This document shows, piece after piece, positions 1-64,000 of a stretch of DNA of 64,000 nt. This DNA comes from Fimbriimonadaceae bacterium (GTDB lineage Bacteria; Armatimonadota; Fimbriimonadia; Fimbriimonadales; Fimbriimonadaceae): contig CP075364.1 of the NCBI GenBank assembly GCA_019454105.1, positions 2,049,362 to 2,113,361 on the forward strand. The letters are read 5' to 3'. Position numbers and translations under genes: made by a program. Numbering within the stretch: the first letter of the stretch is position 1; every line of letters starts with the position of its first letter. The notes under the pieces are model-generated. The model saw only the letters and a list, made by a program, of their open reading frames with translations. It did no database searches and was not told the origin of the DNA.

Positions 1-520
1 CCATGTTCACGACTACCCGAACCGAGGCGTCCTTCTTATAGCGGAAAAGGGTCTTGAGAGTGGCATAGGCATCGGTGACGCTGGCCGGTTCAGGAGTCGT
101 GACGAGCAAGATTTCATCGGCTCTTCGAAGAAAGGCCAGGTTGCGTGTATCGAGCCCGGCCCCCGTGTCGAACAACAAGAGGTCGGTCGTCTCGGCCAGT
201 TCGTCGAGCTGGTCGAAGATGAGACTGAGCTTCTTGGGCCCGGCCCTCATGAGCATCGGCACGCCAGAGCCTCCGGCGATCAACCTGAGCCCACCGGGGC
301 CCTCGGTGACCGCTTCGGCCAGGCTCTTCTCTTCCACGACCACGTGTTGGAGTGTGGCTTCGGGGCGGACTCCCATGGCGACTTCAAGATTGGCCAGGGC
401 CAAATCGGCGTCGAAGACCATGGGCCGAATGCCCAGTTTCTTGAGACCCAGACCAAGGTTCGCAGTCAGGCACGTCTTGCCGACCCCGCCTTTGCCCGAA
501 GTCACGGCGATCGTCTTCAC
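1..520 (-). CDS. MinD/FlhG-type P-loop ATPase (3' part outside the window)
   Basis: The first 173 codons of a ParA/MinD-superfamily ATPase run off the left edge. The start is a GTG whose last two bases lie in the TGA stop of the upstream MshEN gene (GTGA overlap), so the two are translationally coupled. The N-terminus reads MKTIAVTSGKGGVGKT, with the deviant Walker A of this family (KGGVGKT). It is followed by the switch-I type stretch FDADLALANLEVAMG and a second conserved block LLLFDTGAGLD. Family members position flagella, pili, chemosensory arrays or division sites by ATP-dependent dimerisation. FlhG/MinD-like is favoured over chromosome ParA because no ParB or parS site is seen here. The exact cargo cannot be told from this fragment. 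Confidence 0.85.
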   Translation of the reverse strand, partial: MKTIAVTSGKGGVGKTCLTANLGLGLKKLGIRPMVFDADLALANLEVAMGVRPEATLQHVVVEEKSLAEAVTEGPGGLRLIAGGSGVPMLMRAGPKKLSLIFDQLDELAETTDLLLFDTGAGLDTRNLAFLRRADEILLVTTPEPASVTDAYATLKTLFRYKKDASVRVVVNM

Positions 521-1140
521 GCGGGCACCTCGGCACTCAGGGCGGCCAGAAGAACGAATTTGTCCTCTTGGAGATCGACCTTCGGCGATCTGCGTGCCCT
601 GCCCGGTTTTGCGGCGACTGGTTGGACGGCGGCCGACGGCGGTGGAGGAGCGAACGAGTTGGACTTGGTCTTCTGCTCGACGAACGGCAACGAGCGCTTT
701 CCGATCGGACTGATCCCGTAGGCCCTGGTCACGGCGTCGAACAAGGCGCTCGGAGCGGCCAGGAGCAACTCGACCGGCCTTTGGACAAGCAAGGTAAGAG
801 AGTCTGTCATGGGAATGTCGAGCGGATCGGCGATGGCGCAGGTGAGGCGGTGCTTGGTGACAGCGAGAGGCAGGACCAGATTGCTCACGGCGGTCGAGGA
901 TGGGACCAGCTTCAAGGCTTCGGGGTCGGGAGTCACCGTGCTGAGGTCGACGGTCTCATATCCGTATTGGTCGGCGAGGGCTTCGGTCACCTGTTCCTCG
1001 GTCGCATAACCAAGTTCGGTGATGATCTCTCCGAAGCGCAGGGTCGTCCCGAGCTTCGTCTTGATCACGTGGTCGAGTTGTTGCTGGGTGAGGACACCTC
1101 GCTCCATCAGAAGCTCGCCAATGCGCTTGTACTGGATCAT
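517..1140 (-). CDS. Stand-alone MshEN (type II secretion/pilus ATPase N-terminal) domain protein
   Basis: This 207-residue protein has only the N-terminal domain found on GspE/PilB/MshE ATPases; no AAA ATPase follows. Residues 6-29 (RIGELLMERGVLTQQQ then LDHVIKTK) and 35-58 (RFGEIITELGYATEEQ then VTEALADQ) match the two 24-residue c-di-GMP-binding motifs of MshEN, separated by exactly five residues as in the family. The final Gln of the first motif is Lys here. A second alpha/beta subdomain spans residues 60-140, and a Pro/Ala/Arg/Lys-rich tail ends the protein. The gene overlaps the MinD/FlhG-like gene by four bases, suggesting a c-di-GMP-sensing partner of a polar-positioning ATPase. The domain call is firm; ligand binding is inferred. 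Confidence 0.8.
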   Translation of the reverse strand: MIQYKRIGELLMERGVLTQQQLDHVIKTKLGTTLRFGEIITELGYATEEQVTEALADQYGYETVDLSTVTPDPEALKLVPSSTAVSNLVLPLAVTKHRLTCAIADPLDIPMTDSLTLLVQRPVELLLAAPSALFDAVTRAYGISPIGKRSLPFVEQKTKSNSFAPPPPSAAVQPVAAKPGRARRSPKVDLQEDKFVLLAALSAEVPA

Positions 1141-1216
1141 CCCGGGTTACCCCTGCTTGAAATGTCGGCATGACCGGTCAAGATTCTTAGGCCCTGGCCG
1201 CGGTAGTCTCGAGCCC

Positions 1217-2647
1217 ATGCCCAACCCTGAGCCCGTACTCGGACAGTTCATTGGTGGCGAGTTCAGAGATTCATCGGTCGATGGGAGGCTCGCTTCCTGG
1301 AATCCGTCCAGGCCCGAGGAAGTGGTCGCCCGGGCCCCGATCGGGAGCGGCGAGGACGTCGATCTTGCGGTCGGCGCCGCTTCGGCCGCTGTTTCCGGGT
1401 GGAGCGGCGAGACTGGGGCGGCACGGGCGGAAGCCCTGGCCCGCTGGGCCGAGCGGATCGAGGCCCGCGCCGAGGAAGCGGCCCTCCTCATGGCTCGGGA
1501 GGTCGGAAAGCCGCTCGCCGAGGCCAAGGGCGAGGCGGCGCGGTGCGCCGCCATCCTGCGCTACTTCGCCGGCGAGGCGGTGCGCGGCAACGGACAGGTC
1601 ATTCCAGCCCAGATTCCGTCGACTCTCCAGTTCACTTGGCGCAAACCCTTGGGCGTGGTCGGTTTGGTGACGCCCTGGAACTTCCCGATGGCCATCCCGC
1701 TATGGAAGGCGGCCCCTGCCCTCGCCTTTGGCAACACGGTCGTGCTCAAGCCCAGTGAGTTGTCCTCCGCATGCGCCCAGTTCTTGGCCGAGACTTCGGC
1801 CGGGCTGCCGTCCGGCGTGTTCAACGTGGTGCACGGCCAAGGCGACACGAGCGGCCAAGCTTTGGTGGGGCACGAAGGCGTTCGGGGGATCAGTTTCACG
1901 GGCTCTGTGCCGGTCGGCACGCTGGTCTCCCATAGCTGCACGGCCCGAGGAGCCCGGTGCCAAGCCGAGATGGGAGGGAAGAACGCGGCAGTGGTCTTGG
2001 CCGACGCCGATTTGCCCCGGGCCGCGTCCCTGGTGGCCGGTGGCGCGTTCCGGTTCGCCGGCCAAAAGTGCACTGCCACCAGCCGAGTCGTGGTCGAGGC
2101 ACCAGTGCTCCCGGCCTTTCTGGAAGAGCTTCAAAAGGCGGTCGAGGCTCTTCCCATCGGGCCTGTGACCGACCCGGCCAATGCTATCGGCCCGGTCGCG
2201 ACCTCTGAAGCCTGCGAGCGGCTCACAAGCGTCGTCGAGGACTCATCGGAGGAGAGGTTCTACCTGGACGCCCGGCGGGGAGAGGGGTGGTTCGTTCCGC
2301 CCGCGGTCTTCACGGGAGTCAGGCCAGGTTCGATCCTTGCCGAAGAGGAACTCTTTGGCCCGGTGCTCGCGGTTATGGGGGCGAAGGACTTCGACGAGGC
2401 TCTCGGGCTCGCCAACCGGACCCGGTTCGGCCTCTCCACCTCGGTCTTCACCCGCGATTTGGGTCGAGCCCTTGCCTTTGCAGAACGGGCCGAGTGCGGC
2501 ATGGTGCGAGTGAATGGCGACACGACCGGGGTCGATCCGCACGCGCCGTTTGGCGGGACGAAGTCATCAAGCTTCGGGCCGCGGGAGCAAGGGCCCGCCG
2601 CCCGCGAGTTCTTCACAGAAGAACGAACGGTCCAGATGAGCGGCTAG
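1217..2647 (+). CDS. NAD(P)-dependent aldehyde dehydrogenase
   Basis: A 476-residue member of the aldehyde dehydrogenase superfamily, of normal length. It oxidises an aldehyde to the acid with NAD(P). Visible signatures are TPWNFPMAIPLWKAAPALAFG and VVLKPSE in the cofactor-binding half, the general base Glu in EMGGKNA (about residue 251), and the catalytic Cys in GQKCTATSR (about residue 285). The GQKCTATSR form resembles 2,5-dioxovalerate/alpha-ketoglutaric semialdehyde dehydrogenases, but substrate cannot be fixed from this. The start ATG at 1217 was chosen because upstream in-frame codons overlap the divergent MshEN promoter region and do not look like ALDH. The next gene begins 35 bp after the stop, so both may be co-transcribed. 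Confidence 0.9.
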   Translation: MPNPEPVLGQFIGGEFRDSSVDGRLASWNPSRPEEVVARAPIGSGEDVDLAVGAASAAVSGWSGETGAARAEALARWAERIEARAEEAALLMAREVGKPLAEAKGEAARCAAILRYFAGEAVRGNGQVIPAQIPSTLQFTWRKPLGVVGLVTPWNFPMAIPLWKAAPALAFGNTVVLKPSELSSACAQFLAETSAGLPSGVFNVVHGQGDTSGQALVGHEGVRGISFTGSVPVGTLVSHSCTARGARCQAEMGGKNAAVVLADADLPRAASLVAGGAFRFAGQKCTATSRVVVEAPVLPAFLEELQKAVEALPIGPVTDPANAIGPVATSEACERLTSVVEDSSEERFYLDARRGEGWFVPPAVFTGVRPGSILAEEELFGPVLAVMGAKDFDEALGLANRTRFGLSTSVFTRDLGRALAFAERAECGMVRVNGDTTGVDPHAPFGGTKSSSFGPREQGPAAREFFTEERTVQMSG

Positions 2648-2682
2648 GCCCTGACGCCTCAACTTTGGGTAAGAACCAGGGC

Positions 2683-3705
2683 ATGAGGTGCGCGGTGTTC
2701 GGGACGCGGAGCTTTGACGAGACCTCGCTTGCCCGGGCCGGGGCCGGACGAGTCGAGTTTGCCTTCTTCAAACCGAATCTATCATCCCAGACGGCTGCTC
2801 TCGCTCAGGGCTGCGCGTTGGCGTGCCTCGTCGTGGGCGACGACGGCGGTCGGTCTTCGCTCCAAGCGCTCAAGCGCGCCGGTGTCCGTGGCATCGCTCT
2901 GAGGAGCGCGGGCTACAACCACGTCGATCTCGTGGCAGCATATGAATTGGGCCTGCCAGTGCTCAGGGTGCCGTCCTACTCGCCCTCTAGCGTGGCCGAA
3001 CACGCGGCCGCGCTCCTCCTCACTCTGGATCGCAAGGTGCACCGCGCCTATAACCGCGTCCGCGAGCACAACTTCTCCATCGAGGGGCTCCTCGGCCAAG
3101 GCCTCCACGGGCGCACCGTCGGGATCGTCGGACTTGGCCAGATCGGCGCCGCCTTCGCCCGGATCATGGCCGGGTTCGGGTGCCGCCTCCTTGGGCTCGA
3201 CCCGGCAGAGCCCGAAGAGGCCCGCGCTCTTGGGGTGCGCTTCGTCAACCGCGAGACCCTCTTCCGCGAGTCGTTCGTTGTGAGCCTTCACTGTCCTCTT
3301 GTGCCCGCCACGCGGCATCTTGTGGGTGAGGCCGAGCTCCAAAGCATGCCCCCTGGCGCCTACTTGATCAACACAAGCCGGGGGGCCGTCGTCGACCATG
3401 CCGCGCTCGTCAGGGTGCTCAAGAAAGGGCGGATCGGAGGGGTCGGTCTCGATGTCTACGAGGAGGAGGAAGGAGTCTTCTTCCACGACTTGAGCGACCA
3501 AGTTCTCGAAGACGACCAACTCGCGCGACTTCTCACCTTTCCCAACGTGATCATCACCGCCCACCAAGGGTTCTTCACCCAACCCGCCTTGGACGCTATC
3601 GCCGAACAGACGGTGCAGAATCTACTTTGGCTCGACGGCGGCTCCTGGCCAGCCGAGTTCGAGGTCTCGGCCAAAACCCACATGCCGGGCGGAACCGCCC
3701 CGTGA
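2683..3705 (+). CDS. D-2-hydroxyacid dehydrogenase, D-lactate dehydrogenase type
   Basis: A 340-residue NAD-dependent 2-hydroxyacid dehydrogenase. It shows the GLGQIG dinucleotide fold near residue 150, INTSRGAVVD with the substrate-binding Arg near 232, and TAHQGFFT with the catalytic His near 296. The loop EEEEGVFFHD and the overall pattern (AYNRVREHNF, LLG..LHGRTVGIVG) are typical of the LdhA branch of fermentative D-lactate dehydrogenases rather than phosphoglycerate dehydrogenase. The expected reaction is pyruvate to D-lactate with NADH in the cytoplasm. The start is the ATG at 2683, 35 bp after the aldehyde dehydrogenase. The 3' end lies five bases from the convergent hexosaminidase stop. 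Confidence 0.88.
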   Translation: MRCAVFGTRSFDETSLARAGAGRVEFAFFKPNLSSQTAALAQGCALACLVVGDDGGRSSLQALKRAGVRGIALRSAGYNHVDLVAAYELGLPVLRVPSYSPSSVAEHAAALLLTLDRKVHRAYNRVREHNFSIEGLLGQGLHGRTVGIVGLGQIGAAFARIMAGFGCRLLGLDPAEPEEARALGVRFVNRETLFRESFVVSLHCPLVPATRHLVGEAELQSMPPGAYLINTSRGAVVDHAALVRVLKKGRIGGVGLDVYEEEEGVFFHDLSDQVLEDDQLARLLTFPNVIITAHQGFFTQPALDAIAEQTVQNLLWLDGGSWPAEFEVSAKTHMPGGTAP

Positions 3706-3710
3706 CGCCC

Positions 3711-5951
3711 TCACGGCTGACGATGAAACAGCAGGTTCGCCGGCACAGGACCGCGGTCGTCCCCAGGGGCCGCCATCTCCAGCTTCAAAGTGTTCGCTCC
3801 GCCTTGGTCGAACCACTCGACCCGCAGGCGGTATTTGCCCGGCAGAAGCAAGACAGCCCCCGCCTTCTCAACGGCGGCGTGGGGCCCGTCGTTATCCACG
3901 ACGAGGGCGTCCTCCAGCCAAAGTCGCGACCCGTCGTCGCTTGTCAACCAGAAGGTGTATAACCCTGGTTCGATGGCCTCGAAGTATCCGTCCCAGACGA
4001 CACCGAACTTCTCCGCCCGGGGACGTGTCTCTGCATCGACAGCAGGCACGACGAACCGGTCATGCTCCTCCATCTGGTGAAAATCGGGCATCGATCTCGG
4101 CGTTCCTGATATCAGGTAACGAGACACGCTGAGCCCTGTGGCCAAACCGGTCGGGGGCGCGGGACGAGGGCGACAATCAATCCGGGCCACGTCGCCGATC
4201 TGGCCCCCAGCAGAGACATAAGCGAACGACAAAGTGGTGTTCCGGTCTACCGACACGTCCCCCTCGCACACCGGAGACTTCGCTGTCGGCTGGCTCCCAT
4301 CGGTCGTGTAACGCAGGTTGAACGGGACGGCCTCTTCAAGCGGTCGAACCGATACGCTGCCCTCAAAGAACACCGCCGAGAACGGCACCTCCGGAATAGG
4401 CATGGTGTACGCCGCCCCGAGAGCGTCGAGCCGGCGGTAGAACTGGTTCGCCCGCTCGCGGAAGCTGGTCGGATCCCGGTGCCCGGCTGGCGACCAAAGA
4501 ACCTCAGCCATCGCCAAGGCTCGGGGGTACTGCATCCTCTCGCACTTGCGCGCGTCCGGGATCCACTCGGTCCAGACGTTGTACTGCCCACCCATCACCC
4601 GGGCCCCTTCTTCGGGGCTTAGCTGGGTCGGAACCGGCTCCCAGGAGTAAACGTGCTCCGTCGAGATCGCTTGGTAGCTGTAGTCGAAGTAGCAATGCGA
4701 GGTCGGGCTCATCACCACATCGCGTCCCGCCTTGGCGGCCGCGATCCCGCCGGACGTGCCCCGCCACGACATCACGGTGGCCCCAGGGGCCAGGCCGCCC
4801 TCGAGGATCTCGTCCCACCCGACGAGCCGCCGCCCCTTCTTGGCCAAGTAGGCGTCGAAGTGGCGCACGAACCAGCTCTGGAGCTCTTCCTCGTTCTTCA
4901 GCCCGTGGTCTTTGATCCGCGCTTGGCATTTCGGGCAGTTCTTCCAGAACGTCTTGAGCACCTCGTCCGCGCCGACGTGGACGAAGGTCGAAGGGAAGAG
5001 AGCGAGAACCTCGTCCAAGACCTCCTCCATGAACTTGACCGAAAGATCGTTGCCCGCGCACAGCACGTTGCTAACCGTCTTCCCGGGTTTGTCGGCCGCG
5101 GGGACGTTCTCGCAGAGCAGCTCAGGATAACTGACGGTGGCGGCGAGGGCGTGGCCCGGCATTTCGATCTCTGGCACCACCGTGATGTGCCGGTCGGCTG
5201 CGTATCGGACGATCTCCTTGATTTGCGCCTGTGTGTAATAGCCGCCGTACCTCTTCGGGTGCTTCTCGCCCACGAACTGCACGTTCTCATAGTTCCAGCC
5301 GCCGCTCGGCCAGACCCCGCCCGTGTCGAGACGCCACGCCCCCGTCTTGGTGAGGTTGGGATACTTCTTGATCTCGATCCGCCAACCGCCGTCGTCGGTC
5401 AGGTGCCAATGGAACACGTTCTGCTTGAGCAGGGCCATGCGGTCGAGCTGTCTCTTGACGAACTCGACGCCGAAGAAGTGGCGGCTCTCGTCGAGCATCA
5501 TCCCCCGCCAAGCGAACCGGGGGCCGTCGGCGATCTCGACCGACGGGACGCGCCAGTCGATCCCTTTTACCGGCTTGTTCGACTCCACCTCGTCGGGCAG
5601 CAACTGGCGCAAGGTCTGCACGGCATAGAACGCCCCGGCTTCGGTCGAGTACTCGATGAGGATCTCGCCGGGAGAGACCTTGAGCCAGTACCAATCCGGC
5701 CTGAGCTTCTTGGCGTCTGACTTGGGACGGAAGACGACTTGGCTGGTCTTACCTGGGCCGACAAGGGCCAGTCCCGCCGACCTCGCGAGCATCTCCTTGA
5801 GACGCTTGGAAGCGTTCGTGCCCTGGGCGTCAACGACTTTGGTCTCTGCGGTGAACCGGAACGGAGCTTGGCCGGTGGCCCGATACTCCACCGGGGCCGG
5901 GATGATCGATGAAGCAAGCGGCAAGGACGCGGCCATGAGCCCGAGAAGCAT
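3711..5951 (-). CDS. Secreted GH20 beta-N-acetylhexosaminidase with C-terminal PA14 domain
   Basis: A 746-residue exported glycosidase. A signal peptide (MLLGLMAASLPLASS) precedes the GH20b small domain (about 20-130). The GH20 barrel follows with WHLTDDGGWRIEI, PEIEMPGHA and the catalytic Asp-Glu pair in HVGADEV (about residues 326-330). The mechanism is substrate-assisted hydrolysis of terminal N-acetylhexosamines. After the barrel comes a chitobiase-like beta domain (YTTDGSQPT, about 540-600). A PA14 domain fills the last 120 residues (YTFWLTSDDGSRLWLED), a carbohydrate-binding or adhesive module. It probably acts on chitin, peptidoglycan or glycoprotein fragments outside the inner membrane. 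The gene is convergent with the dehydrogenase gene, with a five-base gap. Confidence 0.93.
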   Translation of the reverse strand: MLLGLMAASLPLASSIIPAPVEYRATGQAPFRFTAETKVVDAQGTNASKRLKEMLARSAGLALVGPGKTSQVVFRPKSDAKKLRPDWYWLKVSPGEILIEYSTEAGAFYAVQTLRQLLPDEVESNKPVKGIDWRVPSVEIADGPRFAWRGMMLDESRHFFGVEFVKRQLDRMALLKQNVFHWHLTDDGGWRIEIKKYPNLTKTGAWRLDTGGVWPSGGWNYENVQFVGEKHPKRYGGYYTQAQIKEIVRYAADRHITVVPEIEMPGHALAATVSYPELLCENVPAADKPGKTVSNVLCAGNDLSVKFMEEVLDEVLALFPSTFVHVGADEVLKTFWKNCPKCQARIKDHGLKNEEELQSWFVRHFDAYLAKKGRRLVGWDEILEGGLAPGATVMSWRGTSGGIAAAKAGRDVVMSPTSHCYFDYSYQAISTEHVYSWEPVPTQLSPEEGARVMGGQYNVWTEWIPDARKCERMQYPRALAMAEVLWSPAGHRDPTSFRERANQFYRRLDALGAAYTMPIPEVPFSAVFFEGSVSVRPLEEAVPFNLRYTTDGSQPTAKSPVCEGDVSVDRNTTLSFAYVSAGGQIGDVARIDCRPRPAPPTGLATGLSVSRYLISGTPRSMPDFHQMEEHDRFVVPAVDAETRPRAEKFGVVWDGYFEAIEPGLYTFWLTSDDGSRLWLEDALVVDNDGPHAAVEKAGAVLLLPGKYRLRVEWFDQGGANTLKLEMAAPGDDRGPVPANLLFHRQP

Positions 5952-6084
5952 GGTCGCATTCTGGCACTGCTTGGAGGAAGCGAATCTCCAGCGAACTGAC
6001 GAGGCACGCTGCCCGGGAAGTTGGGATGTTCAGCGGTTCGGCGACCATCCCAACACGACGCCGGCAACCCGGCTCCGTCGTCGT

Positions 6085-6128
6085 CTCCCCCACCCCCTGC
6101 CCCCTCCCCCGTAACGGGGGAGGGGGGT
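6085..6128. repeat. Palindromic GC-rich repeat, family 1
   Basis: An intergenic imperfect palindrome. Its core is CCCCCTCCCCC, then GTAAC, then GGGGGAGGGGG, flanked on one side by a C-rich strip (CCCCCACCCCCTG). It lies just downstream of the serine hydrolase stop and could also act as a terminator hairpin. The same element recurs more than ten times in the window. Confidence 0.9.
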
Positions 6129-6136
6129 CTGGTCTG

Positions 6137-7537
6137 TCACGCCCCAAACTTGAGCCCGGCGATCCGTCCGCCCGGCTCCCGAGCCACTGTGACCTTCAGG
6201 CGGGTCTTCCCAAGAGTGACCCGGTACTCGCGGACGGTCGCCCCCGGGGCGGACCGAGCGGAAAGGAACTCGAAGGCTCCCAGTTCTCCCAGCCTTCGGA
6301 ACTGGGCCGCAGTTTCGCGGCGGCGTTCGGAGGTAATGACCTTGGCTGCCTCTTCCATGAAAGCCGCGTCATCAAGCCGATCGCCCAAGAGATCGACAAA
6401 CATTTGGCGGTCTCGGGCGGTCGCTTCAGGATCTGTGTCGATCTCCGCAACCGGCACCGGAGGAGCCAGGCTCGGGTCGATGAACCCCATGAGGCCCTCA
6501 GCTAGACCTTCGGGCGGCACGGAGTCAGAGTTGACCAGCACGATCACGGTGAGCCTCTTTTCAGGGGCCCGCCTCACCACACTCAGGAAGCCAGGGATGC
6601 CCCCAGAGTGCTGGACGATCCGAGCCCCGTTCGCCTCTGCCAGCGCCCATCCGAGGCCGTACCCCCTCTCGTCTCCATTCGGCAGCCGAGTGCGGCTCCA
6701 CATCGCCTCAAGGGTGTCTTGAGGGAGCAACTTGTCGCCATAGAGGGCGGCGTCCCACTTCGCGAGGTCGAGCACCGTGCTTTCCATGGCTCCGGCCGAG
6801 AAGGGCCAGCCCATGTCGAGATACTCCGCGTGGCTGGTCGCGCCGTCTCGGAGGCTGTATCCCCGTGCGCGCTTCGACACGATGTCCGCCTCCGAGACAA
6901 AGAACGTTTGATCCATTCCGAGGGGCCTCGTCACCCGTTCGCGAAGCGACTCGGCGAACGAGCGGCCGTCCACCTTTTCGACCAGCATCCCGAGGATCAC
7001 GTACCCTGTGTTGTTGTAAGCCCAGCCTGTGCCCGGCTCGAAGTCAAATGGCTCGTCCTGCACCGTCGCGACGATCCCAGCCGGAGTCACCGGCCTCCGG
7101 GACAGCTCCCCAAAGTTGGGCAAGCCTGTACAGCTTTTGATCCCGCTCGTGTGGTCCAAGAGCTGGCGTACGGTGACGGCCGCCCAGCCCTTAGGGAGTT
7201 CAGGGAGCACCTCCCGTACCGGCTGGTCGAGCCGAAGCTTCCCCTCGTTGACGAGCTGCATGACCATCGTCGCGGTGAAAGGTTTGGTCACGCTCCCGAT
7301 CCGAAAGACGTGCTCCGGAGTCATCGCGACGTCGTTCTCAAGATCGGCGGAGCCGTAGCCCTTGGCAAAGACGACTTGCCCGCCCCTCACCACCGCCACC
7401 GACATCCCCGGCGCGCCCATGGCCTCAAACCGCTCGCGCACAAAGGCGTCAGTATCCTGCTCGGAGCGCTCCTGGGCAGGCAACGTCGGCACGAACGCGA
7501 CCAGTGCGGCAAGCAGAGTGCAGGCGAAGGAACTCAT
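6137..7537 (-). CDS. Exported serine hydrolase, class C beta-lactamase / penicillin-binding-protein-like
   Basis: A 466-residue beta-lactamase-family (Pfam Beta-lactamase) protein with a signal peptide (LLAALVAFVPTLPAQ). The active-site elements are visible in order: S-V-T-K in IGSVTKPFTA (about residues 84-87, SxxK), Y-N-N in WAYNNTGYVILG (about 172) and H-S-G in QHSGGIPGFLS (about 308). Members include DD-peptidases, D-aminopeptidases and esterases; these motifs do not imply antibiotic resistance. The last 120 residues form an extra domain (ARDRQMFVDLLGDRLDDAAF onward) of the sort that follows many such hydrolases. It probably acts in the periplasm. The stop lies eight bases from a palindromic repeat. 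Confidence 0.88.
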   Translation of the reverse strand: MSSFACTLLAALVAFVPTLPAQERSEQDTDAFVRERFEAMGAPGMSVAVVRGGQVVFAKGYGSADLENDVAMTPEHVFRIGSVTKPFTATMVMQLVNEGKLRLDQPVREVLPELPKGWAAVTVRQLLDHTSGIKSCTGLPNFGELSRRPVTPAGIVATVQDEPFDFEPGTGWAYNNTGYVILGMLVEKVDGRSFAESLRERVTRPLGMDQTFFVSEADIVSKRARGYSLRDGATSHAEYLDMGWPFSAGAMESTVLDLAKWDAALYGDKLLPQDTLEAMWSRTRLPNGDERGYGLGWALAEANGARIVQHSGGIPGFLSVVRRAPEKRLTVIVLVNSDSVPPEGLAEGLMGFIDPSLAPPVPVAEIDTDPEATARDRQMFVDLLGDRLDDAAFMEEAAKVITSERRRETAAQFRRLGELGAFEFLSARSAPGATVREYRVTLGKTRLKVTVAREPGGRIAGLKFGA

Positions 7538-7720
7538 CTACGAATAGACGGGCTCCCTCGAAGCCTCGTTGCACCCGTGTGCCCCTTGATCAAGCACCCA
7601 GTATCTCCGCGAGCTTTCTTTCTCGACCCTTTCAAAGCCTTTCGGCCATTCGGAGAGAGGGCACGCCCTGTTTTTCCGCCACAACCGAGATCATGACCGC
7701 CTGCCCAACTCCTGGCGTCG

Positions 7721-8029
7721 GGATTCCCCCTCGCCCGTTACGGGGGCGGGCGCCTTGTACCCGCTCACCCGGTTATGGGGGAAAGGAGGCAGGGGGCCGG
7801 GTTCAAGTCCGACAAGCCCGATCGGCCGCTTGCTCTTCGACTTTGGGCAAAGCGGTCGGCAGCCGGGGCAGTTCTGACTTCCAATGAATCAGAGCCAGAG
7901 CACGCATCGACCCCGACTTTCCGGAACCTCGCTCGTTGGCAAGACGCCCCACCCCCAACCCCCTCCCCAGACCCTCCGGGTCCAGGGAGGGGGCTCCGAA
8001 TCTCCTCCCCCGTTCACGGGGTGCGGGCG
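7721..8029. repeat. Cluster of family-1 palindromic repeats filling the gap between hydrolase and phoX genes
   Basis: The 493-bp gap between the two minus-strand genes holds no convincing gene. From 7721 it contains a degenerate palindrome (CCCCTCGCCCGTTACGGGGG), a half-copy with CCGGTTATGGGGG, and near 7947-8029 a composite: CCCCACCCCCAACCCCC, then an inverted pair around CCCAGACCCTCCGGGTC, then CTCCCCCGTTCACGGGG. The same composite recurs at 12552-12656, so the two halves move or are copied together. Confidence 0.85.
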
Positions 8030-8030
8030 G

Positions 8031-9953
8031 TTACGACCCGATCACACCGCCCGATTCTTTCTGCACCGCGATTACGGTCGGGCGAGGCGGCCCCTCTCCG
8101 TCGGGCCAGCGCGTGGAGGGCTCGGCGAAGGTCGACCCCTCGCCCGGATGTTGGATCGCGAGGAACGCGGTCGTCCCGTCCGGAGTGAACTCAGGCCCGC
8201 AAACCTCGCTCCCGACCACGCTCGCCATGAACTGCTTGGGCTTGCCCCGCTCCGGCCCTTCGGTCGGCACCGCGAAGAACCCGTCGCGCAGCTTCATCGA
8301 CCGCTCCATCCCGTCGGTCGCGATCCAGAGGTTCCCCCGCGCGTCGAAACAGATGTTGTCCGGGCAGGAGATCGGGCTGAGCCCCTCCTTGGGGTAACCC
8401 GCGAAGAACGTTCGCTCGTCGGCCGGGTCGCCGCAGACGAGGAACAGCTCCCAGCTAAACGTCGTGGCCGCGTGGTCTCCGCCAGCCTCGACCAACTCGA
8501 TGATGTGGCCGTGTCGGTTCTCGGCGACCGGGTTGGCCGCGTCTGTGCCCGGCTTGCCCTCCTTGGCCCGGTCGGTGTTGTTCGTGCAGACCACATAGAC
8601 CTTCTCGTTCACCGGGTTGACCTCAATGTCCTCGGGCCGGTCCATCTTCGTCGCCCCGACCAAGTCGGCCGCGATCCGAGCGTCGATCACCACGTCCGCC
8701 TGGCTCTCAAACCCGTTCTCGGGCGTCAACGGCCCTTGGCCGAAGACAAGCGGCAGCCAGACCCCTGTCCCGTCGTCGGCGAAGCGCGCCACATAGAGCA
8801 CGCCGTCGTCCATCAGGTCGCGGTTCGCCAAGCGGTCGGTCGGGTCGAACGGCTTGGAGCACACGAACTTGTACACGTACTCGAAGCGGGCATCGTCGCC
8901 GCTGTACATTACGACCTTGCCGTCCCGGGTCACGTGGGTGGTCGCCGCCTCGTGCCGGAAGCGGCCCAAGGCCGTGCGCTTCACCGGCATCCATTCCGGG
9001 TCGTAGGGGTCGATCTCCACCACCCAGCCGAAGGCATAGGGCTCGTTCGGCTCCTTGGCGCAGTCGAACCGGTCGTCGAACTTCTCCCAAACGTACTCGC
9101 TCTCTTTCTCGCGGATCCCGTACCGCTTGGCGCTGCGCGCGTCCTTCGGGTCGGTATAGCTCGCCGCCCCGGCGAAGTAGTCCTGGAAGTTCTCCTCGCC
9201 GCTCAGCACCGTGCCCCAAGGGGTCTTCCCGGCCGCGCAGTTGCAGATGGTCCCCGTGCACCGGTCGCCCTCCAGGTGCCGGCTCGTGCGCATCCTGGCG
9301 TCGCCCGCCGCCGGCCCGCTCACCCGCATCTGGTCCGTGGCCGTGTGCCGCTTGTTGTAGGGGCTGTCGAGCACCGGGGCCCACCGGCCGTCCTTCCGCT
9401 CCACCTCCACCACCGAGAATCCGACCGATTCCATGCAGACGAGGGCCTGCTGCTCGTCCACGTCCCTCTCGCTCTTGATCGGGAACATCAACTCCGGGTT
9501 CGGGTACTCGTGGTTCACGCCAAGCAGGCCACGCTCCGAGTTGTTCGATCCATAGGGAAGGGGCAGGTACCCGACGAAGTCGCAGTTGTAGCCGAAGCAC
9601 CGCATCTGGGCGTCGGCGTCCATCTCTCCAGGATCGGGCCGGCCCTCGCCCAAAAAAAGCGGATCGCCCCAGCGGAGAATCGGCTGCCAGCGATAGCCAG
9701 GAGCGAGCACGATGTCGTTGGCCGTGCTGGGGGCGATGGGGGTGAAGTCAAGCCCGGTCGGGCTGCCGGGAACCCAGGCCGACCGGGCGAGAGCTCCGGC
9801 GCCGCTCAACGTCAGGTAGGCCCCGATCATGCCCTTGAGCAGGTCGCGCCGCTTCAGTCGGCTCTCGACGATCTCAGCGAAGGGCCTGCCGAGGCCGTCG
9901 TTGGACCTCACGACCGGATCTTCGTCAAAGTGGCGGGCTGTCGGATCACTCAT
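8031..9953 (-). CDS. PhoX-type alkaline phosphatase (DUF839 family), Tat substrate
   Basis: A 640-residue protein of the PhoX/DUF839 family of Ca/Fe-dependent phosphatases. The N-terminus has a twin-arginine signal with a long n-region (ESRLKRRDLLKG then a hydrophobic stretch IGAYLTLSGAGALA), so it would be exported folded. Family blocks are visible: LGVNHEYPNPELMFP, VLSGEENFQDYFAGAA, FGWVVEIDPYDP, RFRHEAATTHVTRDGKVVMYSGDD, FEYVYKFV, RPEDIEVNP and NRHGHIIELVE. PhoX releases phosphate from organic phosphoesters in the periplasm and is often phosphate-regulated; no Pho box was identified here. Repeat elements bound it on both sides. Confidence 0.92.
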   Translation of the reverse strand: MSDPTARHFDEDPVVRSNDGLGRPFAEIVESRLKRRDLLKGMIGAYLTLSGAGALARSAWVPGSPTGLDFTPIAPSTANDIVLAPGYRWQPILRWGDPLFLGEGRPDPGEMDADAQMRCFGYNCDFVGYLPLPYGSNNSERGLLGVNHEYPNPELMFPIKSERDVDEQQALVCMESVGFSVVEVERKDGRWAPVLDSPYNKRHTATDQMRVSGPAAGDARMRTSRHLEGDRCTGTICNCAAGKTPWGTVLSGEENFQDYFAGAASYTDPKDARSAKRYGIREKESEYVWEKFDDRFDCAKEPNEPYAFGWVVEIDPYDPEWMPVKRTALGRFRHEAATTHVTRDGKVVMYSGDDARFEYVYKFVCSKPFDPTDRLANRDLMDDGVLYVARFADDGTGVWLPLVFGQGPLTPENGFESQADVVIDARIAADLVGATKMDRPEDIEVNPVNEKVYVVCTNNTDRAKEGKPGTDAANPVAENRHGHIIELVEAGGDHAATTFSWELFLVCGDPADERTFFAGYPKEGLSPISCPDNICFDARGNLWIATDGMERSMKLRDGFFAVPTEGPERGKPKQFMASVVGSEVCGPEFTPDGTTAFLAIQHPGEGSTFAEPSTRWPDGEGPPRPTVIAVQKESGGVIGS

Positions 9954-9999
9954 GCCCCAGGATGCCCGAATCCTTTGTTAAGCTCCGATGAAGGATTGG

Positions 10000-10044
10000 G
10001 ACCCCCTCCCCCGTTACGGGGGAGGGGGCAGGGGGTGGGGGCCC
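10000..10044. repeat. Palindromic GC-rich repeat, family 1
   Basis: A full-length copy: CCCCCTCCCCC, GTTAC, GGGGGAGGGGG, then the asymmetric tail CAGGGGGTGGGGG. It occupies the start of the 315-bp gap upstream of phoX. The rest of that gap (10045-10268) shows no gene; it contains a short degraded piece resembling repeat family 3 (GGACTGAAGTC). Confidence 0.9.
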
Positions 10045-10268
10045 ACCTGCGGGCCGCTCGCCTGAGACAGGCCAACAACTGCGGACTGAAGTCTGTGAGC
10101 CCAAGGCCCACCCCGGGGTTCGACGCGTCCGCTCCGGCGCCCTCAAGCGACCTAGTCGTTGAGCTCCGGAATGAAGGACGCCGTCAAGCGCTGGGCGAGG
10201 AGGGCACACGGCAGGCGGGTCGCCCGCCCAGACGCCGATGCGCGCAATCCCGTACTGACCGGCTCGCT

Positions 10269-10646
10269 TCAGGGCCCAAAATCTTCGGCTTCGTAAACTG
10301 GACGAATCTCAAGGGTCGCGTTCTCCCCCGGCATCGGGTGCGGGCACTTCTTCGCCCACTCGACCGCCTCATCCATTGACGCCACGCTCCACAACCAGTA
10401 CCCAGCCACGAGCTCGCTGGTCGCGGGAAAAGGACCGTCCACGACCGAGATGTCCCCCTCGGCCGGGATGAGCAGCCGTTTGCCGTGCGAACTGGGCTTG
10501 AGCCCGTCTCCCGTCACCATGACCCCCGCCTTCTCAAGTTCGGCGTTGAACGCCCCCATCGACGTCATGAGCTGGTCAAAATCGGGCCCACGCTTGATGC
10601 CTCTCTCGCTCATCGGCGTCGCCTTCACGATCACCATCACTCTCAT
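10269..10646 (-). CDS. YCII/DGPF-domain protein
   Basis: A 125-residue protein starting MRVMVIVKATPMSERG, the usual start of DGPF/YCII-related proteins. The VVDGPFPATSELVAGYWLW segment carries the family's DGPF signature, and the C-terminal part (SMDEAVEWAKKCPHPM) is also typical. Family members are small ferredoxin-like-fold proteins of uncertain enzymatic role, often encoded next to an ECF sigma factor; no sigma gene is present here. The ATG at 10646 is preferred over an earlier in-frame start because homology-like sequence begins there. Confidence 0.85.
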   Translation of the reverse strand: MRVMVIVKATPMSERGIKRGPDFDQLMTSMGAFNAELEKAGVMVTGDGLKPSSHGKRLLIPAEGDISVVDGPFPATSELVAGYWLWSVASMDEAVEWAKKCPHPMPGENATLEIRPVYEAEDFGP

Positions 10647-10699
10647 CGTCGTACCTAACCGCCAGGTTAGCACGCCTCTGGGGCGTTTCGGGCGGATTG

Positions 10700-10790
10700 A
10701 GAGCCCCCTCCCCCGGACACCTGACACGGACAAAGGGATCGCACCCCCCTCCCCCGTTACGGGGGAGGGGGCAGGGGGTGGGGGCCCGCC
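10700..10790. repeat. Palindromic GC-rich repeat, family 1, with an adjacent half copy
   Basis: A half-copy (GCCCCCTCCCCCGGAC) near 10702 is followed by a full copy at 10745-10785 (CCCCCTCCCCC, GTTAC, GGGGGAGGGGG, CAGGGGGTGGGGG). It ends a few bases beyond the subtilase stop codon, where it may serve as a terminator. Confidence 0.9.
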
Positions 10791-10794
10791 TGGC

Positions 10795-12414
10795 CTAGTT
10801 GTTCGCCGTCACAGCGACGCGCACGAAGTCCGACCGCAGGTTGTAGGTCGTCGCCCCGCTCCGGCTCCGGTAGAAGCCGACCCGGCACTCGCCCGAGCCG
10901 CTCACGTAGTTCCCGGCCCCGGACGTGACCGTATAAGAGTTGGTCGTGTCGCCCGTGCCCACGCTCTGCGAGGCGATCTGCACATAGCTCCCGGTGCTGT
11001 AGTTATAAAGGTACACGCCTAGGGAGCCGCTGATCGTCATCTGGTTCTCGACCGTCACCACGAGCTGCGTGATCCCGGAGCCACGGTTGATCCCGGTGAG
11101 GATGGCGTCATAGTCGACGACCCGCGTGCTGCCGCTGCCGCCGCTGCGGAGGTCGAACCGCACGTTGTCGCTGGTCGCCAGGCTGCTGGCCGAACCGCCG
11201 ACCACAGTCCCCGTGAAGACCTGGACGCTGGACGGGGCATAGTTCGTGGTCGTGCTGCCACCGCCGCCGCCACCGCCGCCGGCCCCGAGGGCGCGAGCCA
11301 CATTGATGCGGCCCTTGGCCACCCAAGTGCCCACTGGGTCGCAGTTGTCCTCGATAGCCGCCCGGATCGAGGTGTTCGTGGAACCCAGGCCGTTTTTCGC
11401 CCAAAGCAGGCCGGCCAAGCCCGCCACAGCCGGGCAGGCCATCGACGTTCCGCTCAAGGTCGCGTAAGTGTTGCCGTCATAGGTCGAGAGGATGCTGGTG
11501 CCCGGCGCGGCGACGTCCACCCAGGAAGCGCCGAAGTTGCTGAAGCTCGACCGGGCGTCGTTCTGGTCGGTCGAGCCCACCGCGATGCAGTTCGTGTAGA
11601 AGGCCGGATAGCTGGGGCTCGACGTGTTGCTGTTCCCGGCGGCGGCCACCACGACCACGTTCCGGTTCCAGGCGTAGTTGACCGCGCTTTCAAGCGTCGA
11701 GGAGCCCGATGACGCGCCGAGCGAGAGCGAGATGACCTTGGCCCCGTTGTCGGCGGCCCACGTGATGCCGTTCGAGATCGCGCTGAAGGAGCCCGATCCT
11801 GAAGCGTTCAGCACCTTGACCCCCATGAGCCGGGCGTTCCAGTCGACCCCGGCCACGCCATTCGCGTTGTTGGTGACGGCGGCGGCGATCCCGGCGCAGT
11901 GCGTGCCGTGGCCGTTGTCGTCGTCCGGATCGCTGTCGTTGTTCACAAAGTCATATCCGGCCACGAACTTGCTGTTCAAGTCGGTGTGGTTCTTGTCGAT
12001 CCCGGTGTCGACGATCGCGATGACGACGCTGCTCGATCCGGTCGTCACCGTCCACCCGGTCGGCGCGCTGATCTTAGGCAAGGCGTATTGGTTCGGATAT
12101 CTCGGGTCGTTCGGCGTCACCTGGAACGTCCGTGCGATGTAGTTCGGTTCCGCGAACTCGACGAACGGGAGGGTGCGATAGAAGGCGACGGCCGCGCCGA
12201 CGCTCATCGTGCGCGGAAGCTGGACGCGCTGGACGCCCAAAGCTCGGAGCGTCTCCACCGGGGTCGCCCCGATCCGGGCGTTCTCCAGGTTGGAGACGAT
12301 CTGCGAGCCCTCACGGAACTTGACGAGGACTTCTCCATCGACGAACTCGACCGGCGATGCCGCGGCCAGGGCCACGAGGCCAAGAAAAGTGGCGGTTGCA
12401 AGGTGTTTGAACAT
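10795..12414 (-). CDS. Secreted subtilisin-family (S8) serine protease with C-terminal beta-sandwich
   Basis: A 539-residue exported protease. A signal peptide (ATFLGLVALAAASP) precedes a fervidolysin-like propeptide (GEVLVKFREGSQ) and the catalytic domain. The triad is Asp in IAIVDTGID (about residue 137), His in NGHGTHCAGI (about 170) and Ser in LSGTSMACPAVAGL (about 321). A run of nine glycines (about 384-392) links the protease to a 145-residue Ser/Thr/Gly-rich beta domain (YAPSSVQVFTGTVVGGS onward). That domain probably binds substrate or mediates surface attachment; it resembles P-domain-like appendages in style only. No regulator is adjacent. Confidence 0.93.
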   Translation of the reverse strand: MFKHLATATFLGLVALAAASPVEFVDGEVLVKFREGSQIVSNLENARIGATPVETLRALGVQRVQLPRTMSVGAAVAFYRTLPFVEFAEPNYIARTFQVTPNDPRYPNQYALPKISAPTGWTVTTGSSSVVIAIVDTGIDKNHTDLNSKFVAGYDFVNNDSDPDDDNGHGTHCAGIAAAVTNNANGVAGVDWNARLMGVKVLNASGSGSFSAISNGITWAADNGAKVISLSLGASSGSSTLESAVNYAWNRNVVVVAAAGNSNTSSPSYPAFYTNCIAVGSTDQNDARSSFSNFGASWVDVAAPGTSILSTYDGNTYATLSGTSMACPAVAGLAGLLWAKNGLGSTNTSIRAAIEDNCDPVGTWVAKGRINVARALGAGGGGGGGGSTTTNYAPSSVQVFTGTVVGGSASSLATSDNVRFDLRSGGSGSTRVVDYDAILTGINRGSGITQLVVTVENQMTISGSLGVYLYNYSTGSYVQIASQSVGTGDTTNSYTVTSGAGNYVSGSGECRVGFYRSRSGATTYNLRSDFVRVAVTANN

Positions 12415-12551
12415 GGCTGAGTCTATAACCCCCTTCCAGGGAGCCGCTCCGCCCGTCCGCTTCGAGGGCGGATTCGCCAGTCGATGCTACTCGATGGGAC
12501 TTTGGTCACGCAAGACTTCGCCAGAAAGTTCTGTCACCTTCCCACATTGGG

Positions 12552-12656
12552 CCGAAGTCCCCACCCCCAACCCCCTCCCCAGACCCTCCGGGTCCAGGGA
12601 GGAGGCTCGGATCCCCTCCCCCGTTACGGGGGAGGGGGCAGGGGGTGGGGGCCCAC
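12552..12656. repeat. Composite family-1 palindromic repeat
   Basis: It has the same two-part layout as at 7947-8029: CCCCACCCCCAACCCCC, an inverted pair centred on CCCTCCGGG, then CCCCTCCCCC-GTTAC-GGGGGAGGGGG and the CAGGGGGTGGGGG tail. It lies in the region upstream of the subtilase gene and downstream of the small lipoprotein candidate. Confidence 0.88.
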
Positions 12657-12711
12657 CGCCCGGGAACTCCGACTCACGCGGCGAAAAGGCGCCAGGGTCG
12701 ACCTCGGCCCC

Positions 12712-12834
12712 TTAGTCGTCGTCTTCTTCGGCGCTTTCCGCCACCTCTCCGCAACCCGCAAGAACCACGGGCGCGGTCACGGCCATGCCGACACCCATGG
12801 CCAGCAAGAAAATCGAAATCAGTCTCGACTTCAT
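12712..12834 (-). CDS. Candidate 40-residue lipoprotein
   Basis: A very short frame reads MKSRLISIFLLAMGVGMAVT, then APVVLAGCGEVAESAEEDDD and a TAA stop. It has a basic n-region, a hydrophobic h-region and a textbook lipobox L-A-G-C (Cys at residue 28), followed by a 12-residue acidic tail. The Shine-Dalgarno is weak. Signal peptidase II substrates this short are known as entericidin-like or lysis-type peptides, but nothing else supports a function. An lspA gene is present at 41791-42294. The region 12835-13092 between it and the divergent efflux operon shows no other gene. Confidence 0.5.
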   Translation of the reverse strand: MKSRLISIFLLAMGVGMAVTAPVVLAGCGEVAESAEEDDD

Positions 12835-13092
12835 CGCACTATCTACGTCCGAGGAGCCTCGAAAGCTGCGCTGCACCCCTCAATCCGCGCATCCGACTCA
12901 GCGGCCAAGATGGCTGCTCCTGACCTCCGAGCCATCTTCGACGAACCCCCACCCAGCCCATGGTCCAAGGAACGGTCGGCATCCTTCTGAGCGGACCCCG
13001 AAGACAAACACGACGAGGCGACCGTCAAAGCGAAAGTTTGGACACATCGATGAAGACGCCAGAGGGAGCCCGGGACTCGAAACTCTTGGGCG

Positions 13093-14439
13093 ATGCCGGG
13101 CAGTAGAGTGATCGGGCGGCGCCGCAGACAAGCGGCCGCCATTGTCGTCATGCTCATCAGGGTCTCTGCCATCATCGCCGCCGTCGTCGCAGCCGCGTCA
13201 GCCACTGCCCAGTCGGACGGGCCATTGACCCTGGAAGACGTCCTCCGCTCGGCCCGCGAGAACAACGGCACGGTGCAGGCCGCCCGGTTCCAATATCTGG
13301 CTTCTCGGGCCGACGCCCGCAGCGCCGAGTCCGCCTTCTATCCCACGCTGACTCCCCGGGTGCGCCAAGAGAACGGTCGGGTGGAGACGCTCACGGGGAG
13401 CGGGCGCGGGGGCCGGACTGTCGACACGACCGACGCGAGCATCGGGCTCGACTGGCTGTTGCTCGACAACGGCACGCGAGGGGCGACGGTCGGGCGTGCC
13501 AAGCTCGGCAGCGAGACGGCCGAACTCAGTGCCCTTGACACCTACCGTCAGGTGCTCTTCAGCGTCCACCAGTCGTACTATTCGGCCTTGCGGTCCACCG
13601 AACTTCTCAGGGTGCAGTCGGCGAGCCTCGAACGGGCGAAGAAGCTGGAAGACGCAGCGAAGGTGCGGGAACAGCTCGGGGCAGGAGCGGCCAAAGACAT
13701 CCTCCAGGCCGAGGCCGACCGGCTCAACGCCGAGGTGGCGGTCTTGACTGCCCAAAACCAAGTGGCCACCAGCATGGCGAACCTCAAGGCGGTCGCCGGC
13801 TGGCCGACCGAGACCATGCCGGAGCTGGCCGTCCAAGAGCGGACAGCCCCCGAGCGGTTGGCAATCAGCTTGCAAGACGCCATCGCCGAGGGCCTCGCGA
13901 ACCGTCCCAGCCTCCTCGCCCAACGGAAGCGGCTCGAGTCGGCCCGGCTGGGAGTCAGGCTGGCGCGACTGGCGGGCAGCGTCAATTTCTCAGCCTCGGC
14001 CCAAGTCGACAAGTCCTTCAGCGAGAGCGTGTTCGACCGCAGCGCTTTGGTCTTGCAGGCAAGCATCCCGCTGTTCGACGGTTGGCGGACGCGGGAGAAC
14101 GTGAAGAGCGCCGAACTGAACGAAGAGTCGCAACGCTCCACTGTGCTGCAAACCGAGCGCGACACTCGGGCGGCGATCGAGTCGGCGTATAAAGAGTTCA
14201 GCCAGAACTTCGACCGGTTGCGCGCGGCCGACCTCGCCCTCGCGGCCGCGAGGAAGAACTACGAAGCGGCCTCGGGCTCGTTCCAGGAGGGGGCCGGGAC
14301 GATCTTGGACCAGATCACGGCCGAAGTGAGCCTTCGGACGGCTGAGTCGAACCAGATCGGCGCGTATTATGATTTGTTGCTGAGCGAAGTCCAACTTCGG
14401 CTCGCCATGGGGAGGGCCCTCCCGGGCGAAGAAGAATGA
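13093..14439 (+). CDS. TolC-family outer membrane efflux channel
   Basis: A 448-residue TolC/OEP-family protein with an N-terminal signal sequence (IVVMLIRVSAIIAAVVAAASATAQ). It shows the duplicated helical-barrel repeats of the family: LEDVLRSARENNGTVQAARFQ at the start of repeat 1, LQDAIAEGLANRPSLLAQRKRLE at the start of repeat 2, and SVNFSASAQVDKSF as a beta-barrel strand. The C-terminus SEVQLRLAMGRALP is also typical. It forms the outer-membrane exit duct of a tripartite pump. It overlaps the downstream adaptor gene by four bases (ATGA). It is the first gene of a four-gene efflux operon. Confidence 0.92.
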   Translation: MPGSRVIGRRRRQAAAIVVMLIRVSAIIAAVVAAASATAQSDGPLTLEDVLRSARENNGTVQAARFQYLASRADARSAESAFYPTLTPRVRQENGRVETLTGSGRGGRTVDTTDASIGLDWLLLDNGTRGATVGRAKLGSETAELSALDTYRQVLFSVHQSYYSALRSTELLRVQSASLERAKKLEDAAKVREQLGAGAAKDILQAEADRLNAEVAVLTAQNQVATSMANLKAVAGWPTETMPELAVQERTAPERLAISLQDAIAEGLANRPSLLAQRKRLESARLGVRLARLAGSVNFSASAQVDKSFSESVFDRSALVLQASIPLFDGWRTRENVKSAELNEESQRSTVLQTERDTRAAIESAYKEFSQNFDRLRAADLALAAARKNYEAASGSFQEGAGTILDQITAEVSLRTAESNQIGAYYDLLLSEVQLRLAMGRALPGEEE

Positions 14440-16220
14440 ACAGGTGGTTGATCGGTGGCGGTGTCGCGCTGCTCCTGGGGGCGGTGTACATTGTGGTGTC
14501 AGGGTCGTCTGACGCGGCTGGAGACGTGGAGTACCGCTATGCGCCGGTCATCAAGGACGAGCTCTTGCTCTCGAGCTCATCGACCGGTGTGCTCGTTCCA
14601 TTGACCCGGGTCGACGTGAAGTCGAAGGCGGGAGGCAAGGTCGTCCAGTTGCGGGTGGAAGAGGGGACGCGCGTCAAGCAGGGCGACGTGATCGCGGTCA
14701 TCGACCCGCGGGACGTTCAGGCGACTTTCGACCAAGCGTCAGCCGACCTGAGTGGTGCGCAGGCGAGGGTCGACCAGGCCCGGCTCAACGCGACGATGGA
14801 GGGACAGAACGCCCAGATCCGAGTCCGGGACGCCGAGATCGCGCTCGAGACGGCGAGGATCCGTCTCGCCAAAGCCGAAGAGAACGAGCGGATGCAGCCC
14901 ATGCTCTCCAGCGCCGAGATCGACACGGCGAGGGCCAACCTTGAGGCTGCCAACCAGAATCTGAAGCTCCTTCGCGACGTGACGCTTCCTCAGACGCGGC
15001 GCGAGGCCGAGGGGCAGGCGCGGCGGGCGAAGGCCGACTTGGACGCGGCCACGGCGGAGATGGAGCGCCAGGAGAAGCTCCTGGAGAGTGGCTACGTCGC
15101 CAAGAGTTCGGTCGAGAGACAGCGCGCGACGCTCGAAGCGGCGCGGGCGACCGAGGCGGTGGCCCAACAGCGGTTCCGAACCATCGAGAGCGAGCTTCAA
15201 ACGCAGTTGCGGGCCCAAGAAGCCCGAGTCGCCCAGGCCGAAGAGTCGCTCCGTCAGGCCCAAGCCAACTCGGGCCGGGTGACGATCACCAAGAGAGACC
15301 TTGACGAGGCCCGGGCCCAGGTGAGGGCGGCAGAAGCGTCCCTTGCCAGAGCCCGGAGCGACCTCCGTCAAGTCGGGGTGCGCAAGGCCGACGTTCAAAG
15401 CGCCTCGGCTGGTGCCGTGCGGAGCCGAGTGGCCATGGACAACGCCCTCACCCAGCTCAAGGACACGACCGTCGTAGCCCCGCGCGACGGGATCGTCACC
15501 GTGAAGTACTTGGAAGAAGGCACCATCATCCCGCCAGGAACGAGCACCTTTGCCCAAGGAACGAGCCTCGTGCAGATTGCGGACACGACCCAGATGTTCG
15601 TCGAGTGCAACGTCGACGAAGCCGACATTGCCAATGTGAGGATCGGGCAACAGGTGCGGGTCATCGTCGAGGCGTACCCCGGACGGCTCTTCAAGGGCGC
15701 GGTCAGGAAAGTCTTCCCGGCCGCCGAAACGAACCAAGCCCTCACGACCGTCCGCGTCAGGGTCGAAGTCGTCGGTGAAGAGGAGGCCCCGAAGACGGCC
15801 CGTCCAGGCCGAAGAGGCAGTGGCGCCGCCGCCGACGCTCCGCTCCGTCCTGGGATGAACGCGACTTGTGAGTTCATCCAACTCAAGAAAGACGACGTTC
15901 TGGCCGTCCCCCAACAAGCGGTCAAGCGCGAGGGCGACAAGACCTTTGTGGAAGTCAAGACAAGCGATCCGAAGAAGCCAGTCCAGCGCGAGGTGAAGAC
16001 AGGAGCTTCCGGCAACGAGACGATCGAGATCCTTGAAGGCTTGAAGGAAGGCGAGGAGGTCGTCGTGGCCAAGATCGACCTGGCGGCCATGCGAGACCGG
16101 CAAGAGAAGATGAAGCAGGTCGAGCAGGGTGGAGGCTTCGGTTCGATGAACAGGGGCGGCCCAAGCCAGTCGCGGGCTTCTGGCGGCGGCGGTGGGCGCG
16201 CTTCCGGAGGCGGCCGTTGA
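14436..16220 (+). CDS. HlyD/MacA-family periplasmic adaptor
   Basis: A 594-residue membrane-fusion protein, longer than typical MacA (about 370). A single N-terminal membrane anchor (WLIGGGVALLLGAVYIVVSG) is followed by a first biotinyl-lipoyl half (VDVKSKAGGKVVQLRVEEGTRVK). A very long alpha-helical hairpin rich in Ala/Arg/Glu heptads spans about 90-330. The second lipoyl half follows (TTVVAPRDGIVTVKYLEEG), then beta-barrel and membrane-proximal domains (FKGAVRKVFP; LRPGMNATCEF). The last 30 residues are Gly/Ser-rich. The long hairpin would span a wide periplasm. It bridges the inner-membrane MacB-type transporter to TolC. It overlaps both neighbours by four bases. Confidence 0.9.
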   Translation: MNRWLIGGGVALLLGAVYIVVSGSSDAAGDVEYRYAPVIKDELLLSSSSTGVLVPLTRVDVKSKAGGKVVQLRVEEGTRVKQGDVIAVIDPRDVQATFDQASADLSGAQARVDQARLNATMEGQNAQIRVRDAEIALETARIRLAKAEENERMQPMLSSAEIDTARANLEAANQNLKLLRDVTLPQTRREAEGQARRAKADLDAATAEMERQEKLLESGYVAKSSVERQRATLEAARATEAVAQQRFRTIESELQTQLRAQEARVAQAEESLRQAQANSGRVTITKRDLDEARAQVRAAEASLARARSDLRQVGVRKADVQSASAGAVRSRVAMDNALTQLKDTTVVAPRDGIVTVKYLEEGTIIPPGTSTFAQGTSLVQIADTTQMFVECNVDEADIANVRIGQQVRVIVEAYPGRLFKGAVRKVFPAAETNQALTTVRVRVEVVGEEEAPKTARPGRRGSGAAADAPLRPGMNATCEFIQLKKDDVLAVPQQAVKREGDKTFVEVKTSDPKKPVQREVKTGASGNETIEILEGLKEGEEVVVAKIDLAAMRDRQEKMKQVEQGGGFGSMNRGGPSQSRASGGGGGRASGGGR

Positions 16221-17440
16221 CCTTTGGCGACAGCCTTGTCAGCGCCATGCGCGCGGTGACGGCGAACAAGCTCCGCTCGGCCCTCACCATGCTTGGGGTC
16301 GTAATTGGCGTCGGGTCGGTGATCGCCATGATCGGCATCGGCGAAGGCACCAAGAAAAAGTCGTTGGAGGAGCTCGAAGTGATGGGCTCGAACCGGATCA
16401 CGGTCTCTCCGAACTGGCAGCGAGGCCGGGGCCAAAGCGGCAACGACGCCAGCACGTTGCGCATGGAGGACGTCGAACGGCTCAAGCGCAACGTCCCTGC
16501 GATCCGGCACATCACCGGAGTGGTCAGCAGCCGATGGGGTGGCCAGTCGATGGTCAAGTTCGGGGCGAACAACAAGCGCACTTCGGTGACCGGGGCCGAG
16601 CCCCAGATCCGGTTCATCGAGAACGCCACCAAGATGCACTCCGGCACGTGGTGGGACGAAGAGGACAACGAACTGATGAACCGCAAAGCCGTCCTCGGCT
16701 ATACGGTCTACGAAGAGCTCTTCGGCCAGGACAATGCGATCGGGGCGACGGTCAAGATCAACAATCAAAACTTTGAAGTCGCCGGGGTTGTCGACTTCAA
16801 GGGCGGCACAGGTTGGAACAATCCGGACGAGCAGGTCTACATCCCCTTGCGCACCGCCCAAAACCGGCTGTTGGGCACCAAAGAGCGGCTCAATATGATT
16901 ACGCTCCAAGCAATGGACTCGACGATTCTGGAGGAGGTTCAACGACAGGTCGAGGACACGCTCGCCAGCACCCGCCGGAGCGCGACGGGCGAAGATCTCT
17001 TCCGCGTCTTCAACCAGGCCGAATCGCTCCAGATGATCCAGACCCAGTCGACTCTCTTGTCGTTGTTGCTCGCCGGGATCGCGAGCGTGTCGCTCTTGGT
17101 CGGCGGCATCGGCATCATGAACATCATGCTTGTGAGCGTCACCGAACGGACGCGAGAAATCGGGCTCCGCAAGGCTCTGGGGGCCAAGAAGGACACAGTC
17201 CTCGTTCAGTTCCTGCTCGAGAGCGTGGTCATGTGCCTGCTCGGCGGGGCGGTCGGGATCGTGCTGGGCACCTTCGCCGTCAGGATCGTGGCCGACGCCC
17301 TCCAGGTGCCGCAGGTGATCAACGCGACCGCGGTCATGATCGCCTTTGGGTTCTCGATGGTCGTCGGCGTGTTCTTCGGGCTCTATCCGGCCGTCCGGGC
17401 CAGCAACCTCCAACCGATCGAGGCCCTGCGGCATGAGTGA
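16217..17440 (+). CDS. MacB-type ABC transporter permease (FtsX/MacB_PCD family)
   Basis: A 407-residue permease with the MacB layout. TM1 is in [24 protein letters not shown], a large periplasmic domain lies at about 45-270, and three C-terminal membrane segments carry the FtsX signature ([40 protein letters not shown]). The start is TTG at 16217, overlapping the adaptor stop as TTGA. The ATPase is encoded separately, so this is the split form of MacB. Together with the ATPase, adaptor and TolC it forms a mechanotransmission-type efflux pump; substrates (macrolides, peptides, siderophores, lipids) cannot be predicted. Confidence 0.92.
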
Positions 17441-18176
17441 CCCGGTCATCAAAGTCAGGGGCCTGTGCAAGGACTATGTCATGGGCACCAACGTGGTGCA
17501 CGCCCTTCGCGACGTCGACTTGGAGATCCACCGAGGAGAGTTCGTGGCGATCATGGGCCCTTCCGGCAGCGGCAAGTCGACCTTTATGAACGTCATTGGT
17601 TGCCTCGACCGGCCCACGGCAGGGCAATACTGGCTTGACGGGCAAGAGGTCCAGGGGATGACCGACAACCAGCTCGCCGAAGTGCGCAACCGAACGATCG
17701 GGTTCGTCTTTCAGACCTACAACCTCTTGCCGCGCACGACGGCCCTCAAGAACGTCGAGCTTCCCCTGATGTACGCGGGGGTGAAAGACCGGCACAAGCG
17801 GGCGGCCGAGGCGCTGGAAAGGGTCGGGCTCGGCCAACGGATGGACCACAAACCGAACGAGCTTTCGGGAGGCCAACAACAGCGCGTGGCCATCGCCCGG
17901 GCGATCGTGAACGACCCGGTGCTGATCCTCGGCGACGAGCCGACCGGCAACCTTGACACCCGGACCGGCGAAGAGGTCATGGCCCTCTTTCAGGAGCTGA
18001 ACCGACAGTGCAAGACGGTCGTGCTGGTCACCCACGAGCAAGACATCGCCGAGCACTGCAAGCGGATCGTCCGGTTCCGCGACGGGAGGATCCAGAGCGA
18101 CGAGCCGGTCGCCAACCCGGTCGACGCCCGCGACATCATCGCGACTCTGCCAACCGCCGACGACGCGGTCGCTTAA
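17433..18176 (+). CDS. MacB/LolD-type ABC transporter ATP-binding protein
   Basis: A 247-residue ATPase with Walker [11 protein letters not shown]-loop [21 protein letters not shown], signature [15 protein letters not shown], Walker [13 protein letters not shown] and H-loop VTHEQDIA. It is typical of the MacB/LolD subfamily ([15 protein letters not shown]). The ATG at 17433 overlaps the permease stop by eight bases, completing the efflux operon. About 25 residues beyond the usual ATPase end form an extra tail ([20 protein letters not shown]). A 78-bp gap then separates it from the restriction-modification genes. Confidence 0.94.
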
Positions 18177-18254
18177 CGCGCTCGTCGTGCGCGGTAGAAT
18201 TCCGTCTAGGATTCCTGCGCCGACTCTGGCTACGGGAACGTCTTATTCAAGGGT

Positions 18255-18983
18255 ATGGCCACTCTCTTTTCGATTCCAGAGCACGAGGCCCGACGGGGAC
18301 GCAAGCCCCGGTTGTTGGATCTTTTCTGTTGCGCGGGCGGAGCGAGCATGGGCTACCACCGCGCGGGATTCGAAGTCGTCGGCGTCGATATCGATCCTCA
18401 ACCGAACTATCCGTTCGAGTTTGTCCGTGCCGACGCGCTTGAGATGGACTTGTCGTCTCTCATGTCTTTCGACGCAATCCACGCCTCGCCGCCCTGCCAG
18501 TCTTACTCTGATTTGGCCAAGCGTAATCGGAACGCCGACAAATGGCCTCGCTTGATCGAACCTGTTCGGGACTTACTGGAAGCCTCAGGGTTGTCTTATG
18601 TGATCGAAAACGTTGAAGGCTCGCCGCTCAGGAACCCTGCCGTCCTCTGCGGCACCATGTTTCCGGGCCTCCGGGTCATCCGGCACCGGCTCTTTGAGTC
18701 GAACTTCCCGATCTATCCCCCGCCTCACCCTTCGCATCCCTTAGTGCATACCTTCGACAAACGCAAGAGCCATTACGGCAAGACGGACGAGTGGAAAGAC
18801 TTTGTCCAAGTGACAGGGGGTGGAAACTGCACGATCGCCGCCGCCAAAGCGGCCATGGGTATTGACTGGATGACCAAGGCGGAGCTCAACGAGGCGATCC
18901 CGCCTGCTTACACCGAGTTCGTGGGAAGGGAGCTTATGCGGCACTTGGCGCAAAGGGACCCTGTCTTGGCCAATCATGCCTAA
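18255..18983 (+). CDS. Short C5-cytosine DNA methyltransferase
   Basis: A 242-residue C5-MTase, shorter than most (300 or more). Conserved motifs are in order: motif I LDLFCCAGGASMGYHRAGF, motif IV with the catalytic Cys in SPPCQSYS (about residue 79), motif VI VIENVEG, motif VIII RVIRHRLFE, and motif X IPPAYTEFVGREL. The target-recognition region between VIII and X is small (about 60 residues, DKRKSHYGKTDEWKDFVQV). This compact form is often phage-borne. It overlaps the HNH endonuclease gene by eight bases, which strongly suggests a type II restriction-modification pair in which this enzyme protects the host DNA. Confidence 0.88.
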   Translation: MATLFSIPEHEARRGRKPRLLDLFCCAGGASMGYHRAGFEVVGVDIDPQPNYPFEFVRADALEMDLSSLMSFDAIHASPPCQSYSDLAKRNRNADKWPRLIEPVRDLLEASGLSYVIENVEGSPLRNPAVLCGTMFPGLRVIRHRLFESNFPIYPPPHPSHPLVHTFDKRKSHYGKTDEWKDFVQVTGGGNCTIAAAKAAMGIDWMTKAELNEAIPPAYTEFVGRELMRHLAQRDPVLANHA

Positions 18984-19581
18984 GATCAGCGCAAAGGAGA
19001 GGCTCCGGATCTTCTTACTTGCCCGGATCGGGGAAGTCCTTTCGGGTGACCAGTTGAGGCAGGCCGCAGGCGGGATCACGGAGTGGGCCCGAAGAGTCCG
19101 CGAGCTGCGAGATGAAGAAGGCTGGCCGATCAAGACACACAACGACCTGGGCAGCCTCAAACCGGGGCAGTATGTATTGGAGGCTGCCCCTCCCGAGCGA
19201 GCCGGAGTCTCCTTCGCCCGTACTCTCTCCACCAAACTTCGGGCCCAGGTCCTTGACCGCAACGGGTTCACTTGCCAGATGTGCGGCCTGACTCCTGGAG
19301 AAATCGATCCGAACACGGGCAGACCGGCCAGACTGCACATCGGCCACATCCAGGACAAATCCCTCGGAGGAAAGGACGAACTGTCGAACTTGAGGACGCT
19401 CTGCTCCACCTGCAACCAAGGGGCTACGAACCTGACCCTTGAAAAGCCCAGCCAGATCTGGCTCTTGTCCCAGGTGCGGCGCGCCAGGGAAGACGACCAA
19501 GTGGCAGTGTACAATTGGCTAAGGAAGAAGTTCGCCGCGAACAAGGAAGCTCTTGGATCGACCTCGAAGGAATTGCCATGA
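18976..19581 (+). CDS. HNH endonuclease, probable restriction partner of the cytosine methyltransferase
   Basis: A 201-residue protein. Residues 5-75 look like a winged-helix DNA-binding domain (LSGDQLRQAA..ITEWARRVRELRDEEGWPI). Residues 85-160 are an HNH/McrA-type nuclease: VLDRNGFTCQMCG with the first CxxC, then HIGHIQDKSLGGKDELSNL with the metal/catalytic His and Asn region, then CSTCN with the second CxxC. The gene starts inside the methyltransferase gene and ends inside the next one (ATGA), so all three are translationally coupled. Restriction activity is inferred from the pairing; a homing or repair role is less likely given the coupling. Confidence 0.85.
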   Translation: MPKISAKERLRIFLLARIGEVLSGDQLRQAAGGITEWARRVRELRDEEGWPIKTHNDLGSLKPGQYVLEAAPPERAGVSFARTLSTKLRAQVLDRNGFTCQMCGLTPGEIDPNTGRPARLHIGHIQDKSLGGKDELSNLRTLCSTCNQGATNLTLEKPSQIWLLSQVRRAREDDQVAVYNWLRKKFAANKEALGSTSKELP

Positions 19582-20813
19582 GATTCGCTTCACCGATACG
19601 GCTCTCGATCACACAACTAGCCATGCTGGCGGCCGCTCTGTGTCTGTCCGCGCCGACCGTTGCGCAGCAGCGGCGCATCGAAACACTCGACGAGGCCAAA
19701 AGCCGCGCCGCTCAGTTCGCCGAAGCCTTGGACTTAGGTCTGGATGTCAAGTCCTTCGCGAGTGAGCTGGCAGAACCCCCCGGCCCAGAAGCGCGGTCCT
19801 GGTGGTCGCTCTACGACCCCCGCGGTGGTGCGTCCATTTCGATCGACCCTGCCACCGGGAAGGTGATCTCGCTGGGACAGGCACGGGTCTCTTACGACAT
19901 CATGGAGACCGACCGGTCGCACATGGAGCCGAGGATCCAGACCGAGCGGGACGCCATCGCCCTCGCCGAACGGTTCTTGGAGGCGGCCGGACACCCGAGA
20001 CATCAGTACAACTGGTCGACGGTCGAGTGGCCAGGACGTCCCCCAAACGGCTCCCGAGACCTGAAGATCGGCGGGTCTCGAGTCGTCGTGCGATACGAGG
20101 AAAGGGTGCCCAACCTCCCTGGAACACTCAATGAAGCGAGTGTTACCCTTGACACCGTCACTGGAAGGATCGAGCGGGGTCGGGCTTCCAGCCACTGGAA
20201 ATACTCGCCACCAGACCGGCTCTTGAACCGAACGGAGGTGCTCGCCGCCATGAGGTCAGCTTTCGCGGCCGCTCGGGCCGACAACAGGGACAGAGGAGCG
20301 GCATGGGCGGAGGCTGCCTGGTCTTGGCCCGGGGACGATGTTGTCTCGCGCGGACTCGAACTGCGGTTGGTGACCCACACTCCGGGCGGGCCTCCCTTCA
20401 CCAAAGGCAGAAGGAACGGTATCCAATGGATCGCGCGTCAAGGATGGTACTACTATGACGACAAGGTCGCCATGGTCATCGACGCGGAAACCGGAGAAGG
20501 GCTCGGGTGCGGTCTAGTCAAGTCGAGCTCCCGGCCCGCGTCGTCGCAGCGGCGCGACGGATCCATGCGGCGAGAAAAGATGCCGTTTGCACCCAAGGAC
20601 CAGGCCACAGATCCACTTCCGGTTTCTCGCTCGATCGACCCAGGCAGCCATCGGAGCCCAGCTTCGCGACAGCAGTATGCCTCGGACGGCAGTCCGCAAA
20701 GACCGGGCGCTCCGCCCCATGGCGGGACGGCTTTGATCGGCGCCGCACTAGCCCTGGTCGCCGCCCTGGCCCTGGGCGGCCAGAGGTTTCTGAAGCCCAC
20801 CGGACGCGATTGA
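19578..20813 (+). CDS. Secreted, C-terminally anchored protein of unknown function
   Basis: A 411-residue protein. The start ATG overlaps the endonuclease TGA and has an AAGGA ribosome site seven bases upstream. A signal peptide (ITQLAMLAAALCLSAPTVAQ) is followed by an alpha/beta ectodomain. Three similar blocks with DPATGKVISLGQARV, LDTVTGRIERGRA and IDAETGEGLGCGLV resemble PepSY-like repeats. A Pro/Ser/Arg-rich linker (about 320-385) leads to a C-terminal membrane helix (TALIGAALALVAALALGG) and a short basic tail, like a sorting or anchor signal. No enzyme motif is recognised. Its coupling to a restriction-modification pair is unusual and may be accidental read-through organisation. Confidence 0.75.
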   Translation: MRFASPIRLSITQLAMLAAALCLSAPTVAQQRRIETLDEAKSRAAQFAEALDLGLDVKSFASELAEPPGPEARSWWSLYDPRGGASISIDPATGKVISLGQARVSYDIMETDRSHMEPRIQTERDAIALAERFLEAAGHPRHQYNWSTVEWPGRPPNGSRDLKIGGSRVVVRYEERVPNLPGTLNEASVTLDTVTGRIERGRASSHWKYSPPDRLLNRTEVLAAMRSAFAAARADNRDRGAAWAEAAWSWPGDDVVSRGLELRLVTHTPGGPPFTKGRRNGIQWIARQGWYYYDDKVAMVIDAETGEGLGCGLVKSSSRPASSQRRDGSMRREKMPFAPKDQATDPLPVSRSIDPGSHRSPASRQQYASDGSPQRPGAPPHGGTALIGAALALVAALALGGQRFLKPTGRD

Positions 20814-20859
20814 CCTGAGGAGAGGGGACGAGCCAGTCAGCTCGCGCGATCCCACACAG

Positions 20860-22020
20860 TCAGCGGACGACGGCGACCGGGGTGAGGGTGCGGCTCCGGG
20901 GGCCGGGCTGCGACTCGCGAACGATCTCACGGTAGAGCGAGTCGCGCTCGACCGGAACCCGGCCCGCCTCCTCGATCATCCGCACCATGTTGGCGTAGTT
21001 CAGCACTTGCTTCTTGTTGCCGAACTCGCCGTCTTTGTAGGTGATCTCGTATTCGTGGACAAGCCCGTCCGCGTCGTCGGCCCCGAACCAGAGCGCGGCC
21101 TGGGTGACCTCTGGGGTGTTCATGATCCAAAAGCTCTTGAGATGGTCGAAGTTGTCGAGCATCAGGCGGCTCACGGCGATGGCGCGCAGGTCGGTGAAGC
21201 CTGTCGGGCCCTGGATGTGCTCCAGGTCGGTCGCCTCGGGATGGAAGCTGAGCGGCGTGAAGCAGACGAAGTGGCCGGTCTCGTCTTGCAGCTCGCGGAG
21301 CTGACGCAAGTGGTCGACGCGCTCGAAGGTGGTCTCGATGTGGCCATAAAGCAGAGTGGCGTACTGGGTGAGCCCGAGCTTGGCGGCGGCGCGGGCGACG
21401 CTCTTCCAGCCCTCGCCGTCAAGTTTCTTGCCGAAGAGCTCGCGGTGGACGCGGTCGGAGAGCACCTCGATCCCCCCGCCGGGGAGGGAGTCGAGGCCCG
21501 CCTCGATCAGGTCGCGCAGAGCCTGCTCGTGGGTCGTCTTGCCGACCCGAGCGATCTCCTCGATCTCGATGGCGGTGAAGGCCTTCACGTGGACTCCGGG
21601 CAAGGTCTCCTTGACAGCCCTGACGAGATCCATGTAGTACTGATAAGGCAGGCGCGGGTTGATCCCGCCCACCATGTGCACCTCCGTGATCTCGGCGTCC
21701 CGGTGCCATTCGAGGCGCCGCTTGACCTCCTCGATCGACATCTCGTAGGGATCAGGGCCGCCCTTCTTGGCATAGAAGCTGCAGAACTTACAGAACTTGT
21801 TGCAGATGTTCGTGTAGTTGATGTGCTGGTTGCGGACGAAGAAGGTCTTGGCCCCGTGCTTGCGCTCACGGACGATGTTGGCCAAGTGGGCGACCGCGGT
21901 CAAGTTCGGGTGCTCCCAGAGCCGGACGCCGTCTTCCAAGCTCAACCGCTCGCCGCGGTCAACCTTGGCATAGACGTCCATGAGTTCGGCGGGGACGATT
22001 CTCTCGGGGGCAATGGGCAT
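20860..22020 (-). CDS. mqnE: Aminofutalosine synthase (menaquinone biosynthesis)
   Basis: A 386-residue radical SAM enzyme. The 4Fe-4S site is CNKFCKFC (about residues 72-79), preceded by NQHINYTNI. Further MqnE/CofH-family blocks are EVHMVGGINP, KAFTAIEIEEIAR, DSLPGGGIEVLSDRVH, ATLLYGHIET and FTPLSFHPEAT. MqnE joins chorismate-derived 3-[(1-carboxyvinyl)oxy]benzoate with SAM to form aminofutalosine in the cytoplasm, the second step of the futalosine menaquinone pathway. The GGGIEV and FHPEAT motifs favour MqnE over MqnC or CofH. No other mqn gene is in the window. Confidence 0.93.
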   Translation of the reverse strand: MPIAPERIVPAELMDVYAKVDRGERLSLEDGVRLWEHPNLTAVAHLANIVRERKHGAKTFFVRNQHINYTNICNKFCKFCSFYAKKGGPDPYEMSIEEVKRRLEWHRDAEITEVHMVGGINPRLPYQYYMDLVRAVKETLPGVHVKAFTAIEIEEIARVGKTTHEQALRDLIEAGLDSLPGGGIEVLSDRVHRELFGKKLDGEGWKSVARAAAKLGLTQYATLLYGHIETTFERVDHLRQLRELQDETGHFVCFTPLSFHPEATDLEHIQGPTGFTDLRAIAVSRLMLDNFDHLKSFWIMNTPEVTQAALWFGADDADGLVHEYEITYKDGEFGNKKQVLNYANMVRMIEEAGRVPVERDSLYREIVRESQPGPRSRTLTPVAVVR

Positions 22021-22058
22021 GACTTACCTGGCTTGCGGATTCAAGGGTACCCGGCTGC

Positions 22059-22082
22059 AACTTTCAGTGAAGGGTGAAAGTT
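22059..22082. terminator. Small perfect inverted repeat between zinc-ribbon gene and mqnE
   Basis: AACTTTCA and TGAAAGTT form an eight-base inverted repeat around an eight-base loop, 39 bp upstream of the mqnE start. No U-tract follows on the minus strand, so it may be an operator or weak terminator rather than a classical intrinsic terminator. Confidence 0.35.
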
Positions 22083-22143
22083 CCACCCTGGTCTACGACC
22101 GTGCCCCCTTCTCCGCTACTGGGGTCCCAAGGGTCAGGTGGGT

Positions 22144-22431
22144 CTACCGAGGCGACGAGAAGATCAAGACTAACACGAGGGGCAGCAGGATGGCGAGGCC
22201 GATCACGAGGATGTAAGTCCAAGCCTGTCGGGACGTGCGGGGCAAACCGTAGATCGATCCGTATGAGCCGGGTGCGGGGCCATCGGGAGCTGAGACGGGG
22301 GCGGTTCGACCGCACCTGGAGCACAGTACCGAGGAGTTCGCTTCGCCGCAGTCGGGGCAGATCCACGGCTGTGCAGCGCCCGTTGAGTCCATCGGGCGCG
22401 AAGAATACCTATTGGACGAAGGAACCTTCAT
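22144..22431 (-). CDS. Small zinc-ribbon membrane protein
   Basis: A 95-residue protein with an N-terminal zinc ribbon (CPDCGEANSSVLCSRCG, two CxxC knuckles at about residues 25-41). A short linker and one C-terminal membrane helix (YILVIGLAILLPLVLVLIF) ending in SSPR follow. An alternative start at 22392 (MDSTGAAQPW) would remove 13 residues without touching the domain. Proteins of this plan usually tether a cytosolic zinc ribbon to the membrane; function unknown. It is divergent from the DegT gene. Confidence 0.75.
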   Translation of the reverse strand: MKVPSSNRYSSRPMDSTGAAQPWICPDCGEANSSVLCSRCGRTAPVSAPDGPAPGSYGSIYGLPRTSRQAWTYILVIGLAILLPLVLVLIFSSPR

Positions 22432-22494
22432 TTCTTGGATTCAGGTGGGCTAGGTGGACGTTCCGAGCAAGGGCCGACCGGTATCCTTCCGAGC

Positions 22495-23610
22495 ATGTCG
22501 TCGACCCTGACCCGTGTCCCCATCCTTGACCCCAGACCCGAGATCGATTCCATCTGGAGCGAGGTCATGGCCGCGGTCGAGGACGTGCTGCGCTCCGGCC
22601 AGTTCATCATGGGGCCAAACGTCACTGGGTTCGAGAAGGAGGCCGCCGAGTACTTGGGGGTCAAGCACGCGCTCGGCCTCAACAGCGGCACCGACGCCCT
22701 GATCCTCGGCGTCCACGCCCTGGGACTCAAACCGGGGGACGAGGTCATCTCGACCCCGTTCACGTTCTTCGCCACCACCGAGTGCGTGAGCCACTTCCGG
22801 GCGACCCCCGTCTTCGTCGACATCGATCCGGAGACGTTCAACTTCCAGGTCGACGAGATCGAGGCCGCCATCACGCCACGGACAAAAGGGATCATCCCCG
22901 TCCACCTCTTCGGGCAGCCGGTGGACATGGATCCCTTGATGGAAGTCGCCAACCGGCACGGGCTCTGGGTGCTGGAGGACGTGGCCCAGGCGTTCGGCGG
23001 CGATGACCGGGGACGGAAGCTTGGATCCATCGGCCATGCGGGCGCCTTCAGCTTCTTCCCAACGAAGAACCTTGGCGGTTGCGGCGACGGCGGGCTTTTT
23101 GTGACTGACGATGACGCGGTCGCCGAAACTGTTCGCATCCTCCGCGTCCATGGGGCCAAGAAGAAGTACCACAACGAGCAAGTGGGGGTGAACTCCCGGC
23201 TCGACGCCATCCAGGCCGCGATCCTGCGCTGCAAGCTGCCCCACATCGATGGCTGGAACGAGGCCCGCCGCACCGCCGCACACCGGTACACCGACGCGCT
23301 CATCGGGGTCGAGGGCCTGGTCACTCCCATTGAGGTGGAATTCGGCACCCACGTCTACCACCAGTACACGGTCCGGATCCTTGGTGGGCGGCGGGACGAA
23401 GTGCAAAGGAAGCTGGACGAGGCCGGGATCGGCACGATGGTCTACTACGAGAAGCCGCTCCACAAACTGCCGGTCTATGCGGGAATGGACGTCTCGATGC
23501 CGGTGAGCGAACAGTGCGCGGCCGAAGTCCTGAGCCTGCCGATCTGGCCGAAGATCGAGACAGCGGTGCAAGACCGGGTGGTCGACGCCCTCAAGGCGGC
23601 TCTAGCCTAG
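22495..23610 (+). CDS. DegT/DnrJ/EryC1/StrS-family PLP aminotransferase
   Basis: A 371-residue sugar aminotransferase of normal length. Recognisable elements are SGQFIMGPNVTGFEKEAA, the cofactor-site region LNSGTDALILGVHALGLKPG, DEVISTPFTFFATTE, the PLP-ring Asp/Gln region LEDVAQAFGG, and the Schiff-base Lys in FFPTKNLGGCGDGG (about residue 191). Such enzymes transfer an amino group to keto-sugar nucleotides for surface polysaccharides or glycan decoration. No other sugar-nucleotide gene lies nearby, so the substrate is open. The ATG at 22495 is preferred over an upstream in-frame ATG that overlaps the divergent promoter. It converges with purK (four-base overlap of stops). Confidence 0.9.
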   Translation: MSSTLTRVPILDPRPEIDSIWSEVMAAVEDVLRSGQFIMGPNVTGFEKEAAEYLGVKHALGLNSGTDALILGVHALGLKPGDEVISTPFTFFATTECVSHFRATPVFVDIDPETFNFQVDEIEAAITPRTKGIIPVHLFGQPVDMDPLMEVANRHGLWVLEDVAQAFGGDDRGRKLGSIGHAGAFSFFPTKNLGGCGDGGLFVTDDDAVAETVRILRVHGAKKKYHNEQVGVNSRLDAIQAAILRCKLPHIDGWNEARRTAAHRYTDALIGVEGLVTPIEVEFGTHVYHQYTVRILGGRRDEVQRKLDEAGIGTMVYYEKPLHKLPVYAGMDVSMPVSEQCAAEVLSLPIWPKIETAVQDRVVDALKAALA

Positions 23611-24749
23611 CTTCCCCAAGCGGCGTAGAACCGCTCGCGGGCGGCGGCGGCCCGCTCGCGACAGTCGGAGCCAGCGACGTTGAGGTGCCCCATCTTGCGG
23701 CCCGGGCGGCTCTCCGATTTGCCGTACCAGTGGACTCGGACGTCCCGATCGCCCTCGATGGCAGCACGAAGGCCGTCCTGCCAGTCGCCCGGGTCTTCGA
23801 TGCCAAGCAAGTTGGCCATGGCGGTCGGCTCTCCCCTCGGTACAACGATAGGCAACCCCATTACCAGCCGGACGTGCTGCTCGAACTGGCTCACTCCACC
23901 CCAATCGAGCGTGTAATGGCCCGAGTTGTGGGGCCGAGGGGCGATCTCGTTGACCTGCACCGATCCGTCGGCCAGTTCGAACAGCTCGACTCCAAAGAGG
24001 CCGAATCCGCCGACCGCCCGGACCGCGGCCAGCGCGACGCCCTGCGGGCCGGGCGGATCACCCTCCCAAGGGTAGACCAGGCTGCAGACATGGTCTTCTT
24101 GCTCGCTCACCATCACGGGGAAACACCCTTCCTCGACCTCGCTCCGATAGACCATGACGGCGATCTCACGCTCGAACTGGACGAAGCGCTCGACCAGCCA
24201 GCCTTTGTCCAGCTGAGGGTCGCCGAATCCGGAGGACTCGAGCCAGGCGTCGAACCGTGCCACATCCTCGTGGGTGCGGAGGGTACGGGTGCCCTTGCCG
24301 TCATAGCCGCCATATCGGCTCTTGACGACCATCGGTAACCCGAACCGCTCGACCAAGCTGCCGTCGCCCGCCTTGTATGGCTCGGCGGGCGGAGACGGCA
24401 CGTCCGCCGCAACCAGAGACCGACGCTGGACAAGCTTGTCCTGGATCCTTTCGACGCAGAACGGGTCGGGCAGGCACTGACGCTCGGCTCCAGCCCAAAG
24501 CCGCGCCCCTTCGATCACGCTGCCGAGCACGAACTCGTTCTCGAGGGTGACCCGCTCGCAAAGCCGGAAGACCTCCGCGACCGCGTCCTCGTCCGACAAA
24601 GAGCCTACACGGGCCGGGGCGACTTGGCTGGCGGGTGTGTCGACGCCAGCGTCAAGCGACAAGCACCGGAGCCCCATCCTCTGGGCGGCCATGATCGACA
24701 TGCGGGCGAGCTGACCGCCGCCCAAAAAGCCAATGTCGAACTCTTTCAA
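23607..24749 (-). CDS. purK: 5-(carboxyamino)imidazole ribonucleotide synthase
   Basis: A 380-residue ATP-grasp enzyme of purine synthesis that converts AIR, ATP and bicarbonate to N5-CAIR. Visible blocks are IGFLGGGQLARMSIMAAQRMG at the N-terminus, VTLENEFV, LPMVVKSRYGGYDGKGT (the ATP-grasp loop), WLVERFVQFEREIAVM, and VNEIAPRPHNSGHYTLDW. The start is taken as TTG at 24749, which gives the family's usual N-terminus and follows the ftcD stop by 10 bp; an upstream ATG would add a 55-residue non-homologous stretch read inside ftcD. A partner purE is not in the window. It is last in the RNHCP-ribBA-ftcD-purK operon. Confidence 0.93.
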   Translation of the reverse strand: MKEFDIGFLGGGQLARMSIMAAQRMGLRCLSLDAGVDTPASQVAPARVGSLSDEDAVAEVFRLCERVTLENEFVLGSVIEGARLWAGAERQCLPDPFCVERIQDKLVQRRSLVAADVPSPPAEPYKAGDGSLVERFGLPMVVKSRYGGYDGKGTRTLRTHEDVARFDAWLESSGFGDPQLDKGWLVERFVQFEREIAVMVYRSEVEEGCFPVMVSEQEDHVCSLVYPWEGDPPGPQGVALAAVRAVGGFGLFGVELFELADGSVQVNEIAPRPHNSGHYTLDWGGVSQFEQHVRLVMGLPIVVPRGEPTAMANLLGIEDPGDWQDGLRAAIEGDRDVRVHWYGKSESRPGRKMGHLNVAGSDCRERAAAARERFYAAWGS

Positions 24750-24759
24750 TCCGACCAGT

Positions 24760-25650
24760 TTACGGCCTCGCGGCCGCCTCGACTCGGACGATCTGCTCGG
24801 GTCGCGGGTGAAGTCGGGTCGCGCCCTCCAAGTGCTGGTCGGCGATGGCCCCGACCAATTCATGGAACTTGACCTGAGAACCGGAGTCCGAAACCGTCCG
24901 TTCGATGAACTCAAGGATCGGGTCGACCGGCGTCAGGTCGGGCAACGTGATGTTGACGCTGACTTGGGACGCCTCCTGACTGGCAAGGAGGAAAGCCATG
25001 GAGCGCACCCCGAGCATCCGGGGGTCGCCATTCGAGCGCAGTTCCCGGATCATCCCGGCAACGGCGCGGGCGACCGTTATGTCGGGCGTCGGAAGGTGCG
25101 AGTTCACGGCGATCAGGAAGTCGCGCCACCCGAGGACGGTGACCCCAAGAAGCGGATGGACTTCTTTCGGACCGAAGTCGGTCGGGATTTCGCGCCCGAT
25201 CATGCCGCCGAAGCCGCCCTTGCGGAGGGTCGGAAGGTCGCTCTCGTGCAGACCTTTCTCCGACTTTTCATAAAGGAGCACGGGCAGATCAAAGCGCGAG
25301 GCGAGGTTGGCTCCGATCGACTCCACCCACTCTCGGAAGCGCCGCTCCCGGAGCTTGGTGCGGAAAGGCGCGAGCGGCGTGAACGGGCAGACGTCCAGGG
25401 CACCGATCCGCGGATGGACGCCCACATGCCGGGTCAGATCGATGGCGGGCAAAACGATGTCGCACAAGCGCAGCAGCCCTTCCTCCACCGCCTCTTGCTC
25501 TCCTGAGAACGTCGTGACAGTCCGGTTGTGGTCGATATCGCTGGCACAATAGTGGACGGTCAGTGGAAGGTCGCCTAGAATCTCACCGCAAGCCGACAAC
25601 AGCCGACGGTCGCGGCCAAAGCTCCAACTCGGCGAGGCAAGCACCCGCAT
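24760..25650 (-). CDS. ftcD: Glutamate formimidoyltransferase
   Basis: A 296-residue single-domain formiminotransferase (FTCD N-terminal half). Family blocks are VHYCASDIDHNRTVTTFSG, HVGVHPRIGALDVCPFTPL, PVLLYEKSEKG and GPKEVHPLLGVTVLGWRDFL. It transfers the formimino group of formiminoglutamate to tetrahydrofolate in histidine catabolism. No cyclodeaminase domain is fused, and no other hut gene is nearby. Position between ribBA and purK puts it in a one-carbon/purine context instead. The start is seven bases after the ribBA stop. Confidence 0.92.
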   Translation of the reverse strand: MRVLASPSWSFGRDRRLLSACGEILGDLPLTVHYCASDIDHNRTVTTFSGEQEAVEEGLLRLCDIVLPAIDLTRHVGVHPRIGALDVCPFTPLAPFRTKLRERRFREWVESIGANLASRFDLPVLLYEKSEKGLHESDLPTLRKGGFGGMIGREIPTDFGPKEVHPLLGVTVLGWRDFLIAVNSHLPTPDITVARAVAGMIRELRSNGDPRMLGVRSMAFLLASQEASQVSVNITLPDLTPVDPILEFIERTVSDSGSQVKFHELVGAIADQHLEGATRLHPRPEQIVRVEAAARP

Positions 25651-25656
25651 GGGCGG

Positions 25657-26856
25657 TCACGGCAGCCGGTGGCCGAGCTTCTCCTTCTTGGTCTCAAGGT
25701 ATCGGCCGCTGTGCTCGGTCGGGGCGGCCACGATCGGGACGCGCTCCACGATTTCAAGCCCGTAGCCCTGAAGACCGGCCCTCTTCGAGGGGTTGTTCGT
25801 CATCAGCTTCATCTTCTTGACGCCAAGATCCAGGAGCACTTGTGAACCGAGGCCATAGTCGCGCAGGTCGGGCTTGAAGCCCAGCGCCTCGTTCGCCTCG
25901 ACAGTGTCAAGGCCTTGGTCTTGGAGCTCATAGGCCCGCAGCTTGTTGAGGATGCCGATTCCGCGGCCCTCTTGGGCGATGTAGACGACGACGCCCAGCC
26001 CCTCCCGCTCGATCGCGTCCAAGGCAAGGGCGAGCTGGTCTCCACAGTCGCACCGGAGCGAGCCCATGATGTCGCCGGTCAAGCAGGACGAGTGCACTCG
26101 CACCAGCACTGGCTCGTCCGTGGCCACATCCCCCTTGACGATGGCGAGATAAGGATGTGGCTCAAGGTCGGTCTCGTAGGCGTAGAGCTGGAACTCGCCA
26201 TGTCGGGTGGGAAAGCGGATGGGGCCCGCCACCCGCCGGACGAGCTTCTCAGTCTGGCGTCGGTAAGCGATCAGGTCAGCGATGGTGATGACCTTCAAAC
26301 CGTGCTTCTCCGCGAACGGGACAAGACCATCGAGCCGCATCATCGTCCCGTCGTCGGAAAGGATCTCGACCCCGATCGCGACCGGCTGGAGCCCGGCCAG
26401 AGTGCAAAGGTCCACCGCGGCTTCGGTGTGGCCCGCCCTCCTCAAGACGCCGCCTTTCATCGCCCGGAGCGGAATGACGTGTCCCGGCCGCATGAGGTCG
26501 TCGGGCAGGGCGTGGGGGTCGCAGAAGACCGCGACGGTCCGGGCTCGGTCGTGGGCGGAGACCCCGGTGGTGGTGCCGACCCGGGCATCGACCGTCTCGG
26601 CCATCGCTGTACCGAGCCGGGCCGTGTTCTGCTTGGTCATCATCGGGATGCCGAGCCGTTCCAGCCGTTCTTCCGTCGTTGGGATGAACGGCACGCCCCG
26701 CCCGTGGGTGATCATGAAATTCATCGCCTCGGGCGTGCAGAGTTCGCCGGCCATGATCAGGTCGCCCTCGTTCTCGCGGTCGGGGTCGTCGACCACGACC
26801 ACCATTCGCCCAGCCTTGATCTCGTCAAGGGCCTCGGGGATCGTCGCGAAGCTCAT
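25657..26856 (-). CDS. ribBA: Bifunctional 3,4-dihydroxy-2-butanone-4-phosphate synthase / GTP cyclohydrolase II
   Basis: A 399-residue fusion enzyme of riboflavin synthesis. The N-terminal RibB half has DDPDRENEGDLIMAGE, RPGHVIPLRA and GHTEAAVDLCTLAGL. The C-terminal RibA half has the zinc-cysteine cluster in SSCLTGDIMGSLRCDCGDQL (about residues 254-273), GLGVVVYIAQEGRGIG and LMTNNPSKRAGL. It makes two riboflavin precursors, one from ribulose-5-phosphate and one from GTP. No FMN riboswitch or other rib genes are seen upstream. It sits 43 bp after the RNHCP gene. Confidence 0.96.
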   Translation of the reverse strand: MSFATIPEALDEIKAGRMVVVVDDPDRENEGDLIMAGELCTPEAMNFMITHGRGVPFIPTTEERLERLGIPMMTKQNTARLGTAMAETVDARVGTTTGVSAHDRARTVAVFCDPHALPDDLMRPGHVIPLRAMKGGVLRRAGHTEAAVDLCTLAGLQPVAIGVEILSDDGTMMRLDGLVPFAEKHGLKVITIADLIAYRRQTEKLVRRVAGPIRFPTRHGEFQLYAYETDLEPHPYLAIVKGDVATDEPVLVRVHSSCLTGDIMGSLRCDCGDQLALALDAIEREGLGVVVYIAQEGRGIGILNKLRAYELQDQGLDTVEANEALGFKPDLRDYGLGSQVLLDLGVKKMKLMTNNPSKRAGLQGYGLEIVERVPIVAAPTEHSGRYLETKKEKLGHRLP

Positions 26857-26899
26857 ACAGTCGATTCTACGACGGTGGCGGGTTCAGGTTCGGGCCCCA

Positions 26900-27388
26900 T
26901 CAGGGTTCCTGGCTACGGTCAATGGGGAACGGCGGCAGGGCGATCGGCCTGGCCGCCAGCGAAAGAAGGGCGAACCGGTCGTCGTCCGCCGCCACACGGT
27001 TCGAGGAAAGGGCCCCGCAAACTAGGCACCGGTGAATGAGGGCCCACTCCCCGTTGCGACGGACCCAGACCGCCACCGGCTCCATTTCAGAGCCACACTC
27101 GGCGGTCCGATCGCCGGGCTCCACGTCCAAATGAAGGCTGTGAAGGCACTTGGGACAGTGGTTCCGGTTCTCCGTGCCTGCTTGCGGGCCAGGAGGATCG
27201 ACCCATGCCCCACAGTGAACGCACTCGAACGAACCGGCATCGCCCGTGCTCGCCCTCTCCATCAGGGGGCCGATGGGCACGGGCTCTCCGGTCAGTTTGG
27301 CGAGTTGGGCCCGCCAGCGGGCCGCTTTCTTGCGATGTCGACGAGCTTCTTGGTGGGCCTGTTCGGCCCTGCGATGGGGTTTCTTCAA
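26900..27388 (-). CDS. RNHCP zinc-ribbon domain protein
   Basis: A 162-residue protein. The first 35 residues are very basic (KKPHRRAEQAHQEARRHRKKAARW), suggestive of nucleic-acid contact. The rest is an RNHCP domain: FECVHCGAWV, then ENRNHCPKCLHSLHLDVEPG, GSEMEPVAVW, and IHRCLVCGALSSNRVAADD, with three CxxC pairs likely binding zinc. Function of the family is unknown; it often lies near housekeeping genes. The 139 bp between it and the lon stop hold no gene. Confidence 0.85.
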   Translation of the reverse strand: MKKPHRRAEQAHQEARRHRKKAARWRAQLAKLTGEPVPIGPLMERASTGDAGSFECVHCGAWVDPPGPQAGTENRNHCPKCLHSLHLDVEPGDRTAECGSEMEPVAVWVRRNGEWALIHRCLVCGALSSNRVAADDDRFALLSLAARPIALPPFPIDRSQEP

Positions 27389-27527
27389 GTGTCTCTGAAA
27401 TCTCGGCGCGATTCACGCGCGGCGTGAACGACCCGCAGGTCGCTGGGAACGGAGAACCCCGCCCAGGTCAACGCCTGGCCGGTCAGAGCTCGAAGAAGGC
27501 GGTCATCAAGTCAGCCTCTAACGGTGA

Positions 27528-29993
27528 TTATGGCTGCTTCGCCACCTTCGTGGCGGGGGATTGGGACTCAAGAGCCAATCGCAGCACTTGCGAGGCCCGC
27601 TCGACAAAGTGGCACTCGAGCCTCTCTCGCACGAGTTCGGGCACTTCCTCGAAATAATCCTTCTTGTTGTCCTCGGGAAGGATCAAGGTCGTGACGCCGG
27701 CACGATAGGCGGCCAGGCACTTTTCTTTGATCCCCCCCACGGGCAACACCTGACCGGTGAGGGTGATCTCTCCGGTCATCGCCAGCCGTGGCTTCACCTT
27801 GCGGCCCGTAAAGAGGGAAGCCAAAGCCGTGAGCATCGCGATCCCGGCGCTCGGGCCGTCTTTGGGAGTCGCGCCCTCTGGCACATGAACGTGAAGCTCG
27901 ACCGAGTCGAACGCCGACGGCTCAATACGAAGTTCGGCCGTGTGGGACTTCAGATAGCTCAGGGCGGTCGAGACCGACTCCCGCATCACGTCGCCGAGGC
28001 TTCCTGTCACGGTGACGCCCTTGCCCGGGAACTTGGCCGTCTCGATGAAGAGCACGTCGCCACCGACGGGAGTCCATGCAAGACCGACCGACATTCCCGG
28101 CACCAACTCGCGCTCCGTCACAGGGTCGCGGACGAACCTCGGGGCGCCAAGGGCCTCGGTCACGTACTTGGGTGTCACGGTTAGCTTCTTCGTGCGGCCT
28201 TCCGCGAACTCCAGGGTCGCTTTGCGCACCACCGATCCGATCTCCCGCTCGAGGTTTCGGACACCCGCCTCGCGCGTGTAGTGGCGGATGAGGTGCACCA
28301 GGGCTGAATCCTTGAACGCGATCTGTCTCGGGGTTAGGCCGTGCTCCTCGACCTGTCTTCCGACCAGGTGCCGCTTCGCGATCTCCAGCTTCTCCTCTTC
28401 CGTATAGCCCGCCAGCTCCATCACTTCCATGCGGTCGCGCAAAGGAGGAGGAATGGTGTCCATCCGGTTCGCCGTGGTGATGAAGAAGGCCCGCGACAAG
28501 TCGAACGGGGCGTCGATGTAATGGTCGCGAAAAGTGTTGTTCTGCTCGGGGTCGAGCACTTCGAGCAGGGCCGAGGCGGGGTCGCCCCGGAAGTCGTTGC
28601 CTAGCTTGTCGATTTCGTCCAGCACAAACACAGGGTTGTTGGATCCGGCCCGGCGCAAGCCCTGGATGATTTGGCCCGGCAGCGAGCCGATGTATGTCCG
28701 ACGATGCCCGCGGATCTCGGCCTCGTCACGGACCCCGCCGAGCGACATACGGACGAAGTTGCGTCCCATGGCGCGGGCGATCGAACGGCCGAGCGACGTC
28801 TTGCCCACTCCAGGCGGGCCATAGAAGCAAAGGATCGGTTGGCGAACGGCGCCTTGTTTCACTTTGCGCACCGCCAGGAACTCAATGATCCTCTTCTTGA
28901 TCTTGTCCAGACCAGCGTGGTCTTCGTCCAGCACCTGGCGCACGTGGGACAGATCCAGATTGTCCTCCGTCGCGATCGACCACGGCAAGGCCGTCATCGT
29001 CTCGATATAGGTCCGTGCCACGGTGTATTCCGGCGAACTTGGGTTGATGCGTTGGAGACGGTCGAACTCGCGTTCCACTTCCTTGAGGGCTTCTTCCGGC
29101 AGTCCGGCCTCGTCGATCTTTTGCCTCAGGTCTTCAAGGTCGCTGCCTTGGTCGTCCGACTCGCCCAGCTCCCTTTGGATCGCTTTGAGCTGCTCGCGCA
29201 AGTAATAGTCCCGCTGGTTCTTGCTCAACTCCGCGCTGACCTCGCTCTGGACCTTGGTGCTCAGTTCCAGCACGCGAACTTCGCGCCCCAAGATCGCCAA
29301 GAGCGTCTTGAGCCGATCGATCAGGTCGAGGGACTCGAGCACGGCTTGCTTGTCGGCGGTAGAAAGGGGCAGGTGCGCGGCGACCAGATCGGCCATCACG
29401 TTCGGTTCTTGAACGGCCGAGGTGAGGCTCCGGAGTTCGTCTGGCAGGTTCGGCTGGAGCCGTACGGCCTGTTCGAATAGAGCGGCCACCGACCGGCGCA
29501 AGGCCTCGATCTCCTCGGATTTCGCCGGGTCGGGGGCGGGATCCTCGAGGGGTTCGATCCGGGCCCGAAGGTACGGCCCTGACTGCAATCGCTCGATGAT
29601 GCGGAAGCGCACCAAACCCTGGACGATCAGCCGCACCGCATCGGGCGATTTGACCAAGGTCCGCACGATCACCGCGCACCCGATCTCGAAGACCTCGTCG
29701 AATCCCGGCTCTTCGATCGCCGGTTCTCGCTGGGTCACGACCCCGATGACGCGGTTCGATTGGGCCACGCTTTCGTCGATCAGCTGGATCGAAGCGGGCC
29801 GCGACACGCTCAGAGGCGCGATCAGCATCGGATAGACGACCGAGTCGCGCAAGGGGAGCAGGTTCAGCTCCGATGGAATCTCGGGCCGCTTCTCTTCTTC
29901 GCCCGTCTCTTCCACCGAGGCGACGACTTCCGCGGCTGCCTCGTCGCTCACCGGTTCAACGGGCAGTTCGAGATCGGTCTTGGTCTCGGTCAT
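27528..29993 (-). CDS. lon: ATP-dependent Lon protease
   Basis: An 821-residue LonA. The N-terminal LAN domain (LNLLPLRDSVVYPMLIAPLSV) is preceded by 40 acidic residues. A coiled middle region leads to the AAA module with Walker A FYGPPGVGKTSLG (about residue 389) and Walker B PVFVLDEIDKLG. The protease domain has the catalytic Ser in DGPSAGIAM (about residue 711) and Lys in GGIKEKCLAAYRAG. It degrades misfolded and regulatory proteins in the cytoplasm. The start overlaps the hsp20 stop by four bases (ATGA), so both are co-translated; no CIRCE element was found. Confidence 0.96.
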   Translation of the reverse strand: MTETKTDLELPVEPVSDEAAAEVVASVEETGEEEKRPEIPSELNLLPLRDSVVYPMLIAPLSVSRPASIQLIDESVAQSNRVIGVVTQREPAIEEPGFDEVFEIGCAVIVRTLVKSPDAVRLIVQGLVRFRIIERLQSGPYLRARIEPLEDPAPDPAKSEEIEALRRSVAALFEQAVRLQPNLPDELRSLTSAVQEPNVMADLVAAHLPLSTADKQAVLESLDLIDRLKTLLAILGREVRVLELSTKVQSEVSAELSKNQRDYYLREQLKAIQRELGESDDQGSDLEDLRQKIDEAGLPEEALKEVEREFDRLQRINPSSPEYTVARTYIETMTALPWSIATEDNLDLSHVRQVLDEDHAGLDKIKKRIIEFLAVRKVKQGAVRQPILCFYGPPGVGKTSLGRSIARAMGRNFVRMSLGGVRDEAEIRGHRRTYIGSLPGQIIQGLRRAGSNNPVFVLDEIDKLGNDFRGDPASALLEVLDPEQNNTFRDHYIDAPFDLSRAFFITTANRMDTIPPPLRDRMEVMELAGYTEEEKLEIAKRHLVGRQVEEHGLTPRQIAFKDSALVHLIRHYTREAGVRNLEREIGSVVRKATLEFAEGRTKKLTVTPKYVTEALGAPRFVRDPVTERELVPGMSVGLAWTPVGGDVLFIETAKFPGKGVTVTGSLGDVMRESVSTALSYLKSHTAELRIEPSAFDSVELHVHVPEGATPKDGPSAGIAMLTALASLFTGRKVKPRLAMTGEITLTGQVLPVGGIKEKCLAAYRAGVTTLILPEDNKKDYFEEVPELVRERLECHFVERASQVLRLALESQSPATKVAKQP

Positions 29994-30445
29994 GGTTCGC
30001 TCCTGACCGTGAACCGGGCCTGGAACTCCACCCCTTGGACGGCTTTGGGGGCGCGAACGACGAGGATCCCCTGTGCGAGAGACGTCCTCACCCGGGAAAA
30101 GTCGAGCTCACAATCAGGCAAGGGCACCTCGCGGGCAAACTCTCCATAGTCGATCTCAATGTGCAAGGCAGCGGACTGACACGACCCTTCCTGAGGCTCG
30201 GTGCGCTCTCCACGGATCAGCAGGGAGTGCCGGTCAGGGCTGTAGTGCACGACGAACTGGTCGGGCCGGATCCCGGGGAGTTCCACCTTCAGGATCACCT
30301 CGTTCTCGGTCTCGAACAGGTCGTATCGGGGCTCCCATCCGGCGCGGCGGGCAAAGTTCGGCCTGAGAGGAGCCGTCTCGCTGCTCAACCGGCTCATCTG
30401 CGTCCCGATCTGAAGCAACCACTCTTCGACGTCGCGCCGCGACAT
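29990..30445 (-). CDS. Hsp20/alpha-crystallin family small heat-shock protein
   Basis: A 151-residue small heat-shock protein. The alpha-crystallin domain runs from about residue 36 (RYDLFETENEVILKVELPGI) to EVPLPDCELDFSRVRTSLAQGILVVRAPK, the usual end of the domain. The family's C-terminal I-x-I motif is not evident. It acts as an ATP-independent holdase. Coupling by ATGA overlap to lon links holding and degradation of unfolded proteins in one operon. Confidence 0.92.
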   Translation of the reverse strand: MSRRDVEEWLLQIGTQMSRLSSETAPLRPNFARRAGWEPRYDLFETENEVILKVELPGIRPDQFVVHYSPDRHSLLIRGERTEPQEGSCQSAALHIEIDYGEFAREVPLPDCELDFSRVRTSLAQGILVVRAPKAVQGVEFQARFTVRSEP

Positions 30446-30469
30446 GGTTCCATTTTACTTGGCCTGTCG

Positions 30470-30507
30470 CCTTTGCCCCCTCCCCCGTAACGGGGGAGGG
30501 GGTGATT
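30470..30507. repeat. Palindromic GC-rich repeat, family 1 (core only)
   Basis: The core CCCCCTCCCCC-GTAAC-GGGGGAGGGGG lies without the usual tail between the hsp20 start and the DUF393 gene stop. It reaches the latter's stop codon region, so it may terminate that transcript. Confidence 0.85.
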
Positions 30508-30929
30508 CACCCCAGACCGACCACCGCCTCGTCCGCGTCCAGGAAGCGCGACCGGATCTCGGGGGTCGGCACCATGCACGAGTCTTGCCGCCCGAACCAC
30601 CGGTAGCGGTTGCGGGCCACGAACCGGTAGACCGCGTCGCGGAGGGGCTTCGGCACGAGCGGCCCGAGCCGGGCCACCCACCACGGCCGTCCCAACCGCC
30701 GCGCCACCCGGATCGCCGCTGTCGACTCGGTGTGCACCCCGTCCCCGTCCACGAGCACGACGCTGTCGGACATCGACGCCGCCCGCTCGCCGAGGATCTC
30801 CCGTGCCGCACGCGACTGGAGCGAGGCCATCTTGAACACCCCGCCCGGGTCGTGCCGGATCACCCACTTCACCGAGGCCTGGCACAGGTTGCAGACCCCG
30901 TCGAAAAGGATCACCGGGCCTTGGGGCAT
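30507..30929 (-). CDS. DUF393 / DCC-type thiol-disulfide oxidoreductase-like protein
   Basis: A 140-residue DUF393 protein. The signature is VILFDGVCNLCQASVKWVIRHD, with the DGxCxxC motif that names the DCC family. FKMASLQSRAAREIL and GPLVPKPLRDAVYRFVARNRYRWFG follow in the usual order. The two Cys of CNLC resemble a thioredoxin active site, but a redox role is unproven for most members. The ATG at 30929 is preferred because homology begins there. It lies just beyond the broken tfoX gene. Confidence 0.88.
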   Translation of the reverse strand: MPQGPVILFDGVCNLCQASVKWVIRHDPGGVFKMASLQSRAAREILGERAASMSDSVVLVDGDGVHTESTAAIRVARRLGRPWWVARLGPLVPKPLRDAVYRFVARNRYRWFGRQDSCMVPTPEIRSRFLDADEAVVGLG

Positions 30930-30980
30930 GGAACCCTCGTCCACTCTGAGCCGCAGGGTACCTGGCGGCAAGAGGCGCCC

Positions 30981-31282
30981 CTAGCGCTTCTTCTTCCGAA
31001 GTGCCACGCCGACCGCCGCCTCGACCCAAGCGGCCAGCTTGGCCGGATCAAACTGCACGGTCTCGGGAACCTCGCGGTAAGGCATCGGCTGGGGCGGGTC
31101 GCCCTCGATCACCCAGCCCGCCGCGCCATGGGCGTCGTACTGGGGGTCGGTCTCGGAGTCGGACTTGAATTAGAGCCGGTCGTCGTCAATCACCCCGAAG
31201 AACACGCCTTCATGGTACAGGCCGACCCCGCCACCTGGCGCCTCTACAAGAACCGCTTGACCGCCTCGCCTGTCACTGGCAT
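30981..31282 (-). pseudogene. Broken tfoX N-terminal-domain gene
   Basis: The reading starts MPVTGEAVKRFL and then hits TAG. Relative to the intact copy fused to the gene at 32243-33709, about 31 bp are missing here and the frame is lost. Homology resumes in another frame (GGVGLYHEGVFFGVIDDDRL), then a TAA at 31170-31172 stands where the other copy has Tyr (RLYFKSD). It continues with DPQYDAHGAAGWVIEGD and a C-terminal part ending VGVALRKKKR and TAG. TfoX N-terminal-domain proteins are small regulators of uncertain function. Two independent lesions make this a pseudogene. It supplies the original 3' half that the chimeric copy lost. Confidence 0.85.
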
Positions 31283-31408
31283 GTCCATTCGAGTATAGCG
31301 TAGTCTCAAAGGTCAGACCGCACGAGCCCGAAGGGATCCGACGGCTGGGCTAATCTACGGGGCTCTTCGCGACAATGCACGCAAGCGCTGCACCATGAGC
31401 AACTGAAG

Positions 31409-32230
31409 TTACTTTTTGAGGTTCCGAAGATAAGCGGCGTGCTCTCGCATGGATTTGAGGCTCATTTGCCAATTCCCGGTCGATCTGGGAATCGCACCGT
31501 CGCAAAGACGGACCACCCTGTCGTAGTTTCCTTCTGCAAACTCTCTTAGGACAAGTGGCAGAACGATGACGGGTTCGTCGGGGTAGATTGCGTCGGCATC
31601 TCGAAGGAACCTGAGGGCGATGAAAGGACTCCCTACCTGACTTTGCAGGAAAGCTCCCAAGACAACGGACTCCTTCCAGCCCTGTTCGTTGGGGGGCCAA
31701 GTCGATGTCCTCCACCCGTCGCCGCCGCGTCCAAGGATCTCGAGCGCCAATCGGGAGCCTTCTGTGTAAGCCTCTTGGTCGACGCGTCGCTCTTTCCCAG
31801 TCAAGAACAAATAGATCGCCAAATGGGTCGAGCTAATCTTCCAGCGGCCTTCTACCTCCTTGAGGGCCTCCGACTCGAGCCCGAGATCCAGCATCAGCCT
31901 AAGGATCGTGCCACTGGTCAAGTCGTCAGCCAACGGGTGCTTCTCCGCTCGGAGCCGTACCAGCTCGCCCAGGGCTTCGACCTTGCGACCGGTCTTCGCC
32001 AAAGCCTTGGCAGGCGCGACTTGGCGGCGGTGAAGCTCAGTGAACTCGCTATTGTCGATGATGTAGCGAGGGTCGATCGGTTCGGCCTTGGACTGCCTGA
32101 CACCTTTAGGCACCACCGGGAAGCGGGATTGGCAAGCGTGACCTCCCCGACACTCGCTCGGATCAAGCCTGGCGGGAAACTGGACGTCGTGAAGTTGGTA
32201 CAGGATCGAAATAAGGATCGGTACGAGCAT
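31409..32230 (-). CDS. Cassette protein B2: helical-repeat (TPR-like) protein of unknown function
   Basis: A 273-residue protein with a short hydrophobic N-terminus (MLVPILISILYQL), possibly a signal or anchor. The body is helical, with repeat-like segments (RQVAPAKALAKTGRKVEALG; LGLESEALKEVEGRWK; EPVIVLPLVLREFAEGNYDRVVRLCDGA). It starts 12 bp after the chimeric gene at 32243-33709. The order (large aromatic-rich protein, then repeat protein) mirrors the pair 34750-36336 / 33832-34728, so I treat it as the B member of the second cassette. Sequence similarity to B1 is weak. GC content is visibly lower than in the flanking genes. Confidence 0.7.
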   Translation of the reverse strand: MLVPILISILYQLHDVQFPARLDPSECRGGHACQSRFPVVPKGVRQSKAEPIDPRYIIDNSEFTELHRRQVAPAKALAKTGRKVEALGELVRLRAEKHPLADDLTSGTILRLMLDLGLESEALKEVEGRWKISSTHLAIYLFLTGKERRVDQEAYTEGSRLALEILGRGGDGWRTSTWPPNEQGWKESVVLGAFLQSQVGSPFIALRFLRDADAIYPDEPVIVLPLVLREFAEGNYDRVVRLCDGAIPRSTGNWQMSLKSMREHAAYLRNLKK

Positions 32231-32242
32231 AGTCTTGTTTCT

Positions 32243-33709
32243 CTACTGAGGCGGCGGGCCCGGCACCCATTCGAAGGTGCCATGTCGATGCGTCCACATG
32301 GGGAACGGGTCTGGGTACTGGGTGAACATGCCGAAAGCGTTCGTCTGGTTCGTCAAGATCCACGATTGTGCACCCTTGGTGGCCGTCACGCCACAACGCC
32401 ATGAATACCGTCTGAGCGGCACCCACTTCGAGCCGGCTCCAGGGGGGAGGTAGAAAATGAACAGCTTGAAATCCCACCGTGTGTACCACCAAGTCCAGTC
32501 GAGCAACGCTTGCCGAATGCTCTCGAGGCCCGGACTGTCGGCCCACTGGTGTCCAAACACATCATCGACGTTACCGTCTTCGTCGATCACTCCCGCACCA
32601 TGTGGGCCCCCGTCTCCCGGGTAGGGAAAACCGCCATCAAGCCCTTCTTCTCCCCAGTCCGAGTTATGAAACTGATCGTTGCCGTTCTGATGCTTGATAT
32701 GCAGTTTGCAGCTTACCAACTGGGTGTAGTTCCAACTGCCCACCTCAAAGCCAAACTTGTCTTGAATGTCACTATCTAGCCCCAGCTTAACGTTCATCGT
32801 TGCTCCCACTTTGTAGAATGACGGGTATCCAGGGAGGGCGACGCCCCAAAACTTCATTTCCTCGGGATCCACCAAGTTCTCGACGTAGACTGGAGGTTGA
32901 GGCTGGCTAAGGAGGTACATGCGATCGCTGCGCGGAGTGCCTGTAGGGCTGATATCCATCCTGTATTGCACCACAGGGCCATGGATTCTTAACTTGCGCT
33001 TGACATCAAAAGTGAGCGCGAACAGCGGTAGGCTTACGGTGCAATTCAAATCGACAAGCTCGGATGTGGATCGTCCAAAATACGTGACCATTGTTTCCTC
33101 TCCGGAATCTGCCCAGTCCTGAAAAACGGTCGGCAACACGGCTGGATTGTAGTCGAGGAACGGGCCGCCCTTTGGCCGAGTCCATGAATATTCATCGTTC
33201 GGCGGCGTGTTCGGGTCTGGGTCTTGGACTTCCGCAGGAACACCGGAAACCGAAGCCACAAGCTTCTGGCCAATGAGGATGGAAGTTTTTCCTTGTACGT
33301 CCGTGACCCCATTCAGTACCATGCGCACGGGAAAAGCCTCCGCGAAGTACGAGACCGCCGCCGAACCCGCGAGCAAGCCAGAAGGGCCTTCCCTGGAATG
33401 GGAGCACGAGGCGCTGGGCGTGCAGGTCACCGTGAACGACTGGCCCGGGTTCTGGACCGCTGTCCACTTAAATCCAGACGACGACTGCCCGTAGTCGCCT
33501 TCGATCACCCAGCCCGCGGCTCCATGGGCGTCGTACTGAGGGTCAGTCTCGGCGTCGGACTTGAAGTAGAGCCGGTCGTCGTCAATGACGGCAAAGAAAA
33601 CCCCTCCACAATAAAGCCCGACCCCGCCGAACATCTTCCGGTGAGTGATCCCCCCAACCGGCTCAAGCCTATCCAGGAACATCTTTACCGCTGCTTCCGT
33701 GACCGGCAT
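32243..33709 (-). CDS. Chimeric gene: TfoX N-terminal domain fused to cassette protein A2
   Basis: A 488-residue chimera. Residues 1-72 are a TfoX N-terminal domain (RKMFGGVGLYCGG; RLYFKSDAETDPQYDAHG). At Gly71-Asp72 the sequence switches to cassette protein A: residues 73-126 match residues 145-198 of the A1 protein at 51 of 54 positions. The remainder (127-488) is only distantly similar to A1, though the end keeps the pattern of FYLPPG, WVPLRRYSW and GAQSW. The A part has lost the signal peptide and first 142 residues of A1, so export is doubtful. The junction lies on GGCGAC, present in both parents. Expression would be from the tfoX promoter. It may be a live hybrid or a relic. Confidence 0.85.
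   Translation of the reverse strand: MPVTEAAVKMFLDRLEPVGGITHRKMFGGVGLYCGGVFFAVIDDDRLYFKSDAETDPQYDAHGAAGWVIEGDYGQSSSGFKWTAVQNPGQSFTVTCTPSASCSHSREGPSGLLAGSAAVSYFAEAFPVRMVLNGVTDVQGKTSILIGQKLVASVSGVPAEVQDPDPNTPPNDEYSWTRPKGGPFLDYNPAVLPTVFQDWADSGEETMVTYFGRSTSELVDLNCTVSLPLFALTFDVKRKLRIHGPVVQYRMDISPTGTPRSDRMYLLSQPQPPVYVENLVDPEEMKFWGVALPGYPSFYKVGATMNVKLGLDSDIQDKFGFEVGSWNYTQLVSCKLHIKHQNGNDQFHNSDWGEEGLDGGFPYPGDGGPHGAGVIDEDGNVDDVFGHQWADSPGLESIRQALLDWTWWYTRWDFKLFIFYLPPGAGSKWVPLRRYSWRCGVTATKGAQSWILTNQTNAFGMFTQYPDPFPMWTHRHGTFEWVPGPPPQ
33332..33499. repeat. Shared cassette block, copy in A2 (direct repeat with 35743-35910)
   Basis: 168 bp encode the Gly-Asp junction plus the 54-residue block YGQSSSGFKWTA...SYFAEAF. 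Long identical runs such as GCGAGCAAGCCAGAAGGGCC occur in both copies, while flanking DNA differs. The left boundary of similarity grades into divergent sequence; the right boundary is abrupt at GTCGCC (33494-33499). Confidence 0.85.
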
Positions 33710-33831
33710 AATAGAACAGAGTGTATCCTGCCCCGCTGCAGCCCTTGCGACACGCGAACCCCACGACTAAGAACCCAGTCGGAGCCGCTACCTCTGGGGA
33801 CATTCGGGGCCAATAAGCAACGCTGCCCTAC

Positions 33832-34728
33832 TCACCTCGTCTTATATCGTTTCTTGGAGATCGGGTAGTCCAACTCGTTCGAGACGATGTTGTCGATCCT
33901 CTCCCCTAGAGGCCCTTTGGTGTTCCGCCGAGCGGTTTGGAACCAGTCACGGGCTTCCAAGAGGTACCCACGCGACCAGAGGAATACCGCGTACTCAAAG
34001 GTGTAAGGAACGATCTCCGGGTAGGCGTTCGCGGCCTGTGCAAAGAAGTAGTCTGCATAGAGCTTGAACGGTTCATCGGCACCTTGGACATCGACGGCGA
34101 TGGAGAAGTAGGAAGCGGCTTTCCACTCGGCAGGCGTTGTCGGAGGCGGAGGCAGTTCTTCCGGGTACGGATCAAACGTGTAGCTCCCGATACGGTTCGG
34201 AGCACAGGCCCTTGCCCTATTCACGTCGCCGAGTTCGACATAAGCAATGCAGGCGATCGGATGGATCTGCAGCATCTCTCCGTGCTTGGTTTGCTTTGTG
34301 ATAGTATCGACCACGTCTATCCACATGTTTCGGTAGAGGAACATGAGGGCGAGCTTCTTCGGGGCCATCGAGACAACTGACTCCGAGTCTTCAAACTTTG
34401 GCGACATCGAGATCGCCTGGCGGTAGAGCCTCTCAGCCTCGTCGTACCGGTTTAGCAATACGGCAGCGTCACCTCGCCTCTCCACCTCGAGGGCTCGGCC
34501 AGTTTGCTCTGTGAAGAGCCTCATGTACTCCCTGTCCTTCTCAGTCAATGGTGGCTTCAGCTTGGAAGAAGGCTCATCTTTTCTCTGGGTCGCAGGATCC
34601 ACCTGCTTCGCATGCTTCGCGTGACCAATAGATGCGTGCTTCAAGGGCTCGCACCCGAAAACGAACGCCAATAGGAAGCCAGCACCGAAAATGAAGGACA
34701 TCACTAGCTCTCTGCTAATCTGTTTCAT
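33832..34728 (-). CDS. Cassette protein B1: TPR-like lipoprotein candidate
   Basis: A 298-residue protein. The N-terminus MKQISRELVMSFIFGAGFLL followed by AFVFGCEPLKH has a plausible lipobox (V-F-G-C, Cys at residue 26). A charged linker precedes TPR-like helical pairs: GRALEVERRGDAAVLLNRYDEAERLYRQAISMSP is a classical TPR, and YADYFFAQAANAYPEIVPYTFEYAVFLWSRGYLLEARDWFQ is another repeat pair. It follows the A1 gene by 21 bp and is presumably its partner, perhaps a scaffold at the inner face of the outer membrane. Function unknown. Confidence 0.78.
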   Translation of the reverse strand: MKQISRELVMSFIFGAGFLLAFVFGCEPLKHASIGHAKHAKQVDPATQRKDEPSSKLKPPLTEKDREYMRLFTEQTGRALEVERRGDAAVLLNRYDEAERLYRQAISMSPKFEDSESVVSMAPKKLALMFLYRNMWIDVVDTITKQTKHGEMLQIHPIACIAYVELGDVNRARACAPNRIGSYTFDPYPEELPPPPTTPAEWKAASYFSIAVDVQGADEPFKLYADYFFAQAANAYPEIVPYTFEYAVFLWSRGYLLEARDWFQTARRNTKGPLGERIDNIVSNELDYPISKKRYKTR

Positions 34729-34749
34729 AAGGTTGTACCTTTGTCGAGG

Positions 34750-36336
34750 TCATGGCGACCACCCTGCGGAAGCTTGGTGTCTCACAGCCCAAACTGGTTG
34801 CCACGGAAAATCGCCAGTGTAAGACCAAGCTGCCGCCGCCCCGGTCGGCCCCACCCATTGTTGGCCGTCCCACTCACACCTGCCGTTCCAGTACCAAGAG
34901 ACCTCCTTGAGCGCGACCCAATGGGCGTAGAATCCCGGCCTGGCAGGCGGCACATACATTGAATAAACGCGGAAGTTCTCACCGGACGTGTGCCACATCG
35001 TAAATGGCGGGTGTTCCAATCGTGAATTCGGTGCGTCACCGACAATCGCATACGCCCCGATGCAAAGAAATCTGCCCGGAGGCACTCCATAGGGTGCAGG
35101 TTCATAGGGGTACGTCGTATCGAGTCCTAGGATTCCATCAATGGACCAGTGCTGGTAGACGCCGTTGTTCACCCTGTATCGATGTGGAACGACCGTCTGC
35201 ACCCAGTGCCAACCGCCTGTGTCGCTCCCGACAACGTGCTCGGCAGGAGTCAGTGGATTTGTCGCCCAACGAATCCCGAACCAATCTGCTGTGTAGTCAG
35301 TGCCGATGACTGGAAGTGGTGGCGCGTCGAACAGGCCCATCTTGAGTTGGTTGTCTATCACCTTCTGTTTGGTCGAACCGATAGAAACATGAATCTCACT
35401 CAGTGGCTTCAAAGCTTGAATATCACGAAAAAGCAGAAACCACCTCCTGATCGGTCCTCCCACATAGGTCGCACAGGTAAACCTGCCCAAACCTGGTTTT
35501 CCGAAGAAACAGGACGTGATCGTTGTATTGGATCCATTGTAGTATCCGAAGCGCAACGCGCTGTCGCCGCTCGGTGGAGCCACTGTGTAAGACGAGAACG
35601 GGTCACCCCCAGTGACGGACCAAGTCTGGGTGTCGTCAAAGAACCAAATGTCTCGCAGTAACGTCGCACGGGCTTCTTGGCCGATCATGAACTCTGGAGG
35701 ATCCGACCCTGGCCTGTGCCCAGACACCACAAGCTTGATCGCGAACGCTTCGGCGATGTACGAAACCGCCGCCGAGCCCGCGAGCAAGCCAGAAGGGCCC
35801 TCCCTGGAATGGGAGCACGAGGCACTAGGGGTGCAGGTGACCGTGAACGACTGGCCTGGGTTCTGAATGGCCGTCCATTTGGTTCCGCTTGACGACTGCC
35901 CATAGTCGCCCCCGACCGCCGGGTCCCCGAGTCCGTTGGCGCACGAGCCCGAATCCGCCGACCACAACGCGCTGGAGGTCTGCTGGACCAGCACGACCGG
36001 CGGGGGCGGCTCCGTGTCGTTCGGCCCGGAGGGCGTCCAAGTGAAGGTCGCGGTAATCTCGCCGAAGCAAGTGACCGTGCCATAGCCTTGTGCCGGTGGC
36101 GGTTCGATGCATTGACCTGTGACTCCTCCGCCCCCGCGGCTCCCGTTGATCGTCTCATAGGGCGTCGTCCGGGTGCAGGGCGGATCGGTGCCGGTGACCA
36201 CGGTTTGGCCACCTGTGTACGTCACGACGTATTCGCCGGCACTTGCAATGCCAAACACGCTCAGCAAAAGCCAGGCAACGAGAGATTGGCGAAGAGCAAG
36301 CCGCGGTCGAGTCAACTTCACTTCACCGTACAACAA
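34750..36336 (-). CDS. Cassette protein A1: secreted aromatic-rich protein of unknown function
   Basis: A 528-residue protein with a clear signal peptide (ALRQSLVAWLLLSVFGIASA). Residues 35-140 are Thr/Pro/Gly-rich with several Cys (TDPPCTRTTPYETINGSRGG; GQCIEPPPAQGYGTVTCFGE). Residues 145-198 are the block shared with A2, including TVTCTPSASCSHSREGPSG. The rest is beta-rich with many Trp/Tyr (WHWVQTVVPHRYRVNNGVYQ; EVSWYWNGRCEWDGQQW). No known enzyme motif is seen. Its B1 partner follows by 21 bp. It may be a surface or matrix protein. GC content is lower than in the flanking genes, suggesting transfer. Confidence 0.75.
   Translation of the reverse strand: MLYGEVKLTRPRLALRQSLVAWLLLSVFGIASAGEYVVTYTGGQTVVTGTDPPCTRTTPYETINGSRGGGGVTGQCIEPPPAQGYGTVTCFGEITATFTWTPSGPNDTEPPPPVVLVQQTSSALWSADSGSCANGLGDPAVGGDYGQSSSGTKWTAIQNPGQSFTVTCTPSASCSHSREGPSGLLAGSAAVSYIAEAFAIKLVVSGHRPGSDPPEFMIGQEARATLLRDIWFFDDTQTWSVTGGDPFSSYTVAPPSGDSALRFGYYNGSNTTITSCFFGKPGLGRFTCATYVGGPIRRWFLLFRDIQALKPLSEIHVSIGSTKQKVIDNQLKMGLFDAPPLPVIGTDYTADWFGIRWATNPLTPAEHVVGSDTGGWHWVQTVVPHRYRVNNGVYQHWSIDGILGLDTTYPYEPAPYGVPPGRFLCIGAYAIVGDAPNSRLEHPPFTMWHTSGENFRVYSMYVPPARPGFYAHWVALKEVSWYWNGRCEWDGQQWVGPTGAAAAWSYTGDFPWQPVWAVRHQASAGWSP
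35743..35910. repeat. Shared cassette block, copy in A1 (direct repeat with 33332-33499)
   Basis: The parental copy of the block found in the chimeric A2 gene. At protein level 51 of 54 residues agree (differences Thr/Phe, Ile/Val, Ile/Phe). It ends at GTCGCC (35905-35910), the same hexamer at which A2 switches to TfoX. Confidence 0.85.
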
Positions 36337-36423
36337 CTTTTCTGAATTGCCAAGACAGAATGTTGTGTACAGAAGCGCGGCATGATGGAGGGGTGGTGTC
36401 CCAAGGGGCCCGATTGGCGTGAA

Positions 36424-36704
36424 TCACGAAGGATAACGATTCTGGGCTTGATCAGACTCTCGACCCTGCCCCAAGGCCAGGCCAACGAGGCCCTCGATGA
36501 GCACTCACCAGACCAAGGATGTGCCGCGGAACACGAAGCACCCCGCAATGTTAAGCACGCCGTCAGTCAGGGGAAGAAACCGTAGAGGGCCACCGATGCG
36601 GCGAGGGCCGCATCGGGCCTCATGGAGGCCAAGAGTCCAAACGGGATGGCGAGCAAGCCCCGGAGGACGAAAAGCGACCACTTGTTCCAGAGAAGTTGAC
36701 ACAT
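36424..36704 (-). pseudogene. HdeD/DUF308-like membrane protein pseudogene
   Basis: From ATG at 36704 the frame reads MCQLLWNKWSLFVLRGLLAI, then PFGLLASMRPDAALAASVAL and YGFFP, then stops. This matches the start of HdeD-family proteins. After a frameshift near 36567, homology continues as LTDGVLNIAGCFVFRGTSLV, meets an in-frame TGA, and resumes VLIEGLVGLALGQG before ending. About half of a normal HdeD (around 180 residues) is recognisable. HdeD proteins are multi-helix membrane proteins linked to acid stress. At least two lesions indicate decay. The rest of the 443-bp gap (36337-36779) shows nothing else. Confidence 0.7.
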
Positions 36705-36779
36705 GGGTCTTCTTCATCGTTGAGGTTCTGTCATGAGGGCAGAGGCAGCACGCCTCTGCCCTCGCGTCGTCAAGGCGGC

Positions 36780-37580
36780 CTATGGCCGGAGGGCCTCGGC
36801 GATCAACGAACTAGCCTGTTTGATCTTCGCGCTTCGGACCTCGTATTCCTGCTTCGACTTCTCCATCTGGTCCTTGATTCGGGCGCGATTGCGCATGTTC
36901 GCGCTCCGAAGCTGAAGCTCCATGGCCTCCCGCTTCGCGTTCCACTCGGCGGCAATCTTCTTGGCCTGGGCTTCGGCTTGAGCGCGAATCTCGGTCATCG
37001 ACCGCTCCACCGAATCGATCCGACTTTGGATCTTCGCCTTGGCCTCGTCGGTCGCAGTGGCCAGATCTTTCTTGAGTTCCTTGAGTTCGGCTTCGAACTC
37101 CGACTGCTCACGCGCCAGCTGATCTTCCACCACCTCGTGGCGAAGCCTGCGAAGCACGATGCCTCCACGTTCGGCGACCACAAAATCGACGGGAGTGACC
37201 CACGTCTCCTCGACGTCGGCGATGATCGCGACCTTGCCAGGCGCCAGGGATTCCTTGACTTGCTCGACGAAGCCGTAGTCAACATTGTCGCGCAGCAGGT
37301 CCACAGTGGCCCCGACCAGGGTGCCGCTGGCTGCGCCGACGGCGACGCCGACCGGGCCACCGACCAGGCCCGCGAGGACTCCGACGAACATCCCGAGGAA
37401 GGTGCCTGTCGGTGCGCCCTCGGGAGCCTTCACGACTCCGGTCTGGCCATTGTTGTCCTTCTTGATGACGGCCGAGTCAAAAAGCGTGATGTCTCCATTG
37501 TGGTGCAGGTCTTTCAGAGCTGTCAGTCCGGTGAATGCCGCGTCTTCGGTGTCGAAGATCGCTACGAGTGTTTTGTTCAT
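36780..37580 (-). CDS. DUF1269-family membrane-associated protein with long coiled coil
   Basis: A 266-residue protein starting MNKTLVAIFDTEDAAFTGLT, the usual start of DUF1269. A glycine-zipper membrane region follows at about 65-98 (GTFLGMFVGVLAGLVGGPVGVAVGAASGTLVG), then DVEETWVTPVDFVVAERGG. Residues 150-255 are a highly charged coiled coil (AREQSEFEAELKELKKDLAT; AEAQAKKIAAEWNAKREAME). The coiled-coil tail is longer than in typical DUF1269 proteins (about 160-170 residues). Start at 37580 chosen by homology. The gene lies 35 bp after the doxX gene and is likely in its operon. Confidence 0.82.
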   Translation of the reverse strand: MNKTLVAIFDTEDAAFTGLTALKDLHHNGDITLFDSAVIKKDNNGQTGVVKAPEGAPTGTFLGMFVGVLAGLVGGPVGVAVGAASGTLVGATVDLLRDNVDYGFVEQVKESLAPGKVAIIADVEETWVTPVDFVVAERGGIVLRRLRHEVVEDQLAREQSEFEAELKELKKDLATATDEAKAKIQSRIDSVERSMTEIRAQAEAQAKKIAAEWNAKREAMELQLRSANMRNRARIKDQMEKSKQEYEVRSAKIKQASSLIAEALRP

Positions 37581-37615
37581 TTGTTTTCTCTTTGAGGAGG
37601 AGTGCGCCTCGGTGC

Positions 37616-38107
37616 TCAAGCCCTACCAGCCGGGCTGTTTCGCACTTTCAGGCGCGAGTCGAGGCTCATGGGGCCAGAGCCGAACTGGGTGACCAGCAGC
37701 GCGGCCCCGATAAGCGAGAGGTTCTTCATGAAGTGGATCAACTGGGACGCGGCCTCTTCGGCGGTCGCCGCCCAGAAGGCGTGCATCATCAAGGTCACTG
37801 GAAGGAGAAAGACCACCAGCCCCCAGGCTCCGAGCCTGGCGCGGTAGCCGAGCAGCACGCTCAACCCAGCCGCCAACTCGAGCACACCCGAGGCAGGGAC
37901 GGCGATTTCCGCCATCGGTACGCCTTGGGCGGCAGCGGCGGCGATCATGGGTTGCGAGAAGTGATTCAGGCTAGAGGCGATAAAGATCGCGGTGAAGAGG
38001 ATTCTTCCCAGCACGACCACCCAGGGGGAAACTTGGTCAGGGAGAGGGAATTCTTGGGCCAAGTCGTTCGCGTCTGTCATCACGTTCATCGGTGCACTTC
38101 CTTTCAT
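37616..38107 (-). CDS. DoxX-family membrane protein
   Basis: A 163-residue integral membrane protein with four helices. Recognisable DoxX elements are VVLGRILFTAIFIASSLNHF, VPASGVLELAAGLSVLLGYRARLGAWGLV, MMHAFWAATA and HFMKNLSLIGAALLV. DoxX-like proteins are implicated in redox or thiol stress and in quinone-linked processes, without a settled reaction. An alternative ATG lies at 38089. It is transcribed divergently from the AraC-type regulator at 38199, which is a likely controller of this pair of genes. Confidence 0.85.
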   Translation of the reverse strand: MKGSAPMNVMTDANDLAQEFPLPDQVSPWVVVLGRILFTAIFIASSLNHFSQPMIAAAAAQGVPMAEIAVPASGVLELAAGLSVLLGYRARLGAWGLVVFLLPVTLMMHAFWAATAEEAASQLIHFMKNLSLIGAALLVTQFGSGPMSLDSRLKVRNSPAGRA

Positions 38108-38198
38108 GTCACAAAACCATTAAACACCAATAACTTGGAACCAGCAGCACCAATGAGTTCATATTTATTGACTGATCGTCCCATAATGGAGCCTGATC

Positions 38199-39158
38199 AT
38201 GGACGTTCTGTCAAGCTTCTTGTTCTCAGTGCACCTGAGCAGTGAGATCTACCTCTCGGTCGAGATGAGCGCGCCTTGGGGCGTCTCTTTCCCGGACCAG
38301 CCCGACTGTGCACTCTTCTATGCGGTCTCGCGAGGAAGCTGCTACATACAGGTCGAAGGCGAGAGGCATGCGGTCCCGCTCGCGGGAGGCGACATCGTGA
38401 TGTTGCCATGCGGAAGCCCCCACAAGATGACCGACCAACCTGACCGGGCAACGACCCCAGTGGAGACCGTCAGGGCAAGCGGCACCTTCGATAAGTCCGG
38501 GGTCTTCCACAGTGGAGGGGGCGGGCCAAGAACGCACATGATGGTGGGGCGGTTCCGATTTGTCAACCACTCCGCGATCCCGCTTCTGACTTCAATGCCG
38601 AATCTGATTCGGCTGAGGGACGGGATCGACCATAAGACTACAGGGCTCGCGGCCACGCTCCAGATGCTCGCATCGGAAACAACGTCGAGCCTGCCGGGCA
38701 AAGAGATCCTGATGGACCGCCTCGCTGACGTGCTCTTCGTCCAGATCCTGCGCGCCAACGTCAAGCAAGAGGAGGAGGAAGGTCGGGATCTGGGGAGCCG
38801 GGCTGGGCTGATGCAGGCCCTCATGGATCCGGAACTGGCCAGGGCCCTCTCGCTTATGCATACAAAGCCGGAGCACCCTTGGTCAGTCGCCGAGCTCGCG
38901 GAGCGAGTGGGAATGTCGCGCACGGCCTTCGCTTTGCGGTTCAAGTCCAAGGCCGGAGTCGGGCCGCTCGAGCACTTGACCCAATGGCGGATTCAACGAG
39001 CTTGCGAGCTCTTGAGAGAAAGCAGGAAAACCCTCAACGAAGTGGCTTGGCGGGTGGGCTATGAGTCGGGAGCCGCGTTCAGCCGAGCCTTTAGGCGCGA
39101 AGTGGGAGTGTCGCCCGGACAGTTCCGCAGGCAAGCGGCAAACTCGGCCGCGGACTGA
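38199..39158 (+). CDS. AraC-family transcriptional regulator with AraC N-terminal cupin
   Basis: A 319-residue regulator. The N-terminal 200 residues are the AraC_binding_2/cupin_6 domain (YLSVEMSAPWGVSFPDQPDCALFYAVSRG; VPLAGGDIVMLPCGSPH; SGLP-like LPNLIRL region seen here as SMPNLIRL). The C-terminal double helix-turn-helix reads PWSVAELAERVGMSRTAFA and RKTLNEVAWRVGYESGAAFSRAF, ending with the typical REVGVSPGQFRR. Close relatives usually control the gene beside them; here the divergent doxX-DUF1269 pair with a 91-bp shared upstream region. A ligand is unknown. Confidence 0.93.
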   Translation: MDVLSSFLFSVHLSSEIYLSVEMSAPWGVSFPDQPDCALFYAVSRGSCYIQVEGERHAVPLAGGDIVMLPCGSPHKMTDQPDRATTPVETVRASGTFDKSGVFHSGGGGPRTHMMVGRFRFVNHSAIPLLTSMPNLIRLRDGIDHKTTGLAATLQMLASETTSSLPGKEILMDRLADVLFVQILRANVKQEEEEGRDLGSRAGLMQALMDPELARALSLMHTKPEHPWSVAELAERVGMSRTAFALRFKSKAGVGPLEHLTQWRIQRACELLRESRKTLNEVAWRVGYESGAAFSRAFRREVGVSPGQFRRQAANSAAD

Positions 39159-39206
39159 AAGCCTACCCATCAATCCCTGCCATTCTCCACGGAACGGCGT
39201 GAACGA

Positions 39207-39281
39207 TGGTGGGCGGTACAGGACTTGAACCTGTGACCCCTACAGTGTCATTGTAGTGCTCTACCACTGAGCTAACCGCCC
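39207..39281 (-). tRNA. tRNA-Val (GAC)
   Basis: The minus strand gives a complete cloverleaf. The acceptor is GGGCGGT paired with ACCGCCC; the D-arm holds TAGCTCAGTGGTAGAGC. The anticodon stem CTACA/TGTAG encloses loop ATGACAC with anticodon GAC. The T-arm is ACAGG-TTCAAGT-CCTGT. The discriminator is A and the 3' CCA is encoded. It lies alone between the AraC gene and the membrane-anchored protein gene. Confidence 0.96.
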
Positions 39282-39332
39282 ACAGGGGAGCCGTGATTAT
39301 GGCCTCAACTCGCCCCTGAGTCAAGGAGGGCC

Positions 39333-40295
39333 CTACCGGACGCCGACCGGGACGCGGACCGTGCGCCCAGTCTTGGCCGAAGTCGCGGCATAGTCGGTGG
39401 GCACTCTCCGATGGTCGACCTGGAGCTCCCAGCGGCCCTCGGTATCGAGCTTGACCTCTGCGACCTTCTCGCCGCCCCGATAAAGAGTGACCGTGTCCCC
39501 TGGCTCGCCGATCCCTTGAAGGGTCAGCTTGCCATCCACCAGGCGCGCCCCTTCGAGCGGGTTCGTCCAGAGGAACGCCGGCAACCGGGCCACGTCTCGG
39601 GCCACGACCACCGGCACAGGCTCCGAGCCGGGACTCATCTCCCCGTCGAGCGCGATCAAGTCGCCCTGGCCCTCGGGAAGCATGGCCTCGATCAGCCAGG
39701 TGGAATCGTCCTTGGCCTTGCCCTCTCCGACCAAAAGGCCCCGGAAGAGAACCAGCACGACAGAACCCGCGGACGCCCGGCCGCTGAGGAGGTTCTTACC
39801 GGCTGGCAACCGCGCCCCAGGCGCGACCGAAGCCACGGCGAGATCAGGATCTGGGGCACCTTCCGTCAACGTCCACCCCACCGCAGAAGTGGTCGCTCCG
39901 GAACCGTCACGGGCCATGACCGGGCCTTCGTCCTCGATCTGGGTGAAGACACTCCACCAGCCTTCCTTGTTCGCGACCGAACGACCCACCGGTCTGTCAG
40001 GATAGGCCACCTCGACGCTGGCTCCAGGCTTGGCCGAGCCCTGGACGCGCACCCACCAGCCCTTCGGCACGGTCAGTCCGGGGGTCGGGAAGGTCAGCTT
40101 GAGGGGGATCTCTGTCGGGACGAGCGGCTTCTCTTTGCCCTTCGAGTGATCGTCGGAGTGGCCGTCGTCCTTCTTGGGGGCGGGCAAAGCGATCAAGAGG
40201 AGGAGGATGCCGAGCGTGACGGCCGTGATCCCTTTGAAGACGTCGTAGGCCAGCACCTGGTCGCGGGTGCGGCCATGGAGCCAGGCCGAGCTCAT
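39333..40295 (-). CDS. Membrane-anchored protein with Ig-like/carboxypeptidase-regulatory-like repeats
   Basis: A 320-residue protein. The cytoplasmic N-terminus is followed by one membrane segment (ITAVTLGILLLLIALPA), a charged His/Lys linker, and a beta-rich ectodomain. Several sandwich-like repeats share the pattern GxxxxVxGxxxPGxxVxVxxxG: LTVPKGWWVRVQGSAKPGAS, PAGKNLLSGRASAGSVVLVLFRG, and LTLQGIGEPGDTVTLYRGGE with EGRWELQV. This is the style of bacterial Ig-like domains used in adhesion or cell-wall contact. It overlaps the upstream gene by four bases (ATGA). No enzymatic motif is seen. Confidence 0.72.
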   Translation of the reverse strand: MSSAWLHGRTRDQVLAYDVFKGITAVTLGILLLLIALPAPKKDDGHSDDHSKGKEKPLVPTEIPLKLTFPTPGLTVPKGWWVRVQGSAKPGASVEVAYPDRPVGRSVANKEGWWSVFTQIEDEGPVMARDGSGATTSAVGWTLTEGAPDPDLAVASVAPGARLPAGKNLLSGRASAGSVVLVLFRGLLVGEGKAKDDSTWLIEAMLPEGQGDLIALDGEMSPGSEPVPVVVARDVARLPAFLWTNPLEGARLVDGKLTLQGIGEPGDTVTLYRGGEKVAEVKLDTEGRWELQVDHRRVPTDYAATSAKTGRTVRVPVGVR

Positions 40296-40675
40296 GGGGC
40301 CTCGGCCTCAGAGCGGGCTTCCAGCCGGGCAAGGAGCTCGGCGCATGTGGCACGGCACTCGTCCAGGGCCTTCTTGTGGGTCGCGGCCTCGGCCGCTTCG
40401 TCACCCAACCGCCTCTGGGATTCTTCGGCGGCCTGAAGGGCTGCTTGGAGCGCCTGCCGTTCAACGACAGACTCGTTAAGCTGTGCCTGGAGAGTGGCGA
40501 CCTGGCCCTCGAGCGGCGTGAGCCGCTCGACTTGGCCCCGAAGGTTGGCCACCATGACCTCGGCCTCGGACTTGCGACCGGACGCGCGCTGGCGCCACCA
40601 GAACCAGTCGATCAACCATTCGGCCAGCCATCCGACGAGGACACCGGCCACGAACCACCAGAGAAACGATCCCAT
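40292..40675 (-). CDS. Small membrane-anchored coiled-coil protein
   Basis: A 127-residue protein: an N-terminal membrane helix rich in Trp (MGSFLWWFVAGVLVGWLAEW) and a basic stretch, then a long coiled coil (VANLRGQVERLTPLEGQVAT; QALQAALQAAEESQRR). It ends with a Cys-containing helix (LDECRATCAELLARLEARSE). The ATGA overlap with the gene for the Ig-like membrane protein suggests that the two act together at the membrane. The start at 40675 was chosen because the membrane helix begins immediately. It is divergent from the glycosyltransferase. Confidence 0.75.
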   Translation of the reverse strand: MGSFLWWFVAGVLVGWLAEWLIDWFWWRQRASGRKSEAEVMVANLRGQVERLTPLEGQVATLQAQLNESVVERQALQAALQAAEESQRRLGDEAAEAATHKKALDECRATCAELLARLEARSEAEAP

Positions 40676-40750
40676 GCTTGCACCTTGGGCGATGTCGCTT
40701 TTACCCAGTCTTGGCGCCGAACGGCTGAGAAGGCCGGGTACAAGGCTCGC

Positions 40751-41809
40751 GTGGAGTGGGCGGTCATCGCCATCTATGGGCTGCTGGCCTTGGTCGCCTG
40801 GACCAATGCCTTTTTCATGACGAGGCCACGGGAGATCGGTTCCCCGGCTGGTTTTGTGGCCCTGATCCCGGCGCGGAACGAAGCAGGGAAGATCGGAGGT
40901 CTGGTGGCGACTCTGTGCTCGCAGGGCGTGCCGGTGATCGTCTATGACGACGGATCGACCGATGGAACGGCCGAAGAGGCGGCGCGGGCCGGTGCCCAGG
41001 TCGCCCGAGGGCCAGCGACACTGCCCGAGGGATGGACCGGCAAGAACCACGCCTGCGACCAACTCGCGAAGCTCGCGGCAGAGACCTCAAGCTTGGAGTG
41101 GATGGTGTTTTTGGACGCGGACGTCGTGCCCGGTCCGGGCTTTGCGGAAGGGCTGGGAAGCTTGATCTCGACCGTGGGCTTCCGGTGCCCGGTGATCACG
41201 GGGTTTGGGAGGTTGTTGCCTGGACGCGGGCTTGAACCCGTCTACCTCTTCTGGGTGCCTTTCCTGTTGCTGGCGACGAACCCCTTTGGACTTGTGTCGC
41301 GGGCCCGACTCGGCCACAACCGGTTCTTGAACGGCCAGATCGTCGCATGGCGATCTTCAGAGTATTTCCGATGGCTTCCTCACCAGGCGGTGAAGAGCCG
41401 GATCTTGGAGGACGTCCTGATCGGGAGGCTCTTGGCCCGAAACGGGGTACGGGTGGAGGTCGCGGACCTCTCTCGTGTGATGTCCGTCAGGATGTACCGA
41501 ACGATGGGCGAGGCCCTTGATGGGATGAGCAAGAACAGCCATGAGATCACAGGATCCGTGGCCGGAACGGTGCTCCTGGGCTTCTTCATGGTTCTCCTGG
41601 CGGTCGGCTGGTGGTTCGGGTGGCCAGCCTCGGCCGCTCTCCTGTTGTTGGCCTGCCTGGGTGTGCGGACTGTGGTGCGGACTCCTCTTTGGGTGCTGCC
41701 GCTGGCTCCCCTTTCGTGCTTTTTCGGGGCCTTGACTATGGCGCGGTCGCTCGTGTGGAGGAAGCGGGGAGTCCGGTGGAAAGACCGGACTTACTCACCA
41801 GAAGGTTGA
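40751..41809 (+). CDS. Family 2 glycosyltransferase, membrane-bound (HpnB-like)
   Basis: A 352-residue GT2 enzyme. An N-terminal membrane helix (WAVIAIYGLLALVAWTNAFF) precedes the GT-A domain: VALIPARNEAGKIGG, VIVYDDGSTDGT, GWTGKNHACDQL, and the metal-binding D-x-D in FLDADVVPG. GQIVAWRSSEYFR and KSRILEDVLIGRLL follow. Two C-terminal membrane helices end it (VLLGFFMVLLAVGWWFGW; ALLLLACLGVRTVV). The layout resembles hopanoid-associated HpnB and carotenoid glycosyltransferases, but no hopanoid genes are nearby. The start is GTG at 40751, with no ATG fitting the N-terminal helix. Its 3' end overlaps the convergent lspA by 19 bp. Confidence 0.87.
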   Translation: MEWAVIAIYGLLALVAWTNAFFMTRPREIGSPAGFVALIPARNEAGKIGGLVATLCSQGVPVIVYDDGSTDGTAEEAARAGAQVARGPATLPEGWTGKNHACDQLAKLAAETSSLEWMVFLDADVVPGPGFAEGLGSLISTVGFRCPVITGFGRLLPGRGLEPVYLFWVPFLLLATNPFGLVSRARLGHNRFLNGQIVAWRSSEYFRWLPHQAVKSRILEDVLIGRLLARNGVRVEVADLSRVMSVRMYRTMGEALDGMSKNSHEITGSVAGTVLLGFFMVLLAVGWWFGWPASAALLLLACLGVRTVVRTPLWVLPLAPLSCFFGALTMARSLVWRKRGVRWKDRTYSPEG

Positions 41810-42294
41810 GGATCGGCCTTTTGGTGTTTCGCGGTGGTGGCGTCGCGGATCCCGCCCAACACGAGGAGCGACCCCGCCACAGTGATGCACACGTCGGCAA
41901 CGTTGAAGACGGGGAAGTCGATCAGCCGTATCCAGAACATATCGGTGACCTTGCCCATGGAGAGACGGTCGATCAGGTTGCCGAGGGCCCCGGCCGCGAG
42001 CAGGCTCGCGGTCACGTGATGGACGGTGGGTTCGTGCGGCTTCTTGAAGCTGTACCACGTGGCGGCCAGCGCGATGAGGAACGCCACAGGAGCGAACAAG
42101 ACACCGGCCCCCTGAAAAAGGCCGAACGCGACCCCGTGGTTGTAGACAAGCTTGAGCTCAAAGACTCCAGGCCACAAGGGAAAGATGGATCGACCATCGA
42201 CGTGCTCTGCGGCCCCGCGAGCCCACGCTTTGACCACTTGGTCGATCACGATCAAGCCGACCGTCAGCGGCACATAGAGTCTCAGGAACTTCAC
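41791..42294 (-). CDS. lspA: Lipoprotein signal peptidase (signal peptidase II)
   Basis: A 167-residue, four-helix membrane aspartyl protease. Diagnostic blocks are VIDQVVKAWA, LKLVYNHGVAFGLFQG, AGALGNLIDRLSMGKVTDM (first catalytic Asp) and FPVFNVADVCITVA (second catalytic Asp). It removes signal peptides from prolipoproteins. The start overlaps the ileS stop by four bases (ATGA), the widespread ileS-lspA arrangement. Confidence 0.96.
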   Translation of the reverse strand: MKFLRLYVPLTVGLIVIDQVVKAWARGAAEHVDGRSIFPLWPGVFELKLVYNHGVAFGLFQGAGVLFAPVAFLIALAATWYSFKKPHEPTVHHVTASLLAAGALGNLIDRLSMGKVTDMFWIRLIDFPVFNVADVCITVAGSLLVLGGIRDATTAKHQKADPQPSGE

Positions 42295-45047
42295 CCAACA
42301 CCCAACGCAGTCCTGTCCCGCGCCGTGAGATTGACGGTCGACCCGTTCCAGGCGACCGGCTGGACGTCAGGGCGATAGAGCCGAGACCGCTCGCACTCTG
42401 GCCAGTCAGTTGGCCAAAAATCGGCCTTTCTCTCCCCAACCTCAAGGTCGACTCCGGCCATCTTGAAAAGTAGCGGCAGTTCGTCTCCAAAGCTCTGGAG
42501 AAGGCGCACGGTCTCGGAGTCGACGGTCAGCCGGGCTTGAACTGATTGGCTGTCCTTGGCCCCAGTCTCCTTCTTCCATTCCTCAAAGGCGGAAAAGACC
42601 CACTGTCGGCTCTCGATGAGTTTCTCGAACCGTTCGTGGAGCGGACTGTCGAGCACGCTCGCGTTCAGATCCAGTCGTTCTAAGAACACTGTCGGCTTGC
42701 GGTCTATCAAAGGAACGCGCTGATAGACCTCTTCGGCTGTGTGCGGCAGGAACGGGGCTATGAGCTTGATGAGCGTGAGCAACACCTGGTGGCAAGCCCG
42801 TTGGGCCGACCGGCGCGAGGGCCAGTCGCTCCCGTCGCAATAGAGCCGGTCCTTGACCGCGTCCAGATAGAACGCGGAAAGTTCGTTGACGCAGAAATTG
42901 TGGATGAGCGACAGGGCATCGTTGAACTGAAACTTCTTCAGTTCGACGACGACGTTCTCGACCAAGCTGTCCGTTTTTTCGACGACCCATTGGTCGAGCT
43001 CCCTCAATGCGACGGCGTGGCCTGGATCATAGTCATAGAGGTTTGAAAGCAGGAACCTGAGCGTGTTCCTGACCCGGCGGTAGCCCTCGCCCGCGACCTT
43101 GAGCAGCTGGTCGCTGCACGGAACGTCGTCCTCATAGTTGACGCTCGCCGCCCAATAGCGCAAGACGTCAGCCCCGTACTTGTCGCAAACGTCGACCGGA
43201 TCGACCACGTTCCCGAGCCTTTTCGACATCTTTTGGCCATGCTCGTCGTTCACCATGCCATGTGTCACGACGGCACGATAAGGCGCCACCCCCCTCAGGG
43301 CCGTCCCAATGATCATCGAGAGGTTGAACCAGCCGCGATGCTGGTCTGAACCCTCCAGGTTCACGTCGCTTGGAAGCTCTTCCTTCCAGGTTGGCTCACA
43401 GGTCCCTTCGAGCACGACAGTATGACTGGAGCCGCTGTCGAACCAAACATCAAAGACATCTGTCTCTTTCGTGAACTCCATCTCGCCGGTCTCAGGATGC
43501 CGATAGCCTGGTGGGAGGATCGTCGAGGGCTCGGCTTCGTACCAGGCGTCGCTCCCTTCCCTTTCCACCAATTGGGCGACGGCTTCGATCGCGACCGGAT
43601 CGAGAACGGGCACGCCCGAGTCCTTGCCATAGAAGACCGGGATCCCCGCCCCCCAGGGCCGCTGGCGAGAGACGCACCAGTCTGGCCGGTTGGCGATCAT
43701 CGACCGGAACCGGGTGTGGCCCGAACGAGGAAACCACTCCACCTGATGGTCAGTCTGGTCCAGAGCTTTCTCACGGAGCCCGTCGTGATCGATGCTGACA
43801 AACCACTGCTCGGTCGCCCGGAAGATGACAGGGTTGTTGTCCCGTTCGGCGTGTGGATACGAGTGCTCGTAATCCCCGACCGCCAGAAGAGCCCCTTCCT
43901 CCCGCAGACGCTCGATAACGGCGGCCTCCGACTTCTTGTAATAGAGCCCGGCGAACTCCCCCGCCTCCTCGGTCATCATCCCGCGACCATCGACCGGACA
44001 AAGAACCGGAAGGCCGTACCTCGCGCCTGTGAAGAAGTCGTCTCGCCCATGCCCCGGAGCCGTGTGCACCACGCCCGTCCCGTCCTCAGTCGTGACATAG
44101 TCGGCAAGCACAGCCAACGACTCGCGGTCAATGATCGGGTGCCGGAAGACGGCCCCTTCGACCTCGCGCCCAGGGAACCGCCGCACGACCTCCCAGTCGC
44201 TCCAACCGCACGCCTCCGCCACCTTCTCTACCAAGCTGCCGACGAATACATAATGGTCGCCACCCACCGAGACCACCGCATACTCGTGGTCAGGGTGAAA
44301 AGCCAGAGCCAGGTTCGCAGGGATCGTCCAAGGCGTCGTCGTCCAAATGACGGCATAGACGTTCTCCAGCCCATCGAACAACGCCCAAGGCGCCTTCAAC
44401 GGGAAACGGACATAGATCGACTTGCTGACGACGTCCCGATAGACGATCTCAGTGTCGGCCAGGGCGGTCTGGGCGGTCGGCGACCACAGGGTCGGCCTCA
44501 GCCCCCGGTACACATAACCCTTCTCCACCAGGCGTTTGAAGACGCGCAGGATGCCCGCCTCGAACCGGTAGTCCATGGTGCAGTAAGGCTTGTCCCACAT
44601 GCCAAAGACCCCTAACCTCTTGAACTGCCGGGTCTGGAGTTCGACATAGGTTTTCGCGTGGTCGCGGCACGCCTGCCTCAGTTCCTTGAGCGATGGCGTG
44701 ACCTTCTTTTCGTGAAACTTGGCGAGCACCGCCTGCTCGATCGGGAGCCCGTGATTGTCGAAGCCGGGCACATAGGGACACCGATAGCCCAGCATCAGCC
44801 TGCTCCGCAACACGAAGTCCTTCAGGATCTTGTTCAGACCCGTGCCGATGTGGATCGGGCCGTTGGTGTAAGGCGGGCCGTCGTGCAGCAAGAAGCGGGG
44901 CGACTCCGCTCTTTCGCGTTCTATTAGGCGATAGACGTCCAGGGCGTCCCACTGGGCCTGGATCTGGGGCTCGCGCGTGGCAAGGTCGGCCTTCATCGGG
45001 ATCGTGAAGTCCGGGTCGGGAAGGTTCAGGGTCTCCTTCAGCTCCAT
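42291..45047 (-). CDS. ileS: Isoleucyl-tRNA synthetase
   Basis: A 918-residue class I synthetase of the bacterial type. The HIGH motif is in GPPYTNGPIHIGTGLNKILK (about residue 64), the editing domain includes VHTAPGHGRDDF, and KMSKRLGNVVD lies near residue 607. The tRNA-binding C-terminal domain is present (LPHTAEEVYQRVP). The extreme C-terminus, where bacterial enzymes usually have a CxxC...CxxC zinc ribbon, reads PECERSRLYRPDVQPVAWNG and lacks it: only one Cys remains. The rest is normal. Upstream spacing is short (27 bp to the ene-reductase stop), and no T-box leader is seen. Confidence 0.95.
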   Translation of the reverse strand: MELKETLNLPDPDFTIPMKADLATREPQIQAQWDALDVYRLIERERAESPRFLLHDGPPYTNGPIHIGTGLNKILKDFVLRSRLMLGYRCPYVPGFDNHGLPIEQAVLAKFHEKKVTPSLKELRQACRDHAKTYVELQTRQFKRLGVFGMWDKPYCTMDYRFEAGILRVFKRLVEKGYVYRGLRPTLWSPTAQTALADTEIVYRDVVSKSIYVRFPLKAPWALFDGLENVYAVIWTTTPWTIPANLALAFHPDHEYAVVSVGGDHYVFVGSLVEKVAEACGWSDWEVVRRFPGREVEGAVFRHPIIDRESLAVLADYVTTEDGTGVVHTAPGHGRDDFFTGARYGLPVLCPVDGRGMMTEEAGEFAGLYYKKSEAAVIERLREEGALLAVGDYEHSYPHAERDNNPVIFRATEQWFVSIDHDGLREKALDQTDHQVEWFPRSGHTRFRSMIANRPDWCVSRQRPWGAGIPVFYGKDSGVPVLDPVAIEAVAQLVEREGSDAWYEAEPSTILPPGYRHPETGEMEFTKETDVFDVWFDSGSSHTVVLEGTCEPTWKEELPSDVNLEGSDQHRGWFNLSMIIGTALRGVAPYRAVVTHGMVNDEHGQKMSKRLGNVVDPVDVCDKYGADVLRYWAASVNYEDDVPCSDQLLKVAGEGYRRVRNTLRFLLSNLYDYDPGHAVALRELDQWVVEKTDSLVENVVVELKKFQFNDALSLIHNFCVNELSAFYLDAVKDRLYCDGSDWPSRRSAQRACHQVLLTLIKLIAPFLPHTAEEVYQRVPLIDRKPTVFLERLDLNASVLDSPLHERFEKLIESRQWVFSAFEEWKKETGAKDSQSVQARLTVDSETVRLLQSFGDELPLLFKMAGVDLEVGERKADFWPTDWPECERSRLYRPDVQPVAWNGSTVNLTARDRTALGVG

Positions 45048-45074
45048 CGCGCTGGAGCCGAGTCTACCGGCTCG

Positions 45075-46151
45075 TCACCCGACGGCCCAAGCGTACTGCG
45101 AGGGCCACGGCGGATCCGCCCCGAGTTCCCGCGCCGCCCTCAGGGCCCAGTGCGGGTCGCGCAGCATCTCACGGCCCAAGAAGACCAGATCGGCCCGCCC
45201 CTCGGCGACGATGGCCTCGGCCTGGGCGGGCTCGGTGATGAGGCCGACAGCGCCTGTCGACATCCCTGTCTCCCGCCGGACACGCTCGGCGAACTCCACT
45301 TGATAGCCCGGCCCGACCGGAACCACCGCGTCGGGCAACGTCCCGCCGCTTGAGCAGTCCATCAAGTCCAGTCCCAGCGGCCTCAGCACCCGGGCCAGCT
45401 CCACCGTCTCGTCCGGCGTCCATCCGCCCTCGGCCCAGTCCGTCGCCGAGACCCGCATGAAGAGCGGCCGGTCGTCGGGCCAGACCTCCCGCACTGCCGT
45501 CACCAACTCGCGGTGCAACCGGGTGCGCCCCTCGAACGACCCGCCATAACCGTCCGTCCGCTGGTTCGAGAGCGGCGAGAGGAACTGGTGGAGCAGGTAG
45601 CCGTGGGCCGAGTGCAGTTCCACCACCTCGAAACCCGCCGCCAGGGCCCGACGGGTCGAGGCGACGAACCACTCGACCACCTGGCCTGGATCGACTGAGA
45701 CCGGTGACGGGGCGCCCTCTCGGAAGGGCACCGGGCTCGGGCCTAGCCTCTCAAAGGGCCAGGAGCCGGGCCCGTCGCCTGGGGGCAGATAGCCCCTGAC
45801 CGGCGACCAGGGACGGTGCGTGCCTGCCTTGCGCCCGGCATGGGCCAGTTGGATGGCCGGCACCGCCCCGAGCGCGCGCACCGCCTCCGCCACCCGGGCG
45901 AGCGGCCCGACGTGGTCGTCGGACCAGATCCCGAGGTCTTGGGGGCTGATCCTCCCGTCGGCGGTCACGGCCGTCGCCTCGGCCATGACGAGACCGCACC
46001 CGCCGACCGCTCGAGCCCCCAGATGGACGACGTGCCAGTCAGTCGCCAAACCGTCGCACGCTTCGCACGAGTAGGTGCACATCGGCGACAGTGCCACCCG
46101 ATTGCGAAGGGTCGTACCCCTCAGGGACAAGGGCTCGAAAAGGGCCGCCAT
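45075..46151 (-). CDS. Old-yellow-enzyme family NADH:flavin oxidoreductase (YqjM/NamA-like)
   Basis: A 358-residue FMN enzyme. Markers of the thermophilic-like YqjM branch are RNRVALSPMCTYSCEACDG with the redox-tuning Cys, AIQLAHAGRKA, the catalytic region ELHSAHGYLLHQFLSPLSNQRTDGYGGSFEGR, and GRADLVFLGREMLRDPHWALRAA. It reduces activated C=C bonds with NADPH. The ATG at 46151 shares one base with the stop of the 5'-nucleotidase gene (TGATG), so the two are translationally linked. Confidence 0.92.
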   Translation of the reverse strand: MAALFEPLSLRGTTLRNRVALSPMCTYSCEACDGLATDWHVVHLGARAVGGCGLVMAEATAVTADGRISPQDLGIWSDDHVGPLARVAEAVRALGAVPAIQLAHAGRKAGTHRPWSPVRGYLPPGDGPGSWPFERLGPSPVPFREGAPSPVSVDPGQVVEWFVASTRRALAAGFEVVELHSAHGYLLHQFLSPLSNQRTDGYGGSFEGRTRLHRELVTAVREVWPDDRPLFMRVSATDWAEGGWTPDETVELARVLRPLGLDLMDCSSGGTLPDAVVPVGPGYQVEFAERVRRETGMSTGAVGLITEPAQAEAIVAEGRADLVFLGREMLRDPHWALRAARELGADPPWPSQYAWAVG

Positions 46152-47668
46152 CAGCCGCCGACGACCTTGATCCGCCCTTCCGCCTTGGGGGCCAGGGGAC
46201 TGCGGGCCTTGACCCAAGCGATGAAGGCGTCCACATCGATCATCCCGGTGTCGTACTTGTAGCGGCTTGAGTCACGCACCTGGACGATCCCGTCGCCCCC
46301 GCCTGCCACGAACGAGTTCCAGGTCGTCCGGTAGAACCGATCCATCACCAGCGGCTCGCCCGCGATGACGACGTCGCGCACTTGGCGACCCTCGGGTTGC
46401 TTGCGGTCAAGGGTGAACGAGCTCCCCGCCGAGACGAACAGCTTGCCCGATTGCAGGGCGGCCAGGATCTCCTCGCCCGTCAAGTCGGCCACCACCAATG
46501 TGTTGGCGAAAGGCTGGACGTTGATGAGCTGGCCATAGGTCACCGGCCCCGCCTCGAATCCGGCCCGCACCCCGCCCGAGTTCATGAACGCGACCACCGA
46601 TCCGTTCTGCCGCGTCGCTTCCAGCATCGCGTCTGTGATCAGGTCGGCCATCGCTCCCTGGCCCGGCTCGCTCCTCGCTACGTCCACCGTCGTCTCCCCC
46701 ACCTTTTGGTTCATCAGGGCCTCGATCGGTTTCTTGAGAGCGGCGACGAGGGCCGCTACCTCTGGCTTTTCTGGGATGGTGTCGACCACCGGCACCGGGG
46801 CCCCCTCCCATCCGATGACCCGGCCGTCGTCGTCGAAGTTCACCCGAAGCCTCCCCAGCACCTTGGCCCACTCCCAGGCCTGCACGACCAACGTCGTACC
46901 GCCCGCTTGGTCTTTGGCGACGGTCGGATAGTCGCCCCGGCTCGGGGTCGGGCCCGGCAGTTCGGGCGCGCCGAGCAGGCTATGGCTGTGGCCGCCCACG
47001 ATCACGTCCGCTCCCCGGAGCTGCTTGGCGAGGGCCAGGTCCTCTTGGTAGCCGATGTGGCTCACCACGACGATCTTGTTGACCCCAACTGCCGTCAACC
47101 GGTCGATTTCGGTCTGGACGCTCTCCACCAGCGGCTTCATCGTGACCGTCTCGCCCGGATTCGAGATCTGGGGCAGGTCTTCGGTCACGCATCCGACGAA
47201 CCCGACCTTCTCCCCGCCGATCTCGATGGCGACGCTTGGCACGACCCTTTCCAGCGACGGCTCCCGTGAGAGGTCAAGGTTGGCCGACAGGATCGGGAAC
47301 TGGGCGAGCCGCACAAAGTTGGCGAGCACGCCCGGCCCACGGTCGAACTCATGGTTGCCGAGGGCCATCACGTCCACTCCGAGCTGTTTGAGCACGGCCA
47401 GGTCGGCGAGGCCCTCGTACACATTGAAGTAAAGCGTGCCCTGGAACGCGTCGCCCGCATGGACGAAGACCGGGTTCGGGTCGCTGGCCCGGAACTGGTC
47501 GAGCAAGGTCGCGAGACGGGCCATGCCCCCGATCTCCTTCCGGTTCATGACGGACGGCTCGATCCGGGAGTGGGTGTCGTTTACATGGAGCAAGGTGAGC
47601 TTGTAGTCGGCCAGAGCCGACACCGGCGCCCAACAGGCGAGCAAGAATGAGAGCGTCGCGCGGACCAT
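46151..47668 (-). CDS. Exported 5'-nucleotidase / UshA-type metallophosphatase
   Basis: A 505-residue protein with a signal peptide (MVRATLSFLLACWAPVSALA). The metallophosphatase domain shows the dimetal ligands in LHVNDTHSR, HAGDAFQG, ALGNHEFDRG, VVSHIGY and GGHSHS. A linker (about 320) leads to the 5_nucleotid_C substrate-binding domain (AFMNSGGVRAGFEAGPVTYGQ; VQPFANTLVV). It hydrolyses nucleotides or UDP-sugars in the periplasm to recover nucleosides and phosphate. The ATG at 47668 gives the signal peptide directly. It is divergent from the isochorismatase-type gene. Confidence 0.93.
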   Translation of the reverse strand: MVRATLSFLLACWAPVSALADYKLTLLHVNDTHSRIEPSVMNRKEIGGMARLATLLDQFRASDPNPVFVHAGDAFQGTLYFNVYEGLADLAVLKQLGVDVMALGNHEFDRGPGVLANFVRLAQFPILSANLDLSREPSLERVVPSVAIEIGGEKVGFVGCVTEDLPQISNPGETVTMKPLVESVQTEIDRLTAVGVNKIVVVSHIGYQEDLALAKQLRGADVIVGGHSHSLLGAPELPGPTPSRGDYPTVAKDQAGGTTLVVQAWEWAKVLGRLRVNFDDDGRVIGWEGAPVPVVDTIPEKPEVAALVAALKKPIEALMNQKVGETTVDVARSEPGQGAMADLITDAMLEATRQNGSVVAFMNSGGVRAGFEAGPVTYGQLINVQPFANTLVVADLTGEEILAALQSGKLFVSAGSSFTLDRKQPEGRQVRDVVIAGEPLVMDRFYRTTWNSFVAGGGDGIVQVRDSSRYKYDTGMIDVDAFIAWVKARSPLAPKAEGRIKVVGG

Positions 47669-47679
47669 GGGCCGAGGTT

Positions 47680-47723
47680 TACCCTGGGGCCGGCACCTGT
47701 TCCCGCCTCCTGGCCCCTGGGTA
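47680..47723. promoter_or_regulatory. Inverted repeat in the divergent nucleotidase/hydrolase promoter gap
   Basis: TACCCTGGGGCC (47680-47691) and GGCCCCTGGGTA (47712-47723) form a 12-base inverted repeat with one mismatch and a 20-base spacer. It sits midway in the 66-bp gap between two divergent genes. It may be an operator for both, or a degenerate relic of the intergenic repeats. Confidence 0.35.
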
Positions 47724-47734
47724 CGCTTGCCACC

Positions 47735-48286
47735 ATGCTGGCCCGCCTCGAAGACTCGGCCCTGATCGTCGTGGACATGCAACCGACCTTCCTTGGCCCC
47801 GTGTGGGAGGGCGAACGGGTGCTCGGCCGGTGCCGGTTCATCGCCGAGTGCGCTCGGCTGTTGGGCGTGCCCATCCTCGTGACCGAGCAATATCCCGAAC
47901 GCATGGGCGGCACCGAACCCGGCCTGCTCCAGGCCACGGAAGCGGCGCCGATCGCCAAGATGAGCTTCAGTTGCCTGGGAGAGAAGGAGTTCCGCAAGGC
48001 GTGGAAGGCCCTGGACCGGGAGCAGGCCGTGATCGTCGGCATCGAGACCCACATCTGCGTGACCCAGACCGCTTACGACCTGCTTGAGGACGAGGTCGAC
48101 GTGATCGTGTGCCTGGACGCGGTCTCAGCCCGGAGCGAGGATCGGCACAAGGCGGCGGTGAAGAGGATGCGCGACGAAGGGGCGGGGGTGGCGCACACCG
48201 AGTCGGTGGTCTATGAGTGGATGCAGTCGGCCGAGCACGACCGCTTCCGGGACGTGCTCGCGGTGGTGAAGCGCTTCACGGGCTGA
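47735..48286 (+). CDS. Isochorismatase-family cysteine hydrolase
   Basis: A 183-residue isochorismatase-like hydrolase. The catalytic triad can be placed: Asp in LIVVDMQPTF (residue 14), Lys in IAKMSFSCLG (about 75) and Cys in GIETHICVTQTAYDLL (about 107), with the cis-peptide region before it. This is the nicotinamidase/YcaC-type fold; the isochorismate-specific features are not evident, so substrate remains open. A palindromic repeat begins 77 bp after the stop. Confidence 0.88.
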   Translation: MLARLEDSALIVVDMQPTFLGPVWEGERVLGRCRFIAECARLLGVPILVTEQYPERMGGTEPGLLQATEAAPIAKMSFSCLGEKEFRKAWKALDREQAVIVGIETHICVTQTAYDLLEDEVDVIVCLDAVSARSEDRHKAAVKRMRDEGAGVAHTESVVYEWMQSAEHDRFRDVLAVVKRFTG

Positions 48287-48362
48287 GGATCGGGAAGCTT
48301 CTGGCAGGCGAGGGCCCCATGCTGGTCGCGCAGGGTCTCGAGGAGGGCCAAGCGTCCGCGTC

Positions 48363-48405
48363 TCCCCCACCCCCGTGGCGGGGGAGGGGGCAGGGGGTGG
48401 GGCTC
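48363..48405. repeat. Palindromic repeat, family 1 (variant core)
   Basis: CCCCCACCCCC, GTGGC, GGGGGAGGGGG, CAGGGGGTGGGG: the core is altered to GTGGC. It is the first of a stack of repeats that fills the 668-bp gap 48287-48954; apart from these repeats I see no gene in the gap. Confidence 0.88.
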
Positions 48406-48423
48406 ACCAGCGGAGTGCGGTGG

Positions 48424-48574
48424 CTCGCCAGCGGAGTGCGGGGGCTTGCCCCCGCTGTGGAGTGGCCGGCTCGCCGGCCCGAAGACGGCCCTTCCGGCGT
48501 CACAGGGAGCGGCACTCCGGAGTGCGGGGGCTTGCCCCCGCTGTGGAGTGGCCGGCTCGCCGGCCCGGACAAGC
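48424..48574. repeat. Palindromic repeat, family 2, two tandem copies
   Basis: Each copy reads GAGTGCGGGGGCTTGCCCCC, GCTGTGGAGTGGCCGGCT and CGCCGGCCC: two hairpins (GGGGGC-TT-GCCCCC and GGCCGGC-TC-GCCGGCC) joined by GCTGTGGAGT. The copies start near 48437 and 48520. Short open frames across them are products of the repeat (CGGLPPLWSGRLAG in one frame), not genes. Confidence 0.88.
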
Positions 48575-48647
48575 CCCGCCTGCGGGCACGCCAGGTGCCA
48601 CGCGAGTCCGGCCAGCCCCGAAGGCCATCGCGTGGGCCCCCACACCT

Positions 48648-48802
48648 TGGGGAGCCTCAACCCTGCGAGGGTTGAGGCATGAGACCAAGAGCGGGCCGAT
48701 CAGCCGGACTGAAGTCCGGCAGTCCAAAGCCGGGCCAAGGCCCGGCACTCCGGAGAACCCCCTCCCCCGTTACGGGGGAGGGGGCAGGGGGTGGGGGCCT
48801 AG
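48648..48802. repeat. Family 3 repeat followed by a family 1 copy
   Basis: First comes a hairpin with arms GCCTCAACCC and GGGTTGAGGC. It is followed by AGCCGGACTGAAGTCCGGCA and AAAGCCGGGCCAAGGCCCGG. A family-1 palindrome with tail follows at 48759-48800. The same order of elements recurs at 54358-54546. The remaining 48803-48954 shows no clear feature. Confidence 0.85.
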
Positions 48803-48954
48803 GCGCAGGAACCGAGCAGGGCGGCACGCTGGACCAAGCCCCGGCAGACCACGACCAAACGCCCAGACTGGAGCCCCTCCCCCCAGATGGCGGTGGCGCG
48901 CGCATCCTGACGCAAAGCCTGCCGTTTGGCGGCATTACCAGTGCGTTCCGACCC

Positions 48955-50778
48955 CTACCCCTTCTTGGCCAAGACGACCAAACGGAACCGCACCGTCAGG
49001 TTCGAGCCGTTGTAGACGTCCCGAATCGTGGCCGTGCCCGGGTAGATCCCCTGATTGAGCTTTCCGGCCTCGGCGGTCAGTTCAAAGGTCAGCTTCTCCT
49101 TCCCACCCGCCACCACTTCGCCCAGCCCGTTCCTCACCGCCAGCCACACGGGCAGGCCCTGAACCCGATAGGCTAACCCGACCTCGCCCGTGTTCCCGAT
49201 CTCGATGTCGGCGGGCCACCCCTCGAATGGGCCCCCGACCGGCCCAACAAAGACGATCGTGTCCTCGTGCTCCTTGGTCAGTGCGGCGACTGCCGCCCCC
49301 ATGCCGCTGACGGCGACTCGAGTGTCCCAAGTCCTCCAGCTCTCCGCGACCATGCCGAAGAGCCAGATCTTCTGTCGTGACGCCCCGCTTGCGAGGTCGC
49401 CGCCATCAAGGCAAGCGGCCGTATAGTCCCCCCATCGTGGCAGCTCGACGCCATCCTCCTTGTACTCATATGCCTTCTCGCTCTTGATCACATAGTCGCT
49501 GCCGTCAGCGACCCCGTTCACCGCCGTCAAGTACGCCAGCGAAGGGTTGATCTCTGGAGACTTCCCGCTCACGGTGTACACAGCCAGGACGTTGCCCTTC
49601 TTATCGGCGGCGACGCCGGGGTAGCCGCGATACTGGCCCTGGGCAGCGTGAACGAGGGTGTGCTTGAGAGAACCCCAGTAGGGGTCGATGAAATAGACTC
49701 GCACTGCGTTCCCTTCGCCCGCGGGACGCTCCCATCTCTCGCCCGACGAGTTGACCGCCGCCAGCAAATAGTTGCCGTCCGGCAACCTCTGGACCGTCAC
49801 ACTCGTGAGCCGACAGTCCCCCGCGTTGATCCTGACCTTGGACGGCTGGAGGGCGTCGTTCGGCCGGCTGTGCTCCTTGATCGTCACATCGACCGGGATC
49901 AGGTCTGGGCTGGCGTTGTTGGGACCGGCGATCTTGACCAAGCGCATGGTCGTCGATCCCAACCGCGGCACTGAGGCGATGACCCCGTCGATCGTCCGCC
50001 GCCATTCGGCGATCTGCGTGTACATGACCGCCGACCGGGGGCTGAACTCCGACCGGACGCCAGACACCTTCGCACCCGAGCCCGTGCCCCCGCGAAAGAG
50101 GACTTGCTTGTCCAGCAAGAGGATCCGCGAGTGGTCGAAGACCGCTCTCCGCCAGTCGGCTCCAAGCATCTGGTTGCCGGAGGCATAGAGCGCTTGGGCC
50201 CCGACGCCCAGATCCCAGTGGTCCGCCCACGTCGGCCTTCCGTTCGCGTTCGGAAACTCAGCCTCGATGAAGAAGTGCTTCCAGGCCTGCTCGGGCGACT
50301 CGTGCTGGGCCGCGCTCACGATGATCCGCGACACCTTGGTGTCGTCCTTCACCCCGAGCCATAGCATCGCGAAGCGCCTCTCCCAGGGGTCGAAGACGAG
50401 CTTCGGGTCGAAGTAGCTGTAAGAGTCGTCACCAAGAAAGTCCTTGGTCTTCGATTCGCTGATCACGTCGCCGGACTTGGAGCGGATCTGGACCACCCCG
50501 TTGGCAGCGACCACGACGTGCTTCAGACCGACCGCGATGGCCGCATCGGCCGGCGTCACCGGATCGATCCCTGACCCGATATAGGTCTGCTTCGGCCCTT
50601 GCTGTACGACCAAGAGCGGATGCGGCCCGGCAGGCTCGTGCGATGGAGCCAGGGCGGCTTTGGCCACCGGTCGCACCATCCGGTCAGGAACGCTTGTCGT
50701 GACCCGGTCGATCCGCACCGGCGTCCACTGGGCGGACACCGGAACGGCCATGACCGCCAGGATCGACGCTATGAACAT
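48955..50778 (-). CDS. Large secreted protein of unknown function
   Basis: A 607-residue protein with a signal peptide (MFIASILAVMAVPVSAQ). The body looks like a beta-propeller-type exported protein: repeated blocks with FDPKLVFDPWERRFAMLWLG, GRPTWADHWDLGVGAQALYA, GQYRGYPGVAADKKGNVLAV and LPRWGDYTAACLDGG recall secreted proteins that contain sialidase/BNR-like repeats. The last 80 residues (EIGNTGEVGLAYRVQGLPVW; LNQGIYPGTATIRDV) form a separate beta-sandwich. No catalytic motif is identified. It is flanked by repeat arrays on both sides. Confidence 0.7.
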   Translation of the reverse strand: MFIASILAVMAVPVSAQWTPVRIDRVTTSVPDRMVRPVAKAALAPSHEPAGPHPLLVVQQGPKQTYIGSGIDPVTPADAAIAVGLKHVVVAANGVVQIRSKSGDVISESKTKDFLGDDSYSYFDPKLVFDPWERRFAMLWLGVKDDTKVSRIIVSAAQHESPEQAWKHFFIEAEFPNANGRPTWADHWDLGVGAQALYASGNQMLGADWRRAVFDHSRILLLDKQVLFRGGTGSGAKVSGVRSEFSPRSAVMYTQIAEWRRTIDGVIASVPRLGSTTMRLVKIAGPNNASPDLIPVDVTIKEHSRPNDALQPSKVRINAGDCRLTSVTVQRLPDGNYLLAAVNSSGERWERPAGEGNAVRVYFIDPYWGSLKHTLVHAAQGQYRGYPGVAADKKGNVLAVYTVSGKSPEINPSLAYLTAVNGVADGSDYVIKSEKAYEYKEDGVELPRWGDYTAACLDGGDLASGASRQKIWLFGMVAESWRTWDTRVAVSGMGAAVAALTKEHEDTIVFVGPVGGPFEGWPADIEIGNTGEVGLAYRVQGLPVWLAVRNGLGEVVAGGKEKLTFELTAEAGKLNQGIYPGTATIRDVYNGSNLTVRFRLVVLAKKG

Positions 50779-50901
50779 CGGACGACTCCGTATCTCGGAT
50801 TATAGCACAGGGGCGACCCATTGACAGCTTGCTATCGTGGCCCACCGGAGTTCGTCAGGAAATCGGCACCCAGAGCACTGTGGCTTGACCCCTGAAGCGA
50901 C

Positions 50902-50965
50902 CTCGGAGTGCGGGGGCTTGCCCCCGCTGTGGATTGGCCGGCTCGCCGGCCCGAGGGCCCCTGCA
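50902..50965. repeat. Palindromic repeat, family 2
   Basis: One copy (GGAGTGCGGGGGCTTGCCCC then CGCTGTGGATTGGCCGGCTC and GCCGGCCC) in the 258-bp gap upstream of the large secreted protein and downstream of the porin. Nothing else is seen in that gap. Confidence 0.88.
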
Positions 50966-51036
50966 CCACGCCCAGTTCCAAGCCGGGCCTGCCCCTTCCA
51001 GAGTGACCCGGTCGCAACGAACCTGCGCGCCGACCA

Positions 51037-52233
51037 CTAAAACCGATACCGGGCGCGAAAACCAGGGAAGAACGCGCTGGGTGTGCCCGCAAGTCCGGGC
51101 GCGATCCACTGGACGTCGGCTGTCAAGCTGAGGTTGGGGTCCACAGCAAAGCTGTAGAACGCCTCAATGCCACGTTCGGCTCGGTTCGTGGCGATGCCGA
51201 AACCGCGCAACGCTCGTCTTAGCGAGTTGCTCACGTTGAACTGGTAGAAGCCAACCCCAAACCGATCGTCGGGGCGGCCCTTCAGCAATCCTTTACCCGA
51301 CAGACCGAGTTGAAACGACGACTCCTGGATGTTCGGGTTCCCATCGGTGACCGTGAGTTTGCCGAAAACGCCGTATGTCGGGGCCACGAACAGGTCGAGC
51401 GCATAGGCGACAAAGTACGTCCCCCGCTTCGCGCCGACGATCGGACGGCCATTGGTGGGCGGCTCGGTGATCTGCCCCAGAGAGTCAAGGTCGATCGCCT
51501 CTTGCGAGTTGTAGGCGGCCGAGAGCGTCTGTCGACCGCGGAGCCTGCCTAAGGCGACCGGGACGGTGGCGGCAACGCTCGCTCCGAAGCCGGTTCGGAA
51601 GAGCCCGCTCGGCCCCACGTCACCCCGGTCTTCCGGGTCGAAAGCCATCAAAGTCCAAGTCGGCGTCCCAGGCATCATGTAAACAGCCCCGATCCAAACG
51701 GGGTTCAGAACGCCATTGACTGGGGTGACGAATTCCGTGTTCATGAACCCCTCAGTCCCTCGAAAGCCCATGAACGGGCCACCAACCGTCAGGTCGATGA
51801 CGTTGATCTTGCCCAACATTAAGAGATCTTTATCGAATTGCTGAGTTAGGTGCAGGCTCGAGAGAAAGATAACGTTCTCTGTTCCTTCGGGAGCGTACAT
51901 CGCTAGGTTTGAAGGGATCAACGTGCCTGCCTGACCGGCCGAGTGTCGGCCGGTCCTGTACTCAAGGTGCGCCTTCAATCCCCCGCCTTTCCAGCCGACT
52001 AGCTCCTTCCCGTCGAAGGTCAGGAAGAGATCCAATTTGCTGCCAAGCCTAACGCCCTTGGGATCCTTGCCAGAGGTGGCCCCTTGAACGTACTGCGTGC
52101 CGACAACTTCGTAGGCGACCCCTTTCAATTGCGGCGCTTCGCGTCGCGGTTCATGGTCAGTCTCGATTGCCACGGCGGGAACCGACCAACAACTCGCAAC
52201 CACGAGCGTGAACATCCTGACGAATTCCTTCAT
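51037..52233 (-). CDS. OprB-family carbohydrate porin
   Basis: A 398-residue outer-membrane beta-barrel protein. After the signal peptide (FTLVVASCWSVPAVA) the sequence shows the alternating amphipathic strands of OprB: LKAHLEYRTGRHSAGQ, LHLTQQFDKDLLMLGKINVI, GFGASVAATVPV, GVGFYQFNVSNSLR, GIEAFYSFAVDPNLSLTADVQWI. It ends in a C-terminal Phe (GFRARYRF), the barrel-assembly signal. It would admit sugars or other small solutes. The ATG at 52233 gives the better signal peptide; an upstream ATG would add 19 residues. The 258-bp gap to the amidohydrolase on the other strand holds only promoter DNA. Confidence 0.85.
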   Translation of the reverse strand: MKEFVRMFTLVVASCWSVPAVAIETDHEPRREAPQLKGVAYEVVGTQYVQGATSGKDPKGVRLGSKLDLFLTFDGKELVGWKGGGLKAHLEYRTGRHSAGQAGTLIPSNLAMYAPEGTENVIFLSSLHLTQQFDKDLLMLGKINVIDLTVGGPFMGFRGTEGFMNTEFVTPVNGVLNPVWIGAVYMMPGTPTWTLMAFDPEDRGDVGPSGLFRTGFGASVAATVPVALGRLRGRQTLSAAYNSQEAIDLDSLGQITEPPTNGRPIVGAKRGTYFVAYALDLFVAPTYGVFGKLTVTDGNPNIQESSFQLGLSGKGLLKGRPDDRFGVGFYQFNVSNSLRRALRGFGIATNRAERGIEAFYSFAVDPNLSLTADVQWIAPGLAGTPSAFFPGFRARYRF

Positions 52234-52491
52234 TTTCTTCCCGAACACTGGAGGGCAAACCGTTCCTATGGTGACGACGATACCTGACACTCCGCAAGGC
52301 GCACGACCTTAAAAGATAGATTGTGCGACAAATACGTCAGATTGAAACGAGCAAGTCGCTGCCCACCGAAGGGTCATCCTATATCACTTGGTATGAGAAA
52401 AATGGTGCAGATCCTTCTGATCCCGGGTAGAGTGAACGTGACGAAGGTTCGTGGTCTTCCGAGCATGTTCCAGAATCAAGGATTGAACCCA

Positions 52492-53979
52492 ATGAAGATC
52501 CGCGAATACTCCCTCTGTGCGACCCTGGTCGTCACCGCGTCCGTTGGCATTGTTTGGGCCGGGAGCCAGCCGGCGACTGACCAACCTCCTACCACACCTG
52601 CCGCTGAACAAACTGCTCCAAGCGAGGTGCTTTTCAGGAACGTGCGTGTGTTCGACGGGGTCGGGCCCGCCCTCACCGGGCCGACGAACGTGCTCGTGCG
52701 CGGCAACCTCATCGCAGAAATCGGGCCGAGGGCCACAGCCGGCCCAGCAGCGAGAGTGATCGACGGGACCGGCAAGACACTCATGCCAGGACTCATCGAC
52801 GTGCACGTCCATGTGATCTTCACCGCGATGAAAATGTCACAGCTCCTCAGCCCAGACTTGACCAACGCAAGGGCGGACGAGATCGCCGCAGTCCAGGCAG
52901 AAGCGATGCTGATGCGGGGCTTCACCTCGGTGCGCGACGTCGGCGGCCCCTCGTTCACCTTGAAGCGAGCGATCGATTCGGGCAAGTCCTCTGGGCCCAG
53001 GATTTGGCCGTCCGGCCCTCCGCTCAGCCAGACGTCAGGCCACAGTGACATGCGATTGCCGGGCGAGCCGTCGCGCCGGTTCACCGGCCAGATGTCCCGC
53101 GCCGAACGGATGGGGGCGGGATGGATCGTTGACGGGCGCGACGAGGTCCTCGCCGCTACCCGCGAGAACCTCCGACTGGGCGCCAGCCACATCAAGGTCA
53201 TGGCTGGAGGTGGGACAAGCTCGGAGTACGACCCGGTCGACGTGACCCAGTACACGCTCGACGAGATGAAAGCCGCCGTCGAGGCTGCGGAGGATTGGAA
53301 CACCTACGTCACCGTCCACGCCTATCACCCACGCTCGATCCGACGAGCCGTCGAGGCCGGGGTCAAGTGTATCGAGCACGGCCAGATGCTCGACGAAGAT
53401 ACGATGCGCCTCCTCGCCGAGAAAGGTGTCTGGCTCTCGCTTCAGATGCTTCGGGAGTCGTCGCCAGACATGACGGAACTGCGCCGAGAGAAGCGCCGGC
53501 CTGTGATCGAGGGGCAGAAGAAGGTGTGGCCCATGGCCAAGCGACTCGGCGTGAAGCTGGCATGGGGGACGGACTTCCTCTTCGAGCCAGAGCTTAACGC
53601 CGAGCAGAACTCCAACCTGTTGTTGCTCAAGGAGTGGTTCACGCCCGCGGAGATCCTGAAGATAGCGACCCACGACAACGCCCAGCTCCTCGCCCTCTCC
53701 GGCCCCCGAAGCCCGTACCCAGGGACGCTTGGCGTCGTGAGGGAGGGCGCGCTCGCCGACCTGATCCTCGTCAATGGAGACCCGCTCGCGGACATCGACC
53801 TTCTCGCCGACCCCGCGAAGAACTTCGCCGTGATCATGAAGGACGGCACGATCGCCCAGCGAAGTCCGAACACCCTCTTCGCCGAGAGCGTCTTCGCGCA
53901 AGCCGTTCGCCCCGCCACTGAACTGAGCAAAGAGTTTGACCAGGCAACCTGCCCCTGCGAGGCTCTGCATCTCCACTGA
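52492..53979 (+). CDS. Exported amidohydrolase (imidazolonepropionase/prolidase-like)
   Basis: A 495-residue metal-dependent amidohydrolase. The N-terminus MKIREYSLCATLVVTASVGI is a signal peptide. Metal ligands are H-x-H in LMPGLIDVHVHVIF (about 104), the Lys in ASHIKVMAGGG (about 237), His in VTVHAYHPRSIRRAVEAGVKCIEHGQ, and Asp in AWGTDFLFE (about 361). SVRDVGG and the ending GVVREGALADLILVNGDPL are typical of the prolidase/imidazolonepropionase-like group that often cleaves peptides or isoaspartyl residues. The ATG at 52492 follows an AAGGA ribosome site. The stop is followed by a repeat array. Confidence 0.9.
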   Translation: MKIREYSLCATLVVTASVGIVWAGSQPATDQPPTTPAAEQTAPSEVLFRNVRVFDGVGPALTGPTNVLVRGNLIAEIGPRATAGPAARVIDGTGKTLMPGLIDVHVHVIFTAMKMSQLLSPDLTNARADEIAAVQAEAMLMRGFTSVRDVGGPSFTLKRAIDSGKSSGPRIWPSGPPLSQTSGHSDMRLPGEPSRRFTGQMSRAERMGAGWIVDGRDEVLAATRENLRLGASHIKVMAGGGTSSEYDPVDVTQYTLDEMKAAVEAAEDWNTYVTVHAYHPRSIRRAVEAGVKCIEHGQMLDEDTMRLLAEKGVWLSLQMLRESSPDMTELRREKRRPVIEGQKKVWPMAKRLGVKLAWGTDFLFEPELNAEQNSNLLLLKEWFTPAEILKIATHDNAQLLALSGPRSPYPGTLGVVREGALADLILVNGDPLADIDLLADPAKNFAVIMKDGTIAQRSPNTLFAESVFAQAVRPATELSKEFDQATCPCEALHLH

Positions 53980-54125
53980 GATGTCAAAGATCCGCCGTCA
54001 CCGATCCGGTTATCGTTGAGCAGGCACGGTGGCTCGGCAGGCCTTGCCGCTCATGGCCAGTGACGGCAGCGCGATCTCCGGCAAAGGGCGAGGAACACAC
54101 CACGACTCTGGACACCGGCGGAGCC

Positions 54126-54172
54126 CCCCTCCCCCGTTACGGGGGAGGGGGCAGGGGGTGGGGGCTCGCCAG
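54126..54172. repeat. Palindromic repeat, family 1
   Basis: A full copy with tail (CCCCCTCCCCC-GTTAC-GGGGGAGGGGG-CAGGGGGTGGGGG), first element of the repeat stack that fills the 570-bp gap 53980-54549. Confidence 0.9.
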
Positions 54173-54345
54173 CGGAGCGCGGGGGCACGGCAGCGGAGCG
54201 CGGGGGCTTGCCAGCGGAGCGCGGGGGCTTGCCCCCGCTGTGGAGTGGCCGGCTTGCCGGCCCGCCTGACGTCATAGGGAGCGCTACCCCGGAGTGCAGG
54301 GGCTGGCCCCCGCTGTGGAGTGGCCGGCTTGCCGGCCCTGGTGGC
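54172..54345. repeat. Palindromic repeat, family 2, two copies preceded by short tandem units
   Basis: Three near-identical short units (AGCGGAGCGCGGGGGC, partly with ACGGC or TTGCC joins) precede two family-2 copies (starting near 54226 and 54293). The tandem units look like slippage or serial copying of the left hairpin arm. Confidence 0.85.
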
Positions 54346-54357
54346 CCTCGCGCTCAG

Positions 54358-54546
54358 CGGAGCCTCGACCCCACGTGGGTCGAGGCATGACACCACGCCG
54401 CTCAGCCGGTGCGGGCCGATCAGCCGGACCGAAGTCCGGCAATCCAAAGCCGGGCCAAGGCCCGGCACTCCGACAGGCCCCGAATAGAGGGGCTCAAGTC
54501 CGGAACCCCCTCCCCCGTTACGGGGGAGGGGGCAGGGGGTGGGGGA
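54358..54546. repeat. Family 3 repeat plus family 1 copy
   Basis: The element has hairpin arms GCCTCGACCC / GGGTCGAGGC, then AGCCGGACCGAAGTCCGGCA and AAAGCCGGGCCAAGGCCCGG. A family-1 palindrome follows at 54506-54546, ending three bases from the stop of the 54550-55212 gene. Order and spacing copy those at 48648-48802. Confidence 0.85.
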
Positions 54547-54549
54547 CAC

Positions 54550-55212
54550 TTACCCAACCTCCACCACGCCCAGCTTCGACAACGGTCGCATCTGGCCAGT
54601 CGACGCGAGCACCGACCGGTAGGCCAAGGCGTAAACACCCGGCGCAAGCGGGAGGAAAGCCTCCAGCGCCCCGGGCTCGAACCGTACGAACCCAGCCGAC
54701 ACATAGCGGTCGGTGGGAGAGCGGCGAGCGTTCACCAGCCGCTGGGTCAGCAGCTCCATCACCGAGCCCGGCCCGGTCGGCCGGTCGGCGGAGAAAAGCA
54801 CGCCACCCGGTTCCGCCGCCGCCACGAGCCGCACCCCGTCGCCAGCGTAGTCGGCCCCGGGCGGCACCCTCGGCACTGCCGCGCCTGGGTCGACCTGCAG
54901 CACTTTCACCCCCAGCCCCACGAAAGCGTTCTTGGCGCTGGGCGAATAGACCTTGGCCGTGACCGGGTCGCGCCGCTTCTGGGTCGCGGCCCAGGCCCGC
55001 CAGGCCTCCACCTCGGGCAGGCTCAGATCCGACCAAACCACCGACACCGTCCGTAGCCGCTCTCCCGAGGCGCGCAGGGCCGGGGGCACGGGATAGCGGT
55101 ACCGCGGCATCCGCCGCACCGCCAGCCCCGCCCGCGTCCGCACCAGCACCTGGTCGTCGCCGATCCGCCCCGCCAAGTCCTGCAGGGCCATTCCGAGTCT
55201 TGCTCTAGCCAT
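54550..55212 (-). CDS. Hypothetical protein
   Basis: A 220-residue protein not assigned to a family. It begins MARARLGMALQDLAGRIGDD with QVLVRTRAGLAVRRMPRYRY. An SDLSLPEVEAWRAWAATQKR segment with KNAFVGLGVKVLQVDP follows. This plan (a 'G..GDLV.R...G..V.R..P', then an alpha-helical 'W..L...E..AW.A.A') resembles small proteins of Armatimonadota-like and phage-related contexts that I know only as uncharacterised. The second half is beta-rich (PTDRYVSAGFVRFEPGALEA). No signal peptide or membrane helix. Coding is supported by length and codon usage between two repeat arrays. Confidence 0.6.
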   Translation of the reverse strand: MARARLGMALQDLAGRIGDDQVLVRTRAGLAVRRMPRYRYPVPPALRASGERLRTVSVVWSDLSLPEVEAWRAWAATQKRRDPVTAKVYSPSAKNAFVGLGVKVLQVDPGAAVPRVPPGADYAGDGVRLVAAAEPGGVLFSADRPTGPGSVMELLTQRLVNARRSPTDRYVSAGFVRFEPGALEAFLPLAPGVYALAYRSVLASTGQMRPLSKLGVVEVG

Positions 55213-55215
55213 CGT

Positions 55216-55275
55216 CTTTGATCCTCCCCTCCCCCGTTAGGTGGGAGGAAGGAGGGGGCAGGGGGCGGGGGCGGT
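55216..55275. repeat. Degenerate palindromic repeat, family 1
   Basis: CCCCTCCCCCGTTAGGTGGG, then AGGAAGGAGGGGGCAGGGGG and CGGGGGC: a diverged copy with tail, at the left end of the 498-bp gap before the defence-type module. Apart from this and the two sites listed next, the gap shows no gene. Confidence 0.8.
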
Positions 55276-55438
55276 CAGCTAGGACAACAAACTTGACCGG
55301 ACCCCATAAGCCCCCGGCCGAGCCGCGGCCCGCCCAAAACGGCGGCCCCGATCCTCGGCCGGACTCAAGGATCCTCCCTGCATACCCTCATTCTCGGCGC
55401 CCAGCCGCCGGTTCCCCAGGGGGTTTTTGTGCCTCATA

Positions 55439-55471
55439 CGTGCTGCAAACGTGCTGCAAACGTGCCGCAAA
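55439..55471. repeat. Three tandem 11-bp repeats upstream of the helicase operon
   Basis: CGTGCTGCAAA, CGTGCTGCAAA and CGTGCCGCAAA stand head to tail. A related inverted piece (GGCACGTTTGAGGCG) follows about 45 bp downstream. An 11-bp period places each unit on one face of the helix, as in iterons or multi-site operators. It lies 240 bp upstream of the helicase start. Confidence 0.6.
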
Positions 55472-55649
55472 CCCCGGTGTGAAGCACAGATCGGGCACGG
55501 ATTCGGCACGTTTGAGGCGCAAACATGACGCGTCACGCCTGGTGGGACTTGGCAGGCTCATGCCGGGAGCCATCCTGTCCAAAGCTGACTGTCGTCCGCC
55601 CAGCCCTGAGTCATGGATCGTCCAGATCTGGGACGCTGATTTGTGGGAA

Positions 55650-55668
55650 TACAATCGTCTACAATCGT
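55650..55668 (+). promoter_or_regulatory. Candidate promoter/operator of the helicase operon
   Basis: TACAATCGT occurs twice with a 10-bp period (55650-55658 and 55660-55668), 43 bp before the helicase ATG. Each TACAAT resembles a -10 box, and the pair spaced by one helical turn could also be an operator. No clear -35 element was found. Confidence 0.4.
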
Positions 55669-55710
55669 GACCAGTCGCGACGACGTCGTGCGGGTTAAGG
55701 GTGGGCGAAG

Positions 55711-58700
55711 GTGGATGATTTTTCTACGAGAACGAACCTCGGCCAGCCAGCGCCCACTCACATCAAGACTCTGATCGACAACCGCCCGGGCAACACCATG
55801 CTCGGCGCAGTCCGGAACCTCTGCAAGTTGTGCCAAAGGCTCGACGTCGCGACCGGCTACTTCGAGGTGGGGGCCTTCGCCGATCTCCACGGGCATTGGC
55901 AGGGCCTCGACGGCATCAGGCTCCTCATGGGCGACGAGGTGACCCGCCAGACCCGGGCGCAGATCGCCCAAGCCCTCGGCGAGCGAAAGCGGAACGGCGT
56001 CGAGAGGATCCAGGAGGCCGACGACTGGGAGGCCCTCGACGCCCTCCAGGCCTTCAGGAAGGGGCTGGTGGAGGGCACGATCCAAGCCAAGGTCTACACT
56101 CAAGCCAAATTTCACGCCAAAGCCCTGAGGTTTCACCGTCCAGGCGACGTCGTGAGCCACGCCATCGTCGGAAGCTCGAACTTCACCCACCCCGGGCTCA
56201 CGCAGAACATCGAACTGAACATGTTCACCAGCGACCCGACACACATCGCTGAGTTGGACACGTGGTACGAGACCGCGTGGGCGGAGGCGGAAGACCTCAA
56301 AGAGGATCTCCTTCAGATCATCGAGCCCTACGTCCACGAGTACCACCCGTTCGAGATCTACCTTCGGGCGATGCGCGAGCGGTTTTACGGGCTCGAGCCG
56401 GATCAGGCCAGTTGGGAAATGACCGAAAGCAAGGTCTTCCCCCACTTGGCGGGGTACCAACGAGACGCATACTTCGACCTCAGGTTCATGGCCGAGCGCT
56501 GGGGCGGCGGTCTGCTCTGCGACGGGGTCGGCCTTGGCAAGACCTTCGTGGCGCTCGCCCTCATTGAACGCGCCCTGTCCCAGCGTAAGAGGGTCATCGT
56601 GGTCGCTCCCAAAGCGGCCATCCCCAGCGTTTGGCACCAGAACCTCGCTCGGTTCTTTCCTCACGACTTCGACCCCGATCCCAACTACCAGCACGACCTG
56701 CGCGTCTATCCCCACACCGATTTCGGCCGTCTGGGCGGCATCAATGACGAGCGGATCAACTGGCTCAGGGAGCGGTACGACGTCGTCGTCGTCGACGAAG
56801 CCCATCATTTCCGGACGCCACACCGCAACCGGAGCCAAAGGCTCAAACAGCTGGTCAAGGACAAAGAACTCTATCTGCTGACGGCCACACCCATCAACAA
56901 CTCTCTTGACGACCTCTACCATCTGCTGAACCTCATCGCCCAAGACCGGCAGAACCACTTCCAAAGCGTCAACGTGCCCAACCTGCGCAACTGGTTCAGG
57001 AAACAATCGAGCCAACTCGAAGACGAACAGCTGACCCTGGATCTCGCCGCCAATGCCGAGCTCGACCAGTTTCTCTGCAACGTCGTCGTGCAACGGTCGC
57101 GCCGCTATGTGAAGAGTCTCGAGGCTCAAGAGCACGACCGCGTCAAGTTCCCCCAGCGCGAAAGGCCAGAGGTTATCAACTACTCCCTACACGAAGTCTA
57201 CGGAGACCTGCTTGAAGAGCTTTTCCAGGCCTTCCATCCGATCAACCCGCGCCTCCACCTTGTCATCTACCAAACGGAGCTGTACAAGGAAGACGGTCAA
57301 GACAAGGCCGTCCTGCAGGAGCAGACCAACGTGGTGAGCCTGATCCGCACCATGTTCCTCAAGCGCCTGGAGTCCTCAGAGAAAGCCCTGGAGTGCAGCA
57401 TCGAGAGCCTGCTCTGGAAGCACGTCCAGGTGCTGAAGGACCTTCACGAGCTGAAGTTCGCCGCCTGGGAGGCCGAGCACAGTCAGGTCTACCGCACGAT
57501 GAAGAAGCACCGGGAGCAACTTAGCGGAGGAGAAGAGAGCGACGAAGAAGAGGACGACCTCCCGCTCACCACCTTTGAGCGCAAAGCGATCGAGCAAGTC
57601 CGTCAAGACTTCCGTCTCTTCGGGCGCAACGAAATCACCTGGCTCGACCTCTTGCTCTCCGACGCCGACGTCCTCGCCAAACTCCTCGGCCATCTCTACG
57701 AGGCGATCAACCCCCAAGACGACGCCAAGCTCCAAGCCTTTATCAGAAAGATCAAGGAGACGCCGCGTCTCAGTGAAAAAAAGTTCGTCGTCTTCAGCGA
57801 GTTCAAGGACACCGCGCGCTATCTGGAGGAGCAACTCAAGACAGCCTTCCCAGGCGACAACATTGTCGAAGTGGACAGCGGCCGCCACGTCCAAGACCGA
57901 GACCGGATCATCAAGCGGTTCGCCCCTTACTACAACTGCGTCAACGATCAGGAGCTCCGCGCGGCCTTGGCCGACCCCATCCGAGTCCTCATCTCGACCG
58001 ACGTCCTCAGCGAAGGCCTCAACCTCCAAGACGCCAACGTCATCGTCAATTACGACCTCCACTGGAACCCCGTCCGTCTCATGCAGCGCATCGGCCGCGT
58101 CGACCGCCGTATGGACCCCTCCAAGCCGGTGGAATACGACAAGGTCTATGTCTACAACTTCCTACCGCCCGACGACCTGGAGCGGCTCCTCGGGCTCTAC
58201 AGGAACATTACCGGCAAGCTCGTCCAGATCAACCGTGCCCTCGGCATCGAGGCCCCTATCCTGGATCCTGACGACGAATTCGAGGCCCAAGACTTCTATC
58301 TGAACGCGGGCCAGGGCACCCAGTCCCTCGCCGAGACCCTGCGTTTGGAAGCCCACTCCCTCGCGAAAGAACACCCCGAGCTTTGGGCGCGGTGCGAGAC
58401 GTTCCCCAACCGCGTCTTTTCGGGCAAAGCGGGAGAAGGCAAGAAGATGTTCCTGTGCTATCGGATCCCGACCGGAGAGCACGGCGAAGGCGAGGACGCC
58501 GAAACCGTCTGGGACGTCCGCTGGTACTTGTACGATTCAGCGACGGGGAAGACCACCGAGGCCCTCGACGTCGTCTTCCCGGCCGTGGCCTGCGCTGAAG
58601 GCACCGAGAGGGCCGTCACCATGCCAAGAGGGGACCGGACTCGGATCCGTAAACTGGTCGAGAGCCAAGAGGTCGAGGCCGTCGTCTTCAAGAGCCAACT

Positions 58701-58746
58701 GCCGCACGACAAGCGGCCCGAACTTGTGTGCTGGATGGAGGTCTGA
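55711..58746 (+). CDS. PLD-nuclease-like / SNF2-type helicase fusion
   Basis: A 1011-residue protein, the first gene of the defence-type module. Residues 20-200 are a phospholipase-D-like domain with a single HKD-type motif (KFHAKALRF, about 133; GSSNFTHPGL, about 153). The helicase core follows: Walker A DGVGLGKTFVAL (about 271), DEAH in VVVDEAHHFR (about 362), TATPIN (about 391). The second RecA lobe has LISTDVLSEGLNLQDANVIVNYD and QRIGRVDRR (about 791). A linker of about 300 residues contains an acidic stretch (GGEESDEEEDDLP). A C-terminal domain follows. Such proteins are found in restriction-like and phage-defence loci, where the helicase translocates on DNA and the PLD part may cut. Its stop adjoins the methyltransferase start. 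Confidence 0.9.
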   Translation: MDDFSTRTNLGQPAPTHIKTLIDNRPGNTMLGAVRNLCKLCQRLDVATGYFEVGAFADLHGHWQGLDGIRLLMGDEVTRQTRAQIAQALGERKRNGVERIQEADDWEALDALQAFRKGLVEGTIQAKVYTQAKFHAKALRFHRPGDVVSHAIVGSSNFTHPGLTQNIELNMFTSDPTHIAELDTWYETAWAEAEDLKEDLLQIIEPYVHEYHPFEIYLRAMRERFYGLEPDQASWEMTESKVFPHLAGYQRDAYFDLRFMAERWGGGLLCDGVGLGKTFVALALIERALSQRKRVIVVAPKAAIPSVWHQNLARFFPHDFDPDPNYQHDLRVYPHTDFGRLGGINDERINWLRERYDVVVVDEAHHFRTPHRNRSQRLKQLVKDKELYLLTATPINNSLDDLYHLLNLIAQDRQNHFQSVNVPNLRNWFRKQSSQLEDEQLTLDLAANAELDQFLCNVVVQRSRRYVKSLEAQEHDRVKFPQRERPEVINYSLHEVYGDLLEELFQAFHPINPRLHLVIYQTELYKEDGQDKAVLQEQTNVVSLIRTMFLKRLESSEKALECSIESLLWKHVQVLKDLHELKFAAWEAEHSQVYRTMKKHREQLSGGEESDEEEDDLPLTTFERKAIEQVRQDFRLFGRNEITWLDLLLSDADVLAKLLGHLYEAINPQDDAKLQAFIRKIKETPRLSEKKFVVFSEFKDTARYLEEQLKTAFPGDNIVEVDSGRHVQDRDRIIKRFAPYYNCVNDQELRAALADPIRVLISTDVLSEGLNLQDANVIVNYDLHWNPVRLMQRIGRVDRRMDPSKPVEYDKVYVYNFLPPDDLERLLGLYRNITGKLVQINRALGIEAPILDPDDEFEAQDFYLNAGQGTQSLAETLRLEAHSLAKEHPELWARCETFPNRVFSGKAGEGKKMFLCYRIPTGEHGEGEDAETVWDVRWYLYDSATGKTTEALDVVFPAVACAEGTERAVTMPRGDRTRIRKLVESQEVEAVVFKSQLPHDKRPELVCWMEV

Positions 58747-58747
58747 C

Positions 58748-61700
58748 GTGCTCCCAGAATTTACTGCCGACAATCTTAAGGCTGTGAGGACTTTCGAGGG
58801 CCTCGCCCAGTTCTTCCGTGACTGGCTCGATTGGCCCGTCTCTGAGTGGCGGACGTTCGAAGGCGTCCCCCAGCTCTATGGCCTTGATCGGCAGGCGGTC
58901 CCCGGCGTCGAACGTCTCGCCGCCGTCCAGAAGCTGAACGAGAGCCAGAAGTGGGGCGTCTTCTTGGTCGACTTTGGACAGACGGCCATGCGCCGCTCCG
59001 ACTTGCGGCGCATCCTGAATGCTGTCGCCGAACGGGCCCGCCAGACCCACGACAACCCGACCTGGCCCCACGAGGACATCCTCTTCGTCGTCCGGCACTC
59101 GGGGAGCTCATGGGCCCTCGGTCACTTCCGCGGCGACAAGCTGGCCAACGCCAAGCTCAAGACGTTCGGCTGGAGCGAGGGATCCGTCACCCGGACGACG
59201 CTCAAGAACCTCCAGGGGCTGCGCTGGGGGGCCGATTGGGCCGAAGCCTTTGACGTCGAGGCGGTCACCAAAGAGTTCTTCAAGGAGGCGAGCGACCTCT
59301 TCTTCCAGGCCGTCGAAGCCGTCCGGGGCGCATTCCCGACCGAGAACGAGGCGCGGCTGTTCGTCCAGACCCTCTTCAACCGCCTCATGTTCTTGCGCTT
59401 CGTCGAGGCCAAAGGCTGGCTGACCCTCAACGGACGCGAGGACTATCTGCGCGCCCTCTGGGAAGCCGGCAAAGACGGGGTCAATCCGCTCTGGCCGACG
59501 CGGCTCAATGCGTTGTTCGGCGCCGTCAACCATCCGACCAGTGACAACGTCCATGCCGTGTCGCGGCCGATCATCGGCGAGGTGCCGTTCTTGAACGGCG
59601 GCCTGTTCGACGACGACCCTTCCTTCGCCCGACCCGAGGTGCAGCCTCCTCCCGCGTTCTTCGATGGGCTTCTTGGGCATGAGGGCCTCCTTTACCGCTA
59701 CAACGTCACTGTCGAGGAGAGCTCGCCGATGGACGTCCAAGTGGCGATCGACCCCGAGATCCTCGGCAAGATCTTTGAGCAGCTGACCGTCAGCAGCAAG
59801 CGCCACGACACCGGCAGCTACTACACCCCCCGCGAGATCGTGCAGTTCATGTGCCGCGAGGCGCTGGTGGGCTACCTGATCTCCCCTCGCCTCTCCGGAG
59901 GAGAGGGAGAAGGGGGTGATGGTTCCGGAGCCCCCTCCCCAGTTCACGGGGGAGGGGGTGGGGGGTGGGGGCAAGGACTCTCCGAAGAGAAGGCGAGAAA
60001 GCTCGTCTACGACCACGACGACAGCACCCTCACCAACCAAGAGGGCAACCTGGCCTTCGAGGCGCTGAAGGCGATCAAGGTCGTGGACCCCGCATGCGGC
60101 AGCGGCGCCTACCTGCTCGGCATGCTCCAGGAGCTCTACGCGCTCTTCGAGAAGCTGCGCCGTGACGACCGCAAGTTCAGCGACGACCCAGCCAAAGAGG
60201 CGCACGAGCGCAAGCTCTGGATCATCGAGAACAACCTCTACGGCGTGGACCTGCAGGCGTTCGCCACCAACACCGCCATGCTGCGCCTGTGGCTGACGCT
60301 GCTGGTGGAAGACACCGGCGCAAAGCCCCAGCCCCTGCCGAACCTGGAGTACAAGATCGAGACTGGCGACAGCCTCCTCGGCCCCGACCCCTCGCAGCCG
60401 ATCGACTGGTCGAAAGTGCAGCGCGGGCTGGACTTCGAGGGCGTGCACGAGACGGTGGACGCCCTGCGCAAGCTCCGCGAGAAATACCAAGACGCCCACG
60501 GGCCGGAGAAGCTGACGGTCAAGAAGGAGCTCGAGGCCAAGCTCGCCGAGTTGAGGGAGAAGGTCACCGGCCGCCCCACCAAAGACCCCGCCAAGTTCGA
60601 CTGGCGCGTCGAGTTCTTCGACGTCTTCCTCGACGATCCCGCACAACGGGAGGCTGGATTTGATGTCGCGCTGGCGAATCCACCATATGTCAGAGCGGAC
60701 GCGCCTGGCGACGGGTGGAAGGCATTCCGAAAGGCGCTCAAGGATTCCAACATGTACGTGACCCTGCATGAGAAATGGGATTTGTACATTCCATTTCTGG
60801 AGCGTGCTCACCGGATGCTTGCCCCGAAAGGCAGCATGGTCTTCATCATCCCCGACGCGTATAACACCGCCAAGTACGCAGCCAAGTCGCACGAGTTCTT
60901 CGTGGCGAACTCCACCATCGAGCGCATCGATTTTTGTAGCGAAATCCCGCTGTTCAATGCCGGTGTATTCAATACGATCCTCCACTTCTCCCGTCAGGCT
61001 GCGCAAGCGAACCACATTCCGAAGAGGGTGAAACGGCGAGGGGAATCACCCGAAGACTTCGAGCGCCTCGGCGAATCTCTAGATAGTGCACCACAGGCGG
61101 CCCTAGGGGCCCGAGTCTTCAGAAGCGACATTCAGACCGTCACCGTGTCCGCCGCTGTGATCCCGCTGTGCGAGGTCTGCTACATCAGTGTGGGCATGGT
61201 CATTCATGCGGATGAGAAGAGAGCGCACCTTGCTTTCAAGGCCACGGACCTGATAAGCAATACCCAGGACAGCATGCATCCCAAGCGATTCTTTCGGGGC
61301 AAGGACATGGAACGGTGGCGGACTCCCACTCCTAGCTACCTTGAATGGGGAACGAGCCGAGCTCCGCAGCTGTTCCGGCGCCCCACTTTTCCGGAACTGT
61401 ACGAGGTGCCCGAAAAGCTGATTTCCATGGATTTAGCAGGGGGCAGGCCGAGGGTTATCTACGACAACCAACAGCTCTTCCACAACCATTCGGCTTGGAG
61501 TTTCGTCCCTTGGCATCTCCTTGAGGGGGTTAGAAATGCCTCGATACGCAAAACCGCCCGATACAGGGGAGAGCCAGGCAGGGGGGCTGCCAGGATGAGT
61601 CAGCCCCGTGAGGAGCTGGAAGAAGTCTCTCAGCGATTCGAGGTCAAGTATCTGCTCGGAGTCATGAACTCGGAACCCGGTGCTAGATGGATGAACGCCC

Positions 61701-61912
61701 ACCGGAAGAACAAGATGCACATCTTCCCCGATGACTGGCGCGAGTTCCCCATCCCCCGCGCCTCGGACGCCGACCGGGACGCCATCGCCGCCCTCGTCCA
61801 GAAGTGCCTCGACGCCAAAGCCGCCGACCCCACCGCCGACGTGAGCGCATACGAAGCCGAAATCGACGAGATCGTCGAGCGGCTGTACTTCGGGGAGGGC
61901 CAGGCTCTATGA
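58748..61912 (+). CDS. Eco57I/type IIG-like N6-adenine DNA methyltransferase
   Basis: The protein has 1054 residues from GTG at 58748, one base after the helicase stop; an in-frame ATG at 58724 would overlap the helicase by 23 bp. The N-terminal helical domain (1-350) ends at GSYYTPREIVQFMCREAL. A repeat-derived insert lies at about 378-409. The catalytic core has motif I VVDPACGSGAYLLGML (about 446) and motif IV in DVALANPPYVR (about 643). A target-recognition part follows (KRFFRGKDMERW; LEWGTSRAPQLFRRP) and the C-terminal helix DADRDAIAALVQKCLDAKAA. DNA from about 60650 to 61720 is clearly lower in GC and uses different codons, as expected for an exchanged specificity region. It presumably marks host DNA for the helicase. 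Confidence 0.9.
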   Translation: MLPEFTADNLKAVRTFEGLAQFFRDWLDWPVSEWRTFEGVPQLYGLDRQAVPGVERLAAVQKLNESQKWGVFLVDFGQTAMRRSDLRRILNAVAERARQTHDNPTWPHEDILFVVRHSGSSWALGHFRGDKLANAKLKTFGWSEGSVTRTTLKNLQGLRWGADWAEAFDVEAVTKEFFKEASDLFFQAVEAVRGAFPTENEARLFVQTLFNRLMFLRFVEAKGWLTLNGREDYLRALWEAGKDGVNPLWPTRLNALFGAVNHPTSDNVHAVSRPIIGEVPFLNGGLFDDDPSFARPEVQPPPAFFDGLLGHEGLLYRYNVTVEESSPMDVQVAIDPEILGKIFEQLTVSSKRHDTGSYYTPREIVQFMCREALVGYLISPRLSGGEGEGGDGSGAPSPVHGGGGGGWGQGLSEEKARKLVYDHDDSTLTNQEGNLAFEALKAIKVVDPACGSGAYLLGMLQELYALFEKLRRDDRKFSDDPAKEAHERKLWIIENNLYGVDLQAFATNTAMLRLWLTLLVEDTGAKPQPLPNLEYKIETGDSLLGPDPSQPIDWSKVQRGLDFEGVHETVDALRKLREKYQDAHGPEKLTVKKELEAKLAELREKVTGRPTKDPAKFDWRVEFFDVFLDDPAQREAGFDVALANPPYVRADAPGDGWKAFRKALKDSNMYVTLHEKWDLYIPFLERAHRMLAPKGSMVFIIPDAYNTAKYAAKSHEFFVANSTIERIDFCSEIPLFNAGVFNTILHFSRQAAQANHIPKRVKRRGESPEDFERLGESLDSAPQAALGARVFRSDIQTVTVSAAVIPLCEVCYISVGMVIHADEKRAHLAFKATDLISNTQDSMHPKRFFRGKDMERWRTPTPSYLEWGTSRAPQLFRRPTFPELYEVPEKLISMDLAGGRPRVIYDNQQLFHNHSAWSFVPWHLLEGVRNASIRKTARYRGEPGRGAARMSQPREELEEVSQRFEVKYLLGVMNSEPGARWMNAHRKNKMHIFPDDWREFPIPRASDADRDAIAALVQKCLDAKAADPTADVSAYEAEIDEIVERLYFGEGQAL
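59886..59973. repeat. Family-1 palindromic repeat inserted in frame within the methyltransferase gene
   Basis: CCTCTCCGGAGGAGAGG is followed by GCCCCCTCCCC, AGTTCAC, GGGGGAGGGGG and TGGGGGGTGGGGG. These are the intergenic family-1 elements, here inside a coding region. They translate as SGGEGEGGDGSGAPSPVHGG then GGGGWGQG between YLISPRL and LSEEKARKL, without stop or frameshift. Confidence 0.88.
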
Positions 61913-61930
61913 GCCCCAGCTCTCAGCTAT

Positions 61931-63388
61931 ATGAAGCTCCTTATTGACACCAATATCTTCATTCCGCTCGAACCCACGTCTCCAGAAGACATTAGCGAGC
62001 AAACGCAAACGGCTTCGCGCCTGTCCCAGTTGGCTTCCAAAACTAACACTCAGTTATGGCTCCACCCGGCGCAGCGGGTCGACATTGCGAAGGACAAGAC
62101 CGCCGCTCGAAGATCTTTGAGAGAACAGCTGTTCTCTAAGTATCCCGTGCTTATCGTCAACCTACCACCGGTGCCGCCAAGGCGAACGAATGACTGGGTG
62201 GATGAGCAACTGGTACTAGCGCTGCAGCGTAACGCGGTGAGCGCCTTGATCACGGAAGACCGCCGCCTGACGCAAAAAGCCATCAAGCAGCTAGGCACAG
62301 AACGTGTGCTGACACTAGCCGACGCGATATCCTTACTCGCATCTCTTGTCGAAGCGGAGCTTGCTCCGCCGCCAGCCGTCGAATGCGTCCGGGCGTACCA
62401 GCTAGACATCCGTGACCGCTTTTGGGACAGCTTCCGTGCAGATTACGGGGACGACGCTTTCGACAGATGGCTCCAGAAGTGCCAACAGGAGCATCGGCTG
62501 GCCTGGGTGATCCGAGCGCCCGACTCCTCTGCGTTGGTCGGGGCCGCGATCGTGAACCACGAGAAGAAGGAAACTAGGGGTCGGAAAACACTGAAAATCT
62601 GCAGCTTCAAGGTCGACGCTGCTCACAGTGGGCGCCGTTACGGCGAGCTACTGCTGAAGAGCGTCTTTTGCCACGCCTTCGAGAACCGCTTCGACAGCTT
62701 CTATATCACAGCATTTCCTCATCACGAGCAATTGATCGGTTTGTTGACCGATTTCGGCTTCGGGCGCGAAATCGCCGAACTGCCTAATGGTGAGATCGCA
62801 TTGAGCAAGCCCCTTGCGCTCGATCTTCCCGTTCAGCGACAGGAGAAGCCTCTGCCATATTTCATCCGCGAGGGCCCTTTCTCGTTCGACCCGCACTGGA
62901 CTCCTGGATACCTCGTCCCCATCTTGCCCAAGTATCACGCCATGCTTTTTCCTGAGCTCCAAGCGCAGCAGCCTCTTGTCCCAGGAAGGGAAGCGTTCGG
63001 TAACAGCCTCCGGAAGGCATACCTCTCCTGTTCGGGGACGCGAACGCTCAGACCGGGCTCGATTCTCTTCTTCTACCGCAGCGAGGACGAGCAGGCAGTC
63101 CGAACCTGGGGCGTTGTCGAACAGTCCCTTCGCTCCGATGATGCGGACCGGATCTGCGACTTCGTAATGCCGCGCACCGTCTATACCCGCGACGAGATTG
63201 TGGAAATGTGCGACCGAGGCCAAGTGCTTGCCATCATGTTCAGGCAGTGTCTGCGTCCGATTCGGAATCCCGTCCGACTGGAGGAAATGCTCAAGGAACG
63301 AGCGATCGCGGCTGCACCTCAGTCCCTAATGAAGCTGAAGCCACCCGCGAAGCAGTGGATGACCGAACGATGCCTGAAGCTGCCTTAA
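61931..63388 (+). CDS. PIN - GNAT - PUA/EVE-like triple-domain fusion protein
   Basis: A 485-residue protein 18 bp after the methyltransferase. Residues 1-150 are a PIN-type nuclease (KLLIDTNIFIPLE with the first acidic residue; ALITEDRRLTQKA as the later acidic site). Residues 150-300 are a GNAT acetyltransferase (AWVIRAPDSSALVGAAIVNH; FKVDAAHSGRRYGELLLKSV, the acetyl-CoA loop). Residues 305-485 are a PUA-superfamily domain of EVE/ASCH type (PGSILFFYRSEDEQAVRTWG; VLAIMFRQCLRP; APQSLMKLKPPAKQWM). PIN and PUA domains act on RNA, and GNATs of toxin type acetylate aminoacyl-tRNA or proteins. I infer an RNA-targeting effector or toxin. GC content is lower than in the helicase gene. Confidence 0.85.
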   Translation: MKLLIDTNIFIPLEPTSPEDISEQTQTASRLSQLASKTNTQLWLHPAQRVDIAKDKTAARRSLREQLFSKYPVLIVNLPPVPPRRTNDWVDEQLVLALQRNAVSALITEDRRLTQKAIKQLGTERVLTLADAISLLASLVEAELAPPPAVECVRAYQLDIRDRFWDSFRADYGDDAFDRWLQKCQQEHRLAWVIRAPDSSALVGAAIVNHEKKETRGRKTLKICSFKVDAAHSGRRYGELLLKSVFCHAFENRFDSFYITAFPHHEQLIGLLTDFGFGREIAELPNGEIALSKPLALDLPVQRQEKPLPYFIREGPFSFDPHWTPGYLVPILPKYHAMLFPELQAQQPLVPGREAFGNSLRKAYLSCSGTRTLRPGSILFFYRSEDEQAVRTWGVVEQSLRSDDADRICDFVMPRTVYTRDEIVEMCDRGQVLAIMFRQCLRPIRNPVRLEEMLKERAIAAAPQSLMKLKPPAKQWMTERCLKLP

Positions 63389-63774
63389 TCTCCATCCATC
63401 CGAGATACGTTGATGCCATTCTATCAGGCGAGAAGCGCGTTGAGTTCCGAAAGGTCCCCTTCCGACGCCCGGTCGACCGCTTGATTGTGTACGCTACGGC
63501 GCCCGTGTCAGCCATCGTGGCGATCATCGAAGTCGGCGATATGGTTCATGACACGCCTTCGAATCTCTGGGAACTGTATGCCGACATCGGCGCAATCCAC
63601 GAGGACGACTTCTGGGCCTACTACCAAGGCCGTTCACTTGCTCTTGCTGTCGAGATTGCCGACGTCCGTAGGCTTCCACGAGCTGTGGAGTTGGTCGACG
63701 TGCTTCCTGAGGCCCGGCCGCCTCAAAGCTTCCGTTACGTGTCGTATGAGGCCATTCGTCCATTATTGGGATGA
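63370..63774 (+). CDS. ASCH-domain protein
   Basis: A 134-residue PUA-fold ASCH protein: ALISIHPRYVDAILSGEKRVEFRKVPFRR (the ASCH signature with the GxKxxEfR-type motif), DRLIVYATAPVSAIVAIIEVGD, and WAYYQGRSLALAVEIADVRR. It ends PPQSFRYVSYEAIRPLL. ASCH proteins bind RNA or modified nucleotides; some cleave RNA or deacylate modified cytidine. The ATG at 63370 lies inside the PIN-GNAT gene (19-bp overlap), so the two are coupled, and this product may be an antidote or RNA-sensing partner. An earlier in-frame ATG exists but would read 54 codons through the upstream gene. Confidence 0.87.
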   Translation: MPEAALISIHPRYVDAILSGEKRVEFRKVPFRRPVDRLIVYATAPVSAIVAIIEVGDMVHDTPSNLWELYADIGAIHEDDFWAYYQGRSLALAVEIADVRRLPRAVELVDVLPEARPPQSFRYVSYEAIRPLLG

Positions 63775-64000
63775 GTGCTCGCCTGCCCTGCGCCTCGGAC
63801 GCCGACCGCGCCGACATCGAGTCCCTTCCCGATAAATCGGGACAAGCTGTCCAGCGCATCCTCGACGCCAAAGCCGCCGACCCGGCCTCACCCCCGGCCC
63901 CTCTCCAGCGGACGGGAGAGGGGAGAACGAGGCGCACAAGGCGGCCGTCTTCACCTCCAGCCTCCGGGCCGCCTGCTCGAAGACCAACAAGGACGGCGGC
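63771..64000 (+). pseudogene. Degenerate copy of the methyltransferase 3' end, running off the window
   Basis: An open frame starts with an ATGA overlap of the ASCH stop and stays open to the window end. Its first part, CASDADRADIE ... AVQRILDAKAADPA, is a copy of the methyltransferase C-terminus (RASDADRDAIAALVQKCLDA), with an in-frame insert of about eight codons formed by a small palindrome. After Pro the similarity stops at a CCCCTCTCC / GGGAGAGGGG hairpin. Beyond that, another frame (ENEAHKAAVFTSSLRAACSK then TNKDGG) looks more protein-like and may start a further gene. Whether any product is made is unknown. Confidence 0.6.
63827..63842. repeat. Small palindrome inserted in the methyltransferase-tail remnant
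   Basis: TCCCGAT-AA-ATCGGGA, a perfect 7-bp inverted repeat with a 2-base loop. Comparison with the intact tail at 61741-61912 shows it is extra sequence, inserted between codons for ...DIE and AVQ... without shifting the frame. Confidence 0.7.

Follow-up and report, generated by a model that had tools for sequence, protein, structure and literature searches.

A short palindromic repeat lying in frame within a DNA methyltransferase gene and three further genes of one bacterial genome

A DNA methyltransferase gene of a Fimbriimonadaceae bacterium contains an in-frame segment of two palindromic modules. The segment is very probably derived, a short palindromic repeat, mobile now or in the past, having inserted into the gene; it is a composite of two hairpins and would be translated as a flexible linker. 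Five observations are established: the segment is a repeat, homologous proteins lack it, the reading frame across it is open, the element occurs in three other conserved host genes, and such inserts recur in related genomes. The best-known cases of small palindromes that have entered protein genes in frame come from Rickettsia and Wolbachia. In the following we describe the insert and its host gene, the repeat family to which it belongs, the explanations that may be given for it, and its relation to the known repeat systems. The window is the whole stretch of DNA analysed (64,000 nucleotides), and coordinates refer to it unless they are given as genome positions.

The methyltransferase gene and its insert

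The features of the gene, the insert and a related hairpin downstream are as follows.

58748..61912, plus strand: DNA N6-adenine methyltransferase gene, host of the insert, 1054 amino acids (from translation, Pfam, PADLOC and invariant columns)
59879..59971, plus strand: in-frame insert made up of two palindromic modules; the closest homologues are shorter here by a net 87 nt (29 codons)
59881..59925, plus strand: module A, a CCTCTCC-GGA-GGAGAGG hairpin that has C/G outer arms and a GGGGGTGATGG tail, encoding SPRLSGGEGEGGDG
59927..59972, plus strand: module B, CCCCCTCCCC-AGTTCAC-GGGGGAGGGGG-T-GGGGGGTGGGGGC, encoding GAPSPVHGGGGGGWG, a member of the abundant family
63899..63922, minus strand: hairpin of type 2 (CCCTCTCC), akin to module A and carrying a GGGGGTGAGG tail, where two gene fragments meet

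The host gene starts with GTG at 58748, its entire 1054-codon frame is open, and the product is of the Type IIG/Eco57I-like class (Pfam Eco57I, E 1.2e-25; PADLOC REase_MTase_IIG, E 1.3e-53). Motif I (DPACGSG, residues 447-453) and motif IV (NPPY) are both intact, and codon scoring gives a strong coding signal on either side of the insert. A scan of the genome contigs with the methyltransferase returned a single distant homologue. At the insert the protein reads GYL-ISPRLSGGEGEGGDGSGAPSPVHGGGGGGWGQ-GLSEEK, with the I codon at 59879 and GLSEEK encoded from 59975. A preliminary description of this DNA had placed the added segment in the stretch from YYTPRE to motif I, with neither stop nor frameshift; the insert does lie there, and the gene frame runs through it without a stop. 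The roughly 30 added codons that it had described are an in-frame addition, with a net gain of 29 codons when the closest homologues are taken as reference. It had also recognized, inside the gene, an element found between genes across the window (its family 1) and a CCTCTCC/GGAGAGG hairpin; both hairpins are present, but only the second, module B, belongs to the abundant family. Module A represents a rare hairpin type related to that family: the exact CCTCTCC...GGAGAGG hairpin is found at six genome sites only, and the genome has no close copies of the module. Module B has four G-tracts with 1-nt loops and is found by the covariance model at genome 2109290-2109334 (E 6.0e-10). It matches many other genome sites with E values down to 2.7e-13, and because about 75 copies are moreover recovered by the covariance model at E <1e-4, its likeness to the other copies is not one of chance.

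The two closest homologues, L032 (genome G052) and L033 (genome G019), lack exactly the inserted segment. Across 750-780 aligned residues they share 60% and 58% identity with the methyltransferase (in the multiple alignment the values are 57% and 55%), and at the site they read GYLRSKGL (GYLRSKGLPEDRAR) and GYLGGTGL (GYLGGTGLREDKAR), where the protein studied here has GYL, the insert and then GLSEEKAR. More distant homologues have short and unrelated linkers at this place. The alignment proposed in the preliminary description thus yielded methyltransferases with either an empty site or a short unrelated linker, and the observation that it had named as contrary to an insertion did not turn up: in distant genomes no unrelated DNA was seen to encode the same Gly-rich loop. 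No duplication of the target site could be made out at the insert, the homologous empty sites being too diverged for one to be read. As other parts of the genome also have paired hairpins set a short distance apart (L007 and L009, for example), a composite insertion of the two modules is plausible. In the structure model of the protein, which is poor (pTM 0.39) and does not allow distances from the active site to be read, the insert appears as coil between helices 362-378 and 413-422.

The gene lies at 55711-63388 in a row with a gene for a PLD and SNF2 helicase protein, which precedes it, and a gene matching the PADLOC candidate PDC-M11A, which follows; with such neighbours the methyltransferase is probably part of a defence island. 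Further downstream, from 63771-64000 to about genome position 2113700, a fragment resembling the methyltransferase C-terminus (ASDADR...LDAKAADP) is fused to the tail of another ORF. This tail resembles an AlbA-type domain, and the type-2 hairpin lies exactly at the join.

The repeat family and the genes that carry it

The family of module B comprises about 79 copies of an element of about 45 nt in a genome of 2.74 Mb and 63.5% GC, and about 75 of these have E <1e-4 with the covariance model. Its consensus consists of C5TC5, a GTTAC or GTTCAC loop, G5AG5, two bases, G5TG5 and a C, and five of its six reading frames are open. The right arm and the tail together carry runs of G, a feature absent from the preliminary description: four runs of at least 4 G, separated by loops of 1-3 nt, are present in 69 of the 79 copies, and in 54 copies the runs are of at least 5 G. 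A very stable G-quadruplex beside the hairpin is thus possible. No strong consensus is present upstream of the stem as a target preference (A at -2 in 42 of 73 copies, CGGA in 12 of 74). The copies are those found by the covariance model, for which 150 of 1248 first-look candidates were scored, and degenerate in-frame copies may therefore be missed; a frame-specific search with a degenerate pattern gave no additional copies. The window contains the following copies besides the one in the methyltransferase.

6085..6129, minus strand: element copy, two-sided coding signal absent
9999..10043, plus strand: element copy, two-sided coding signal absent
10742..10786, plus strand: element copy, two-sided coding signal absent
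12609..12653, plus strand: element copy, two-sided coding signal absent, adjoining a divergent inverted copy at 12556-12608
30474..30502, minus strand: element copy, palindrome only, G-rich tail absent
48361..48405, plus strand: element copy (variant), two-sided coding signal absent
48755..48799, plus strand: element copy, two-sided coding signal absent
54122..54166, plus strand: element copy, two-sided coding signal absent
54503..54547, plus strand: element copy, two-sided coding signal absent

Across the genome, copies are absent from 603 kb spanning the contig ends (G000:C1:2489630-2741041 and 1-351287). For 37 randomly placed clusters a largest gap of this size has P of about 0.004; the contig start is not dnaA.

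Both flanks of all 79 copies were scored for codon usage in every open frame. In the calibration with three genes outside the training set, true-frame windows scored above 0.2 in 49 of 49 cases and wrong-frame windows in 17%. A two-sided coding signal was obtained for seven copies in only four genes, and was absent for the other 72. The search of the complete genome that the preliminary description had called for thus turned up the element in frame in three genes besides the methyltransferase, all with empty or shorter sites in their homologues. These are the genes of homoserine dehydrogenase (Hom), acyl-CoA dehydrogenase (ACAD) and SufD.

Genome 853240-854688: Hom, about four tandem 51-nt (17-codon) units, three of which pass the model; peptide GPSPVHGGGVGVGASGQ
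Genome 854741-856171, on the strand opposite to the adjacent Hom: ACAD, two 51-nt units
Genome 1571256-1572608: SufD, peptide GTPSPVTGEGAGGGG

The homologues of Hom (seven proteins, 59-77% identity) lack about 60 amino acids at the place of the insert. In the AlphaFold model, which is otherwise well predicted and whose fold matches 3mtj, the insert (residues 383-440) has pLDDT <50 and is disordered, looping out between two strands of the ACT region. The corresponding loop of ACAD has 46 residues, against 6 in the solved structure PDB 4l1f, and in the ACADs of most related genera the site is empty or nearly so. SufD is a net 7-10 residues longer than its nearest relatives; as this gain is small and falls in a variable linker, the element may have replaced part of the linker. 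Hom and SufD each have a single match in the genome, and for this reason the lengthened proteins presumably work. In all four host genes the element is read from one and the same strand and in one frame (PSPV[HT]G). This agreement is only suggestive, since it goes back to some three independent events and since five of the six frames are open in any case. In Hom and its convergent neighbour ACAD (L092, G000:C1:853240-856171) the tandem 51-nt units belong to one subfamily of the element that is confined to these two genes, and this suggests local copying between them.

The same covariance model finds weaker relatives of the element, distinct in sequence, in some genomes of the family and the order, and none of 45 relatives shows a comparable expansion of the form described here. 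In a related genus (G016) the alanyl-tRNA synthetase gene has two similar in-frame inserts of composite palindromes (L172 and L187, C1:922492-926676; GDHPHPEPLPRQGGG...). Two in-frame elements occur just after the second ATPase domain of an ABC-F ATPase of G009 (L189), and one occurs in a DNA methyltransferase of G022 (L176). The ACAD of G016 (L205) has different palindromic elements, again in frame, at the loop that is filled here at G000:C1:855419-855512, and with different elements at one site this loop was invaded in both genera. These cases are based on family assignment, and that of ACAD also on the alignment of empty sites. Some of the inserts in related genomes use reading frames other than PSPV[HT]G.

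Origin of the insert and alternative explanations

The course of events that we propose would begin with an element that spreads by copying itself to random new sites. Most hits within genes would break them, and the harmful ones would be removed by selection. A hit would survive where it adds a net number of nucleotides divisible by three, is read in a frame free of stops and falls in a surface loop, and the surviving copy would be translated as a flexible linker of Gly, Pro, Ser and Val in an enzyme that still works. Once inside a gene, copies may multiply in tandem by slippage in units of 51 nt (17 codons), as could be the case in Hom and ACAD. The likeliest routes of movement would be a single-strand (Y1/HUH) transposase acting in trans, or template switching at the hairpin or G-quadruplex during replication.

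Other explanations have to be weighed against an insertion that leaves a working enzyme. The segment might be an old, native Gly-rich linker of the methyltransferase, resembling the intergenic repeat in composition only. Linkers of Gly, Pro and Ser are common, and distant homologues differ in the length of the region from the YYTPRE helix to motif I, but the match of module B to dozens of copies at the level of DNA (E to 2.7e-13) and the presence of the same DNA in three unrelated genes are hard to reconcile with mere similarity of composition. The nearest homologues are entirely without the segment, and it is on these empty sites that the old linker was rejected; we consider it highly improbable. 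A different possibility is that the insertion inactivated the methyltransferase and the gene is a decaying pseudogene, whose frame stays open merely because the element has few stops. Five open frames of the six in the consensus would allow this, mobile defence genes are often lost, and a methyltransferase fragment does lie directly downstream. Even so, the frame is open over all 1054 codons, motifs I and IV are intact and the coding signal is strong to either side of the insert, all of which speaks against decay; Hom and SufD, for each of which the genome gave one match, tolerate the element too. We therefore regard a pseudogene as unlikely.

A further explanation would have the in-frame copies kept for a useful loop, or for a G-quadruplex or hairpin in the mRNA that acts in translation pausing, regulation or protein interaction. 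The four G-tracts found in 69 of 79 copies, the coding ones included, are in keeping with such a use, but recent copying explains the conservation of the tracts equally well. The strand and frame shared by all four genes of the genome (PSPV[HT]G) could likewise reflect selection, although only some three independent events stand behind this agreement and the frames used in other genomes differ. A useful loop would also fit the tandem growth seen in Hom and ACAD and the filling of one ACAD loop by different elements in two genera; on the other side, the host genes are unrelated and the insert of Hom is predicted to be disordered. We judge retention for such a use a shade less likely still than the pseudogene. 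Insertion of a repeat that became a tolerated, flexible linker is thus the reading that we prefer.

As for the wider meaning, one may picture an untagged family, capable of forming hairpins and G-quadruplexes and having no linked transposase, that repeatedly invades essential genes in frame across the order, in genus-specific versions and with some loops, such as that of ACAD, hit independently. The family would then be a standing source of flexible segments that grow by steps of 17 codons and possibly affect the translation of host mRNAs. We offer this picture tentatively and hold it to be possible but rather doubtful. The main value of the case lies in its occurrence outside the Rickettsiales, in genes that look indispensable (Hom and SufD, and in a related genus an alanyl-tRNA synthetase with two inserts), and in its recurrence across the order with element sequences specific to each lineage. 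For Rickettsia and Wolbachia genome decay has been a ready excuse, whereas the genomes here are of high GC. The order serves as a natural experiment that can show which loops of a protein tolerate added sequence and how inserts grow, and it also bears on how elements move when they lack both a REP tag and a transposase linked to them. For annotation there is a warning, as a loop rich in Gly and Pro, PSPVTGEGAGGGG being one example, can stem from repeat DNA.

Comparison with known repeat systems

Several groups of small palindromic repeats are known to enter coding regions. Among the MITEs with coding capacity, ERIC, YPAL and Correia are non-autonomous stem-loop repeats that can fuse in frame to ORFs (PMC2229807). 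They are about 100-200 bp long and have terminal inverted repeats and, in most cases, target-site duplications, neither of which was identified here, where the unit of the element is itself the hairpin. The five general criteria for REP-like elements, which ask for a short and palindromic repeat with similar copies, many in number and mostly extragenic (PMC12306157), all describe the element, which is a hairpin of about 45 nt in 79 copies of high identity, of which 72 lack a two-sided coding signal. The GTAG/CGTC REPs are hairpins of 20-40 bp in tens to hundreds of copies, including dimers and clusters, and some lie in frame inside ORFs, where a dimer contributes 20-30 amino acids and DNA-repair genes are often affected (PMC3733652). 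The element resembles these intragenic REPs in its way of working (PMC3733652), but it has a G-rich tail of 12 nt in place of their tag. Within 6 nt of the stem GTAG was found in 1 of 74 copies and CGTC in none of 74, and the absent tag rules out membership. The genome has two genes with the Y1 transposase domain PF01797 (L073, G000:C1:1574156-1577428; L074, 1596022-1599273). These RAYT-like genes sit among other repeats (translated LSPPRVEAPPPG and RRSARACPRCGVGGLPP) that are distinct from the element, whose core sequence was not found within 1.5 kb of either gene. Mobilisation by a linked RAYT was rejected, because both genes lie among other repeat families.

The Rickettsia palindromic elements (RPE) and the Wolbachia WPE are small palindromes found between genes and in frame in unrelated conserved genes (PMC3767692, PMC2229807, PMC10969869). 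The element shares this distribution, with in-frame copies in four genes whose homologues have empty or shorter sites, and it is like RPE and WPE also in that loops tolerate the insert and that the same site of a gene is hit recurrently in different lineages (PMC3767692, PMC2229807, PMC10969869). It differs in other respects: RPE are 100-150 bp long with a consensus of their own and occur in AT-rich genomes of Rickettsiales, whereas the element is about 45 nt (about 93 nt as the composite), is built on C- and G-tracts, is capable of a G-quadruplex and belongs to another lineage with a genome of 63.5% GC. Length and composition set it apart from RPE-1 to RPE-10. Since its unit length and composition differ and the tag is absent, the element belongs to neither RPE nor the GTAG/CGTC REPs. 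The parallel with Rickettsia drawn in the preliminary description is accordingly supported for the behaviour of the element and fails for membership in the family.
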